A stretch of 49,879 nt of DNA from an uncultured Pelagibacteraceae bacterium (lineage in GTDB: Bacteria > Pseudomonadota > Alphaproteobacteria > Pelagibacterales > Pelagibacteraceae). Numbering within the stretch: the first letter of the stretch is position 1; each line of letters opens with the position of its first letter. The position numbers and the translations under genes were made by a program. Below, one piece after another: positions 1 to 49,879 of the stretch. The stretch is from NCBI GenBank assembly GCA_902635975.1, contig CACPQC010000003.1, forward strand, positions 1-49,879, in the 5' to 3' direction. Under the pieces are notes generated by a model. The model searched no databases. It was not told the origin of the DNA and worked only from the letters and a program-made list of their open reading frames with translations.

Positions 1-626
1 TTTATATGTATCAAAACCCAAAAAGAGCAAAAAAACTTTACAACGAGATAGTTCCAAAAGCAGTTGATGAATATCTTGAACTTATAGAAAAGGCTAAAAC
101 TCAAGACGAACTTCAATTATTGATGAACCCGGTTTGGCATGTACATAATGGAAAAGTTCCTAGAGAAAAAATGATTATGTCTTTTTCGATGCTATTAAAC
201 CTCGTTGAAACAAGTAATGCCGAAAATAAAGAACTTTTGTGGAAATTTGTTAAAAGATATAAAGATGATATTTCTGAAAAAGAACAGCCTATCTTTGACG
301 ATCTAGTTGGATATGCAATAAAATATTTCAACGATGTAATTAAAACTAAAAAGAAATATAAAACACCTGATCAAAAAGAAAAAAAGGCATTAGAAGCATT
401 AATCAAAACACTTGATGAATGTAATGACAAAATGTCCCCAGAGGATATTCAAACATTAATCTATTCAACTGGAAAAGATAACGGATACTCAGAAAATCTA
501 AGAGATTGGTTTAGATTGATTTATGAAGTTGTTTTCGGAGACGAAAATGGTCCTCGAATGGGTTTTTTTATAAGTTTTTTTGGTGTTAAAGAAACAAAAG
601 ATCTTATAATAAGTAGAATTAAATAA
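1..626 (+). CDS. lysS: Class I lysyl-tRNA synthetase, C-terminal part (partial)
   Basis: This is the 3' end of a class I lysine--tRNA ligase, which charges tRNA-Lys in the cytoplasm. The reading frame is open to the left edge (the codon before the tracked ATG is TAT), so the ATG at position 6 is almost certainly internal. The visible 206 residues carry the helical C-terminal domain: an N-P-K-R-A-K-K-L segment near residue 4 and the closing block GPRMGFFISFFGVKETKDLI, which matches the family's typical GPRMGSFIALYG ending. Full-length family members are around 520-550 residues, so more than half, including the HIGH and KMSKS catalytic motifs, lies outside the window. The class I form is typical of archaea and many alphaproteobacteria, in contrast to class II LysRS of most bacteria. 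Its stop overlaps the pyrD start by one base (TAATG), which suggests translational coupling. Confidence 0.9.
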   Translation, partial: YMYQNPKRAKKLYNEIVPKAVDEYLELIEKAKTQDELQLLMNPVWHVHNGKVPREKMIMSFSMLLNLVETSNAENKELLWKFVKRYKDDISEKEQPIFDDLVGYAIKYFNDVIKTKKKYKTPDQKEKKALEALIKTLDECNDKMSPEDIQTLIYSTGKDNGYSENLRDWFRLIYEVVFGDENGPRMGFFISFFGVKETKDLIISRIK

Positions 627-1678
627 TGTTTTCAAATTTAAGATCTTTAATTTTTAAACTAGATCCTGAGATAGCGCATAGTTTAGCAATAAAATCGTTA
701 AAATTGAATTTTGTTCCAAATATTTTAGATTCGAATAAAGATAATAATTTATTTAAAACCAAATTATTCAATAAAGACATAGCTAATCCGATTGGAGTAG
801 CAGCTGGATTTGATAAAAATGCTGAAGTTTATAATTCATTGTTTAAGCTCGGATTTGGTTTTGTAGAAGCTGGTACCGTTACACCTCTAAGACAATATGG
901 CAATCCTAAACCTAGAGTTTTTAGACTGGTAGAGGATGAGGCCTTAATAAATAGATTAGGTTTTAATAACTTGGGTGCAAAAAATATTGCTGATAGGATT
1001 TTATCAAACAAACAGATCGGCTTACTTGGAATTAATATTGGTCCTAATAAAGATACAAATAATAGACACAACGACTATATCGAATGTTTAAAAGTCTTTC
1101 ATAGAATTGCTGATTATATTACAATCAACATTTCATCTCCTAATACAGAAGAGCTTAGAAATTTTCATGATCAAAATAAGTTGAATAAATTACTAAAAAT
1201 TATTAATAATGAAAAAACAGTCCTTAATTCGAATATTCCAATTGTTGTTAAGGTTTCGCCTGATATAAAGGATCAAGAAATACCTAAAATATCTGATGTT
1301 CTTTTAAAAAATAATATAGAAGCAGTAATTTTATCCAATACCTCAGACTCAACTAGAGATGAACTAAATGACATTCAAAAACATCAAAAAGGTGGCCTTT
1401 CAGGAAAACCGATAGAGGAAAAATCAACAAAATTGATTGAAAAATTTTATGAAATTATAGGTAAAAAAATTAAAATAATTGGAGTTGGGGGAGTGGACTC
1501 AGGAATAAGTGCTTATAAGAAGTTTTTGGCCGGAGCAAGTTACATCCAACTTTATACAGGGATGGTTTATAGAGGACCTAATATTGTGAACCTAATTAAA
1601 AAAGAGCTAAAGGAATTGATGTTAAAAGACGGTGTTAAGCACTTTAGTGAAATAATAGGAAAAAAAACAATTTCTTAA
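626..1678 (+). CDS. pyrD: Dihydroorotate dehydrogenase (quinone), class 2
   Basis: The enzyme oxidises dihydroorotate to orotate in pyrimidine synthesis and passes electrons to membrane quinone through FMN. The 350 residues match the usual length of class 2 enzymes. An amphipathic N-terminal helix region (about residues 1-40) would attach it to the membrane. Next comes the FMN-barrel start [13 protein letters not shown], then [23 protein letters not shown], and ISSPNT with the serine that is the catalytic base in class 2. Further on are VKVSPD, LSNTS, GGLSGKP and the phosphate-binding IGVGGV. The start is fixed by the one-base overlap with lysS. No ribosome-binding site is obvious, so translation probably re-initiates from the upstream gene. 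The class assignment is secure from the serine and the N-terminal extension. Confidence 0.97.
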
Positions 1679-1689
1679 ATTATATAAAC

Positions 1690-1718
1690 TTGACGCGGTC
1701 GTAATCTCAATTTATATA
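1690..1718 (+). promoter_or_regulatory. Sigma-70-type promoter for rpmB
   Basis: TTGACG (1690-1695) and TATATA (1713-1718) are separated by exactly 17 bases, a near-consensus housekeeping promoter. The rpmB ATG lies only 12 bases after the -10 box. The transcript leader would therefore be about 6 nt, with no room for a Shine-Dalgarno site. The match is seen directly; its activity is inferred. Confidence 0.65.
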
Positions 1719-1730
1719 CTTTTTGTTATT

Positions 1731-2048
1731 ATGTCGAAAAAATGTGAACTCACTGGTAAAATTCCTCTTAAAGGACACAACGTAAGTCATGCGAATAATA
1801 AGACAAAAAGAAGATTTTTACCAAACTTAAAAAAAGTAAAGTTTACTAGTGAACTTTTAAAAAGGAGCATGAAACTCACAGTGAGTAATGCAGGTGTAAG
1901 ATCTGTTGATAAAAAAGGTAGTTTTGATGAGTTCCTTAAAACTGTTAAAAATAAAAACTTATCACCAAGATTAAAAAAATTAAAAAAAAACTTGCTTATT
2001 AAATCTCCGTTTCAAAAGAAACAGGTTCAATCTAAAACAGCTCAATGA
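1731..2048 (+). CDS. rpmB: 50S ribosomal protein L28
   Basis: L28 is a large-subunit ribosomal protein. The start [10 protein letters not shown], followed by the stretch around [19 protein letters not shown], is the family's diagnostic N-terminus. The middle block [19 protein letters not shown] also fits alphaproteobacterial L28. At 105 residues it is slightly longer than typical because of a lysine-rich tail (residues about 80-105). It has its own strong promoter immediately upstream. Its stop overlaps the next gene by four bases (ATGA), so the transporter downstream is likely co-transcribed and translationally coupled. Confidence 0.97.
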
Positions 2049-2593
2049 AAAAGATATTTTTTATTCTCTCATTTTTAATGGGTTTAGTTGTACTGGCATC
2101 TAATTATTTAGTTCAATTTCCAATTAAATATTATGGTTTAGAGGAAATATTAACTTATGGGGCATTTAGTTATCCTATTGCTTTTTTAATTACAGATTTA
2201 GCTAATAGATCATTTGGTAAGATAGTTGCTAGAAAAATTGTTTATATTGGTTTTACAATAGGAATTTTATTTACACTAATATTTTCAACAAATTTTACAG
2301 ATCTTATATCCATAAGAATTGCAATTGGATCAGGAACAGCCTTTATAATTGCACAACTTTTAGATGTGCAAATATTTGATCAGTTGAGACAAAAAAAATG
2401 GTTTGTTGCTCCTTTGACGTCATCTTTGATTGGATCAACAGTTGATACTTTTTTATTTTTTTCAATATCTTTCTACGGAACAGGAATACCTTGGATAACC
2501 TTATCTTTTGGAGACTTAGCAGTAAAATTTTTTGTAGCTTTAATAATGCTGATTCCCTTTAGACTATTACTTGGTACACTTAAAGCAGCTTAG
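2045..2593 (+). CDS. yhhQ: Queuosine precursor transporter, YhhQ/VUT family
   Basis: This is an integral membrane protein of the VUT (YhhQ) family, which takes up queuosine precursors such as preQ0/preQ1 for tRNA wobble-base modification. The 182 residues contain about five to six hydrophobic segments. The characteristic region is [21 protein letters not shown] near residues 39-58, where the T-D-L-A-N-R motif is typical of the family. A second family block follows around [14 protein letters not shown]. Its start overlaps the rpmB stop by four bases. It converges on aguA with no intergenic base (2593/2594). The substrate within the preQ0/preQ1/queuine group cannot be told from the sequence. 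Confidence 0.87.
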
Positions 2594-3646
2594 CTAGATT
2601 TTAGGTTCTTGCTGTGTCATGCAATGTATTGCCCCAAAACCCCATATCAATTTACTACAGTCAACTGTTTCAATTTTTTTATTTTTAAAAAAATTTCTAA
2701 AAATTTTAATAGCAATATTATCCTCTTTTACTTTAAAAATTGGTAATAGTACTTTTTTATTACAAATATAAAAATTTAGGTAACTTGCAGGGACTCTAGT
2801 TTTTTTTATATAAATAGGTGAAGGCATAGGCACTTTTACGATTTTAAATTTTCGCCCATTTTGATTTTTAGATTTTTTTAAGATATTTAAATTTTCATAA
2901 AGATTTTTGTAATTTTTGTCTTTTTTATTACTTTCAATTGCTGTCATAATCGTATTCTTAGAGACAAATCTTGAAATATCATCAACATGACCATGAGTGT
3001 CATCTCCTATAATTCCTTTTTTTAACCATATAAAATTTTTGATATTTAAGTATTTGCTAAATAATTTCTCATAGTCTTTTTTTTTTAAATCTTTATTTCT
3101 CTCTTGAATCTTGCTCAATAAGCATTCCTCAGTTAATATTATTGATCCCACACCATTAACATCAAAAGCTCCACCTTCCATTATTACTTTTATTAAATTT
3201 TTATTTTTTTTTATAACTGGCTCAATTTTTTTTAATTTGACCAACTTACTTATTTTATCAGTAATTTTATTATCATTATTGAAATTATTGTATTTAGCCC
3301 ATCCATTGAATCGAAAATCTAATATTAATTTTTTTTTAATTTTTTTGTTAATTAAAAATATCGGTCCTGAATCTCTTAACCAAATTCTGTCAGTTTTAAT
3401 TTTATGAAAATTAATATTCTTAATTTTGCTTAATTGAATTAACTTTTTAATTTTTTTAACTTTTTTATGAACTAACAAATTAACTGTTTGGCTTTTAGAA
3501 ATTTTATAAATTATCTCTAAAACTACTTTAGGAATAGATTTATATAATCCTGGCCAATCATATTTATTATAAGGCCAAGCAATCCATACAGACTTTTGAT
3601 TTTCCCATTCTGCAGGCATTCTAAAGTCATTGAGTTTTTCATTCAT
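2594..3646 (-). CDS. aguA: Agmatine deiminase family protein
   Basis: This belongs to the guanidino-group-modifying (PPAD-type) agmatine deiminases, which convert agmatine to N-carbamoylputrescine and ammonia. Visible landmarks are MPAEWENQKSVWIAWP at residues 10-25, the substrate-binding RIWLRDSGP, EGGAFDVNGVGS, GDDTHGHVDDISRFV with the catalytic histidine, and the C-terminal GFGAIHCMTQQEP with the nucleophilic cysteine at about residue 342. At 350 residues the length is typical. The segment after TEECLL reads SKIQERN rather than the common NKNRNP, so it belongs to a divergent subgroup and the exact guanidino substrate could differ. It is the last gene of the polyamine operon and overlaps aguB by eight bases. 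The family is certain; agmatine as substrate is likely from the neighbours. Confidence 0.87.
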   Translation of the reverse strand: MNEKLNDFRMPAEWENQKSVWIAWPYNKYDWPGLYKSIPKVVLEIIYKISKSQTVNLLVHKKVKKIKKLIQLSKIKNINFHKIKTDRIWLRDSGPIFLINKKIKKKLILDFRFNGWAKYNNFNNDNKITDKISKLVKLKKIEPVIKKNKNLIKVIMEGGAFDVNGVGSIILTEECLLSKIQERNKDLKKKDYEKLFSKYLNIKNFIWLKKGIIGDDTHGHVDDISRFVSKNTIMTAIESNKKDKNYKNLYENLNILKKSKNQNGRKFKIVKVPMPSPIYIKKTRVPASYLNFYICNKKVLLPIFKVKEDNIAIKIFRNFFKNKKIETVDCSKLIWGFGAIHCMTQQEPKI

Positions 3647-4520
3647 CTTCAGGATTCTTTAGTATTCCTTTGTAAAAATCTATTCTTCTATCCCTTAAAA
3701 AGGGCCAATGTTCTCTGGCATTATCAATTTTTTTATAATCGATCTCACGAATTAAAATTTGTTGCTTATTGTTACTAAGTTTTCCAATTATTTGACCACT
3801 AGGGTTTATTACCATTGAATTTCCCCAGAATTCTATTTTTTTTCTACCCTTGCTTTCTGTTCCAACTCTATTAATGGCAACTACAAAAGTTCCATTTGCT
3901 ATTGCGTGAGATTTTTGCATTGTGATCCAGGAGTCTAATTGAGATTTACCAAATTTTTTTTTTTCCTTTGGATGCCATCCTATAGCTGTTGGATAAATAA
4001 TTATTTGCGCACCCTTAAGTGCTGTTAATCTCGCAGCCTCTGGAAACCATTGATCCCAACATATTAAAGGTCCAATTTTACCAAATTTTGTTTTGACTGA
4101 CTTAAAACCTAAATCTCCAGGAGTGAAATAAAATTTCTCATAATATCCTGGATCATCTGGAATATGCATTTTTCTATATTTAGCTAATATTTTACCTCTT
4201 TCGTTTATTATAATAGTTGTATTATGGTAAAAACCTGAAGTCCTCTTTTCAAATAATGAAAGGATTAGAATTACCCCCAATTCATTTGCTAAATTAGAAA
4301 ATATATCTGTTATTTTACCTGGTATTTTTTCTGCGAGTTTAAAATTTGAGTGATTTTCTGTTTGACAAAAATAAGTTGATAAAAATAGCTCTGGTAAACA
4401 AATTATCCTAGCTTTTTTGGATGCTGCTTTTTTAATACTTTTAATTGCTGATATAATATTTGACTTGATATTATCTGAAATTTTACTTTGAATAATTCCA
4501 ATTTTTACTTTTTTGACCAT
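3639..4520 (-). CDS. aguB: N-carbamoylputrescine amidase
   Basis: This nitrilase-superfamily hydrolase cleaves N-carbamoylputrescine to putrescine, CO2 and ammonia, the step after agmatine deiminase. The catalytic triad is visible: Glu44 in CLPELF, Lys117 in KYRKMHIPDD and Cys154 in LICWDQWFPE. The stretch HIPDDPGYYEKFYFTPGD and the later SHAIANGTFVVAINRVG are hallmarks of the AguB subfamily rather than of general nitrilases. At 293 residues it matches the expected length. It lies three bases after the deoxyhypusine synthase-like gene and overlaps aguA by eight bases, so the two steps are almost certainly co-expressed. Confidence 0.93.
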   Translation of the reverse strand: MVKKVKIGIIQSKISDNIKSNIISAIKSIKKAASKKARIICLPELFLSTYFCQTENHSNFKLAEKIPGKITDIFSNLANELGVILILSLFEKRTSGFYHNTTIIINERGKILAKYRKMHIPDDPGYYEKFYFTPGDLGFKSVKTKFGKIGPLICWDQWFPEAARLTALKGAQIIIYPTAIGWHPKEKKKFGKSQLDSWITMQKSHAIANGTFVVAINRVGTESKGRKKIEFWGNSMVINPSGQIIGKLSNNKQQILIREIDYKKIDNAREHWPFLRDRRIDFYKGILKNPEDE

Positions 4521-4523
4521 TAA

Positions 4524-5564
4524 TCAAAATATTTTAGAAAATTTTTTTCTATCTCTATTCTTCCATGCACCAGTATGATAGGCATCACTTACTATTAATG
4601 GCAAAACACTAGTTGCTTCAGCAAATACCATTTGTTCCTTGGCTGAATCAACTTTGCCCCATGAACTTGCTTCTTTTAATGTTGAGCTGCTACAAGCACC
4701 ATCTCTTGAGTCAGCAACTGTGATTTGGATTGCATACTTATGCATGTCCACGTTTTTTCCCAAGAGTTCAGCACAAATTACAGTATCCTGTATGAAATTT
4801 TTAGGAACACCTCCACCAATCATAAATAATCCTGAACTTTTAGACTTTATTTTCACTTCGGTAAGTTCTCTAAACTCCCTTATTGAGTCTATAGTAACAT
4901 GACTTTTAGGATTTCTTTCTTGATGCATTACAAGCCCAAATCCTGCGCTAGAGTCAGTAAATGCTGGACAAAATATTGGAACTTCATTTTTATAAGCTGT
5001 CTCAATCAAAGACCCTTTCTTTTTTGCATTTGATATCAGATATTTTCCAATCTCTTCTATAAATTCTCTTGACGTGTAAGATTTTGGCTCAAGTTTATCA
5101 GCTATTTTTCCTATCGTTTTATCACACATTTGAAGTTCCTCTTCATCAATAAATGTATCATAAATTCTGTCTATGTAATTATCTCTTAGCTCATTATCAT
5201 TTTGGTATTGTGATCCTTGGTAATGTTTAAAGCCAAGCGCTTCAAAAAAATCCATATCTATTATTGATGCTCCAGTTGCAACTATTGCATCTACCATATT
5301 GTATTTCACCATATCTCTGTAGATATGCATGCATCCCGCTGCAGAAGTAGAGCCAGCTAATGTTAAAAAAATTGTACAATCTTTATCTTTAAGCATTTGA
5401 TTATATATTTTAGCAGCATTTGCAGTTTCTCTTGAAACAAAAGACATTTTTTCCATTGAGGCAATAATCTTTCGTGCATCAAAAGAAGTAATATTAATGT
5501 GCTGAACCGGATTTTTTAAAAAATCTTTTTTACTGTTATGACCAAATTTTTTTTCTTCTGACAT
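4524..5564 (-). CDS. Deoxyhypusine synthase-like aminobutyltransferase
   Basis: This belongs to the deoxyhypusine synthase (DHS) fold family. Eukaryotic DHS moves an aminobutyl group from spermidine to eIF5A using NAD, but bacteria have no eIF5A. Bacterial homologues are believed to make homospermidine-type polyamines, and some databases name them homospermidine biosynthesis protein or 1,9-bis(guanidino)-5-aza-nonane synthase. The 346 residues retain the NAD-site region TLAGSTSAAG (about 68-77) and VDAIVATGAS (91-100). The catalytic block ASSWGK places the imine-forming lysine at Lys304, aligned with human SWGK Lys329. It overlaps ornithine decarboxylase by one base and precedes aguB, so the acceptor and donor are presumably putrescine or agmatine. 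The family is secure; the product (homospermidine or a guanidino analogue) is inferred. Confidence 0.85.
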   Translation of the reverse strand: MSEEKKFGHNSKKDFLKNPVQHINITSFDARKIIASMEKMSFVSRETANAAKIYNQMLKDKDCTIFLTLAGSTSAAGCMHIYRDMVKYNMVDAIVATGASIIDMDFFEALGFKHYQGSQYQNDNELRDNYIDRIYDTFIDEEELQMCDKTIGKIADKLEPKSYTSREFIEEIGKYLISNAKKKGSLIETAYKNEVPIFCPAFTDSSAGFGLVMHQERNPKSHVTIDSIREFRELTEVKIKSKSSGLFMIGGGVPKNFIQDTVICAELLGKNVDMHKYAIQITVADSRDGACSSSTLKEASSWGKVDSAKEQMVFAEATSVLPLIVSDAYHTGAWKNRDRKKFSKIF

Positions 5565-6748
5565 TAAGCAACCATTATAGCTTTATTAACATGTTTATCA
5601 TAAAGCGTCATAATTGGTTGGTCCTCAACTTCATAAATTTCGTCTGAAAAGAATCCATTAAATTGTGTTCTGAAGGTCAATCCATAGGCTCCTAGTTGTC
5701 CAAGCTCAATGTAATCATTTTCTTTAATATTATTTGGAAGTAAAAAGGGGCCTTTCATATAATCCATACTGTCGCAAGTAGGACCATAAAAATCGAACGC
5801 AGTTAATTTTTTGGAAATAATTTTGTTAGAGCTATCTTTAATCATTTTAGATGGAAAAATTATGTTTGGAGTTCCAGCATCAAAAAGTGTTCCATAGGTT
5901 CCATCATTTATATAAAGTTTTTGTTTCTTTTTTAGATTAACTCTCACTATGGTAGATCCACTCTCTGCTACCAGGGCTCTTCCAGGCTCACAAATAATTT
6001 CTGTCTTATTATTTAATTTTAAATTTTCTAAACTTTTTTTAATTTCACTTAGATAATTATTTAAAGACTGTGGAATTAAGTCAGGGTATATCGTGGGAAA
6101 CCCACCGCCAACATTAATATAATCAGGACTAATTTTAGTTTTTTTAATGATATTTCCAATTTCAGTGATACCTTTGTGATAAGAAATAGGATGCATACAC
6201 TGAGATCCAACATGGAAACTTAAACCTATTTTTTTTGCATATTGTTTTACTAATCGTAATAATCCTACTGCTTCAGAATTTAAAGCACCAAATTTTTTAG
6301 ATAAATCTATTTCTGCATGCTCATTTGATACAGCCACTCTCACAAATAATTCAAGATCTTTAGCGTTATTTGTGTTTTTTATAATTTTAATAAGTTCATC
6401 TTTAGTATCTAAAGCAAATGTTTTTATCCCATATTTAAAGTATGCTTCGGATATACTGTTTTTACTTTTTATTGTGTGCATATAGGAACATTTAGCTGAG
6501 TGAGTAAATTCTCGTACAGCTTTTATTTCTTCTATTGAAGCAACATCAAATTGTTTTATTCCACTTTCAATAAGAGTTTTAATTACTTCTTCATGAGGGT
6601 TTGTTTTTACAGCATATAATATCTCACCTGGAAATTTTTTTTGAAAGTAATTAGAAGCGGAAAGAATAGAATTCTTTCTTATACAGTAGACTGGTTTATC
6701 CGGTTTCAGTTGAGTTACTAACTCTTCAACTGACTTAAATTTTTGCAT
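5564..6748 (-). CDS. odc: Ornithine/lysine decarboxylase, PLP fold type III
   Basis: This PLP enzyme decarboxylates ornithine (possibly also lysine) to putrescine (or cadaverine). It is of the short alanine-racemase-fold type shared with eukaryotic ODC, not the large E. coli SpeC type. The PLP lysine is Lys48 in YAVKTNP. Further landmarks are FHVGSQC, GGGFPTIYP, the glycine-rich CEPGRALVAESGS that binds the PLP phosphate, and FYGPTCDSMD, whose cysteine comes from the partner subunit at the active site. At 394 residues the length is normal. It is the first gene of the polyamine operon and has an AGGGGG ribosome-binding site a few bases upstream. Its promoter should lie in the 145-base gap shared with the divergent regA-like gene. 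Substrate preference between ornithine and lysine is not decidable here. Confidence 0.92.
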   Translation of the reverse strand: MQKFKSVEELVTQLKPDKPVYCIRKNSILSASNYFQKKFPGEILYAVKTNPHEEVIKTLIESGIKQFDVASIEEIKAVREFTHSAKCSYMHTIKSKNSISEAYFKYGIKTFALDTKDELIKIIKNTNNAKDLELFVRVAVSNEHAEIDLSKKFGALNSEAVGLLRLVKQYAKKIGLSFHVGSQCMHPISYHKGITEIGNIIKKTKISPDYINVGGGFPTIYPDLIPQSLNNYLSEIKKSLENLKLNNKTEIICEPGRALVAESGSTIVRVNLKKKQKLYINDGTYGTLFDAGTPNIIFPSKMIKDSSNKIISKKLTAFDFYGPTCDSMDYMKGPFLLPNNIKENDYIELGQLGAYGLTFRTQFNGFFSDEIYEVEDQPIMTLYDKHVNKAIMVA

Positions 6749-6806
6749 CTAAAATGCCCCCTAAAAAAATTTAACAAAAAAAGTCTTTTTATTTAAAAAA
6801 CTTTAG

Positions 6807-6839
6807 TAATTGCAGCAATTAATTCATTAGTTAATTAAT
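6807..6839. repeat. AT-rich inverted repeats in divergent promoter gap
   Basis: Two imperfectly nested inverted repeats sit between the divergent odc and regA-like genes. The first is TAATTGC-A-GCAATTA (6807-6821), a perfect 7-bp palindrome around one base. The second is ATTAATT-N8-AATTAAT (6818-6839). They could be an operator for either gene, but AT-rich DNA produces such repeats by chance. The repeats are seen directly; any regulatory role is a guess. Confidence 0.35.
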
Positions 6840-6893
6840 GTAAAGCAAATAATGGCCTATTGAATTAAAAAAAAAAATGTCCATATGTAACAT

Positions 6894-7457
6894 ATGAAAA
6901 ATGAAGCACCTTTACAAAATTTAGCTGATTTCGACAATAAATCGTTACTTATTGTTGATGATGATAATCCTTTTAGAGAAAGATTAGCTAGAGCTATGGA
7001 AAAGAAGGGTTTTGAGGTTATTCAAGCTGAGGGTGTAAAAAAAGGTATAGATTCAGTCAAAGCTAAAAAACCAGGTTTTGCAGTAGTAGATCTGAGGTTG
7101 GGAGATGGTAATGGATTAGAGGTAGTTAAAGAAATCCAAAATACAAATTCTTCTAGCAGAATAATAATGTTAACTGGCTATGGAAATATTCCAACAGCAG
7201 TAGCTGCTATTAAAGAGGGGGCAATTGATTATCTAGCGAAACCAGCAGATGCAGACGACGTTGAAAAAGCTTTGTTAGCTGATCCATCAAAAAAGGCTGC
7301 TCCACCAGAAAATCCAATGTCAGCAGACAGAGTAAAATGGGAGCATATTCATAGAGTGTTTGAATTGTGCAACAGGAACGTATCTGAAACAGCTAGAAGA
7401 TTAAAAATGCATAGGAGAACCCTACAACGAATTCTTTCAAAAAGATCCCCTAAATAA
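6894..7457 (+). CDS. regA: RegA/ActR-type response regulator
   Basis: This is a two-domain response regulator of the RegA/ActR/PrrA redox family. The receiver domain (about residues 16-130) has acidic residues in LLIVDDD, the phospho-acceptor aspartate in VVDLRLGDGNGL, the Thr in MLTGYG and the conserved Lys in YLAKPAD. After a proline-rich linker, a Fis-type helix-turn-helix closes the protein (NVSETARRLKMHRRTLQRIL). The 187-residue length is typical. In other alphaproteobacteria this regulator adjusts respiration, carbon and nitrogen metabolism to redox state with the kinase RegB. No regB is next to it here, so it is an orphan locally. It is divergent from the polyamine operon and its 3' end overlaps bioY by eight bases. 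Confidence 0.93.
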   Translation: MKNEAPLQNLADFDNKSLLIVDDDNPFRERLARAMEKKGFEVIQAEGVKKGIDSVKAKKPGFAVVDLRLGDGNGLEVVKEIQNTNSSSRIIMLTGYGNIPTAVAAIKEGAIDYLAKPADADDVEKALLADPSKKAAPPENPMSADRVKWEHIHRVFELCNRNVSETARRLKMHRRTLQRILSKRSPK

Positions 7458-8001
7458 ATTTTCTAAATTTTAAAACATACTTGGAAATAACTGTAAGCAA
7501 AACAATCTTAAATAATTCTGCTAATAAGAATGGCATTACTCCTAATTGAAAAATAGGTTTGTTCCAACCTATCAAAGTTCCTAGCCATAACACACCTAAG
7601 ATATAAATTATTGAAACTGCTACTACTAATTTAATAAAAATAATGAAATAATTATCTTTGATTTTCACAAACGAAGCTAAAAAACTAGCAAAGATAAATC
7701 CTATAAGGTAGCCCATAGTAGGGCCAGTGAAATAGACTAAACCTACACCTCTTTCAGGAGAATTAGAAAAAACTGGCAATCCTAGAACACCCTCTATTAA
7801 ATATAATCCAACTGTAGAAATTGCAATTTTGTATCCAAAACAGACACCTAAAAATAAAACCATAAAGGTTTGCATTGTCATAGGCACTGGATAAAATGGT
7901 ATTTTAATTTTAGCAGAGATTGCAAGCATTACTGAACCTAAAAAAATTACAATTACTGATTTAATTATTTGAGTGTGAGTATTTTGCTTTATAACATCCA
8001 T
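7450..8001 (-). CDS. bioY: BioY biotin transporter (ECF S component)
   Basis: BioY is the membrane substrate-binding subunit that imports biotin, alone or with the energy-coupling EcfA/EcfT modules. The 183 residues hold about six hydrophobic segments. The signature block is PFYPVPMTMQTFMVLFLG near residues 33-50, the classic BioY motif, followed by the GLPVF and GPTMGYLIGF regions. No ECF ATPase or EcfT gene lies in the window, so it would act alone or with distant shared modules. Its presence fits a biotin-requiring, streamlined cell. The gene is divergent from polA and convergent with regA (eight-base overlap). Confidence 0.95.
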   Translation of the reverse strand: MDVIKQNTHTQIIKSVIVIFLGSVMLAISAKIKIPFYPVPMTMQTFMVLFLGVCFGYKIAISTVGLYLIEGVLGLPVFSNSPERGVGLVYFTGPTMGYLIGFIFASFLASFVKIKDNYFIIFIKLVVAVSIIYILGVLWLGTLIGWNKPIFQLGVMPFLLAELFKIVLLTVISKYVLKFRKFI

Positions 8002-8047
8002 AAAAAATAATACTCTTATTTCTATTCATAATCTATATTTATTTATA

Positions 8048-10822
8048 ATGAGTAAAATTCAAAAATCTGATCATTTTTATCTGATTGATGGATCAGGGTA
8101 CATTTTTAGAGCTTATTATGCTCTACCACCTTTAACACGTAAAAGTGATGGTTTACCAACTGGTGCTGTAAGTGGATTTTGCAGTATGCTATTTAAATTA
8201 TTAGAAGACTCTAAATCAAATCAAAATAAACAGAAGCCAACTCACTTTGCAGTTATTTTTGACTCAGCAAGAAAAACTTTTAGAAATGAAATTTACCGTG
8301 ACTATAAAGCGAACCGATCTGAAGCACCAGACGATTTAGCTCCACAATTTGAATATATTAGAAAATCTGTTTTGGCATTTAATCTACCTTCAGTTGAGCT
8401 TGCTAATTATGAAGCAGATGACCTTATTGCGACCTATGTAGATCAAATTTTAAAAAAAGGTGCAAATGTTACAATTGTATCTTCAGATAAAGATTTAATG
8501 CAATTGTTCAAAAAAAACGTCCGAATTTATGACCCGATGAAAAATAGATTTATTTCTGATGAAGATGTACAAAAAAAATTTGGAGTAGACTCTTCAAAGG
8601 TAATTGATGTTCAAGCTTTAGCTGGAGACAGCAGTGACAATGTTCCCGGTGTGCCTGGTATTGGAGTAAAAACAGCTGCAGAATTGATAAATAAATATGG
8701 AAATTTGGAAACACTTTTAAAATCTGCTAATGAAATTAAGCAGAATAAAAGAAGAGAAACAATTATTGAGAATAAAGACAAAGCATTAATTAGTAAGAAA
8801 TTAGTTACTTTGAAAAATGATGCTCCTGTAGACAGGTCTTTAACAGAGTTTCAATTAAAGGAAATCGATAAAGATAAACTGTATAAATTTTTAAGAGAAA
8901 TGGAGTTTAACAGGTTGTTAAGCTCAGCAATTTCAGCTTATGGTGAGCCAAAACTAACTTCAGAGAGGGATATTGTTAAAAATGAGGAAAAGTTAAAAGT
9001 TATTGATAAAAAAAGATATTATTTAATAACAAATCTTGACGAAATTGACAGCTGGATTAAAGAGGCTGAGGAAGCAGGAGAAGTCGCAATAGATACAGAA
9101 ACAAGTTCTCTTGATCCTCATCAAGCAGATCTTATTGGAATTTCACTTAGTTCTAAAATTGGTAAAGCTTGCTACATTCCTGTAGGGCATAAATCAAAAA
9201 AAAATATTAATAAAGATCAAGCATTAAAAAAACTTAAACCTTTGCTTGAAGACGCGAGTATAAAAAAAATAGGGCAAAATATTAAGTTTGATTTTATTGT
9301 GCTATTTAAACACGGTATCAATATTACATCTATGGAGGATACTATGCTTATGTCGTACGTTTTAGACTCTGGTAAAAATAGACACAATATGGATACTTTA
9401 TCCGAAATTCATTTAAATCATAAACCGATAGCATTTAAAGACTTAGTTGGCACTGGAAAAAAAGAAATTAATTTTAGCTTTGTTGATTTAGAAAAAGCCA
9501 AAAATTATGCAGCAGAAGACGCTGATGTTACTTTTAGATTATATAAAAAATTTAATAAAAGTTTGAAAAACGAAAAGATGATCAATATTTACGAAACGTT
9601 TGAAAAACCAATGATAAAAATTTTAGCTGATATGGAAATAGAAGGTATTAAAATTGATAATGATTTTCTTAAGACTCTGTCTTCAAAATTTGGGAAAAAA
9701 ATTGAAAAAATTCAACGTGAAGTTTATAAAATATCAAAAAAAGAGTTTAATATTGCATCTCCAAAACAGCTTGGTGAGATATTGTATAATGATCTTAAGA
9801 TTGCAAACTTAAAAAAAACTAAAAAAGGAAGCTTTGCAACTAGCGCATCAGTATTAGAAGATTTAGCTTTTAAAGGCCATAAGTTTCCACAATTAGTTTT
9901 AGATTGGAGGCAAATCTCAAAATTAAAGAACACTTATTCAGACACTCTTCCAGAGCATATTAATCCGAAAACTAAAAGAATACATACGTCTTTTTTACTG
10001 GCAGCGACTACAACAGGAAGACTAGCATCAAGTGATCCAAATTTACAGAATATTCCCATAAAGTCTGAGGATGGTAAGGATATTAGAAAAGCATTCATTG
10101 CGGAAAAGGGTCTTTCTTTAATTTCAGCAGATTATAATCAAATTGAAATGAGAATTTTAGCCGATTTAGCTGATGTTAAAGAATTAAAAAAAGCTTTTAA
10201 AAATAACGAAGATATTCATTCTTTAACAGCTAGCCAGATATTTAATATTGGTATTAATAAAGTAAATGAAGATCAAAGAAGAAAAGCAAAAGCAATAAAC
10301 TTTGGTATTATTTACGGTATCTCTCAATATGGGTTAGCCAAACAAATAAACGTATCTAACCAAGAGGCTGAGGAATTCTTGAATGCATATTTTGCTAAGT
10401 TTCCAGAAATAAAATTATATATGGATAAAACAATCAAATTTTGTAGAAAAAGTGGTTATGTGAACAATATCTTTGGAAGAAAATCTCATTTCATAAACAT
10501 CAATGACAAAAATTATAATATTAGAAATTTTCAAGAACGTGCAGCCATAAATGCTCCAATTCAAGGATCTGCTTCTGAGATTATGAGACTGGCAATGATC
10601 AGATTAGACAAAAGACTAAAAGAACAAAAAAATAAAAAAACGAAAATGTTGCTCCAAATTCATGATGAGCTTATTTTTGAAACTTCTAAAGAAGAAGTGA
10701 AAAGAATCAGCAAAATTATAATCGAAGAAATGTCTAGTGTGGTTAAAAGCGAACACCACTCGTTTTCAATACCATTGACTGTAGATTTAAATATAGGTGA
10801 TAATTGGGGTGAACTTCATTAA
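8048..10822 (+). CDS. polA: DNA polymerase I
   Basis: This repair and Okazaki-fragment-processing polymerase has all three domains. The 5'-3' exonuclease covers about residues 10-300 (YLIDGSGYIFRAYYAL, NYEADDLIATY, SSDKDLMQL, GDSSDNVPGVPGIG). The 3'-5' proofreading domain covers about 320-515 and keeps its metal residues in VAIDTETSSLDP, KFDFIVL and YAAEDADVT, so proofreading should be active. The polymerase domain follows, with motif A SADYNQIEMRILADL, motif B AKAINFGIIYG and motif C LLQIHDELIFE. The length of 924 residues equals that of a standard full Pol I. The short gap to chvI (50 bases) contains a separate -10-like box. Confidence 0.98.
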   Translation: MSKIQKSDHFYLIDGSGYIFRAYYALPPLTRKSDGLPTGAVSGFCSMLFKLLEDSKSNQNKQKPTHFAVIFDSARKTFRNEIYRDYKANRSEAPDDLAPQFEYIRKSVLAFNLPSVELANYEADDLIATYVDQILKKGANVTIVSSDKDLMQLFKKNVRIYDPMKNRFISDEDVQKKFGVDSSKVIDVQALAGDSSDNVPGVPGIGVKTAAELINKYGNLETLLKSANEIKQNKRRETIIENKDKALISKKLVTLKNDAPVDRSLTEFQLKEIDKDKLYKFLREMEFNRLLSSAISAYGEPKLTSERDIVKNEEKLKVIDKKRYYLITNLDEIDSWIKEAEEAGEVAIDTETSSLDPHQADLIGISLSSKIGKACYIPVGHKSKKNINKDQALKKLKPLLEDASIKKIGQNIKFDFIVLFKHGINITSMEDTMLMSYVLDSGKNRHNMDTLSEIHLNHKPIAFKDLVGTGKKEINFSFVDLEKAKNYAAEDADVTFRLYKKFNKSLKNEKMINIYETFEKPMIKILADMEIEGIKIDNDFLKTLSSKFGKKIEKIQREVYKISKKEFNIASPKQLGEILYNDLKIANLKKTKKGSFATSASVLEDLAFKGHKFPQLVLDWRQISKLKNTYSDTLPEHINPKTKRIHTSFLLAATTTGRLASSDPNLQNIPIKSEDGKDIRKAFIAEKGLSLISADYNQIEMRILADLADVKELKKAFKNNEDIHSLTASQIFNIGINKVNEDQRRKAKAINFGIIYGISQYGLAKQINVSNQEAEEFLNAYFAKFPEIKLYMDKTIKFCRKSGYVNNIFGRKSHFININDKNYNIRNFQERAAINAPIQGSASEIMRLAMIRLDKRLKEQKNKKTKMLLQIHDELIFETSKEEVKRISKIIIEEMSSVVKSEHHSFSIPLTVDLNIGDNWGELH

Positions 10823-10861
10823 TTAAATTTGATTGCCCAAATTAGAACAATTTAGTATTTT

Positions 10862-10867
10862 TATACT
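10862..10867 (+). promoter_or_regulatory. -10 box close to the chvI start (possible leaderless transcript)
   Basis: TATACT lies only five bases before the chvI ATG. A polymerase using this -10 element would start transcription at or within a base or two of the ATG, giving a leaderless mRNA. No convincing -35 hexamer at 16-18 bases spacing was found, so this is tentative. Confidence 0.35.
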
Positions 10868-10872
10868 GTGCT

Positions 10873-11580
10873 ATGCATAAACAAGTAATCGCATTAATAG
10901 ATGATGATCGCAATATTTTGACAAGTTTAAGTATTGCGTTGGAGAAAGAAGGATTTAAAGTTCAGACATATATTGATGGTGAAAGCGCGCTAATAGGTCT
11001 AACAAGAACTCCCCCTGATCTTGCAATAGTTGATATTAAGATGCCTAAAATGGATGGGGAGGAGTTGCTAAAAAAGTTGAGAAAAAAAACATCTTTACCA
11101 GTAATATTTTTAACATCCAAGGATGACGAAATTGATGAGTTACTTGGATTAAAATTGGGCGCTGATGATTTTGTTAAAAAATCAGGAGGTTTTTCTATTA
11201 AAGTGCTCATTGAGAGAATAAGAGTTCAACTTAGAAAGAAAGATACCAAGGACTCTATTGAAGAAACTAAAAGCATTATATCCCATGGAAAACTAAAGTT
11301 GGATCCATCCCAACTTGAATGTGAATGGGATGGTAAACAGTTGCCAGATAAGTTAACAACCACTGAATTTTTGTTAGTTAAAGAATTGGCTAAAAGACCT
11401 GGAATTATCAAAGAGAGAGGACAATTAATGGATATAGCCTATAGGGAAGACACAGATATTGAAGATAGAACAATCGATAGCCACGTAAAAAGAATTAGAA
11501 AAAAATTTAAAAAGGTTGATCCTGAATTTTCAGCTATTGAAACAAGATATGGGAGTGGTTACAGGTGGAATGTTAGCTGA
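10873..11580 (+). CDS. chvI: ChvI-type response regulator (OmpR/PhoB class)
   Basis: The protein has an N-terminal receiver domain and a C-terminal winged-helix DNA-binding domain. The receiver shows the acidic pocket ALIDDDRN, the phospho-acceptor in AIVDIKMPKMDG and the Lys in FLTSKDD. The effector domain ends with the typical YREDTDIEDRTIDSHVKRIRKKF and ETRYGSGYRW. These features, and the kinase directly downstream, match the ChvG/ChvI system that controls envelope and acid-stress responses in alphaproteobacteria. At 235 residues it is of standard length. Its stop overlaps the chvG start by one base (TGATG). The usual neighbours hprK and PTS genes are absent here. Confidence 0.9.
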   Translation: MHKQVIALIDDDRNILTSLSIALEKEGFKVQTYIDGESALIGLTRTPPDLAIVDIKMPKMDGEELLKKLRKKTSLPVIFLTSKDDEIDELLGLKLGADDFVKKSGGFSIKVLIERIRVQLRKKDTKDSIEETKSIISHGKLKLDPSQLECEWDGKQLPDKLTTTEFLLVKELAKRPGIIKERGQLMDIAYREDTDIEDRTIDSHVKRIRKKFKKVDPEFSAIETRYGSGYRWNVS

Positions 11581-13121
11581 TGTTCAACAAAATACTTAAA
11601 GATTTATCTATACTAAAAAAATTTCTATTTATTAATTTAATTTTTTTTACAATTATTGGATTATTTACATTTATATATATAAAAAATGTACAACCAAACC
11701 TGATAAAAAAAAAATCTTCTAATCATATTGAAGTAATAAATAATACAATTAGTAATTTAACGAGACTAAATGTTAATTTTGATGAGGCTGATATCAGACG
11801 ATTTTTATTGTCTACTAGATTTTTATTTCAGAATCTTGATAGAGTAATATTTTTTGACAATAATTTAAATTTAGTTGGTGATACAGATACATTAGATCTG
11901 GATCCTAGATCATTTTCTTCAAGACTTGATATTATAGAATTAGAAACTTTAAATGAGAAGAAATCAAAAGAAATAGTAGAAAAGAAAAATATTGATATTG
12001 GAAAAAAAAAAACAGTTTCTTTAAATGATGTATTGTTAAATTATTCTACCTCAAAGGATTTTGGAATACCATTTACGTTCACTCAAGAAGAATTTAATAA
12101 ATTCAAATTAACTACTATCAAAAATGTAATGCAAAATGGTAAAAATATTGGTTATTTAGCTATAAGCGAAAATGCTAATGATATAAAAGCAGCGATTGAT
12201 GAGAGAAAAACTTTTATCATCAGAACTGCTATTGCTGTAGGTATAGTAATATTAATTTTTTCTTTTGTTTTAAATAGATATTTTTTAAAACCAATCAAAA
12301 ACCTAGTTAGTTATACAAAAACAATTAAAGATAAAAAACAAAAAACAACAAATATAGACAACTTAAAACTAAGAAATGATGAGCTTGGTTTATTGTCTAG
12401 TTCTTTAGATGACATGACGCTTGAATTGCAAAAAAGAATAAGACATGCTGAAAATTTTTCTACTGATCTAGTTCATGAAATAAGAAATCCACTTGCTTCT
12501 TTAAAAAGTGCTTCAGAAATTTTACATGACACAAATGACATTGCTCAAAGAGTTAAATTAATCGATATATTAAGTCACGATGTTCAAAGAATTGAAAGAT
12601 TAATTACTGATTACTCTCAAATGTTAAAGGATGAAGTTGCGCTTAGTAAGGAGAATATTAAACAAATAGATATTGAACCGGTCATAAAATCGGTTGTAGA
12701 TGATTTTAATAATCTTTATAAATTAAAGAGAGGAATAAAAATTTCTTATAAAAATGATCAAAAAAATAAATATTTAATTAATGGAATTGAAAATAGAATC
12801 GAGCAAATGATCGCAAATCTTTTGGATAACGCAGTATCTTTTAGTGAGGATAATAAAGAAGTTTTGGTAAAAATATTTAAATCAGACAAAGATAATGTGA
12901 TTGTGAATATCCTTGACGAAGGTAAAGGTTTTATAGAAAAAGATACAAAAAAGATATTTAATAGATTTTATAGCAATAGGCCTGATAAATTTGGACAACA
13001 CTCTGGATTAGGTTTGAATATAGTAAAAAATTTGGTGGACCTACATAATGCTACAATTAAAGCTTCCAATAGAACTGACCAAAAAGGAGCAAAAATTGAA
13101 ATAGAGTTCCCTAATGTTTAA
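11580..13121 (+). CDS. chvG: ChvG-type sensor histidine kinase
   Basis: This is a membrane sensor kinase partner of ChvI. A first membrane helix spans about residues 16-36, then a periplasmic sensor region of roughly 170 residues, then a second helix near residues 211-231 (AIAVGIVILIFSFVLNRYF) and a HAMP linker. The phospho-acceptor H-box is DLVHEIRNPLASLK at about residue 296. The ATPase domain shows the N-box IANLLDNAVSF, the G1 box DEGKGF and the G2 box GLGLNIVKNL. At 513 residues it is somewhat shorter than many ChvG proteins, mainly in the periplasmic part. Coupled by a one-base overlap to chvI. The signal sensed cannot be read from the sequence. Confidence 0.9.
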   Translation: MFNKILKDLSILKKFLFINLIFFTIIGLFTFIYIKNVQPNLIKKKSSNHIEVINNTISNLTRLNVNFDEADIRRFLLSTRFLFQNLDRVIFFDNNLNLVGDTDTLDLDPRSFSSRLDIIELETLNEKKSKEIVEKKNIDIGKKKTVSLNDVLLNYSTSKDFGIPFTFTQEEFNKFKLTTIKNVMQNGKNIGYLAISENANDIKAAIDERKTFIIRTAIAVGIVILIFSFVLNRYFLKPIKNLVSYTKTIKDKKQKTTNIDNLKLRNDELGLLSSSLDDMTLELQKRIRHAENFSTDLVHEIRNPLASLKSASEILHDTNDIAQRVKLIDILSHDVQRIERLITDYSQMLKDEVALSKENIKQIDIEPVIKSVVDDFNNLYKLKRGIKISYKNDQKNKYLINGIENRIEQMIANLLDNAVSFSEDNKEVLVKIFKSDKDNVIVNILDEGKGFIEKDTKKIFNRFYSNRPDKFGQHSGLGLNIVKNLVDLHNATIKASNRTDQKGAKIEIEFPNV

Positions 13122-13166
13122 AGAGTTCTATTGATTAATTAATTCTTTATTGTTAGAAGATCTCTC

Positions 13167-14453
13167 ATGAAAGATTTCAAAGTAAAAGATTTGTCTCAAG
13201 CAGAATTTGGACGCAAAGAAATTTCAATAGCTGAAAGTGAAATGCCTGGATTGATAGCTTTAAGAGAAGAGTATGCTGGAAAGCATCCTCTTAAAGGAGC
13301 AAAAATTGTTGGCTGTCTACACATGACAATACAAACAGCAGTGCTAATTGAAACATTGGTTCATCTCGGAGCTGAGGTGAGATGGTCATCTTGCAATATT
13401 TTCTCAACCCAGGACCACGCAGCAGCAGCAATAGCAAAAGCTGGAATACCAGTATATGCATGGAAAGGTGAAACAGAAGACGAATATTGGTGGTGCGTTA
13501 AGCAAACAATCGAAGGCAAAAAAGATTGGAAACCAAACATGATTCTTGATGATGGAGGAGATTTAACAGCTTTAATGCATAAAGAATATAAAGATTTAAT
13601 GAAAGATGTGAAAGGTTTATCTGAGGAGACCACCACTGGTGTATTAGCGTTAAAAAAAATGGAAAAGGAGAAAACTTTGTTAGTGCCTGCAATTAATGTT
13701 AATGACTCAGTTACAAAATCAAAATTTGATAATCTCTATGGATGTAGAGAGAGTTTAGTTGATGGAATTAAACGAGCCACAGATGTAATGATGTCTGGAA
13801 AAGTAGCAATTGTAGCAGGTTTTGGAGATGTTGGAAAAGGCAGTGCAGCATCTTTAAGACAATCAGGGGCAAGAGTAATGATTACAGAAACAGATCCAAT
13901 ATGTGCATTACAAGCAGCTATGGAAGGGTATGAAGTAGTAACGATGGACGATATGATAAGTGAAGCAGATATTGTTGTTACTGCAACTGGCAATAAAGAT
14001 ATTGTTACAGCTGATCACATGAGAGAAATGAAAGATCGGGCTATTTTATGTAATATTGGACATTTTGATAATGAGATACAGGTTGATGCGCTTAAAAATT
14101 ATAAATGGGATGAAATTAAACCTCAAGTACACGAAATAACTTTACCAAGCAAAAAAAGAATAATTTTACTTGCAGAGGGCAGGTTAGTAAATTTAGGTTG
14201 TGCAACAGGACACCCTAGCTTTGTTATGAGTGCTTCATTTACAAATCAAGTTATTGCACAAATCGAATTATGGAATAACTCTAAAAATTACGAAAAAAAA
14301 GTTTATGTATTGCCGAAACACTTAGACGAGAAAGTTGCCACATTACATCTTAAAAAGGTAGGTGCAAAGTTGACTAAATTATCTAAGGATCAGGCAGATT
14401 ATATTAGTGTTAAAGTTGAAGGCCCTTATAAACCAGATGCTTACCGCTACTAA
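13167..14453 (+). CDS. ahcY: Adenosylhomocysteinase
   Basis: The enzyme splits S-adenosylhomocysteine into adenosine and homocysteine using bound NAD, and so keeps methylation reactions going. Landmarks are [16 protein letters not shown], the Cys in [23 protein letters not shown], the NAD site [26 protein letters not shown] and the C-terminal KPDAYRY that closes the partner subunit's NAD pocket. At 428 residues it has near-standard length. Only 45 bases separate it from chvG, which leaves no room for an SAH or SAM riboswitch; it may be read from the chv operon or a short promoter. The tsaE gene starts inside its last codons. Confidence 0.98.
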
Positions 14454-14889
14454 GAGCACAAAAATAAAGTTAAACTCAGAAAATATAACAAAAGAATTTG
14501 CTGATACTCTTTCATCAAAAATTAAAGTTGGAGATATAATTTTCTTATACGGTGAGATAGGTGTAGGTAAGACCACATTTGTAAAATATTTAATCAATAT
14601 TATTCAAAAGAAAAACAAATTAGAACCATCTGAGGTAACCAGTCCTACTTTTAATATATTGAACGAGTATCAAATTAAGCAGATAAAAATAAATCATTAT
14701 GATCTATTTAGACTTAAATCTGTAAATGAAGTAAAAAATTTAGGTTTATTTGATGATAGTTCTAAATCAATCACTTTAATCGAATGGCCACAATTAATTC
14801 AAGAAAAACCAAAAAATCTGATAGAATTGACTTTTACATATGAGAATGACTATCAAATAAGAACAGTTCAAGTTAAGGGTCTCAATTAG
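14437..14889 (+). CDS. tsaE: tRNA t6A ATPase TsaE
   Basis: TsaE is the small ATPase that works with TsaB/TsaC/TsaD to make N6-threonylcarbamoyl-adenosine at position 37 of ANN-decoding tRNAs. The Walker A motif is GEIGVGKTT, and the family-specific [10 protein letters not shown] follows, then HYDLFRL and LIEWP. The ORF track begins at a GTG (14407). The ATG at 14437 (MLTATKST) is preferred because the upstream codons only mirror the ahcY C-terminus and the family begins close to this point. It then overlaps ahcY by 17 bases and encodes 150 residues, a usual length. In alphaproteobacteria tsaE is commonly followed by amgK and murU, exactly as here. Confidence 0.92.
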
Positions 14890-14900
14890 ATATAAATCGA

Positions 14901-15854
14901 ATGTATAAGTTTCAAAATTTAAAACCAATTGAAGGAGACGCATCTTTTAGAAAGTTTTTTCGAAATAAAATCAAAAATAAAAGTTCTATCGTAGTTCTTG
15001 CAAAGAGAGAAAAATTTAAAAATTTGGTTGTGTATGACGCAATTAATAAAATTTTAAATAAAAATAAAATACTAGCTCCAAATTTATATAAGGAAAACTA
15101 TAAAAAGGGTTATATAGAAATTCAAGATTTCGGTGATAATACAATTTTTAAAATTTTATTAAAAAAAAAAAATAATAAAATCAAATATTTTAAGAAAATA
15201 TTAAAAACTTTGATGCAAATACAATCTATAAAAAATAAAGGTATTAAAGATTTTAAAAAGAAAAAATATATAATACCAAAATATGATAAATTAATTCTTT
15301 TAAGAGAAGCTCAGTTATTTTGTGACTGGTATGCTAAAAAAAAACTAATAAAAAAAAACAGAGATGAATTTAATAAGAATTTTAAAAGAATAACTAATAA
15401 ATTAATCTCCAACCTCCAATTAAAAAATAACGTTTTTGTTCATAGAGATTTTCATATATCCAATTTAATGTTGGTAAATAATCGAATTGGAGTAATAGAT
15501 AGCCAGGACGCTTTGATTGGAAATAAAGCATATGATTTAGCTTCTTTAGTAGATGATGTAAGATTGAAAACTCCAATTACATTCAAAAATAAAATTTACA
15601 AATATTATATTGATAAACAACATAATTTGAATAAATCAAAATTTAAAAACGATTTCGATATTTTATCAGTCATGAGAAATCTCAAAATTATTGGAATATT
15701 TACTCGTCTGGCAATAAGAGATGGCAAAAAGGGTTATTCAAAATTAATTCCTAGAGCTTGGGAGTTAATTCGTATTAGAATTAATAATCAAATTTTTTCA
15801 GAATTAAAAAAACTTTTAAATCAAAATTTTAAAAAAGAATTAAATGCAAATTAG
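14901..15854 (+). CDS. amgK: Anomeric MurNAc/GlcNAc kinase AmgK-like
   Basis: This aminoglycoside-phosphotransferase-fold kinase in the tsaE-amgK-murU context phosphorylates the anomeric carbon of recovered N-acetylmuramate or N-acetylglucosamine for reuse in peptidoglycan. Key parts are GDASFRKFFR at the N-terminus (nucleotide loop), the catalytic HRDFHISNLM, and the metal-binding GVIDSQDALIG followed by AYDLASLVDD, a pattern characteristic of AmgK. The length of 317 residues is as expected. The protein is unusually lysine- and asparagine-rich, in line with the AT bias. It overlaps murU by 11 bases. Family and context are clear; the exact sugar substrate is inferred from relatives in Pseudomonas and Caulobacter. 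Confidence 0.85.
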   Translation: MYKFQNLKPIEGDASFRKFFRNKIKNKSSIVVLAKREKFKNLVVYDAINKILNKNKILAPNLYKENYKKGYIEIQDFGDNTIFKILLKKKNNKIKYFKKILKTLMQIQSIKNKGIKDFKKKKYIIPKYDKLILLREAQLFCDWYAKKKLIKKNRDEFNKNFKRITNKLISNLQLKNNVFVHRDFHISNLMLVNNRIGVIDSQDALIGNKAYDLASLVDDVRLKTPITFKNKIYKYYIDKQHNLNKSKFKNDFDILSVMRNLKIIGIFTRLAIRDGKKGYSKLIPRAWELIRIRINNQIFSELKKLLNQNFKKELNAN

Positions 15855-16533
15855 AACAGCTCTAATACTGTGTGCAGGTTTTGGTAAGAGGTTAAATCCA
15901 TTGACAGAAAAAATTCCAAAACCACTCCTTGAACTTAATAATGTTACATTATTGGAAAACTGTATTAACTTAGTTATTAAACTTGGTATTAAAAAAATTT
16001 TTTTAAATACATTTCATTTAAGTGATCAAATAATTAGCTTCATTAAAAAAAAAAATTTTCAAATCGAAATTCAGATAGTTGAAGATGGTAAAGAAATTTT
16101 GGATACAGGTGGTGGAATATTAAATATGATGAAAAAATCTTCTAATGAGGATTTCATCATTTTTAATCCTGACACGCTATGGAATAAGACCTATCATGAA
16201 GAAATTATTAAAATGCAGAATTTTTATTTTTCTAATAAACTTAACAACGTACTTCTACTTACCAATAAGACACTGAGTTTTGATAAAAATCTCTCAGGTG
16301 ATTTTAATCTTAAAGATAATTTAATATACAGAGAAGATACAACAAACTTTATTTATATTGGCTGCCAAATTTTAAATAAAAATTTATTTAATAAATATGA
16401 AGTTAAAAATTTCTCTGTCACTGAAATTTGGAATGAATTGCTGAAAAATAATGAATTAAATGGTTTTGAAAGTGTTAATCAATTTTATCATTTAACAAAT
16501 TTAGAAACTTTTAGAAAATTAGAAGATCTTTAG
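15844..16533 (+). CDS. murU: N-acetylmuramate-1-phosphate uridylyltransferase MurU-like
   Basis: This sugar nucleotidyltransferase is expected to turn MurNAc-1-phosphate into UDP-MurNAc, completing cell-wall recycling without the fosfomycin-sensitive de novo steps. The N-terminal nucleotide loop LCAGFGKRLNPLTEKIPKPLLEL is clear. The later DTGGGILNMM and the metal-binding FNPDTLWN follow the MurU pattern. The 229 residues equal the typical MurU length, and no hexapeptide-repeat acyltransferase domain is present, which argues against GlmU-like enzymes. It follows amgK with an 11-base overlap and converges on gpmA with a 23-base overlap. Mannose-1-phosphate guanylyltransferase is the main alternative by sequence alone. 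Confidence 0.83.
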   Translation: MQIRTALILCAGFGKRLNPLTEKIPKPLLELNNVTLLENCINLVIKLGIKKIFLNTFHLSDQIISFIKKKNFQIEIQIVEDGKEILDTGGGILNMMKKSSNEDFIIFNPDTLWNKTYHEEIIKMQNFYFSNKLNNVLLLTNKTLSFDKNLSGDFNLKDNLIYREDTTNFIYIGCQILNKNLFNKYEVKNFSVTEIWNELLKNNELNGFESVNQFYHLTNLETFRKLEDL

Positions 16534-17224
16534 ATCTTTCTTTATCTAAGTACTCACAATTTTTTATTTTGAATTTATCATCGAACTCTATTATGAGAGG
16601 ATTCCCTGTTGGTATTTCTAACTTAGAGATTTGAGAACTATCTAGTTTAAATAAATATTTACATAATGCTCTTATTGAATTGCCATGAGCTGAAATTAAT
16701 ATATTTTTATTCAAAAGCTTTTTTTCAATTTCTTTATGAAAGTATTTAAGAACCCTTTGATATGTATCTTTCAATGATTCAGTGTCTGGAATTATTTCCC
16801 TCGGTATATTTTTGTAAGTTTCAATATTAAAAGGATGATAAGGGCTTTTTTTATCTAGTGGTTCAGGTTTTGATTCCCAGGATCTTCGAAACTCGAATAT
16901 TTTATCTTTACCAATTTGTTGAGCCATTTCAAGCTTATTAAGACCGGTTAAGGCTCCATAGTGTCTTTCATTTAGTTGCCAAGCTCTAGGGAAATCCTCC
17001 TCATCGTTTAAAATTTTTTGTATTATCTTTAAAGTATTATTTGCTCTTAACTGTAAAGATGAAAAATAATTATCAATTTTAATATTTTTACTTTTTATTA
17101 AAGAGCCTGCTTTTTCAGCCTCTAACATTCCATTTTTGGTAAGATCAACATCTACCCAGCCAGTAAATCTATTTTCAAGATTCCAAACACTTTGGCCATG
17201 TCTCACTAGTATTAAAAAACTCAT
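16511..17224 (-). CDS. gpmA: 2,3-bisphosphoglycerate-dependent phosphoglycerate mutase
   Basis: This glycolytic/gluconeogenic enzyme interconverts 3- and 2-phosphoglycerate. The phospho-histidine motif LVRHGQSVWNLENRFTGW sits at the N-terminus, followed by DVDLTKNG, the ERHYGALTGLNK stretch and the second catalytic histidine in SAHGNSIRAL. These are the signatures of the cofactor-dependent dPGM type, not of general histidine phosphatases. The length of 237 residues is typical. The last 23 bases overlap the convergent murU gene. Confidence 0.96.
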   Translation of the reverse strand: MSFLILVRHGQSVWNLENRFTGWVDVDLTKNGMLEAEKAGSLIKSKNIKIDNYFSSLQLRANNTLKIIQKILNDEEDFPRAWQLNERHYGALTGLNKLEMAQQIGKDKIFEFRRSWESKPEPLDKKSPYHPFNIETYKNIPREIIPDTESLKDTYQRVLKYFHKEIEKKLLNKNILISAHGNSIRALCKYLFKLDSSQISKLEIPTGNPLIIEFDDKFKIKNCEYLDKERSKDLLIF

Positions 17225-17269
17225 GTTGTTATTTTTAAGATATATTTATAAATAAAACTATATAATTAA

Positions 17270-17665
17270 ATGACTAATTTTTTTTCCAAATTTAAAATAA
17301 TTTTTTATTTTTTAAACGTTATTTTGATATTTTTGTATCTTTTTCCCGGAAGTTTATTAGGGATAATTATATATGATAATAAAAATATTCAACCACAACT
17401 AACGCCAGATTTTATTATATCTTCGAATCACTTTTATGTCTTTACTTTAATTTCAGTAACAGGTTTTTTAAGTTTTATAAAAAAAAAACATATTAGTTTA
17501 TTAGCAATTTATTTAATTCTTCTTTCGATTATCTTAGAAACATTTCATTTAATTATTCCAGAGAGAAGCTTTGAGTGGTCAGATTTATTTGGAAATTTAT
17601 TAGGTGTGTTTATTGTAATTATAAGTAATATTCTTATAAAGAAATATGGTTACTTTAAAAAATAA
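17270..17665 (+). CDS. VanZ-like small membrane protein
   Basis: This protein of 131 residues has about four hydrophobic segments (residues about 10-34, 48-66, 72-90 and 104-124). The stretch ILETFHLIIPERSFEWSDLFGNLLG near residues 84-108 matches the conserved polar patch of VanZ-family proteins, whose biochemical role is poorly known. It overlaps the start of the next lipoprotein gene by 20 bases, so the two are likely translated together. A TATAAT box lies three bases before the ATG, too close for a normal leader. Confidence in the family is moderate, and no function is claimed. Confidence 0.7.
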   Translation: MTNFFSKFKIIFYFLNVILIFLYLFPGSLLGIIIYDNKNIQPQLTPDFIISSNHFYVFTLISVTGFLSFIKKKHISLLAIYLILLSIILETFHLIIPERSFEWSDLFGNLLGVFIVIISNILIKKYGYFKK

Positions 17666-18245
17666 ATTATTAATCTTAATTATATTTATACTAACCGGAT
17701 GCTCATCAATACCTAATAATACAGCTAATAGCTGTTCTATTTTTAATGAAAGATATCTTTGGTATAAACATACCAAAAAGGTAGAAAGAGAATGGGGTAC
17801 ACCAATATATATTCAATTAGCGATTATTAAAATGGAGTCTGATTTTGATTGGTTAGCTAAGCCACCAAGACAAAAAATTTTTAAAGTAATACCTTTTAAA
17901 AGACCTTCAAGTTCATTTGGATATTCACAGGCAGTCAGGGGAACATGGGAACAGTATAAAAAAGAAACAGGAAATAAATTTGCAACAAGAGCAAGATTTA
18001 AGGATAGTGTCGATTTTATTGGATGGTATACAAGCAAAACTGAAAATATTCTAAAAATTTCAAAAAAAGATGCATTTAGACAATATCTCGCTTATCATGA
18101 GGGATGGGGAAACTATAAATATTATAAAAAAAATAAAAAAGTGATTAGATTAGCTAAAAAAGTGGAGAAACAATCTAATATTTATAAAAAACAACTGTCC
18201 AGATGTAAAAATACTCTTAATAAGAATAAATATATTATTTTTTAA
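17646..18245 (+). CDS. Lytic-transglycosylase-like lipoprotein
   Basis: The N-terminus has a lipoprotein signal: basic MVTLKNK, hydrophobic LLILIIFILTG and lipid-acceptor Cys19 in LTGC. The mature part resembles a lysozyme-fold transglycosylase (SLT-like) of a subgroup found in alphaproteobacteria. It has a candidate catalytic Glu64 in IIKMESDFDW, the family-like GYSQAVRGTWEQY and a YHEGWGNY block. It probably cleaves peptidoglycan at the outer membrane. The length is 199 residues. It overlaps the VanZ-like gene by 20 bases and converges on the RND pump gene with an 11-base overlap. The enzymatic assignment rests on these motifs only. Confidence 0.75.
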   Translation: MVTLKNKLLILIIFILTGCSSIPNNTANSCSIFNERYLWYKHTKKVEREWGTPIYIQLAIIKMESDFDWLAKPPRQKIFKVIPFKRPSSSFGYSQAVRGTWEQYKKETGNKFATRARFKDSVDFIGWYTSKTENILKISKKDAFRQYLAYHEGWGNYKYYKKNKKVIRLAKKVEKQSNIYKKQLSRCKNTLNKNKYIIF

Positions 18246-21200
18246 ACAATTCTTTCCTTAGCTCTAAATCAACTGAATCAATTCTTTTGGTATTTTTTGC
18301 TAATGCTAGATACATTGTTGGTGTCACAAATAAAGTAAAAAACGTTGAAATTATCATTCCTCCTAAGATTGTTGAGCCTACTGCCAATCTAGAGCCCTCA
18401 CCAGCACCTGGGCCAACATTTCCTATAACTAAAGGTAACATCGCAATCATTGTACTCAATGATGTCATTATTATAGGTCTAAATCTTATTAAACACGCTT
18501 CTTTAACTGCTGAGAAAATATTTTTTCCTGTAGCTCTTATTTGATTAGTATAATCGACGATTAAAATACTGTTTTTTGTTGAAATGCCTATTAGTATGAT
18601 CAAAGCGATTTGAGAAAAAATATTCACTGAACTATTTAAAAAAAGTATAAACACTAATCCTCCAAAAATAGCCAATGGGACAGTCAATATTATTATAAAT
18701 GGATGTATAAAAGAGTTGAATGTTGCGGCCATTACCAAATAGGCAGTTAGCAAAGCTAAAGCAAATATCATAAATAATTCATTACTTGTTTCCTTAATTT
18801 CCTCAGATTTTCCCTTCCAGGCAATTTGATTTTTTGGGGCTATATCGGCCATTACATTTTCAAAGAACTTAATTGCTTCAGTTAAAGTGTACCCTTCATT
18901 TATGTTTGCCGAGATAGTCACTGCTCTTTGTCGGTTATATCGAGCCAGTTGTTTAGCAGTTCCCTCATTCTTAAAACTTATAAGATTTGCCATGGAAATC
19001 AGTTTTGCGTTTGTTTCCGAACGCACAAATATTTTAGAAATTCCATCTTTGTTTCTTCTATCAGATATGTATTGCTGAACAATTATTGGGTATTCTTTGC
19101 CTAATTTATTAAAGGTAGTGATCTTTTTACCACCATATAAAGTTTCAAGCGTTTCACCTATTGTTTTAGTTGAAACTCCTAGATCTTTAGCTTTATTTTT
19201 GTTTACAATTAACTTTACTTCAGGTTTATTACGGTTGTAATCTGATTCAATTCTAGATAGATTTTTATTAGACCTGAGTGATCTAATCACTTTTTTTTGT
19301 ATCAACTCTAGTTCATCATAAGTATTTCCATAGATTACCATCTGAACAGGTTTGTTGTAGTTGGATACTCTAATTGATTGAGGCGATATAGGGAATGCTA
19401 AAGCCTGTGGTAAAGTTACAATTTTTCCAATTGCTTCTCGAAGGACAACTTGCTGACTTTTTTCTCTTTTTTTCCAGTCATCGAGGAGAGCAATAATAAT
19501 AAAGCTATTATATGAATTCGCAGAATTTCCAAAACCTGGTACTCTCATTATAAATCTTGAATATGGACTATTCTCAGCTTGGAGGAGTGGAAGCAACCTT
19601 GCCTCAACCTTTTGAGCTTGTTCTTGAGTATACTCAAATGAGCTTCCCTCATCTGTTGCTCCAATAATTAAGTAAGCCCCACGGTCCTCCATAGGCAGCA
19701 ATTCTTTTTTTGAAAAATTAAATAATAACGCTGATGTTATCATTATGAATATTATAAAAACACCAACTGATTTAGCTTTATTTACAACAACTTCTAATGA
19801 ATCCTCATAAAAATTAGAAAAACTAGAAAAAATTTTATCAAATTTTTGAACAAAAATTTTCTTAGATTTTTTCTTGTTTAAAAATTTACTTGCAAGCATT
19901 GGTGACAAGGTTAGTGCCACAAAAGAGGATATAATAATTGAAAAAGATAATGCAATAGCAGTTTCTTTAAACAATGTTCCTGTTATACCTTCTATAAAAA
20001 TCAGAGGCAAAAAAACAGCTACCAAAATTAAAGTTGTGGCTATTATCGCAAAAGAAATTTGTTTAGAACCTTTATAAGCTGCTACCAAAGGTGTTTCTCC
20101 GTTTTCTATCCTTCTGTATATTGCATCTGTCATAATCACCGAGTCGTCAGTAATAATGCCTATTGCCAGGATAAAACTTAAGAGAACAAAAATATTTATT
20201 GATAGTCCAAATATATAAAGTCCTAAAAATGAGGCTATTAAACTAACAGGTAAAGCAATGGCAGGTACCACTACCGCTTTTAGGCTTCCTAAAAATAAGT
20301 AAATTATTAATACAACTAAAACAAAAGCAATTATTAAGGTTTTGTAAACTTCTTCAATAGCTGCTTCAACATAATTTGCCCTATTAAAAGAGACTCTTAA
20401 ATCTAGTTCTTCAGGCAAAGACTTTTTTACCTCAATAATTTTTTTTTTAATATTTTTTGAAAGCTCAACTGTGGAAGCCCCACTTTTCGCATAAATACCT
20501 ATTCCAACAGTCTTTAAATTTATTTGATCTTTTGTTTGTGCTTTAAAAAGAGTTTTTTCTGAAACTGGACCGAATTCTACATTTGCAACATCTGATAATA
20601 AAATAACTTTATTGTCATTTTTTTTTATAGGTAATTGTTTAATAGACTCAATATCGTTGTAAGATTTATCTAAATTCAAAGTAAGATCAATGTTATCCGC
20701 TTCTAGTGTTCCGGCCGGTAGACTTATATTTTCCCCACGTAATGCGATTTCAACTTCTTGTATTGTCAGATCATTTGCTGCTAATTTAATTGGATCAACC
20801 CATACTCTGATACTCAGCTCTCTTAATCCTCCAACTCTTATTCTCCCAACATTTTTTACACTGGAAAATTGGTCTATTAAAAAACGCTCAGCATAATCTC
20901 CTAATTCTAAATCACTCCAAGTTGATGATGACAAAGATAACCACATTGTTGTTGTAAAGCCTGCTGCTCTTTTTAATATTTGGGGAGGATTGGACTCAGA
21001 GGGAAGATTGTCAGCAATTCTTGCCACACGCTCTCTAATATCATTCGCTGCGTTATCTAAATCTATGCTTGTATCAAACTCAATATTTATTGTGCTTCTG
21101 CCATTCTCTGATTTAGAATCTATATTTTTTATACCCTCTGCGCCACCAATGACATCTTCTACTACTTGAGTTATTTCTTGATCAACAATAGAAGCTGAAG

Positions 21201-21363
21201 CAGATTTGTAATCAACTTGCACTTGAACAACTGGTGGCTGGATACCACTTGGTAGCTCTCTGACAGGTAATTTCCAAAAAACGAATAAACCAAAAACAAT
21301 TAAAATTAGAGACATTACCCAGGATACGGTCGGTCTTTTAATGCTTAATTCTGTGATGAACAT
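18235..21363 (-). CDS. RND-family efflux pump, inner-membrane transporter
   Basis: This is a full-length proton-driven RND transporter (1042 residues) of the AcrB/MexB-type hydrophobe/amphiphile group. It starts with the typical FITELSIKRPTVSWVMSLIL helix. Two large periplasmic loops follow the first and seventh membrane helices. The proton-relay aspartate pair is in the fourth-helix motif AIGIITDDSVIMTDAIYRRIENG. The GPGAGEGSRLAVGSTILGG stretch near the C-terminus is a family hallmark. Its start directly follows the adaptor stop with no gap. No outer-membrane factor (TolC) gene is in the window. Substrates cannot be predicted. Confidence 0.95.
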   Translation of the reverse strand: MFITELSIKRPTVSWVMSLILIVFGLFVFWKLPVRELPSGIQPPVVQVQVDYKSASASIVDQEITQVVEDVIGGAEGIKNIDSKSENGRSTINIEFDTSIDLDNAANDIRERVARIADNLPSESNPPQILKRAAGFTTTMWLSLSSSTWSDLELGDYAERFLIDQFSSVKNVGRIRVGGLRELSIRVWVDPIKLAANDLTIQEVEIALRGENISLPAGTLEADNIDLTLNLDKSYNDIESIKQLPIKKNDNKVILLSDVANVEFGPVSEKTLFKAQTKDQINLKTVGIGIYAKSGASTVELSKNIKKKIIEVKKSLPEELDLRVSFNRANYVEAAIEEVYKTLIIAFVLVVLIIYLFLGSLKAVVVPAIALPVSLIASFLGLYIFGLSINIFVLLSFILAIGIITDDSVIMTDAIYRRIENGETPLVAAYKGSKQISFAIIATTLILVAVFLPLIFIEGITGTLFKETAIALSFSIIISSFVALTLSPMLASKFLNKKKSKKIFVQKFDKIFSSFSNFYEDSLEVVVNKAKSVGVFIIFIMITSALLFNFSKKELLPMEDRGAYLIIGATDEGSSFEYTQEQAQKVEARLLPLLQAENSPYSRFIMRVPGFGNSANSYNSFIIIALLDDWKKREKSQQVVLREAIGKIVTLPQALAFPISPQSIRVSNYNKPVQMVIYGNTYDELELIQKKVIRSLRSNKNLSRIESDYNRNKPEVKLIVNKNKAKDLGVSTKTIGETLETLYGGKKITTFNKLGKEYPIIVQQYISDRRNKDGISKIFVRSETNAKLISMANLISFKNEGTAKQLARYNRQRAVTISANINEGYTLTEAIKFFENVMADIAPKNQIAWKGKSEEIKETSNELFMIFALALLTAYLVMAATFNSFIHPFIIILTVPLAIFGGLVFILFLNSSVNIFSQIALIILIGISTKNSILIVDYTNQIRATGKNIFSAVKEACLIRFRPIIMTSLSTMIAMLPLVIGNVGPGAGEGSRLAVGSTILGGMIISTFFTLFVTPTMYLALAKNTKRIDSVDLELRKELFKK

Positions 21364-22233
21364 TTATTTATTTATAGGTTTAATTTTCCCTTTAGGTCGG
21401 ACTTTTTTTAGACCTTCGGCTACTATAATGTCTCCTTCATTTAAACCAGAAATAATTTCAATATTTTTGTTAGATCTTATTCCTGTGGCGACATTTATTT
21501 TATTTGCAATATTTTTGTCAGAAATTTTATAGACAAAAGATTTATCACCTTCTACCATAATACTCGTATCTGGCACTCCAACAGAAGTTCTTAAATTAAA
21601 TTTAATACTTACTTCTAATAAAGATCCTGAAATTAATTCTAAATTTCCATTTTCTACTTTAATTCTACATAATAAGCTTCTTGTATCTGCATTTATTCTA
21701 CTTGAGACAAAATCTATTTCACCTTGAAAAATTTTATCTTTATAACTTGAAATTTTCACTTCTACAGGCAGCCCTCTTTGAATAGAGGCAGAATAATTTT
21801 CTGGAATTTTTATATCTGAATAGATTGTTGAATTATCGTCTAGTGTTATTATAAATATATTGTCAGAAACAAGTATATCTTCAGTTAAGCCAGTATATCC
21901 CAGTACACCATCAAAAGGAGCTAAAATATTTCCACTTTTAAGTTTTATTAAAACATCACCCTCTTTTACAAAATCTTTGAATTTCAAATCCTCATATAGG
22001 TCTTCTCTCTTAATCTTAAAAGTTTTAGATTTTTTTGAAACAGCAGTCCCAAAAGTTTCTATTTTTTCAGAGAATTCAAGTTTTTTTACCTCGGTAACTA
22101 TTATTCCCGGGGGTGGTTGTTTACTGAATTTTTTTTTGAAGTGGTTACCAATCATTGTTCTCGCAATTATTACAATTGCTATAATTAAAAAGAATATTGA
22201 TATAATAGAAACAATTTTTGTAGATTTTTTCAT
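21364..22233 (-). CDS. RND periplasmic adaptor subunit, short form without hairpin
   Basis: This membrane-fusion (adaptor) protein has an N-terminal membrane anchor (residues about 8-28) and the usual lipoyl, beta-barrel and membrane-proximal parts. The two lipoyl half-motifs, VKEGDVLIKLK (89-99) and ILAPFDGVLG (103-112), are joined by only about three residues. In standard adaptors some 60-100 residues of alpha-helical hairpin lie between them and contact TolC. At 289 residues the protein is correspondingly shorter than the common 360-400. The rest, including SSRINADTRSLLCRIKVEN and GLNEGDIIVAEGL, is ordinary. It sits six bases after the sulfurtransferase gene and abuts the pump gene. The adaptor identity is secure; the missing hairpin is inferred from motif spacing. 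Confidence 0.9.
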   Translation of the reverse strand: MKKSTKIVSIISIFFLIIAIVIIARTMIGNHFKKKFSKQPPPGIIVTEVKKLEFSEKIETFGTAVSKKSKTFKIKREDLYEDLKFKDFVKEGDVLIKLKSGNILAPFDGVLGYTGLTEDILVSDNIFIITLDDNSTIYSDIKIPENYSASIQRGLPVEVKISSYKDKIFQGEIDFVSSRINADTRSLLCRIKVENGNLELISGSLLEVSIKFNLRTSVGVPDTSIMVEGDKSFVYKISDKNIANKINVATGIRSNKNIEIISGLNEGDIIVAEGLKKVRPKGKIKPINK

Positions 22234-22239
22234 ATTCGT

Positions 22240-23055
22240 TTAAACTTTCCCATACTCAGCCCAAGAGCCATCGTAAATACATGGACGATACTTATCATTT
22301 ATTAAAGAATAAGCTAGTGCCAAAACGCATGCAGTAACACCAGATCCACATGAGAAAACAATCTCTATTTCTTCACTATTTTTTATATAAGCATCAAAAA
22401 TCATTTGAAGATCTTTTTTATTTTTGAAAGTTTTGTCATCATTTAAACATTCATTAAAAGGTAAACACAAAGAATTTTTTATGTTACCACTTCGTAAACC
22501 TTTTCGTGGCTCTGGTATTTTTCCCTCAAATCTTTCTCTGCTTCTTGCATCAATTACTTTGAATTCTTGCGTATCTATGTTTTGATCAATCATTTTCATA
22601 TTCTTTATCAATTCTTTATTTTCTAATCCTTTGTATTCACTTATTTCAATTTTCTTTAAATCCTTAGTAATTTTTCTTTTTTCTTTTATCCATTTTTTTA
22701 ATCCCCCATTTAAAACATGGACCATTTCAGAGTTGTGTCCAAAATAAATAAAATTAAACCAACATCTACAAGAGCTGATAACATCAGAGTTATCGTAAAT
22801 GATGATTTTATCATCATTTTTAATTCCCATTTTAGATACTATTTCTTCCCAGTCTATTTTTTCTACCAACATATGAGGTAAGCCAGTGTTTTTTTTTGAA
22901 TTTTTATCTAGATCAAAAAAAACTGCATTTGGAATATGCTCTTTTTTATATTCTTCGAATCCAACCCTTTTAGTTTGGGGCATATGCCATGAACAATCAA
23001 TTATTTTGACGTCATTAAGATTTTTGTCTAGCCAGTCTGTTTCTACCAAAGACAT
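22240..23055 (-). CDS. sseA: 3-mercaptopyruvate/thiosulfate sulfurtransferase
   Basis: This tandem-rhodanese enzyme moves sulfur from mercaptopyruvate (or thiosulfate) to thiophilic acceptors. The N-terminal inactive rhodanese domain covers about residues 1-135 (VKIIDCSWHMPQTKR). The C-terminal catalytic one contains DARSRERFEGKIPEPRKGLRSG and the active-site loop CGSGVTAC with the nucleophilic cysteine. The CG-S-G-V-T-A form favours mercaptopyruvate over thiosulfate. The length of 271 residues is usual. It lies one base after msrA and six bases before the RND adaptor, so it belongs to their operon. Confidence 0.92.
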   Translation of the reverse strand: MSLVETDWLDKNLNDVKIIDCSWHMPQTKRVGFEEYKKEHIPNAVFFDLDKNSKKNTGLPHMLVEKIDWEEIVSKMGIKNDDKIIIYDNSDVISSCRCWFNFIYFGHNSEMVHVLNGGLKKWIKEKRKITKDLKKIEISEYKGLENKELIKNMKMIDQNIDTQEFKVIDARSRERFEGKIPEPRKGLRSGNIKNSLCLPFNECLNDDKTFKNKKDLQMIFDAYIKNSEEIEIVFSCGSGVTACVLALAYSLINDKYRPCIYDGSWAEYGKV

Positions 23056-23056
23056 T

Positions 23057-23500
23057 TTATCTCTTTTCTAAATATTTTTGATGGTATTCCTCAGCTGTAC
23101 AGTAATTCTTAAGTAAAGAAATTTTTGTAACAACTTTTCCTGATAATCTTTCATTCGTATCTTTCAACACCTTTTCAGCAATAATTTTTTGCTTATTATT
23201 TAAGTAAAAAATTTCACTTCTGTATTGTGTACCAAAATCCGGTCCTTGGGAGTTTAAAGTAGTTGGATCATGAATTTGAAAAAAAATTTTCAAAATCTTT
23301 TCATAGCTTATTATTTTTTCATCAAAATCAAGTTTGACAACTTCAGCATGGTTTGTTTTGCCTGTACATACTTCTTTGTAAGAAGTTGTAGGGTTATCGC
23401 CACCACAATAACCAACCTCTGTTTTAATAATTCCCTCGATTTTACTAAATTTAATTTCTGGCCCCCAAAAACACCCAAGTGCTAAAACTGCTATTTCCAT
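23057..23500 (-). CDS. msrA: Peptide methionine-S-sulfoxide reductase
   Basis: MsrA reduces S-form methionine sulfoxide in proteins with electrons from thioredoxin. The catalytic motif GCFWG is at residues 9-13 (ALGCFWGPEIKF). GYCGGDNPTTSYKEVCTGKTNHAEVV and DPTTLNSQGPDFGTQYRS follow, all diagnostic. The resolving cysteine is probably in the C-terminal KNYCTAEEYHQKYL. At 147 residues it is a compact MsrA. It is the first gene of a minus-strand operon with sseA and an RND efflux pair, which hints at an oxidative or thiol-stress theme. Confidence 0.97.
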   Translation of the reverse strand: MEIAVLALGCFWGPEIKFSKIEGIIKTEVGYCGGDNPTTSYKEVCTGKTNHAEVVKLDFDEKIISYEKILKIFFQIHDPTTLNSQGPDFGTQYRSEIFYLNNKQKIIAEKVLKDTNERLSGKVVTKISLLKNYCTAEEYHQKYLEKR

Positions 23501-23535
23501 TGATTATCAAATAAATTAATTTACAAATTATTCAT

Positions 23536-24420
23536 ATGCTTAGTAAAAATCAATTGGGTTTTTTGTACATGTTTATGTCCATTTGTGCCTTTTCTTTAAT
23601 GGATATTATAGTCAAATGGTCTGTTGATTATCCAATTGGGCAAGTATTGTTTTTTAGAGGCTTTTTTGGAATAATTTTTTATTTTTTTATTATTCCAAAG
23701 GAAAGGCTCCATAATTTTTATCAGACTAAGAGACCAGGTTTACATTTGCTAAGATGCACCTCTGGATTAATTGCTCTAGTATCAATATTTATTGCATTGC
23801 GAGAATTACCTTTAGCAACAGTTGTAAGTATATCTTTTGCAGCACCGATATTTACTACAATCTTTTCAATTTTTTTATTAAATGAAAAAGTTGGTATTTT
23901 TAGATGGCTAGCAGTGATTATAGGTTTCATTGGAATTTTGATTATAACAGAACCTGGAATAAGTGAGTTAAATATCTATTACATCTTTCCAATAATTTTT
24001 TGTTTAGGACTTTCTTATGTAGCAATAACAATTAGACAACTTTCCTCAACTGAACCAGTATGGTTAATTTCTTTTTATTTTTCTCTATCAATTATGATAT
24101 TAAGTTTTTTTACTATTCCACAAGGGTGGGTGATGCCAAGCTTTAATCATTTGATTTTATTATCTTTTGTTGGAATTTTTGGCGGCGTTGCTAATTTGTG
24201 GTTAAGTCAGTCCTATAAGTACTCAGAAGTCTCACTTGTTACTCCACTTAAATATTTGGCGTTAGTTTTTGCGATATTTTTTGGCTATTTAATTTGGGAT
24301 GAAATTCCAACAATCAAAACACTTTTTGGAGCTTTCTTAGTAATAATTTCAACATTAATAATTTTTAGAAGAGAGATTTATAAAAAAAAAGTTGTTACAC
24401 CTGAGCCTTTAAATGACTAA
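23536..24420 (+). CDS. DMT-family (EamA) transporter
   Basis: This is a ten-helix drug/metabolite transporter made of two EamA repeats (about residues 7-138 and 150-285). Typical signs are the start FLYMFMSICAFSLMDIIVKW, the FFRGFFGIIFYF helix, ALRELPLATVVSISFAAPIFTTIFS with LLNEKVG, and the equivalent second-repeat region YSEVSLVTPLKYLALVFAI. The length of 294 residues is standard. The substrate is unknown; relatives export amino acids, nucleosides or other small metabolites. Its end overlaps the glycosylase gene by eight bases. Confidence 0.92.
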   Translation: MLSKNQLGFLYMFMSICAFSLMDIIVKWSVDYPIGQVLFFRGFFGIIFYFFIIPKERLHNFYQTKRPGLHLLRCTSGLIALVSIFIALRELPLATVVSISFAAPIFTTIFSIFLLNEKVGIFRWLAVIIGFIGILIITEPGISELNIYYIFPIIFCLGLSYVAITIRQLSSTEPVWLISFYFSLSIMILSFFTIPQGWVMPSFNHLILLSFVGIFGGVANLWLSQSYKYSEVSLVTPLKYLALVFAIFFGYLIWDEIPTIKTLFGAFLVIISTLIIFRREIYKKKVVTPEPLND

Positions 24421-25048
24421 TGTTCCTAAATATTGGAATAAAGCAAAAAAGTATTTGTCCAAAAAAGATAAAGTTATGGCAAATTTGATTAAAAGATATC
24501 AAAGCCCTACAGAGACAATATTAACATCCAGAAGAGATATTTTCTTTTCATTATGCAAGAGTATAATTGGACAACAAATAAGCGTAGCTGCTGCCAATTC
24601 AGTTTTCCTAAAATTTAAAAAAAAATGTAAGAACAAAATTAATGCAAAAACAGTAAAAAAATTATCCTCAATTCAATTAAAAAGTTGTGGATTAAGTAAA
24701 CAAAAAGTTAATGGAATAAAAAGCTTATCTAAACAAATATTAGATAAGAGCTTTGACCCAAAACTTATTGCCAGCATGAATGATGATGAGGCGATAATTT
24801 ATCTTTCTAATTTAAGACAAATTGGAAGATGGTCCGCTGAGATGATATTATTATTTACTTACAACAGACCAAACATTTGGCCGATACAAGACATAGGATT
24901 ATTAAGAGCAATCTCAAAAAATTATAATAAGAGTTATTTACCACCAGATACATTTATCAATTTATTGAATAAAAGGTTTTCACCATATTGTTCGGTCGCA
25001 ACCTGGTATCTTTGGCGCAGTATTGATCCAGAGCCGATACAGTATTAA
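24413..25048 (+). CDS. alkA: DNA-3-methyladenine glycosylase II (AlkA-like)
   Basis: This helix-hairpin-helix base-excision glycosylase removes alkylated purines from DNA. Visible elements are IIGQQISVAAANSVF at about residues 52-66, LKSCGLSKQKVNGIKSLS, the hairpin LRQIGRWSAEMILLF, and the catalytic aspartate in WPIQDIGLLRAI. At 211 residues it is the short form lacking the N-terminal extra domain of E. coli AlkA. It overlaps the DMT gene by eight bases and the convergent DUF1330 gene by four, with both stop codons inside TTAA. Substrate range among alkylated bases is inferred from the family. Confidence 0.92.
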   Translation: MTNVPKYWNKAKKYLSKKDKVMANLIKRYQSPTETILTSRRDIFFSLCKSIIGQQISVAAANSVFLKFKKKCKNKINAKTVKKLSSIQLKSCGLSKQKVNGIKSLSKQILDKSFDPKLIASMNDDEAIIYLSNLRQIGRWSAEMILLFTYNRPNIWPIQDIGLLRAISKNYNKSYLPPDTFINLLNKRFSPYCSVATWYLWRSIDPEPIQY

Positions 25049-25332
25049 TTACCCTCGACAAGCTGATGATGTCTTACGACATGATCTTTTAAAATATTAT
25101 GAGCTTTTTGATATTCTGTTGAGTCGTAACACTTTACGGCAGTATCATAATCGGGAAACTCAACTACAACTGTCCTGGGCGATTCAACCCCATCATTAGT
25201 TCTATTTTTTCCACCTCTAACTAAGAATTTACCAGAAAATTTTTCTATAGCAGGCTTAGCTTTGCCAGTATACTCTTTAAGTTTTTCAAAATTATTGATT
25301 TTTTCATATATACAAACCCAATAACCCTTCAT
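25045..25332 (-). CDS. DUF1330 family protein
   Basis: This small protein of 95 residues belongs to the DUF1330 group of ferredoxin-like (dimeric alpha-beta barrel) fold proteins, whose biochemical role is not known. The family pattern is clear: an initial GYWV strand, then KLKEYTGKAKPAIEKFSGKFLVRGG, then TVVVEFPDYDTAVKCYDSTEYQ. A strong AAAGGAGAA ribosome-binding site precedes the ATG. It is monocistronic, divergent from the phosphoribosyltransferase and convergent with alkA. Confidence 0.9.
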   Translation of the reverse strand: MKGYWVCIYEKINNFEKLKEYTGKAKPAIEKFSGKFLVRGGKNRTNDGVESPRTVVVEFPDYDTAVKCYDSTEYQKAHNILKDHVVRHHQLVEGN

Positions 25333-25374
25333 AATTCTCCTTTTTTAATTTTTTTTTTATGATACCAAATTTTA

Positions 25375-25902
25375 ATGACAAATAAATTAATAGTCACTTT
25401 TGAAGAATATAACAAAATTGTCGAAAAATTAGCAATACTTATACATCAAAATTATAAACCAACAGTACTTGTTGGCATAATGAGAGGAGCTGCACCCATT
25501 ATAGATATTTTGTCACGAATTTTAAAGTTACCAATAGCCTATATAGTAATTCAAAGTTACTCTGGGAAAGGCACCGAAGATAAACAGGGAGAATTAATGT
25601 TTGCAAGGGAAATAAGTTCTTTAGCAAATCGTGACGATTTTAAACGAGTACTTTTAATTGACGATTTATCTGACACAGGATTAACGCTTAATAAAAGTAT
25701 TGAATGGTTAAAAAACTATGGCCCAACAAAAGACTTCATTAAAGAAGTAAAAACCGCATGTTTGTGGAAAAAAAAATCATCAACATTTGAACCAGATTTT
25801 TGTCCTATAAAATTGAACTCTGATCCTTGGATTGTTCAACCAACAGAGCATTATGAAGAAATATCTATAAAAAAAATTATAGAAAAAAATAAAAAGGGCT
25901 AG
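25375..25902 (+). CDS. Purine-type phosphoribosyltransferase
   Basis: This type I phosphoribosyltransferase is likely to salvage a purine base (hypoxanthine, xanthine or guanine) with PRPP. The PRPP-binding loop VLLIDDLSDTGLTL is at about residues 104-117, and an early LVGIMRGAAPIIDILS carries the pyrophosphate loop. The late PWIVQPTEHYEE resembles xanthine-guanine enzymes. At 175 residues it is typical. The convergent gene is a purine permease, which supports a purine-salvage role. Its stop codon lies inside the stem of the downstream terminator. Base preference is not certain. Confidence 0.8.
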   Translation: MTNKLIVTFEEYNKIVEKLAILIHQNYKPTVLVGIMRGAAPIIDILSRILKLPIAYIVIQSYSGKGTEDKQGELMFAREISSLANRDDFKRVLLIDDLSDTGLTLNKSIEWLKNYGPTKDFIKEVKTACLWKKKSSTFEPDFCPIKLNSDPWIVQPTEHYEEISIKKIIEKNKKG

Positions 25903-25922
25903 ATAAAACCAGCCCTTTTTTT
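25891..25922. terminator. Bidirectional intrinsic terminator
   Basis: AAAAAGGGCT (25891-25900) and AGCCCTTTTT (25911-25920) form a perfect 10-bp stem with a 10-base loop and a T run after it. It lies between the convergent phosphoribosyltransferase and purine permease genes and can act on both strands. The phosphoribosyltransferase stop codon TAG (25900-25902) overlaps the stem. Confidence 0.88.
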
Positions 25923-25929
25923 AAAAACT

Positions 25930-27240
25930 TTAAGCTACAATAAAACTTATGAAACTTAATATAGCAATAACCCAAATTGCTGGTGAAGTTTTTGAAAATT
26001 TACCAGTAAATATTTTGATTAAAGCATAAGAAATAAATGCTAAAGCAATTCCATTACTTATACTATAAGTCAAAGGCATTGATATCATAGCTAAAACTGC
26101 TGGAGCTGACTCAGCAATATCGTCCCACTCAATGTCTGTGATATTTCTGACAAATAAAACTGCAACATATAGTAGGGCTGCACCGTCTATTTCTTTAGGA
26201 AGGCTCGTAGCTAAAGGAGAAAGGAATAAACAAGCTAAAAATAAAAGTCCTATTACTAAGGAAGTCATCCCAGTTCTGCCACCGGCTTTTACACCCGCTC
26301 CAGACTCTACATAACTTGTAACTGTAGTAGTACCCATCAAAGCACCCGCTACGGTTCCAACACTATCTGACATCATTGCTTTTTCAATATCTTGAACTTT
26401 ACCATTTTTATCAACTTTACCTGCAACATTGGCAACTGATGTTAAAGTTCCGGCAGTGTCAAAAAAGTCTATAAATAGTAAAGTAAATATGACCGTGGAC
26501 ATTCCAGCAGTGAATGCTGCAGTCAAATCAAAATCCATTAGGTAAGTCATTGGTGGTATGCTTCCAACTACACCGTTGAATTTTGCAAGACCAGATGCCC
26601 AAGCAATTATACTAAAAACAATGATACCAATAATTATATTTCCTTTAATATTTAGTTTTTCCATAACAATCATTGATACAAAGGCAAGACAACCTAAAAT
26701 AATAAGTGGATTTTTTATATCTCCTAAAGTAACTAATGTAACTGGATGGTCCGCAACTACACCCATTATTTCAAGACCAATAATTGCTAAGAACAAACCA
26801 ATTCCAGCTCCAATTCCTAATTTTAAACTTCTTGGGATAGAATTAATTAACCATGCTCGTATTGGCGTTAAAGAAATAATCAAAAATAGAACACCTGCAA
26901 CCAAAACAGCTCCTAAAGCTGCTTGAGGAGTGTAACCCATACCTGCAACTACACCAAATGCAACAAAAGCATTAATTCCCATTCCTGGGGCTAAACCAAT
27001 TGGCCAAGTTTTACCGTAAAAGGCCATTATGAAACACGCGAGAGCAGTAGCCACAATAGTAGCAGTAAAAACTGCACCAAAATCAAAAAAACCTTTTTCT
27101 GGACCAGCAAATTCTCCTGATAGTATGAAAGGATTTAAAAACATTATGTATGCCATAGTTAAAAAAGTTGTAACTCCAGCAATTACTTCTGTTTTAAAAT
27201 TCGTTTTATGTTTTTTATAATTAAAATATTTATCTAACAT
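25930..27240 (-). CDS. NCS2-family guanine/hypoxanthine permease (AzgA-like)
   Basis: This is a membrane permease of the AzgA-like branch of the NCS2 family, which imports hypoxanthine, guanine or adenine with protons. The 436 residues hold about 12-14 hydrophobic segments. Diagnostic stretches are TEVIAGVTTFLTMAYIMFLNP at residues 17-37, GLAPGMGINAFVAF, FIDFFDTAGTLTSVAN and TVTSYVESGAGVKAGGRTGMTS. An AGGAGG ribosome-binding site lies directly upstream. The convergent purine phosphoribosyltransferase would trap imported bases. No purine riboswitch was recognised in the 127-base upstream gap. Confidence 0.93.
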   Translation of the reverse strand: MLDKYFNYKKHKTNFKTEVIAGVTTFLTMAYIMFLNPFILSGEFAGPEKGFFDFGAVFTATIVATALACFIMAFYGKTWPIGLAPGMGINAFVAFGVVAGMGYTPQAALGAVLVAGVLFLIISLTPIRAWLINSIPRSLKLGIGAGIGLFLAIIGLEIMGVVADHPVTLVTLGDIKNPLIILGCLAFVSMIVMEKLNIKGNIIIGIIVFSIIAWASGLAKFNGVVGSIPPMTYLMDFDLTAAFTAGMSTVIFTLLFIDFFDTAGTLTSVANVAGKVDKNGKVQDIEKAMMSDSVGTVAGALMGTTTVTSYVESGAGVKAGGRTGMTSLVIGLLFLACLFLSPLATSLPKEIDGAALLYVAVLFVRNITDIEWDDIAESAPAVLAMISMPLTYSISNGIALAFISYALIKIFTGKFSKTSPAIWVIAILSFISFIVA

Positions 27241-27367
27241 TTTTCCTCCTATATTTGTTCTAGGTAATTGATTCTCGCTAAAAATTCCCGGTAAATTATT
27301 ATTTTATTCACACAATACAACTAAGAAGTTTATATTTATAGTTTGTCTTACTTGTTATCATGTTTAA

Positions 27368-27673
27368 ATGAGAAATCTCAAACCTATAATTTTAATTTTA
27401 GTTTTGTCTTTTACTATTTCAGCCTGTCAGACTATTAAAAATAAAACTGATGAGATTGTTGAAAAAGAGAATCAAAAATTAACTAAATACATTGGAAAAA
27501 CATCCAGCTTACTAAAAATGGAATTAGGTGCTCCTAGTGAAGATTTTAAAAACGAAAAAGGGAATTTAATTTTAGTATATAATACTAAAAAGTATGGAAT
27601 ACCATGTGAGAGAAGATTTGAAATAAATTCTAATTCTATTGTAATTGGATTTGTTTCTAATGGATGTTTTTAA
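27368..27673 (+). CDS. Small putative lipoprotein, unknown function
   Basis: The protein has 101 residues with a lipoprotein signal: MRNLKPIILILVLSFTISAC, lipid-acceptor Cys20 in ISAC. The mature part begins with a charged, possibly helical region (TIKNKTDEIVEKENQKLTKYIG). It continues with KMELGAPSEDFKNEKGNLILVY and ends with two cysteines (IPCERRF and SNGCF) that could form a disulfide. The GAPSEDF block loosely resembles the SmpA/OmlA-type start of small outer-membrane proteins, but this is weak. Single gene; no function is claimed. Confidence 0.75.
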   Translation: MRNLKPIILILVLSFTISACQTIKNKTDEIVEKENQKLTKYIGKTSSLLKMELGAPSEDFKNEKGNLILVYNTKKYGIPCERRFEINSNSIVIGFVSNGCF

Positions 27674-27679
27674 AAATTA

Positions 27680-27704
27680 CTTGCGGAGAAGTTATCTCCG
27701 CAAG
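27680..27704. terminator. Hairpin between small lipoprotein gene and hsp20
   Basis: CTTGCGGAGA (27680-27689) and TCTCCGCAAG (27695-27704) form a perfect 10-bp stem with a five-base loop. On the minus strand the stem is followed by an ATTTTT tract, so it should terminate hsp20. On the plus strand the tail is weaker (CAAGGTCTATTTATTT). It is GC-rich against a very AT-rich background. Confidence 0.78.
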
Positions 27705-27714
27705 CAAGGTCTAT

Positions 27715-28161
27715 TTATTTGATATCAATAAGTTTTTTCTTTTTATGCTCTGGAACAATTCTTTCACAAGATATTGTCAAAAGACCATCTTTTAACTTTG
27801 CACCATTTACTTTTACATCATCAGCTATAGTAAATGATCTAGCAAATTGTCTTTGAGAAATACCTTTATGAATTATTTCTCCATCAGCATTATTATTTTC
27901 TGATTTATTAACTTGTTTAGTTCTTACAGTTAACAAATTATCCTCAAACTCAACTTCAACATCGTTTTTATTAAAACCAGCTAAAGCAACTTCGATTGCA
28001 TAATTATCCTTACCAGTTTTTCTGATGTTATAAGGTGGGTAGTTTGACTGCATAGTCAAAGAACCATTACCAAGCATATTTTCAAATTGATCAAACATAT
28101 CATCAAAACCAATTGAAAATGGTCTTAGTGAGTTGAATATAGATAAATCCTTACTTGTCAT
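27715..28161 (-). CDS. hsp20: Small heat shock protein, Hsp20/IbpA type
   Basis: This is an alpha-crystallin-type holdase chaperone that keeps unfolding proteins from aggregating. The 148 residues have an N-terminal arm with FDDMFDQFENML, a crystallin domain (about residues 40-135) opening with YPPYNIRKTGKDNYAIEVALAGF, and the conserved DNLLTVRTK and FARSFTIADDVKVNGAKLKDGLLTI. A lone Hsp20 gene with an AGGAGG ribosome-binding site. It is under a sigma-32-like promoter and a ROSE-like leader, described separately, and ends at a strong hairpin. Confidence 0.97.
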   Translation of the reverse strand: MTSKDLSIFNSLRPFSIGFDDMFDQFENMLGNGSLTMQSNYPPYNIRKTGKDNYAIEVALAGFNKNDVEVEFEDNLLTVRTKQVNKSENNNADGEIIHKGISQRQFARSFTIADDVKVNGAKLKDGLLTISCERIVPEHKKKKLIDIK

Positions 28162-28218
28162 AATATCCTCCTTTGTTAAGCAAGTTTATTTATTGTTAGC
28201 CCCATTAGGCGACCAACA
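28162..28218 (-). promoter_or_regulatory. ROSE-like RNA thermometer in the hsp20 5' leader
   Basis: On the transcript, CUUGCUU (+ strand 28178-28184) can pair with AAGGAGG (28167-28173), which contains the ribosome-binding site, across a four-base AACA loop. One G-G mismatch remains inside. A U-U/C-G-C-U motif facing the Shine-Dalgarno site with a G-G pair is the defining feature of ROSE thermometers of rhizobial small heat-shock genes. An upstream stem, UGUUGGUC with GGCUAACA (28194-28218), begins almost exactly where transcription should start. The pairings are read directly; temperature sensing is inferred. Confidence 0.65.
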
Positions 28219-28224
28219 TTATGT

Positions 28225-28252
28225 ATATGGGAGTAATTTATTTTTTTTCAAG
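28225..28252 (-). promoter_or_regulatory. Sigma-32 (RpoH) promoter of hsp20
   Basis: On the minus strand CTTGAAA (28246-28252) is followed after exactly 14 bases by CCCATAT (28225-28231). This equals the classic RpoH consensus CTTGAAA-N13-15-CCCATnT. Start of transcription is expected near 28218, giving a leader of about 57 nt. The promoter sits just after the oligopeptidase B stop codon. Confidence 0.82.
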
Positions 28253-28255
28253 ATA

Positions 28256-30337
28256 TCAAAATTTAATTTTTTCAGAGATCTTTAAAATAAATGTGTAGTC
28301 AAAAGCTATTTCTTCGATGGCACCATCTCTACCTGACTTCCCCCCATGGCCTGCGTTCATCTCAGTTTTTAACAAAAGCAAGTTATTGTCTGTTTTAAGA
28401 TCTCTAAGTTTGGCTGTAAATTTTGCTGGTTCATCAAATAATACCCTATTATCACTTAAGCTTGTTGTAATTAACATGTGAGGATAATCCATTTTTTTAA
28501 TGTTGTTATATGGAGCGTAAGAATAAATATAATCAAAATGCTCTTTTTTATCTTTTGCATTTCCGAATTCATCAAATTCTCCAACAGTAAGAGGCAAAGA
28601 ATGATCCAAGTTAGTTGTTAATGAGTCAACAAATGGTACAGCCATAACAATTCCAAGAAATAATTCTGGAGATTGATTAACTACTGCTCCCATTAATAAA
28701 CCACCAGCTGATCCACCCATACCAATAATTTTTCCTTTCGACGAATATCTTTTTTTAATCAAAAACTTTGCTACGTGGATGTAATCTTCAAAAGTATTTT
28801 TTTTATTAAGAAGCTTTCCTTCTTTCCACCATTTCATTCCTTTTTCCATTCCCCCTCTAATATGTGCAGTTACCCAAATAATATCTCTGTCAATTAAACT
28901 CAATCTAGTTGAGGAAAAATCTGGAGTCATTGAACTTCCGTATGACCCATAGCCATATAAAAGTAAATTTGCTGTTCCATTAATTTTTGTTTTTTTGTGC
29001 CTGGTAATTGTAAGTGGAACCAATCTTCCATCATGAGAAGGGCACTCCAGTCTTTCGACTATATAGTCATCCGGATTATGACCAGATGGGATTTCTTGTT
29101 CTTTTACTAATTTTTTTTCTTTTGTTTTTAAATTGTATAAATAAGTTTTGCCTGGTGTTTTCGGGGACGAATATGACAAGTAAACAAAGTCAGTATTTTT
29201 ATTTCTTTGTATCAACGAGACATTAGGCACAATCACAGATTCGTCAGTAAATTTTAACTCTTCCTCAATTCCTGTTTGTCTATTTCTTACAAATAACTTT
29301 CCTAATGCATTTGATTTTTCTCCTCTGATAATCCAATCATTTAAAAATATTAATCCTCCGATTAAAACCTCTTCTTTACCAGCTATATAAATTTCCCACT
29401 TTTGATTTGATAAATCATCACATCTTTCAATTTTGAAATCCTCTGCATCATCATTAGTATGACAATAAAAATATCCACCCCAAGAATTGACTGAATAAAT
29501 TACTCCCTTTCTTCTTTTTATAATTAATTTTGGTTTTGGGTTTTTTTCTGTTACCTCAAAGTAGTATTGTTCAGAAGTATTATGATCTGATGTTGTTATA
29601 AAAAAATATTTTTCATCTGAACTCAAACTTATACCTACAGTAAATGCTTCGCTTTTCTCTTCAAAAATAAGCTCATCATCTTTAGCTGATGATCCAATTT
29701 TGTGTCTAAATATTTTTCTGGGTCTATGAAATTCATCAAGCTTTGAATAAAAAAAATATTGATCGTCCAAACTAAATGCAATACTTCCACTTGTCTCTTC
29801 TATTTTCTCAGTGACTAATTTTCCTGAGGTAATATTTCTTATGTAAATTGTATAATATTCAGATCCTTTTAAGTCTAAAGAATAACCTAAAAGTTTATCA
29901 TTATAACTAACCTCTAAATCACCAACACCGAAATATTCAGTTTTTAATTTACCTTTTTCGAGGTCACCATTCCAAAATTCTTCAACAGTATCACTTCCAA
30001 TTTTTTTTCTAAGTTTTTTTGAATAATTTCCTATCGCAGTTGTTTTAGTCCAATATTCATATTCTTTGTCTTTAAATTTTAATGATTCATCATCTAATTT
30101 TATTCTACCTTTAATTTCATCAAATAAGATTTTCTGATATTTTTTTGTGTCTTTTAAATTATGTTCTGTAAAATTATTTTCTTCTTCAAGATATTTCCTA
30201 ACATCTGGAAGTAGCTTGGAACTATCTTTTAAAACCTCAAGAATATTATCCTGATGGATCCAACTATAATTATCTTCCCACGTGGTATTGTGACAAGATT
30301 TAAGCTCTGGTTTTTTTTTAAGTTGTGGTATTTTCAT
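28256..30337 (-). CDS. ptrB: Oligopeptidase B (S9 family serine peptidase)
   Basis: This cytoplasmic prolyl-oligopeptidase-family enzyme cleaves small peptides after basic residues. An N-terminal seven-bladed propeller covers about residues 60-400 and a C-terminal alpha/beta-hydrolase domain follows. The catalytic serine is in GMGGSAGGLLMGA. The aspartate is probably in TSLSDNRVLFDEPAKF and the histidine in MNAGHGGKSG. The block WVTAHIRGGMEKGMKWWKEGK is typical of oligopeptidase B. The length of 693 residues is as expected. Its start lies 14 bases from the preferred start of the divergent DnaJ-like gene. Confidence 0.95.
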   Translation of the reverse strand: MKIPQLKKKPELKSCHNTTWEDNYSWIHQDNILEVLKDSSKLLPDVRKYLEEENNFTEHNLKDTKKYQKILFDEIKGRIKLDDESLKFKDKEYEYWTKTTAIGNYSKKLRKKIGSDTVEEFWNGDLEKGKLKTEYFGVGDLEVSYNDKLLGYSLDLKGSEYYTIYIRNITSGKLVTEKIEETSGSIAFSLDDQYFFYSKLDEFHRPRKIFRHKIGSSAKDDELIFEEKSEAFTVGISLSSDEKYFFITTSDHNTSEQYYFEVTEKNPKPKLIIKRRKGVIYSVNSWGGYFYCHTNDDAEDFKIERCDDLSNQKWEIYIAGKEEVLIGGLIFLNDWIIRGEKSNALGKLFVRNRQTGIEEELKFTDESVIVPNVSLIQRNKNTDFVYLSYSSPKTPGKTYLYNLKTKEKKLVKEQEIPSGHNPDDYIVERLECPSHDGRLVPLTITRHKKTKINGTANLLLYGYGSYGSSMTPDFSSTRLSLIDRDIIWVTAHIRGGMEKGMKWWKEGKLLNKKNTFEDYIHVAKFLIKKRYSSKGKIIGMGGSAGGLLMGAVVNQSPELFLGIVMAVPFVDSLTTNLDHSLPLTVGEFDEFGNAKDKKEHFDYIYSYAPYNNIKKMDYPHMLITTSLSDNRVLFDEPAKFTAKLRDLKTDNNLLLLKTEMNAGHGGKSGRDGAIEEIAFDYTFILKISEKIKF

Positions 30338-30351
30338 TAGATCAAAAATAT

Positions 30352-30855
30352 ATGAATATAATAATTTATACAGTGGTTATATTAACCATTTTTTATTTTT
30401 TATTACGTTTAATAACCAACATTTCATCTAGAAAAATTTCAAAAGGTCTAAGATTTTTAATCATATTAGGATTAATTGCTTTAGCAGTCTTGTTTGCTAT
30501 TGGTGGCAAATTTTTATTAACCTTGCCTCTTACTTTGGCAAGTCTAGCTTTATTAAAATTAAAAGGTTTATCTATTTTCCAATTAATTTCTCTTTTTAGA
30601 CTTATTCAGACATTAAGAAGATCTGGTCGCTTTTCTTTTAACCAAGCAGGTACTAATAACGTTTCGTCTATATCAGTTTCAGAGGCATACAAAATTTTAA
30701 ATTTAGATATGAATAAAAAAATTACAAAAGAAGATGTAAACAAAGCTTATGTTAAAATCCAAAAAAAAATCCATCCTGACGTTTCACCAGAAACTTCTCG
30801 ATTATCCTCAATAGTAAACGAGGCAAAAGATATTGTATTAAAAGATATTTCCTAA
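30352..30855 (+). CDS. Membrane-anchored DnaJ-domain protein
   Basis: Two hydrophobic segments (MNIIIYTVVILTIFYFLL and a second around LIALAVLFAIGGKFLLTLPLTLASLALL) are followed by a cytoplasmic linker and a C-terminal J-like domain (about residues 110-167 of the shorter form). That domain has EAYKILNLD, the HPD motif in KIQKKIHPDVS, and VNEAKDIVL. The layout resembles alphaproteobacterial Tim14/Pam18-like proteins, which recruit DnaK to the membrane. The track starts at GTG 30325 inside the opposite gene; ATG 30352 is preferred because the membrane helix begins there and no overlap is needed. Which process it serves is unknown. Confidence 0.85.
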   Translation: MNIIIYTVVILTIFYFLLRLITNISSRKISKGLRFLIILGLIALAVLFAIGGKFLLTLPLTLASLALLKLKGLSIFQLISLFRLIQTLRRSGRFSFNQAGTNNVSSISVSEAYKILNLDMNKKITKEDVNKAYVKIQKKIHPDVSPETSRLSSIVNEAKDIVLKDIS

Positions 30856-31814
30856 TTGATAATTTCTATAAATTTATCAAATATTTTTTGAGAACTAATT
30901 TTTTCTTTACCCAAAGTATTATGTGAGACTGTCTCTTCTCCATCAGGGATTATTGGAAACATCTTCGAGCTGTAATTACCATAAATTAATGGTGTATCTG
31001 CCATTAAAGTTATAGTCTTTATACCAAGTGCTGCAGATAAATGACTAAAACTAGTGTCATTGCAGATTGATAAGTTGCAATTTTTTATTAATGGCATTAT
31101 TTCTCTGAGTGAAAAATCGTCTAATGGTTTACAAAGACCACTAAATTCTGAGCTTAAAATATCACGTAAAATAACTTGTTCTTCTTCGTTTTTTCCTGTT
31201 GCAAGAAAAAATTTACAATTTTTTATTTTTGATATTTTATCAATCACTTTAATAAAAGTATTAGCAGGAATTCTTTTAGTTGGACCAGAGCCCCCTATTC
31301 CTAAAAGGATATTAATTTCTTTTTTATCAATTTGAAATTTTTCAATCATTTCTTGAGCTATCATATCATCTATTTCTATCTCTGGATCATCTTTAACCGT
31401 TAATTCAAATTTTTCTTTTATAAATTTTTTTGGAGTTTCAGTTATGTGTTGTTGTTTTTTTTGGAATAAAGGATATTGAAACACTTCTTTAATCCCTGAA
31501 AATTTTGCAATTAAATTGTATCTTAGAGAAGAATTAAAAATGATAATTTTATCAAAATTAAATTTTTTAATATCTTTAATTAAATTTAAACTTCCTAAAA
31601 GACCATCATGTCTATTTTTGATTTCATTATCTCTCTCTAAAAAGATTATTTTGTCAATATAACTTGTTTGATATAAATATTGATCAGCTTTAGAATTTTT
31701 TTTAACAAGTAAACTTATAGGCGAGTTGAATTTGTTAGATAATGCCTTAATAAAGGGTAAAAAAATAATATTATCACCAATACCCTTCCTACTTTGTACT
31801 GCTAATATTTTCAT
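30852..31814 (-). CDS. Glycosyltransferase family 9 (heptosyltransferase-like)
   Basis: This GT-B-fold glycosyltransferase is related to ADP-heptose:LPS heptosyltransferases. The family start MKILAVQSRKGIGDNIIFLPFIKAL is at the preferred ATG 31814. The tracked ORF begins 44 residues earlier, but that stretch would run into the divergent DapA-like gene and lacks similarity to the family. The donor-binding part shows LLGIGGSGPTKRIPANTF, FFLATGKNEEE and NCNLSICNDTSFSHLSAALGIKTITL, which is the signature of the family. The resulting length is 320 residues. It probably works in lipopolysaccharide or other surface glycan synthesis. Sugar and acceptor are unknown; no LPS neighbours are present. Confidence 0.87.
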   Translation of the reverse strand: MKILAVQSRKGIGDNIIFLPFIKALSNKFNSPISLLVKKNSKADQYLYQTSYIDKIIFLERDNEIKNRHDGLLGSLNLIKDIKKFNFDKIIIFNSSLRYNLIAKFSGIKEVFQYPLFQKKQQHITETPKKFIKEKFELTVKDDPEIEIDDMIAQEMIEKFQIDKKEINILLGIGGSGPTKRIPANTFIKVIDKISKIKNCKFFLATGKNEEEQVILRDILSSEFSGLCKPLDDFSLREIMPLIKNCNLSICNDTSFSHLSAALGIKTITLMADTPLIYGNYSSKMFPIIPDGEETVSHNTLGKEKISSQKIFDKFIEIIN

Positions 31815-31863
31815 ATGGTATTTATAAACTTTTATAACTATACTTTTTATATAAAATTTTATT

Positions 31864-32748
31864 ATGACAAAAATAAGTGGAATTTTTGCTGCTACAATGT
31901 CTGTTATCAATCCAGATTTAAGTCTTAATATCGAAAAAACAATCAATCATGCAGAAAGCCTTATTGATCAAGGTTGTCATGGAACAGCAATATTTGGTAG
32001 TACCGGACAAGCTCAATTAATTTCAATTTCAGAAAAGATCAACTTATTAAATAAACTCTCAGAGAGCAAATATAAAGACAAACACCTAATTGGTACTGGT
32101 TTAAATTCCCTTGGTGAAACTATTAACTTAATTAAAATTGCGAGCTCTTTAAATTTCAACAAATTTTTAATAATGCCACCAGCCTATTATAAATACGGTG
32201 ATACTGAGGTCATAGAGTTTTACAAAAAAATTATAGAGGCCGTTCCTGAATGTAAAATTATTCTTTACAACTTTGAGAAATTATCTGGATACAAATTTAG
32301 CATCAAATGTGTTAATGACCTTGTTAAAAGGTTTCCTGATCAAATCGTAGGGGTTAAAGACAGTTCTTATAACTTATATGAAAATTTAAAATTAAAAAAT
32401 TTTTCTATCTTTCCTGGTTCTGAACTTAAATTATTAAAAGGTTTAGAATTGGGATGTTCGGGTATAATAACAGCTACGTGTAATGTAACAGCAGCGCTTT
32501 CAAGAAAAGTTTATGACGATTTTTTTTCAGGTGCAAAACAATTAAATAATGAAAAATTATGCGAGGTAAGGGCTATTTTTGATAAATATAATTTGATTTC
32601 AGGTTTACATACTTTTTGTTCTCAAGAAAATGAAATTTATAAAAATGTTCTACCGCCCTTAAGTATCTTAAATCAAAGTGATCAAAAAAATTTAATTGAA
32701 GCTTTGAAAAATTTAAATTTTACGAATAAACCACCTCTCGCAGCATAA
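31864..32748 (+). CDS. DapA/NAL-family aldolase
   Basis: This class I aldolase of the dihydrodipicolinate synthase / N-acetylneuraminate lyase family forms a Schiff base with pyruvate or a similar 2-oxo acid. The barrel motifs are visible: GTAIFGSTGQAQLIS (pyruvate-binding loop in place of GTTGE), the Tyr in IILYNFEK, and the Schiff-base lysine in IVGVKDSSYN at about residue 163. It then continues with a normal C-terminal domain; the length is 294 residues. The loop and the location next to cfa, away from lysine genes, suggest it is not the biosynthetic DapA. A sugar-acid or hydroxy-acid aldolase is possible; the reaction is unknown. Confidence 0.85.
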   Translation: MTKISGIFAATMSVINPDLSLNIEKTINHAESLIDQGCHGTAIFGSTGQAQLISISEKINLLNKLSESKYKDKHLIGTGLNSLGETINLIKIASSLNFNKFLIMPPAYYKYGDTEVIEFYKKIIEAVPECKIILYNFEKLSGYKFSIKCVNDLVKRFPDQIVGVKDSSYNLYENLKLKNFSIFPGSELKLLKGLELGCSGIITATCNVTAALSRKVYDDFFSGAKQLNNEKLCEVRAIFDKYNLISGLHTFCSQENEIYKNVLPPLSILNQSDQKNLIEALKNLNFTNKPPLAA

Positions 32749-32749
32749 G

Positions 32750-33937
32750 ATGTATCTTGCAAGTTTCTTAAATAAAATTTTTAAAAAAGGTGGTTTCATC
32801 TTAACTGATGCTGACTTGAAAGATTATATAATAGGCAATCCTGGAGAACAACCTATGAAAATAAAACTTTTGAATAAAAAGCTTCATTATAAACTTTTGT
32901 TACATCCCGACTTATATTTCGGTGAGGCATACACAGAAGGAGATTTGATTATAGAAAATGGAAATTTAAGTGATTTTTTAGATTTAGCATTAATGAATTT
33001 CGGAAGAGGGCCTTTAAATTTTTTTAGTTACATAATAAATAGACTTAGAGGATCTTACAGATACTTAACAAATTTTAATTTTATTAAAAAATCTAAAATG
33101 AATGTTTCCCATCATTATGATATTTCTGATGATTTATATGATTTATTTCTAGATCCAAAGAGACAATATTCATGTGCTTATTTCAAAAAAGAGACCGATA
33201 GTTTAGAAGTTGCTCAAAATAATAAAATTCAACATATTATAAAAAAATTAAATATTAAAAAAAATCAAAAAGTTTTAGACATAGGTTGTGGTTGGGGTTC
33301 ATTAGCATTTGATATAGCAAAAAGTGCAAGTTGTGAGGTTACTGGAATTACTTTATCAGAAAATCAATTTAATTTTTGTGAAAAAAAATCAAAAGAGATG
33401 AATTTAGAAAATCAAGTAAAATTTAGATTGATCGATTATAGAGAACTTAAAGAAAAATTTGATAGAATAGTAAGTGTTGGAATGTTTGAGCATGTAGGAA
33501 GAAAATTTTATAAAAAATTTTTTAATCAAATTGAAAATTTATTAAAAGATGATGGTGTTTCATTGATACATACCATCGGATCTGTTGATCCTCCTCGAGA
33601 CCCGCATCCCTGGATAACAAAATATATTTTTCCTGGTGGGTATACACCGAGTTTAAGTGAAGTTACCAACCCAATTGAAAAAGCGGGCCTTATCGTTACA
33701 GATATAGAGGTTTTAAGACTTCATTACTCTCACACATTAAGACATTGGAAAGAAAACTGTATCAAAAACAAACAAAAGATCACACAAATGTTTGATGAAA
33801 AATTTTTTAGGATGTGGGAGTTTTACTTAACAGGTTGTGAAATGGCATTTAAATGGGGTGATCAAGTTGTATATCAATTTCAACTTACGAAAAATTATCA
33901 ATCAACTCCTGTTACTAGAGACTATATTTATCAATAA
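32750..33937 (+). CDS. cfa: Cyclopropane-fatty-acyl-phospholipid synthase family protein
   Basis: The enzyme methylenates double bonds of phospholipid acyl chains with S-adenosylmethionine. An N-terminal lipid-binding region is followed by the catalytic entry VSHHYDISDDLYDLFLD, then YSCAYF, the SAM motif LDIGCGWGSLAFDIA, VGMFEHVG, and the C-terminal CEMAFKWGDQVVYQFQL. These are all standard Cfa positions, including the cysteine used to bind bicarbonate. The length of 395 residues is normal. It starts one base after the aldolase stop. Related family members carry out other SAM-dependent lipid methylations, which cannot be excluded. Confidence 0.92.
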   Translation: MYLASFLNKIFKKGGFILTDADLKDYIIGNPGEQPMKIKLLNKKLHYKLLLHPDLYFGEAYTEGDLIIENGNLSDFLDLALMNFGRGPLNFFSYIINRLRGSYRYLTNFNFIKKSKMNVSHHYDISDDLYDLFLDPKRQYSCAYFKKETDSLEVAQNNKIQHIIKKLNIKKNQKVLDIGCGWGSLAFDIAKSASCEVTGITLSENQFNFCEKKSKEMNLENQVKFRLIDYRELKEKFDRIVSVGMFEHVGRKFYKKFFNQIENLLKDDGVSLIHTIGSVDPPRDPHPWITKYIFPGGYTPSLSEVTNPIEKAGLIVTDIEVLRLHYSHTLRHWKENCIKNKQKITQMFDEKFFRMWEFYLTGCEMAFKWGDQVVYQFQLTKNYQSTPVTRDYIYQ

Positions 33938-33966
33938 ATTATTGATAGAATTAGCTTTCTTTAATA

Positions 33967-35166
33967 ATGAAAAAAAAGCATAAAAAATCAAAAAAAAAAA
34001 CAAAAACTAAGAAAAAAAACAAAGTTAATAAAGTTAAAAGAAAAGTAAATAAAATAAAAAAAAGTACAAAAAAAAAGAAAAAAACAAAATTTACCAAAAA
34101 AAAGAAAACAATTAAATTTAAAAAATTAAAAAAATTAAATTATCAATCACAAGTAAAAAAAAAACAAAAAGATAGCCTAATTTTAAAATTAGTTAAATTT
34201 CAATTATCTCTCAAACCCCAGTTAAATTTTAAATTTAATTTAAATTTAGAAAAATATATTCAAGGTTTTTTTGACAAAATTTCAGAGATTATTTCAAGTT
34301 ATAAGATATTAAAAACCGATGAAAAAAGAAGAATTAAGATAGAAAAAATTGAAAAAGAAAGAAGGGAAAAAATAGAAGAGGCAAAAAGAAAAAAAGATGA
34401 GGAAATTTTAAGATTAAAGTTGAAAGAACAAACACTTAAAGAAGAAGAAAGATTAGAAAGACAAAGGACTAAAGACATAAAATTATTTTTAAGAAAAGAG
34501 CAAGCACTTTTGAGGATAGAACAAGCAGAAAAACAAAAACAATTTTTAAAACAATTAAGATTAGATAAACAAATTGAAAAATTTAGAATAAGAGAGGTTA
34601 AGGAATTAGAAAAACTTGAGAAAATTTCGTTAAAAGAAAAAAGAGAAGATTATTCTGGATTACAAGAGAGAATTGACAAACTTAAAGAAAAATACAGATT
34701 ACTGCGGGATCAAAAAATCAAAGAGAGAGTTGAAGCGCTAGGAGTCAAACTTCAAGGTGACGAAGACAGAGAAACTTTATTAGAAAAAGAAAAGGAATAT
34801 ACTTTAGCGAGACAAAAAATTGAATTTGCACTTGAAAGTTTTTATAGAAGCGCAAGCAGTTTAGTATTTCAACTAAATAAAAGACATATTACACGAGATA
34901 TGTCAATTTTTCGATGTATAGATAGAAGATTTGAAACTGGAGAAGTTTTTATAAAATGGGACGAGTCATCAGACGATGAATGGTTACTATTGATTTATAT
35001 TAAAAATAATTCTCCGGATGAGGGAATTGTCATAGAAGATAAAACAAATCCAGAAAAAAATCTTTCCCACGAGTTTAGAAATGTGGATATTTTTAAAGCC
35101 TCAGACACCATGGTAGACTCTTTAACACAACTCATTGCTAGAAAAAGAGCCAAAAATAATAATTAA
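33967..35166 (+). CDS. Lysine-tailed coiled-coil protein, unknown function
   Basis: This protein of 399 residues was not recognised as a known family. Residues 1-68 are almost pure lysine with a few threonines and valines (MKKKHKKSKKKTKTKKKNK), like a histone H1 or nucleic-acid-binding tail. After a short region, residues about 115-285 are a charged E/K/R/L coiled coil. The C-terminal 110 residues are globular, with SIFRCIDRRFETGEVFIKWDES and DEWLLLIYIKNN, and may be a beta-rich binding domain. It is followed after 30 bases by a small membrane protein. DNA, RNA or ribosome contact through the tail is a guess. The long A tracts make sequencing or slippage errors possible. Confidence 0.85.
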   Translation: MKKKHKKSKKKTKTKKKNKVNKVKRKVNKIKKSTKKKKKTKFTKKKKTIKFKKLKKLNYQSQVKKKQKDSLILKLVKFQLSLKPQLNFKFNLNLEKYIQGFFDKISEIISSYKILKTDEKRRIKIEKIEKERREKIEEAKRKKDEEILRLKLKEQTLKEEERLERQRTKDIKLFLRKEQALLRIEQAEKQKQFLKQLRLDKQIEKFRIREVKELEKLEKISLKEKREDYSGLQERIDKLKEKYRLLRDQKIKERVEALGVKLQGDEDRETLLEKEKEYTLARQKIEFALESFYRSASSLVFQLNKRHITRDMSIFRCIDRRFETGEVFIKWDESSDDEWLLLIYIKNNSPDEGIVIEDKTNPEKNLSHEFRNVDIFKASDTMVDSLTQLIARKRAKNNN

Positions 35167-35196
35167 ATAATAAGATTTAATTAGGTATTATATCTT

Positions 35197-35490
35197 ATGA
35201 TTTTAGGGTCTATTTTTTTTGTAATTTTATATTTAGTCTTTAGATACATCATAGCTTGGATAACTTATTTAAATAACTTAGATCCAAGACTTGGTGATAG
35301 TACATGGAGATTTACTTATGATTATCCTGTCATCGGAGAAAGAGATGTGTCAGATTTAGATGATAAAGATTTTGTGAGACTTAGAAGAAAAAAAAATAAT
35401 ATTGTATTATTAATGTATTCTATAGTTTTAATAATGTTTATAGCCTCTATGTCTTTATTAAGTAAATTTTTATTATTTTTCTTTAGTTAG
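35197..35490 (+). CDS. Small membrane protein, unknown function
   Basis: The protein has 97 residues with one hydrophobic helix at each end: residues 2-23 (ILGSIFFVILYLVFRYIIAW) and 69-96. Between them is a polar stretch with aromatic and acidic residues (DPRLGDSTWRFTYDYPVIGERDVSDLDD). No family was recognised. Its position right after the coiled-coil gene suggests joint expression. Its last 18 bases overlap the convergent DCC-family gene. Confidence 0.72.
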   Translation: MILGSIFFVILYLVFRYIIAWITYLNNLDPRLGDSTWRFTYDYPVIGERDVSDLDDKDFVRLRRKKNNIVLLMYSIVLIMFIASMSLLSKFLLFFFS

Positions 35491-35835
35491 TTTTTTCAAT
35501 TGTTTTCTATTCTTAATATAAAGAAAAAAAGCTACTATTTCATATACTACAGAAAATATATTGAAAATTATTGGTAACTTAAAAAAATTATAAAGAAATC
35601 TATATTTTGGCATTTTTTTCCATAACAATAAAAATGCTTTTGCGCCTCCTAAAACATTATCACCATCTTTTACATGAAGTCTTCTTAAAAGCTGTTTGCT
35701 GTCTTTAGAGGTTTCTTTTTCGGCCAACTCATTGTTTGTAATATCAACCCAATTGATTTCGTTTATTTTTTCTTTTTTATAAAGATCAATTTCAGCCTTA
35801 CAAATTTTACAAGAATTATTAAAATAAACTTTCAT
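35473..35835 (-). CDS. DCC-family (DUF393) thiol-disulfide-like protein
   Basis: This is a thioredoxin-like small protein with an N-terminal CxxC pair in YFNNSCKICKAEIDLYKK. It is followed by the conserved LLRRLHVKDGDNVLGGAKAFLLLWKKMPKYRFLY region that defines the DCC family. The common DG before the first cysteine is here NNS, a modest deviation. A hydrophobic stretch at about residues 83-105 could associate with the membrane. The length of 120 residues is typical. A role in redox chemistry is presumed from the cysteines; no substrate is known. Confidence 0.9.
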   Translation of the reverse strand: MKVYFNNSCKICKAEIDLYKKEKINEINWVDITNNELAEKETSKDSKQLLRRLHVKDGDNVLGGAKAFLLLWKKMPKYRFLYNFFKLPIIFNIFSVVYEIVAFFLYIKNRKQLKKLTKEK

Positions 35836-35920
35836 AATTGCAGGATTTAATACTGATTTGTCTTATAAATGTACATGCGTAAAATACTCTAGTTGAAAAT
35901 TCTATGAAACAATCTATTTA

Positions 35921-37342
35921 ATGTATTTTATGAGTAATTTCTTCGAAAAATCTGACCTATCTAGAAAAGAGGCTGAAAGTATTATTTCAGACACTTTGCG
36001 AAAATGTGATGATGGTGAATTATATTTAGAAAATTCGAAATCTGAATCAATATTATTAGACGATAACAAAATTAAAAATTCAAATTATAATTCAGATTTA
36101 GGATTTGGTTTTAGAGCTATATCTGATGAAGTAGTGGCTTATTCTCACTCTAATGAAATTTCCAAGAACTCTTTAAAACAATCTTCAGAAAATTTAAAGT
36201 CTACATTAAAATCTGCCAAAGGTACTTATAATCATGAAATTCCTAAATCAAATAAAAAGTATTATGACAATATTAATCCAATTGAGCAAAAATCTCTTAA
36301 TGAAAAAATTAAAATATTGAACGATGTAAATGATTATTTACGATCTAAAGGTGACAAAGTTAAACAAGTTACAGCTAATTTTTTGGGAGAGCAAAAGTCT
36401 GTTGAGATAATTAGATGTGGTGGAGAGACTTTGTCAGATGTTCGACCCTTAATAAGATTTAACGTATCAGTTATGCTCGAGAAAGATGGAAGAAAAGAAA
36501 CAGGTGTATATGGTGTTGGTGGAAGACAATCATACGACTCATATTTAAAAGATGAAAATTGGAAAAGTGTTTGTGATGAGGCTTTAAGAATAGCATCAGT
36601 GAATTTGGAGAGCAAACCTGCGCCAGCAGGTGAAATGAAGGTTGTTCTAGGACCTGGATGGCCAGCAATATTAATTCATGAGGCTGTTGGTCATGGTTTA
36701 GAGGGAGATTTTAATAGAAAGAAAACTTCAGCATTTCATAATCTAATGGGCCAAAAAGTTGCAAGTGAGGGAGTTACAATTATTGATGATGGTACCATTG
36801 ATAATAGAAGAGGTAGTCTTACTATTGATGATGAGGGAACACCAACAGAAAAAACAGTTTTAATTGAAAATGGAATTTTAAAAAATTTTATGCAAGACAG
36901 ACTTAACGCACGTTTGATGAAGACAAAATCTACTGGTAGTGGAAGAAGAGAAAACTATAGACATATAGTTCTACCAAGAATGAGAAATACGATGATGTTA
37001 AGTGGTAAGCAGACTCAAGAAGAAATGATTAAAGCTGTCGACAAAGGTATTTTCGCAGTTAGTTTTGGTGGTGGACAAGTTGATATTACATCTGGAAAAT
37101 TTGTATTTAATTGCACTGAAGCTTATGAAATTGTTGATGGTAAAATTGGATCGCCAATTAAAGGTGCAACATTAATTGGTGATGGTCCTTCAATTTTAAA
37201 AGAAGTTTCCATGGTAGGAAATGACATGATGATGGACCCTGGTATTGGGACATGTGGTAAAGCAGGACAAGGTGTACCAGTAGGTGTTGCACAACCATCA
37301 ATATTAATCGACAAGATGACTGTGGGTGGTACAAAACTTTAA
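35921..37342 (+). CDS. tldD: Metalloprotease subunit TldD
   Basis: TldD pairs with TldE to form a zinc peptidase that degrades unfolded or modified peptides, including RiPP precursors such as microcin B17. The active-site motif HEAVGHGLEGDFNRKKTSAF, with the HExxxH zinc ligands, is at about residue 253. The C-terminal part has GGGQVDITSGKFVFNCTEAY, VSMVGNDMMMDPG and CGKAGQGVPVG, as in the family. The length is 473 residues. Start 35921 and the ATG at 35930 (MSNFFEK) are both possible; no ribosome-binding site decides. Its stop is immediately followed by the tldE ATG with no intergenic base, so the pair is co-translated. Confidence 0.95.
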   Translation: MYFMSNFFEKSDLSRKEAESIISDTLRKCDDGELYLENSKSESILLDDNKIKNSNYNSDLGFGFRAISDEVVAYSHSNEISKNSLKQSSENLKSTLKSAKGTYNHEIPKSNKKYYDNINPIEQKSLNEKIKILNDVNDYLRSKGDKVKQVTANFLGEQKSVEIIRCGGETLSDVRPLIRFNVSVMLEKDGRKETGVYGVGGRQSYDSYLKDENWKSVCDEALRIASVNLESKPAPAGEMKVVLGPGWPAILIHEAVGHGLEGDFNRKKTSAFHNLMGQKVASEGVTIIDDGTIDNRRGSLTIDDEGTPTEKTVLIENGILKNFMQDRLNARLMKTKSTGSGRRENYRHIVLPRMRNTMMLSGKQTQEEMIKAVDKGIFAVSFGGGQVDITSGKFVFNCTEAYEIVDGKIGSPIKGATLIGDGPSILKEVSMVGNDMMMDPGIGTCGKAGQGVPVGVAQPSILIDKMTVGGTKL

Positions 37343-38659
37343 ATGGTTAAAGATCAAGAATTTTTAGAGAAAAAAGCATCATATTGTTTAGGCTTAGCCA
37401 AGAAATTAGGCGCAACAGACTCAAGTGTTGTTGTAAAAAATTCAGTTTCTGAAACTGTTAATTTTAGAAATAGTAAATTAGATGAGTCTAACAGGTCAGA
37501 TAATCTAGGCATAAGTATCACGACTTATATTGGTAAAAAAAAATCATCAATATCATCCTCTAATTTGCTTAATGATAATTTGAATATTTTGATAGAAAAA
37601 TGTGTCGAAACTACAAAAAATACTCCTGAGGATGAATTCAATTCCTTACCAGACAAAGATTTATTAGCAAAAGAAGTTAGAGATTTAGATCTTTATGATG
37701 ATAGTCATATAGCGAATGATCAAAAAATAGATTATTTAAAAAAATTAGAGGCCGCTGCTTCAAACGATAAAAAAATCGTAAATACTGAATCTAGTTTTAC
37801 TCAAAATAAATCTAATTTTGTTTTAGCTAATAGCGAAGGTTTTTGTGATGGTTACAAAACATCCTCATTTACAGCATCGAGTGTAACAGTTGCAAAAAAT
37901 GAAAAAAGCATGGAAAGAGATTACGAATATTCTAGCAAATGTTTTCTTAAAGATCTAGATGATGCAGAGAAATTAGGAAATCTAGCTGCTAATCAAACTA
38001 TTAGAAAATTAAATCCAAAAAAAATCGGGAGTGAAAAAATTGCTATAATTTTTGATAAAAGAATAGCTAAGGGAATATTAAGTACTTTTGCAAGCGCTAT
38101 TTCTTCATCAGCAATATCAAGAGGTACTTCTTTTCTAAAAGATAAAATTAATCAAAAAATATTCTCAGATAAAATTAATGTATTTGACAAACCTGATATG
38201 CTCAAAGGATTAGGCTCAAGAAATTTTGATAGTGAAGGGGTAAAGACTGACACACTTAAACTTGTGGATAAAGGAATTTTAAAACATTATTTGATTGATA
38301 CATACAATGGAAAAAAATTAAATCTTAAATCTAATGGAAGATGTGGAGGAACTAGTAATCTTTATTTTGAAAATGGGAATACTTGTTTTAAAGATTTACT
38401 GAATTCAGATTCAAAAAGTCTTTATATTACTGAAACCATAGGACATGGGAATAATATTGTGACTGGGGATTATTCAGTTGGAGCAACAGGGTTTTTGGTT
38501 GAAAATGGTGAGTTTAAATATCCAATAAATGAAATTACCATAGCAGGTAATTTTAAAGACATGTTTCAAAATATCACCTTAGCTAATGATTTAGAGTTTA
38601 AATATGCAACTAACTCACCAACCATGTTAATAGAAGGAATGGTTGTTGCTGGTAAATGA
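37343..38659 (+). CDS. pmbA: TldE/PmbA metalloprotease subunit
   Basis: This is the non-catalytic partner of TldD, sharing its fold but lacking the zinc HExxxH motif. It starts with a duplicated TldD-like domain around ATDSSVVVKNSVSETVNFRNSKLDESNRSDN. The later part carries GILKHYLIDTYNGKKLNLKSNGRCGG and DYSVGATGFLVENGEFKYP with EITIAGNFKDMF, as in PmbA. At 438 residues the length is usual. It directly follows tldD and overlaps the renalase-like gene by four bases, so all three form one operon. Confidence 0.95.
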   Translation: MVKDQEFLEKKASYCLGLAKKLGATDSSVVVKNSVSETVNFRNSKLDESNRSDNLGISITTYIGKKKSSISSSNLLNDNLNILIEKCVETTKNTPEDEFNSLPDKDLLAKEVRDLDLYDDSHIANDQKIDYLKKLEAAASNDKKIVNTESSFTQNKSNFVLANSEGFCDGYKTSSFTASSVTVAKNEKSMERDYEYSSKCFLKDLDDAEKLGNLAANQTIRKLNPKKIGSEKIAIIFDKRIAKGILSTFASAISSSAISRGTSFLKDKINQKIFSDKINVFDKPDMLKGLGSRNFDSEGVKTDTLKLVDKGILKHYLIDTYNGKKLNLKSNGRCGGTSNLYFENGNTCFKDLLNSDSKSLYITETIGHGNNIVTGDYSVGATGFLVENGEFKYPINEITIAGNFKDMFQNITLANDLEFKYATNSPTMLIEGMVVAGK

Positions 38660-39627
38660 GCGAATTTTGTATAATTGGCTCTGGTATATCTGGATCCACT
38701 ATTGCAAATCTTCTAAATAAAAAATATTCAGTAATTCTATTCGATAAAGCAAGAGGCCCTGGGGGTCGCGCATCTTTTAAAAGAATAAAAGGTAAAACAG
38801 GTTTTGATCATGGCACCCAATATATTTCACCAAAAACTGAGGAATTTAAAAAATTTACTAAAAATTTAATAAAAAAAAAAATTTTAAAGGTATGGAATGG
38901 CAAACACGTTTTTCTTAATTCAAAAAAAAAAGAGGATAAAAAACACCTAAAAATAATTGGTAAAAATGGGAACAATGATATTAGTAAATATTTGCTTAAG
39001 AAAATTAATTGCAACTACCATAGTGAATTAAAAAAAATCTATTATAAAAACAAACTCTGGTATTTGTTATTTGATGATGGAAAAACAAGATCTTTTAAAA
39101 ACCTAATTTTAACTTGTCCTTTTCCACAATTAAAAAAACTTTCTAAGAAATTCATAAATAATTCTTTTTTAAGTAAATCTATAAAAATGGATGCTAATAT
39201 TACTACTATGATTGCTATTAAAAAAAGTAAGAATTCAAATAGTAGCTATCTTTTTGAAGATCCAATCCTTGGTTGGGCTGGAAATGAAAACTCAAAAAAA
39301 AGGTTTAAATCAAAATATGATTTATGGACCCTTCAAAGTACATTTGATTGGGCAAATAAAAAGATTAATAAAAACAAGAATAATAAAAAAGAAAATTCAA
39401 AAATTATGATTGATAAATTTTTTAAACTTTCAAAAATCAAAAAAACAAAAATTTATTATTCACTTAATCATGGCTGGAGATACTCTTCAAATTCGAGACC
39501 ATTTAAAATTAAGAGCTATTGGGATCCTAGGAAAAGACTGGGTGTTTGTGCTGATTGGTTTGTAGGACCAAGATTAGAGTCAGGATGGATAAGCGCACAG
39601 GATTTATTTAAAAAAATCTTGAAATAA
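38656..39627 (+). CDS. Renalase-like FAD-dependent oxidoreductase
   Basis: This flavoprotein of the renalase/amine-oxidase type has the N-terminal dinucleotide motif CIIGSGISGSTIANLL (residues 5-20). The second signature DKARGPGGRASFKRIKGKTGFDHGTQYIS is the hallmark of this family. The C-terminal FAD contact YSLNHGWRYSSN and LGVCADWFVGPRLESGWISAQDL complete the fold. The length is 323 residues. Human renalase oxidises alpha-dihydro-NAD(P) isomers; whether this one does is unknown. It is translationally coupled to tldE (four-base overlap ATGA). The fold is certain; the reaction is not. Confidence 0.87.
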   Translation: MSEFCIIGSGISGSTIANLLNKKYSVILFDKARGPGGRASFKRIKGKTGFDHGTQYISPKTEEFKKFTKNLIKKKILKVWNGKHVFLNSKKKEDKKHLKIIGKNGNNDISKYLLKKINCNYHSELKKIYYKNKLWYLLFDDGKTRSFKNLILTCPFPQLKKLSKKFINNSFLSKSIKMDANITTMIAIKKSKNSNSSYLFEDPILGWAGNENSKKRFKSKYDLWTLQSTFDWANKKINKNKNNKKENSKIMIDKFFKLSKIKKTKIYYSLNHGWRYSSNSRPFKIKSYWDPRKRLGVCADWFVGPRLESGWISAQDLFKKILK

Positions 39628-39628
39628 A

Positions 39629-40309
39629 TTAATCAAAATTCTTTAATCTATATTCCCAGTCGCCCATTCTTGAATATGATACTTTTATTATCATTGAATT
39701 TTTACGATCGTACCAAATATCGAAATCTAATCTTTTATTTTTTGGTATACTCATATCTTTAGATTTCAGTGTAAAATGATCAACATCATAAACTTTTCCA
39801 TAAAGATCTATTTTTTCTTTACCTAAAAAAGTTACTACTTGATCCTTAATGCTTCCTGAGATGGGACTTATTTGAGAACTTGCTTGTAAAACTTTGTGAT
39901 TCCACCAATTTCCAATTACGTTATCAGCTGAGGCTTCTCCATTATATGAAGAACCCTTAATGTCAAATTTTTTATTTTCTTGATTAAATGTTAAATTAAC
40001 AAACTTCTTTTTGTCATTTTGTAAAGTTTTAGAATTGTAAGAAACCAATTGATCTTTGAGATATTTTTCCTCACTATAACCCTCAACTTGGAAAACTGTT
40101 GCCCCTAAAAGCTTGACTACAAATTTAATTTGATTAGTAACAATGGTTTCTGCTCCATTTCTTTTAAAAAAGTAATGATTATAGCCAATAAGCTCACCAT
40201 TTCGAAAAATCTCCATCTCAATTTTGTTATATTTTATGTAATGTCCAATATGAGCGATCGTATTAGTTTGATAAAGTAGGAGTAATAAAATGACTATAAT
40301 TTTTTTCAT
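39629..40309 (-). CDS. DUF6134 family exported protein
   Basis: The protein starts with a signal peptide (MKKIIVILLLLLYQTNTIA), so it is exported to the periplasm. The mature part is beta-rich and includes GELIGYNHYFFKRNGAETIVTNQIKF and GEASADNVIGNWWNHKVLQ, with the C-terminal LDFDIWYDRKNSMIIKVSYSRMGDWEYRL. This matches the DUF6134 proteins seen in marine and other proteobacteria. No function is known. The length is 226 residues. It converges on the renalase-like gene with one base between stops. Confidence 0.8.
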   Translation of the reverse strand: MKKIIVILLLLLYQTNTIAHIGHYIKYNKIEMEIFRNGELIGYNHYFFKRNGAETIVTNQIKFVVKLLGATVFQVEGYSEEKYLKDQLVSYNSKTLQNDKKKFVNLTFNQENKKFDIKGSSYNGEASADNVIGNWWNHKVLQASSQISPISGSIKDQVVTFLGKEKIDLYGKVYDVDHFTLKSKDMSIPKNKRLDFDIWYDRKNSMIIKVSYSRMGDWEYRLKNFD

Positions 40310-40359
40310 TTAACAAATAGTTTAATAGAATTTTTTATTAATAGAAATAACTTATTAAA

Positions 40360-41007
40360 ATGTTTTTAAAAATTAAGAAAATACCAAGGGTGAATTGGAG
40401 TTCCGATAAGCCTTATAATTTTAAACCAAAATTCTCTACATTCTTTTTTTTATGTTTTGGATTGATGCTATTTGGTCTTGGAGAAGGTTTATTAATTGTA
40501 TCTTTTACTGGTGCTTCTCCATGGAGTGTTTTAGCACAAGGCATTTCTTTAAATGTTAACTTGACTATAGGAACAATAACATTTTTGATTAGTCTTGCAG
40601 TTTTAATTTTGTGGATACCGCTTGGTCAAAAACCAGGAATGGGTACAATATTTAATGCAATCATTATTGCATTGATGATCGATCTTTGTATAAAATTTGT
40701 TCCAACACCAGCTGACTACTTATATCAATTAATTTTAGCAATAATTTCAGTAATCACAGTTGGGATTGGTGGAGGTATTTATTTAGTATCTAATCTTGGA
40801 GCAGGACCAAGAGATGGTTTGATGATCGGCCTACAAAAAAAAACAAATTTACCAGTCGCTGCTGTAAGAGCATTTTTAGAGATCTCTGTTGTAAGTATTG
40901 GATGGTACTTAGGTGGAACTGTAGGGGTAGGCACCTTATTATTTGCTTTTGGAATTGGTCCTTGTGTTGCTTTAGGTTTGTATTTAGTTGATAATATTTT
41001 CAATTAG
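40360..41007 (+). CDS. YczE/YyaS-type membrane protein
   Basis: This 215-residue protein has about five hydrophobic helices. The family-typical elements are GLMLFGLGEGLLIVSFTGASPWSVLAQGIS near residues 27-56, the polar PLGQKPGMGTIFNAIIIALMIDL, and GIGGGIYLVSNLGAGPRDGLMIGLQKKT. This YczE group has been linked in Bacillus to secondary-metabolite export or activation, but its biochemical role is not settled. Its last four bases overlap the convergent typA gene. No function is assigned. Confidence 0.85.
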   Translation: MFLKIKKIPRVNWSSDKPYNFKPKFSTFFFLCFGLMLFGLGEGLLIVSFTGASPWSVLAQGISLNVNLTIGTITFLISLAVLILWIPLGQKPGMGTIFNAIIIALMIDLCIKFVPTPADYLYQLILAIISVITVGIGGGIYLVSNLGAGPRDGLMIGLQKKTNLPVAAVRAFLEISVVSIGWYLGGTVGVGTLLFAFGIGPCVALGLYLVDNIFN

Positions 41008-42830
41008 GCTGCAGCGCCTGATTTTTCACTTCTTTTTCTTTCATGTGGATCGAGAATTGCTTTTCTTAATCTACAAGAATCTGGAGTGATTTCTAAAGCC
41101 TCATCAGCATTTAGCATACTTAATTGTTCAGCGATGGACATTTTTCTTACAGGAGTAAGGACAACATTTTCGTCTGTACCTTGTGTTCTCATATTAGTTA
41201 ATTTTTTACCCTTCATAACATTTATAATCATATCTCCTGGTTTAGGAGATAAGCCCACAATCATCCCTGGATAAACAGGATCATTATGAGTTACAAACAT
41301 TTCACCTCTAGCCTGTAAATTAAATATTGCAAATGCAACTGCTTTACCCTGCTCCATTGAAATAAGGGCACCATTTCTCCTACCTTCCATTTGACCCTCA
41401 AATGGTCCATATGCATGAAAAATTCTGTTAATTACGCCATTACCTTTTGTAAGTGTTAAAAACCGACTTGTGTATCCCATCAAACCCCTTGTTGGTGCGT
41501 GAAAGATTAATCTTTTTTTATTTTTACCAGTATCTTTTAATTCTATTAATTTGCCTTTTCTTCTATTCATTGAGTCAATAATTTTTGATGAATATTCCTC
41601 ATCCAGATCCATAGTTATTTCTTCTATTGGCTCAAGTTTGTTACCATTTTCATCTTTTTTATAGAGAACTTTTGGGGGACTAACAGTCATTTCAAAACCT
41701 TCTCTTCTCATTTGAGTGAGTAAAATTTCTAACATTAATTCACCCCGCCCACTTACAACAAAAGAGTCGTTACCCTCGTTTTCTGTAAAAGTAATTCCAA
41801 CATTATTCTGTGCCTCTTGAATCAACCTGTCTCTTATCTGAGTGCTTGTAAGTTTTTTGCCCTCAGTTCCTGCAAGAGGAGATGTATTTACAGTAATGGT
41901 AATTGACATTGTTGGTGGATCGATTGGAGTAGCTTTAATAGGATCATCTACCTCAAGATCACAAATTGTATCAGCAACGTTAGCTTTTTCTAAACCTGCA
42001 ATTACAACAATATCTCCCGCCTCACCAACTTCGATAGGAACTTTTTTAGTTCCCTCGTATCTAAAAATTTTGGTTAATCTACCTTCATCAACTTTTTGAC
42101 CTTTTAAGTTGATCGCTTTAATTGCTTGATTAGCTTTTGCAGTTCCCTGAGAAATTCTACCTACCAAACTTCTCCCTAAAAAACTGTCTGCATAAAGAAG
42201 AGTAGATAGCATAGCGAAAGGTTTTGACTTATCTAATTCTGCAGGTTTAACGTGTTCTATAATTTTATCTAAAAGTGGATTAAGATTTCTTCTTGGACCA
42301 TCAATTTCAAAATCAGCCCATCCAGATCTCCCACTGGCGTATAAAACTGGGAAATCTAGCTGATCCTCATTAGCATCTAAGCTAACAAATAAATCAAAAG
42401 TTTCATTTAAAACTTCATCAGCTCTTTGATCTGATTTATCAAGTTTGTTGATTATAACGATTGGCTTTAAACCTTGTTTTAACGCTTTTGCTAGGACAAA
42501 TTTTGTTTGAGGCATTACACCCTCAGCAGAGTCTATTAATAACAGAGCTCCATCTGCCATACTAAGTACTCTTTCAACTTCAGCAGCAAAATCTCTATGA
42601 CCTGGGGTATCAATTATATTTATTCTTGAACTCTTCCAATTAATTGATGCAGGTTTAGCTAAAATTGTTATTCCTCTCTCTTTTTCCAATTCTCCTGAGT
42701 CCATTAATCTCTCGTCTACAATCTCATTTTCTCTAAAGGACCCACTTTGTTTCATAAGATTGTCGATTAGAGTTGTCTTACCATGGTCTACATGAGCGAT
42801 AATAGTGATGTTTCGAATAGTATTATTCAT
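41004..42830 (-). CDS. typA: Translational GTPase TypA/BipA
   Basis: TypA is an EF-G-like GTPase that binds the ribosome and helps large-subunit assembly and stress growth. The G1 motif AHVDHGKTTLIDNLM is at residues 11-25, followed by ERGITI, the G3 DTPGHRDF and the G4 NKLDK. The C-terminal part has the TypA-specific FHAPTRGLMGYTSRFLTLTKGNG and GQMEGRRNGALISME. The length of 608 residues is standard. Single gene; the small basic ORF lies upstream on the same strand with an 85-base gap. It converges on the YczE-like gene with a four-base overlap. Confidence 0.97.
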   Translation of the reverse strand: MNNTIRNITIIAHVDHGKTTLIDNLMKQSGSFRENEIVDERLMDSGELEKERGITILAKPASINWKSSRINIIDTPGHRDFAAEVERVLSMADGALLLIDSAEGVMPQTKFVLAKALKQGLKPIVIINKLDKSDQRADEVLNETFDLFVSLDANEDQLDFPVLYASGRSGWADFEIDGPRRNLNPLLDKIIEHVKPAELDKSKPFAMLSTLLYADSFLGRSLVGRISQGTAKANQAIKAINLKGQKVDEGRLTKIFRYEGTKKVPIEVGEAGDIVVIAGLEKANVADTICDLEVDDPIKATPIDPPTMSITITVNTSPLAGTEGKKLTSTQIRDRLIQEAQNNVGITFTENEGNDSFVVSGRGELMLEILLTQMRREGFEMTVSPPKVLYKKDENGNKLEPIEEITMDLDEEYSSKIIDSMNRRKGKLIELKDTGKNKKRLIFHAPTRGLMGYTSRFLTLTKGNGVINRIFHAYGPFEGQMEGRRNGALISMEQGKAVAFAIFNLQARGEMFVTHNDPVYPGMIVGLSPKPGDMIINVMKGKKLTNMRTQGTDENVVLTPVRKMSIAEQLSMLNADEALEITPDSCRLRKAILDPHERKRSEKSGAAA

Positions 42831-42915
42831 AAATTGGAGCTCTTATACATATTTAATTGCTTTTGAAAACTTAAAAAAACTCATAATATACTTGAAAAAT
42901 TTAAGTATTTTTAAT

Positions 42916-43032
42916 CTAATTTGTATTTTTTCGCTTCTCGCGTTTAAGTTTTCTTTTTTCTTTAAAACTTAATTTGGGTTTTTTTTTTACACTTGAGTCT
43001 TTGAAAGATTTACCACTGTACCTTTTTGACAT
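42916..43032 (-). CDS. 38-residue basic protein (below ORF-track length)
   Basis: The minus strand encodes an uninterrupted 38-codon frame starting at ATG 43030-43032 and ending with TAG. The peptide begins MSKRYSGKSFKD, has KKKPKLSFKEKRKLKREKRK, and ends NTN; 17 of 38 residues are Lys or Arg. Such composition fits a ribosome- or nucleic-acid-associated micro-protein. A perfect TATAAT (43039-43044, minus strand) ends six bases before the ATG, so the message may be leaderless. It lies upstream of typA on the same strand. No family was recognised, and coding status is inferred from the intact frame and the promoter. Confidence 0.6.
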   Translation of the reverse strand: MSKRYSGKSFKDSSVKKKPKLSFKEKRKLKREKRKNTN

Positions 43033-43038
43033 AAGATG

Positions 43039-43044
43039 ATTATA
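43039..43044 (-). promoter_or_regulatory. Consensus -10 box for the 38-residue ORF
   Basis: On the minus strand TATAAT is followed by six bases and then the ATG. Transcription would begin at about the first base of the start codon. The -35 region at 17 bases is only a weak match (TTTAGT), so this rests mainly on the perfect -10 box. Confidence 0.45.
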
Positions 43045-43072
43045 CAAATTTAAAGACAAATACTAAATAAAA

Positions 43073-43774
43073 TTGAAAAAAATTTTTGTTCATTTAGGCG
43101 GCGGAGCAGGGGATCTAGACCCCAGATCAAATTATAGATGTGGTTTTACTGAATTAATTAAAAAAAAGATTACCACAGAGGATGAAGCTTTTGTGGTCGA
43201 AGCCAATCCAAAAAATATCAGTAAATTGAGGGAATGTTATAAAAATTTCAAAAATGTTAATATTTTTAATTATGCAATTAATTATGATAATTCAAACTTG
43301 TGTGAATTCTTTTTTACCCAGGATGATGCGCCTCATTATCATGTATGTTCTATAGATATAAATCATGTTAAAAAATATTATCCCAATTCAGTTATTGAAA
43401 GTTTTAAAGTTAAAGGTTTGAATATAAACGAATTTTTTTCAAAATATGTAGGTGAGAAAATTGATTATTTAAGCGTAGATCTTGAGGGTATAGATTATGA
43501 AGTAATGATGAAAATTGATCTTTTGAAATTTCAAATAGTAAATATTTCAATTGAACATATTCACCTGAATAAATCTCAAAAAAAAAATATGGTGAGTCAT
43601 TTAAATAAAAATGGTTATTCGTATTTTGGTAATGGGTATGATCATAAAAATTTTGATTATTTATTTAAGAAAGAAAAAATAATATGGAATAGATTTTTGT
43701 CTAATTTTCTTTGGTTAGTCAGTCATAAAAAAGTTAAGTATTTTAACAAATTTTTTTTTAAGGGCTCTGAATAA
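43073..43774 (+). CDS. FkbM-family methyltransferase
   Basis: This SAM-dependent methyltransferase of the FkbM type is usually found modifying sugars or small molecules. The glycine-rich SAM loop is at the N-terminus (FVHLGGGAGDLDPRSN), followed by the acidic EAFVVEANPKNISKL, and the conserved DYLSVDLEGIDYEVMMKIDL with NISIEHIHL in the second half. The start is a TTG at 43073; an in-frame stop lies three codons upstream and no ATG is near, so TTG is the best choice. The length is 233 residues. It stands alone between the 38-residue ORF and groEL. The substrate is unknown. A strong terminator follows its stop directly. Confidence 0.83.
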   Translation: MKKIFVHLGGGAGDLDPRSNYRCGFTELIKKKITTEDEAFVVEANPKNISKLRECYKNFKNVNIFNYAINYDNSNLCEFFFTQDDAPHYHVCSIDINHVKKYYPNSVIESFKVKGLNINEFFSKYVGEKIDYLSVDLEGIDYEVMMKIDLLKFQIVNISIEHIHLNKSQKKNMVSHLNKNGYSYFGNGYDHKNFDYLFKKEKIIWNRFLSNFLWLVSHKKVKYFNKFFFKGSE

Positions 43775-43776
43775 AA

Positions 43777-43804
43777 AAAAAGGGCAGTAAAAACTGCCCT
43801 TTTT
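43777..43804. terminator. Bidirectional intrinsic terminator between fkbM-like gene and groL
   Basis: AAAAAGGGCAGT (43777-43788) and ACTGCCCTTTTT (43793-43804) form a perfect 12-bp stem with an AAAA loop, with A and T runs on either side. It can end transcription from both the FkbM-type gene and the groESL operon. Confidence 0.92.
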
Positions 43805-43830
43805 GAATTTTTGTTTGAGATTAATGGGGA

Positions 43831-45510
<1,680 letters not shown>

Positions 45511-45515
45511 TTAAA

Positions 45516-45806
45516 TTATTTGCTTGAAATACCCATAATGTCCGACTCTTTCATTATGCTGTATTCCTTGCCATCGATTTTGACTTCGGTTCCTGACCAT
45601 TTGCCAAATAAAACTTTATCTCCGACTTTTACATCCATTGGTATTGTTTTGCCGTCTTCAGTTTTTGCACCACCACCAACAGCAACTACTTTGCCCTCTT
45701 GAGGTTTTTCCTGTGCTGTATCAGGTATGATTATTCCACCAGCAGTTTTTTCGCTGCTATCTAAAACTTCTATTAAAACTCTATCGTGTAACGGTCTAAA
45801 TTTCAT
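45516..45806 (-). CDS. groS: Co-chaperonin GroES
   Basis: GroES forms the lid of the GroEL chamber. It starts with [38 protein letters not shown], where residues about 16-32 form the mobile loop that docks on GroEL. Then come [21 protein letters not shown] and the ending MKESDIMGI. The length of 96 residues is standard. It has an AAGGAGAATTT ribosome-binding site and a sigma-32-like promoter upstream. It is the first gene of the groESL operon. Confidence 0.99.
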
Positions 45807-45832
45807 AAATTCTCCTTATTAATATGGTCTTC

Positions 45833-45860
45833 ATATAGAGATTGGCCATACTATTTCAAG
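45833..45860 (-). promoter_or_regulatory. Sigma-32-like promoter of groESL
   Basis: On the minus strand CTTGAAA (45854-45860) is followed after 14 bases by TCTATAT (45833-45839), a 5-of-7 match to CCCATnT and close to alphaproteobacterial RpoH sites. The spacer length equals that of the hsp20 promoter. The leader would be about 20 nt. No CIRCE element (TTAGCACTC-N9-GAGTGCTAA) was found, so HrcA control is unlikely. Confidence 0.72.
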
Positions 45861-45929
45861 ATATAGTTAAAAATTAGTTAGTTAAAAAACAAAGGAATTT
45901 GAGGGTTTTATGGTTTATAGATTAATTTC

Positions 45930-46748
45930 ATGACTAAAAATTTAGATAAAGAAGGTCTAAGTTCTATAGCAGACAATTATCAGCTATTTTATGTTGACTT
46001 ATGGGGGGTGGTTCATAATGGGGTTACTCTTCATCTTGAAGCGATAAAAGCTCTCAAAGAAATCAATAAAAAAAGAAAGGACTATATTTTACTCACAAAT
46101 GCACCCAGACCTAATCATGTAGTTAAATCCTTTTTAGAAAAACTAGGTATGGAGAAAGAAATTAGAGAACATGTTTTTACCTCTGGTGAGGCAGCTCTCA
46201 TTTATTTAAATAAAAATTTAATTAATAAGTCTTTCTTTCACGTGGGTCCACCAAGAGATTTTGATTTGTTTAAAGACTTTAAAAAAATGAAATTAGATAA
46301 TATAGAAAAAAGTGAATATATTTTATGTACGGGATTATTTGATGATCACAATGAGGACTTAAATTATTATAAAGATTTGTTCGAAAAAAATATAAAAAAA
46401 AAAATGATTTGTACAAATCCCGATTTAATTGTTGACAGAGGAAACACAAGAGAATTTTGTGCTGGTTCTGTTGCGATGATTTTTGAAAAAATGGGTGGAG
46501 AAGTCGTTTACTTTGGAAAACCTTATCCTGAAGTTTATCATCAATCTATTGATAACAAAAATAAAAAAATTCTTTCCATAGGTGATAATTTAAATACTGA
46601 TATAAAAGGAGCAAACCTTTTAAATTATGATTCTTTGATAATTTCAAATGGAATTCATAAGAGTGAAATTAAAGAAAAAGGAATTGAAAAAGTTGCAAAA
46701 TCTTACGAAGCAATTTGTAATTATATTCAATCGGAATTGAAATGGTAA
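45930..46748 (+). CDS. HAD-superfamily hydrolase, TIGR01459 type
   Basis: This is a HAD phosphatase of the alphaproteobacterial TIGR01459 group. The nucleophile motif is FYVDLWGVVHNG at about residues 20-31. The serine/threonine motif is in LLTNAPRPNHVV, and the metal-binding motif IV is in ILSIGDNLNTDIKGA. The cap resembles NagD-type enzymes, with GKPYPEVYHQSI as the substrate-loop lysine region. The length is 272 residues. It overlaps ribF by seven bases. A role in flavin-nucleotide phosphate metabolism is suggested only by the neighbour; the substrate is not known. Confidence 0.9.
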   Translation: MTKNLDKEGLSSIADNYQLFYVDLWGVVHNGVTLHLEAIKALKEINKKRKDYILLTNAPRPNHVVKSFLEKLGMEKEIREHVFTSGEAALIYLNKNLINKSFFHVGPPRDFDLFKDFKKMKLDNIEKSEYILCTGLFDDHNEDLNYYKDLFEKNIKKKMICTNPDLIVDRGNTREFCAGSVAMIFEKMGGEVVYFGKPYPEVYHQSIDNKNKKILSIGDNLNTDIKGANLLNYDSLIISNGIHKSEIKEKGIEKVAKSYEAICNYIQSELKW

Positions 46749-47668
46749 AATCAACAGAAATATATAAAAATTTTAATATCAATCCAAGATATCAAGAATC
46801 AATAATATTAATTGGAAATTTTGACGGAGTTCACAAAGGACATCAAAAATTATTCTCATTAGCTAAGAAATATAAAAAAAAATATTCCTCAAAAATTGGC
46901 GTGTTGACTTTTGAACCAATGCCAAAAATGTTTTTTAATAAGAATTTAAATAATTTTAGAATTTCTAATTTAGAGCAAAAAATTGATAATCTCAAAAATC
47001 TCGATGTAGATTTTTTGATAATAAAAAAGTTTGATCAAAGATTCTCAAAAATAAAATCAATAACTTTCATTAAAGAAATATTAGGTAAAAAGTTAAAACC
47101 AAAATTCATTTTTGTAAGTAATAATTTTAGATTTGGGAACAAGAGAGAAGGTAACGTCAGACAGTTGATTAAATTTGAGAGAATGTGTGGTTATAAGGTA
47201 GTTAAACCACAACCACTATTGACCAATAGAAAAATAGCATCTTCATCGTTAATTAGAAAACTTTTACAAAAAGGAAAATTAGAAAAAGCCAACAAAATTC
47301 TGAATAGAAATTGGTCAATTGTTGGAAAGGTTCAAAAAGGAAGACAGCTTGGAAAAAAAATCGGTTTTCCAACAGCAAACATTGATATTAAAGATTATAT
47401 TTTAGCCTGCCCAGGTGTATATGCGGTACAAGCAAAAAGATATGGTAAAAAAAATCATATAAAAGGGATTGCAAATTTAGGCTATCGACCAACATTTAAT
47501 GGAAAAAAAATATTATTGGAAGTTCATCTATTTAATTTTTCTGGAAATCTTTATAATAAGTATTTATCAGTAGAATTTAAAAAATTTATAAGAAAAGAAA
47601 AAAAATTTAAAGATGTCGGCCAACTTAGAAAACAAATTAAAATTGACTTGTTAATAGCAAAAAAATAA
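46742..47668 (+). CDS. ribF: Bifunctional riboflavin kinase/FAD synthetase
   Basis: RibF first phosphorylates riboflavin to FMN and then adenylates it to FAD. The N-terminal nucleotidyltransferase domain (about residues 18-170) has LIGNFDGVHKGHQKLF and FVSNNFRFGNKREGN. The C-terminal kinase domain has GRQLGKKIGFPTANI at about residues 200-214 and GIANLGYRPTFNGKKILLEVHLF. The length of 308 residues is typical. It lies between the HAD gene (seven-base overlap) and ileS (one-base gap), an arrangement common in alphaproteobacteria. Confidence 0.97.
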   Translation: MVKSTEIYKNFNINPRYQESIILIGNFDGVHKGHQKLFSLAKKYKKKYSSKIGVLTFEPMPKMFFNKNLNNFRISNLEQKIDNLKNLDVDFLIIKKFDQRFSKIKSITFIKEILGKKLKPKFIFVSNNFRFGNKREGNVRQLIKFERMCGYKVVKPQPLLTNRKIASSSLIRKLLQKGKLEKANKILNRNWSIVGKVQKGRQLGKKIGFPTANIDIKDYILACPGVYAVQAKRYGKKNHIKGIANLGYRPTFNGKKILLEVHLFNFSGNLYNKYLSVEFKKFIRKEKKFKDVGQLRKQIKIDLLIAKK

Positions 47669-47669
47669 A

Positions 47670-49879
47670 ATGAGCAAATCTCAAATAAATCTTCCTAAAA
47701 CTGCTTTTTCAATGAAAGCAAATTTGCCAATGCGAGAACCTGAAATTTTAAAACTTTGGCAAAATATAAATCTTTATGATGAATTAAGAAAATCGAGAAA
47801 AGGAGAAGAAAAATTTGTTCTTCATGATGGTCCTCCATATGCAAATGGTAATATACACATGGGAACAGCTTTAAATAAAATTTTAAAAGATATAATTGTG
47901 AGATTTCATCAAATGGATGGAAAAGACTCCGTATATGTTCCAGGATGGGATTGCCATGGATTGCCAATAGAATGGAAAATTGAAGAACAATACAAAAAAA
48001 ATAAAAAAAACAAAAATGAAGTTCCAATCGTTGAGTTTAGAAAAGAATGCAGAGCCTTTGCAGAAAAATGGATAGATATTCATAAAGATCAATTTAAAAG
48101 GTTAGGAGTTGTAGGAGATTGGGATAATTATTACTCTACGATGAGTTTTGATGCTGAGGCTCAAATAGTAAGAGAACTAGGTAAATTTTTAAAAGAAGGA
48201 AGTTTGTATAGAGGCTTTAAACCTGTTTTATGGTCCACTGTCGAAAAAACAGCTTTAGCAGATGCAGAAGTGGAGTATCAAGATCACAGGTCAGATACTA
48301 TATATGCATCTTTTCCAGTTAAATCATCAAATATTAAAGAATTAAATGATAGTGAAATAGTAATTTGGACAACTACCCCATGGACTATTCCAGCCAACAA
48401 AGCCTTGGCTTACAATGAGAGCCTTGATTATTCATTAATTGAAGTAAATGACAATGGTGACTTTAAAAATAAAAAAATTGTTATTGCAGATGCATTAATT
48501 GATACAGTTGTAAAAGATACCAAAATTCAAAGTTTCGAAAAGTTAAAAAATTTTAAGGGTAAAGATTTAAAAGGAACAATATGTAATCATCCTTTTTTAA
48601 AACTTGGTTATGAATATGACATACCTATGCTGGAAGCAAGTTTTGTAACTACAGAACAAGGCACTGGAATTGTTCATTGTGCGCCAAGTCATGGTCCTGA
48701 TGATTTTAATTTGTGTATGAATAATGGAATTAAAGCAATTGAAACAGTTGATGGCGACGGAAGGTATACAAAAAATGTAGCACTTTTTGAAGGTATACAT
48801 ATTTTTAAATCTAATTCTATTGTGATTGAAAAATTAAAAGAACAAAAAAAATTATTATCGAACGGTGAACTTGTTCATTCCTATCCTCATTCATGGAGGT
48901 CCAAAGCACCATTAGTTCACAGAGCAACTCCTCAATGGTTTATTTCTATGGATAGTCATAAGCTTAGAAGTAAAGCTTTAAAAGCAATTGATGAAACAAC
49001 CTTCTATCCTAGTAAAGGAAAAGAAAGATTAAAATCGATGATTGAAACAAGACCCGACTGGTGTGTTTCAAGACAAAGAGTATGGGGAGTTCCATTGCCT
49101 ATTTTTATTAACAAAAAGACAGGTGAAATTTTGATTGATAATGAAGTTTTTGATAATATTGCGAAAATTTATGAAAAAGAAGGATCTGATTGTTGGTTTT
49201 CGGATGATCCACAAAAATTTCTTGGAAAAAAATATAAAGCTGAGGATTTTGATAAGTTAAGTGATATCGTAGAGGTATGGTTTGATAGTGGATCTACACA
49301 CTCATTTGTATTAGAAAAAAGAAAAGATTTAAAGTGGCCTGCATCTATGTATCTCGAGGGCTCGGATCAACACAGGGGATGGTTTCATTCGTCTCTTTTA
49401 GAGTCTTGTGGAACTAGAGATCGTGCACCTTTTGAGTCTATTCTTTCTCATGGTTTTGTAGTTGATGGCAAAGGTTTAAAAATGTCAAAATCTTTGGGAA
49501 ATGTAATTTCCCCAGAGGATATTCTTAAAAAATATGGCGCAGATATACTGAGAATTTGGGTTGCTTCCTCAAATTATGCTGAGGATCTTCGAATAGACTA
49601 TTCAATATTAGATCAGCATGCTGAGTCTTATAGAAAAATAAGAAATACTTTTAGATACCTATTAGGCAATTTAAATGACAAATTTGAAGAGAATGAATTA
49701 GAAAAAGTTGATGTTAATAAATTACCAGAATTGGAACAATTTATTTTACATAAGATTTATAAGTTAAATTTAGATTTTGAAAAAAATTTTAAAAATTATA
49801 ATTTTCATAATCTTTATAAGGATTTGTTGAATTTTTGCACTGTAGATTTGTCAGCCTTTTATTTTGATATAAGAAAGGA
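47670..49879 (+). CDS. ileS: Isoleucyl-tRNA synthetase, N-terminal part (partial)
   Basis: This class I aminoacyl-tRNA synthetase charges tRNA-Ile and edits valine. The gene is not in the ORF track because it runs off the right edge without a stop. It begins with ATG at 47670 (MSKSQINLPKTAFSMKANLP), and about 736 codons are visible. Motifs are the HIGH-equivalent DGPPYANGNIHMGTALNK, PGWDCHGLPIEW, the editing-domain TTPWTIPANKALAYN and CAPSHGPDDF, the DQHRGWFHSSL region, and GLKMSKSLGN. The editing region looks complete. The missing C-terminal end probably includes the anticodon-binding domain tail. Confidence 0.98.
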   Translation, partial: MSKSQINLPKTAFSMKANLPMREPEILKLWQNINLYDELRKSRKGEEKFVLHDGPPYANGNIHMGTALNKILKDIIVRFHQMDGKDSVYVPGWDCHGLPIEWKIEEQYKKNKKNKNEVPIVEFRKECRAFAEKWIDIHKDQFKRLGVVGDWDNYYSTMSFDAEAQIVRELGKFLKEGSLYRGFKPVLWSTVEKTALADAEVEYQDHRSDTIYASFPVKSSNIKELNDSEIVIWTTTPWTIPANKALAYNESLDYSLIEVNDNGDFKNKKIVIADALIDTVVKDTKIQSFEKLKNFKGKDLKGTICNHPFLKLGYEYDIPMLEASFVTTEQGTGIVHCAPSHGPDDFNLCMNNGIKAIETVDGDGRYTKNVALFEGIHIFKSNSIVIEKLKEQKKLLSNGELVHSYPHSWRSKAPLVHRATPQWFISMDSHKLRSKALKAIDETTFYPSKGKERLKSMIETRPDWCVSRQRVWGVPLPIFINKKTGEILIDNEVFDNIAKIYEKEGSDCWFSDDPQKFLGKKYKAEDFDKLSDIVEVWFDSGSTHSFVLEKRKDLKWPASMYLEGSDQHRGWFHSSLLESCGTRDRAPFESILSHGFVVDGKGLKMSKSLGNVISPEDILKKYGADILRIWVASSNYAEDLRIDYSILDQHAESYRKIRNTFRYLLGNLNDKFEENELEKVDVNKLPELEQFILHKIYKLNLDFEKNFKNYNFHNLYKDLLNFCTVDLSAFYFDIRK

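Follow-up and report, generated by a model that had tools for sequence, protein, structure and literature searches.

A short two-hairpin leader upstream of SAR11 hsp20 as a candidate ROSE-like RNA thermometer

The hsp20 locus and its leader

The window analysed here is a 49,879-nucleotide stretch of contig CACPQC010000003.1 (assembly GCA_902635975.1) from an uncultured Pelagibacteraceae bacterium. It carries an hsp20 gene on the minus strand (Table 1). The genome is that of a Pelagibacter (SAR11): each of the 80 closest relatives fetched with the Hsp20 protein bears the name Pelagibacteraceae, Pelagibacter or Pelagibacterales. A 57-nt leader lies directly upstream of the gene, and both its coordinates and its sequence check out. 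The next gene upstream, likewise on the minus strand, encodes a prolyl oligopeptidase (S9; 28256–30337), and its stop codon falls just short of the hsp20 promoter.

Table 1. Features of the hsp20 locus, in window coordinates
Feature	Position	Strand	Sequence or product	Basis
-35 element, sigma-32-type heat-shock promoter	28246–28252	-	CTTGAAA	sequence and family promoter scan
-10 element, sigma-32-type promoter	28225–28231	-	CCCATAT	sequence and family promoter scan, 14-nt spacer
hsp20 leader	28162–28218	-	57 nt	
Hairpin I	28194–28218	-	UGUUGGUCGCCUAAUGGGGCUAACA	composition UGUUGGUC-G-CC-UAAU-GG-GGCUAACA
Anti-Shine-Dalgarno strand	28178–28184	-	CUUGCUU, with ROSE motif UUGCU	motif opposite GGAG in all distinct leaders
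Hairpin II loop	28174–28177	-	AACA	sequence
Shine-Dalgarno sequence, closed in hairpin II	28167–28173	-	AAGGAGG	sequence; leader-only fold
hsp20 start codon	28161–28159	-	AUG	
hsp20	27715–28161	-	small heat-shock protein, 148 aa	Pfam HSP20 PF00011, 64.4 bits, E 1.1e-17
hsp20 codons 2–4	28150–28158	-	ACA AGU AAG; AAGUAAG (28156–28150) complements CUUGCUU	codon conservation and folds

A TTGAAn-N14-CCCATAT-like promoter is found upstream of 168 of the 179 distinct family leaders, compared with 1 of 179 in shuffled sequence, and its spacer is 14 nt in 167 of those 168. RpoH is encoded in the same genome (model match, 362.8 bits). Both observations fit the transcriptional part of the heat control proposed in the preliminary description. 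Transcription would start at about 28217–28219, coinciding with the first base of hairpin I, in agreement with the earlier remark that the first stem begins almost exactly at the predicted start.

The leader comprises two hairpins, I and II. Hairpin I carries an invariant bulged G, as the Rfam ROSE and ROSE_3 families do. In hairpin II the anti-Shine-Dalgarno strand can pair with the Shine-Dalgarno sequence (SD) around the AACA loop, a pairing noted previously and confirmed here in sequence and coordinates. The leader folds better than its shuffles (z -2.9, with 4 of 200 shuffles equally good), which for a single sequence is suggestive only, and that minimum-energy fold places CUUGCUU on codons 2–4, not on the SD. 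When the coding sequence is omitted, hairpin II is present at 0.91–1.00 from 5 to 45 °C. ViennaRNA folding of the leader only leaves the SD unpaired at 0.12 at 5 °C and 0.24 at 45 °C, a shallow rise, and temperature folding with this program gave no clear melting curve. With so little melting predicted, it is the motif and the tested relatives that speak for a thermometer function.

Conservation of the leader and of the first codons

The sampling of leaders covered the genus, its family and the order's sister family. An Hsp20 gene is present in 12 of the 14 sampled family genera, and 217 of 223 loci carry T[TC]GCT with GGAG and ATGA after it. The six loci lacking the motif are two whose upstream sequence is absent (L062 and L214) and four divergent paralogues. 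The latter are second Hsp20 genes (L159, L160, L192 and L193), carried by a few family genomes.

Hairpin I is supported by strong covariation. RNAalifold recovers it unaided from 41 leaders. In the two-hairpin structure, 95–97% of cells are paired and 33 cells are changed on both sides, versus 8 in shuffles. With 100 leaders aligned to the model, 97.0% of cells are paired across the whole structure (98.4% in helix 1) and double changes number 79 cells versus 20.2 when shuffled; sliding the partners by one to three columns abolishes this signal. Relatedness was allowed for by a tree-aware null in which every column is re-evolved on a tree built from hsp20 coding sequences. Against this null, hairpin I has a summed covariation of 334.5 (null mean 95.6, maximum 262.1; 0 of 1000) and 98.6% paired cells (null maximum 92.7%; 0 of 1000), figures that lean towards the structure because the alignment was fitted to it; a plain MAFFT alignment (A2) shows the same picture. 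In 31 cases both sides of a hairpin I pair changed on a single branch and pairing was preserved, and hairpin I pairs account for five of the seven strongest column pairs in the whole alignment. The individual varying pairs are less decisive (p 0.003–0.29).

Hairpin II exhibits almost no covariation, and none is expected because one of its sides is the Shine-Dalgarno sequence. Its other side is nearly frozen. U(U/C)GCU stands opposite GGAG in all 172 distinct Pelagibacteraceae leaders, with U at the variable position in 168 and C in 4. Over a tree of length 11.9 the six CUUGCU columns together change once, while most linker columns change 4–11 times and the 5' flank 21–38 times. The support for hairpin II, as read from these alignments, is this invariance together with the known motif. 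Compensatory changes among relatives, which the preliminary description had named among its checks, are thus found in hairpin I and accompanied by an invariant motif opposite the SD.

Two pairing registers are available to hairpin II. In one, a G-G mismatch is flanked by CUU/AGG and CUU/AAG; in the other, CUY-[G]-CU pairs with AG-GAG around a bulged G. Register counts were made on anchored sequences, because an unanchored MAFFT alignment of CUUGCUUA together with CCUUGCUA leaders (A1) displaces the motif by one base. Every one of the 172 leaders can form the bulged-G pairs 50-68, 51-67, 52-66 and 54-65. In the G-G register, by contrast, the outer C-G pair is missing from 31 of the 172 and U52-A67 from the four UCGCU leaders. 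The G of the motif is invariant across leaders. By folding energy, the G-G register is preferred in leaders that combine the SD GGAGG with the motif ACUUGCUU; in the remaining lineages the bulged one is. In 53 leaders an extra C (CCUUGCUA) always faces a G at the SD end, replacing the lost inner U-A pair. The G-G mismatch initially described opposite the SD is therefore a possible pairing, but only one of two, and it is the bulged-G pairs that all leaders can form.

Conservation extends into the coding sequence. Among 107 conserved codon columns, only those of codons 2–4 lack synonymous variation altogether across 154 genes, which are not 154 independent tests because the freeze is inherited. 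AGU and AAG are minority codons: in the rest of these genes, AGT encodes about 6% of the serines and AAG about 20% of the lysines. In neighbouring genes early codons are frozen only where they are common. Pairing of codons 2–4 to the anti-SD strand is worth -10.3 kcal/mol, versus -2.9 kcal/mol after synonymous resampling. In folds that include 15–24 nt of coding sequence, the codon 2–4 helix reaches 0.87–0.99 and leaves the SD in a 21-nt loop. The freeze is confined to lineages whose protein starts with MTSK or MTGK. These frozen codons suggest that the RNA itself is under selection, most simply for pairing with the anti-SD strand.

Relation to described thermometers

In a scan of 401 bp around the leader, ROSE_3 (RF02523; 22.1 bits, E 0.021, gathering score 43) and ROSE (RF00435; 19.7 bits, E 1.1, gathering score 45) are the top two scores among 4227 Rfam families, both on the correct strand and in the correct place and aligned through the start codon. 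The covariance-model search suggested earlier thus returns the ROSE families as the best matches, although both fall under their gathering scores, and no Rfam match reaches its gathering threshold in the window. The same holds more widely: ROSE_3 reaches the threshold in 0 of 99 family genomes and RF00435 in 0 of 142 class genomes, where its best scores are 41.9, 38.5 and 37.4 bits. Because even these best matches in the class miss the threshold, it is a strict one, and missing it says little. Rfam's current ROSE models are too narrow and miss the whole SAR11 clade.

R1, a covariance model constructed from the SAR11 leaders, has a single convincing match in this genome, which lies ahead of hsp20 (79.6 bits); the next match has an E value of 1.0, and this search revealed no convincing further thermometer in the genome. 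In other orders of the class, with genes named from their translated sequences, the top three R1 matches are hsp20 leaders (E 2e-5 to 3e-5). The 13 matches outside the order also include a fourth hsp20, two dnaK leaders and one rpoH leader. The dnaK (L234 and L239) and rpoH (L236) matches, around position 1501, are weak and lie directly upstream of the genes (E 0.007–0.024 per genome); these leaders, from other alphaproteobacteria, carry UUGCU or UUGCC ahead of the SD.

The order's sister family has a three-hairpin ROSE-type leader with the last hairpin AAUC-[G]-CUU/GGAGGAUU. At these loci (L204–L223), about 100 nt upstream of hsp20, the leader ends in a nearly invariant AAUCGCUUAAGGAGGAUU. 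It apparently has the classical ROSE shape while scoring below the Rfam thresholds.

The closest described element is the ROSE-like leader of Pseudomonas putida and P. aeruginosa ibpA, a two-hairpin structure of 61–62 nt proven by probing and reporter fusions (PMC3669281). Both leaders fit two hairpins into about 60 nt ahead of a small heat-shock gene, with a stable, conserved first hairpin, a second in which U(U/C)GCU faces the SD, and the AUG outside the SD hairpin. In Pseudomonas, hairpin II alone senses temperature and hairpin I remains closed (PMC3669281). The ibpA element differs in belonging to the Gammaproteobacteria and in a core with G-C pairs on both sides, whereas the ends of the SAR11 helix are weaker; the SAR11 element in turn has the codon 2–4 complement. 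With ROSE RF00435, of the rhizobial hspA type, the SAR11 leader shares its place ahead of a small heat-shock gene, a hairpin I with a bulged G before CC and a small loop, and UUGCU facing AAGGAGG. It has neither the middle part of that model nor the extended stem enclosing the AUG. The two-hairpin ROSE_3 model aligns with the SAR11 leader end to end through the AUG and has the same bulged G before CC and small loop in hairpin I. FourU and cyanobacterial hsp17 thermometers likewise mask the SD of a small heat-shock gene, but they use UUUU masking or a single hairpin without UUGCU and a bulged G. Assignment to the fourU class is ruled out, as the strand opposite the SD is CUUGCUU or CCUUGCUA and not four U opposite AGGA.

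The SAR11 leader shares several attributes of ROSE-like elements: it precedes a small heat-shock gene, has between two and four hairpins of which the upstream one is stable and conserved, and in its 3'-most hairpin sets U(U/C)GCU against the SD in an imperfect helix with a bulged or G-G paired G. ROSE is described as probably the most abundant thermometer class; its more than 40 examples come from alpha- and gamma-proteobacteria and invariably accompany small heat-shock genes (PMC4166951). The papers checked report no thermometer in SAR11, an absence that is no proof of novelty, and a search for the relevant terms in a dedicated study of P. ubique structured RNAs gave no report of the hsp20 leader.

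A putative heat-responsive switch in SAR11

The SAR11 hsp20 leader is in all likelihood a short two-hairpin ROSE-like RNA thermometer, and the thermometer interpretation of the preliminary description is well supported. Both hairpins are conserved, the ROSE motif is invariant, the promoter is present, and conservation extends across the order. Under heat stress the sigma-32-type promoter would produce hsp20 mRNA. At ordinary sea temperature, hairpin II is predicted to pair U(U/C)GCU imperfectly with the SD and keep ribosomes off, and the leader very probably hides the ribosome-binding site until the cell warms, judging by its resemblance to proven elements. Warming would then open the weak hairpin II helix and allow translation to start, presumably within the temperature range of SAR11. 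Hairpin I, beginning at the 5' end, may be a stable, non-sensing element that aids folding of hairpin II. Because the motif, the covariation, the promoter, the sister-family leader and the matches of the SAR11 model elsewhere all point the same way, the SAR11 leaders appear from their sequences to form a new, short clade of ROSE-like thermometers with a plan close to that of Pseudomonas ibpA.

One alternative is that the leader, being AT-rich, complements the SD merely by chance. The bare pattern TTGCT..AAGGAG..ATG has about one unrelated occurrence per genome outside hsp20 in the relatives, and the z of the single-sequence fold is only -2.9. The pattern alone is too common, so the case is made by conservation and covariation; the motif's invariance in 172 leaders and the tree-aware covariation refute chance pairing, which retains a negligible probability. 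A different possibility is that the structure hides the SD and is no thermometer, either constitutively lowering translation or being opened by a factor such as Hsp20 itself. IbpA reportedly acts on its own mRNA in E. coli, the melting predicted from folding energies is slight over the range from 5 to 45 °C, and the strong conservation of hairpin I could mark a protein-binding site. However, the motif is the hallmark of tested ROSE elements, and the equally conserved first hairpin of the Pseudomonas leader is neither temperature-responsive nor needed for heat induction (PMC3669281). We consider a non-thermometer role rather improbable, and the two views are not mutually exclusive.

Against the thermometer stand the missed Rfam gathering scores, the shallow predicted rise in SD accessibility, and an energy model that prefers the anti-SD strand on codons 2–4 when the first codons are included and so frees the SD. 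A further reading would add to the thermometer and not replace it. In the Pelagibacter lineage the anti-SD strand might have two partners, the SD or codons 2–4, where AAGUAAG is an SD look-alike, and the leader might switch between them; we regard this as conceivable, though on balance somewhat doubtful. With similar reservations, the frozen codons could act on the SD as a decoy, either releasing or holding it, or could enclose the whole ribosome-binding region in the 21-nt loop. Codons 2–4 rank 1–3 of the 107 columns and two of the three are minority codons, the frozen codons at the beginning of neighbouring genes are all common ones, and the codon helix is strong both in energy and in folds with the coding start. 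Yet the complement is absent from lineages with another N-terminus and from the sister family, where the ROSE motif is kept, and ACA is also kept unchanged by lineages in which its final A is unable to pair. Some other purpose might explain the freeze. Given the limited range of lineages, and since AGC would pair better than the fixed AGU, the codon partner is treated here as a proposal. A codon partner as a general ROSE feature was rejected, as it is not seen in the other alphaproteobacterial leaders examined, with the exception of L245. Tentatively, Pelagibacter and close genera may possess a bistable ROSE element, part of whose switch lies in the coding sequence by way of fixed minority codons.

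Members of SAR11 are among the most abundant bacteria in the ocean and are known for shedding most of their regulation. The stripped-down SAR11 genomes nevertheless seem to retain an RNA temperature switch. A SAR11 covariance model would add a clade that Rfam misses, and the frozen codons bear on whether coding sequence can form part of a ROSE switch. If the thermometer reading is true, two-layer control of one chaperone would repay its cost even where the genome is minimal, and this would bear on how SAR11 cells meet ocean warming.
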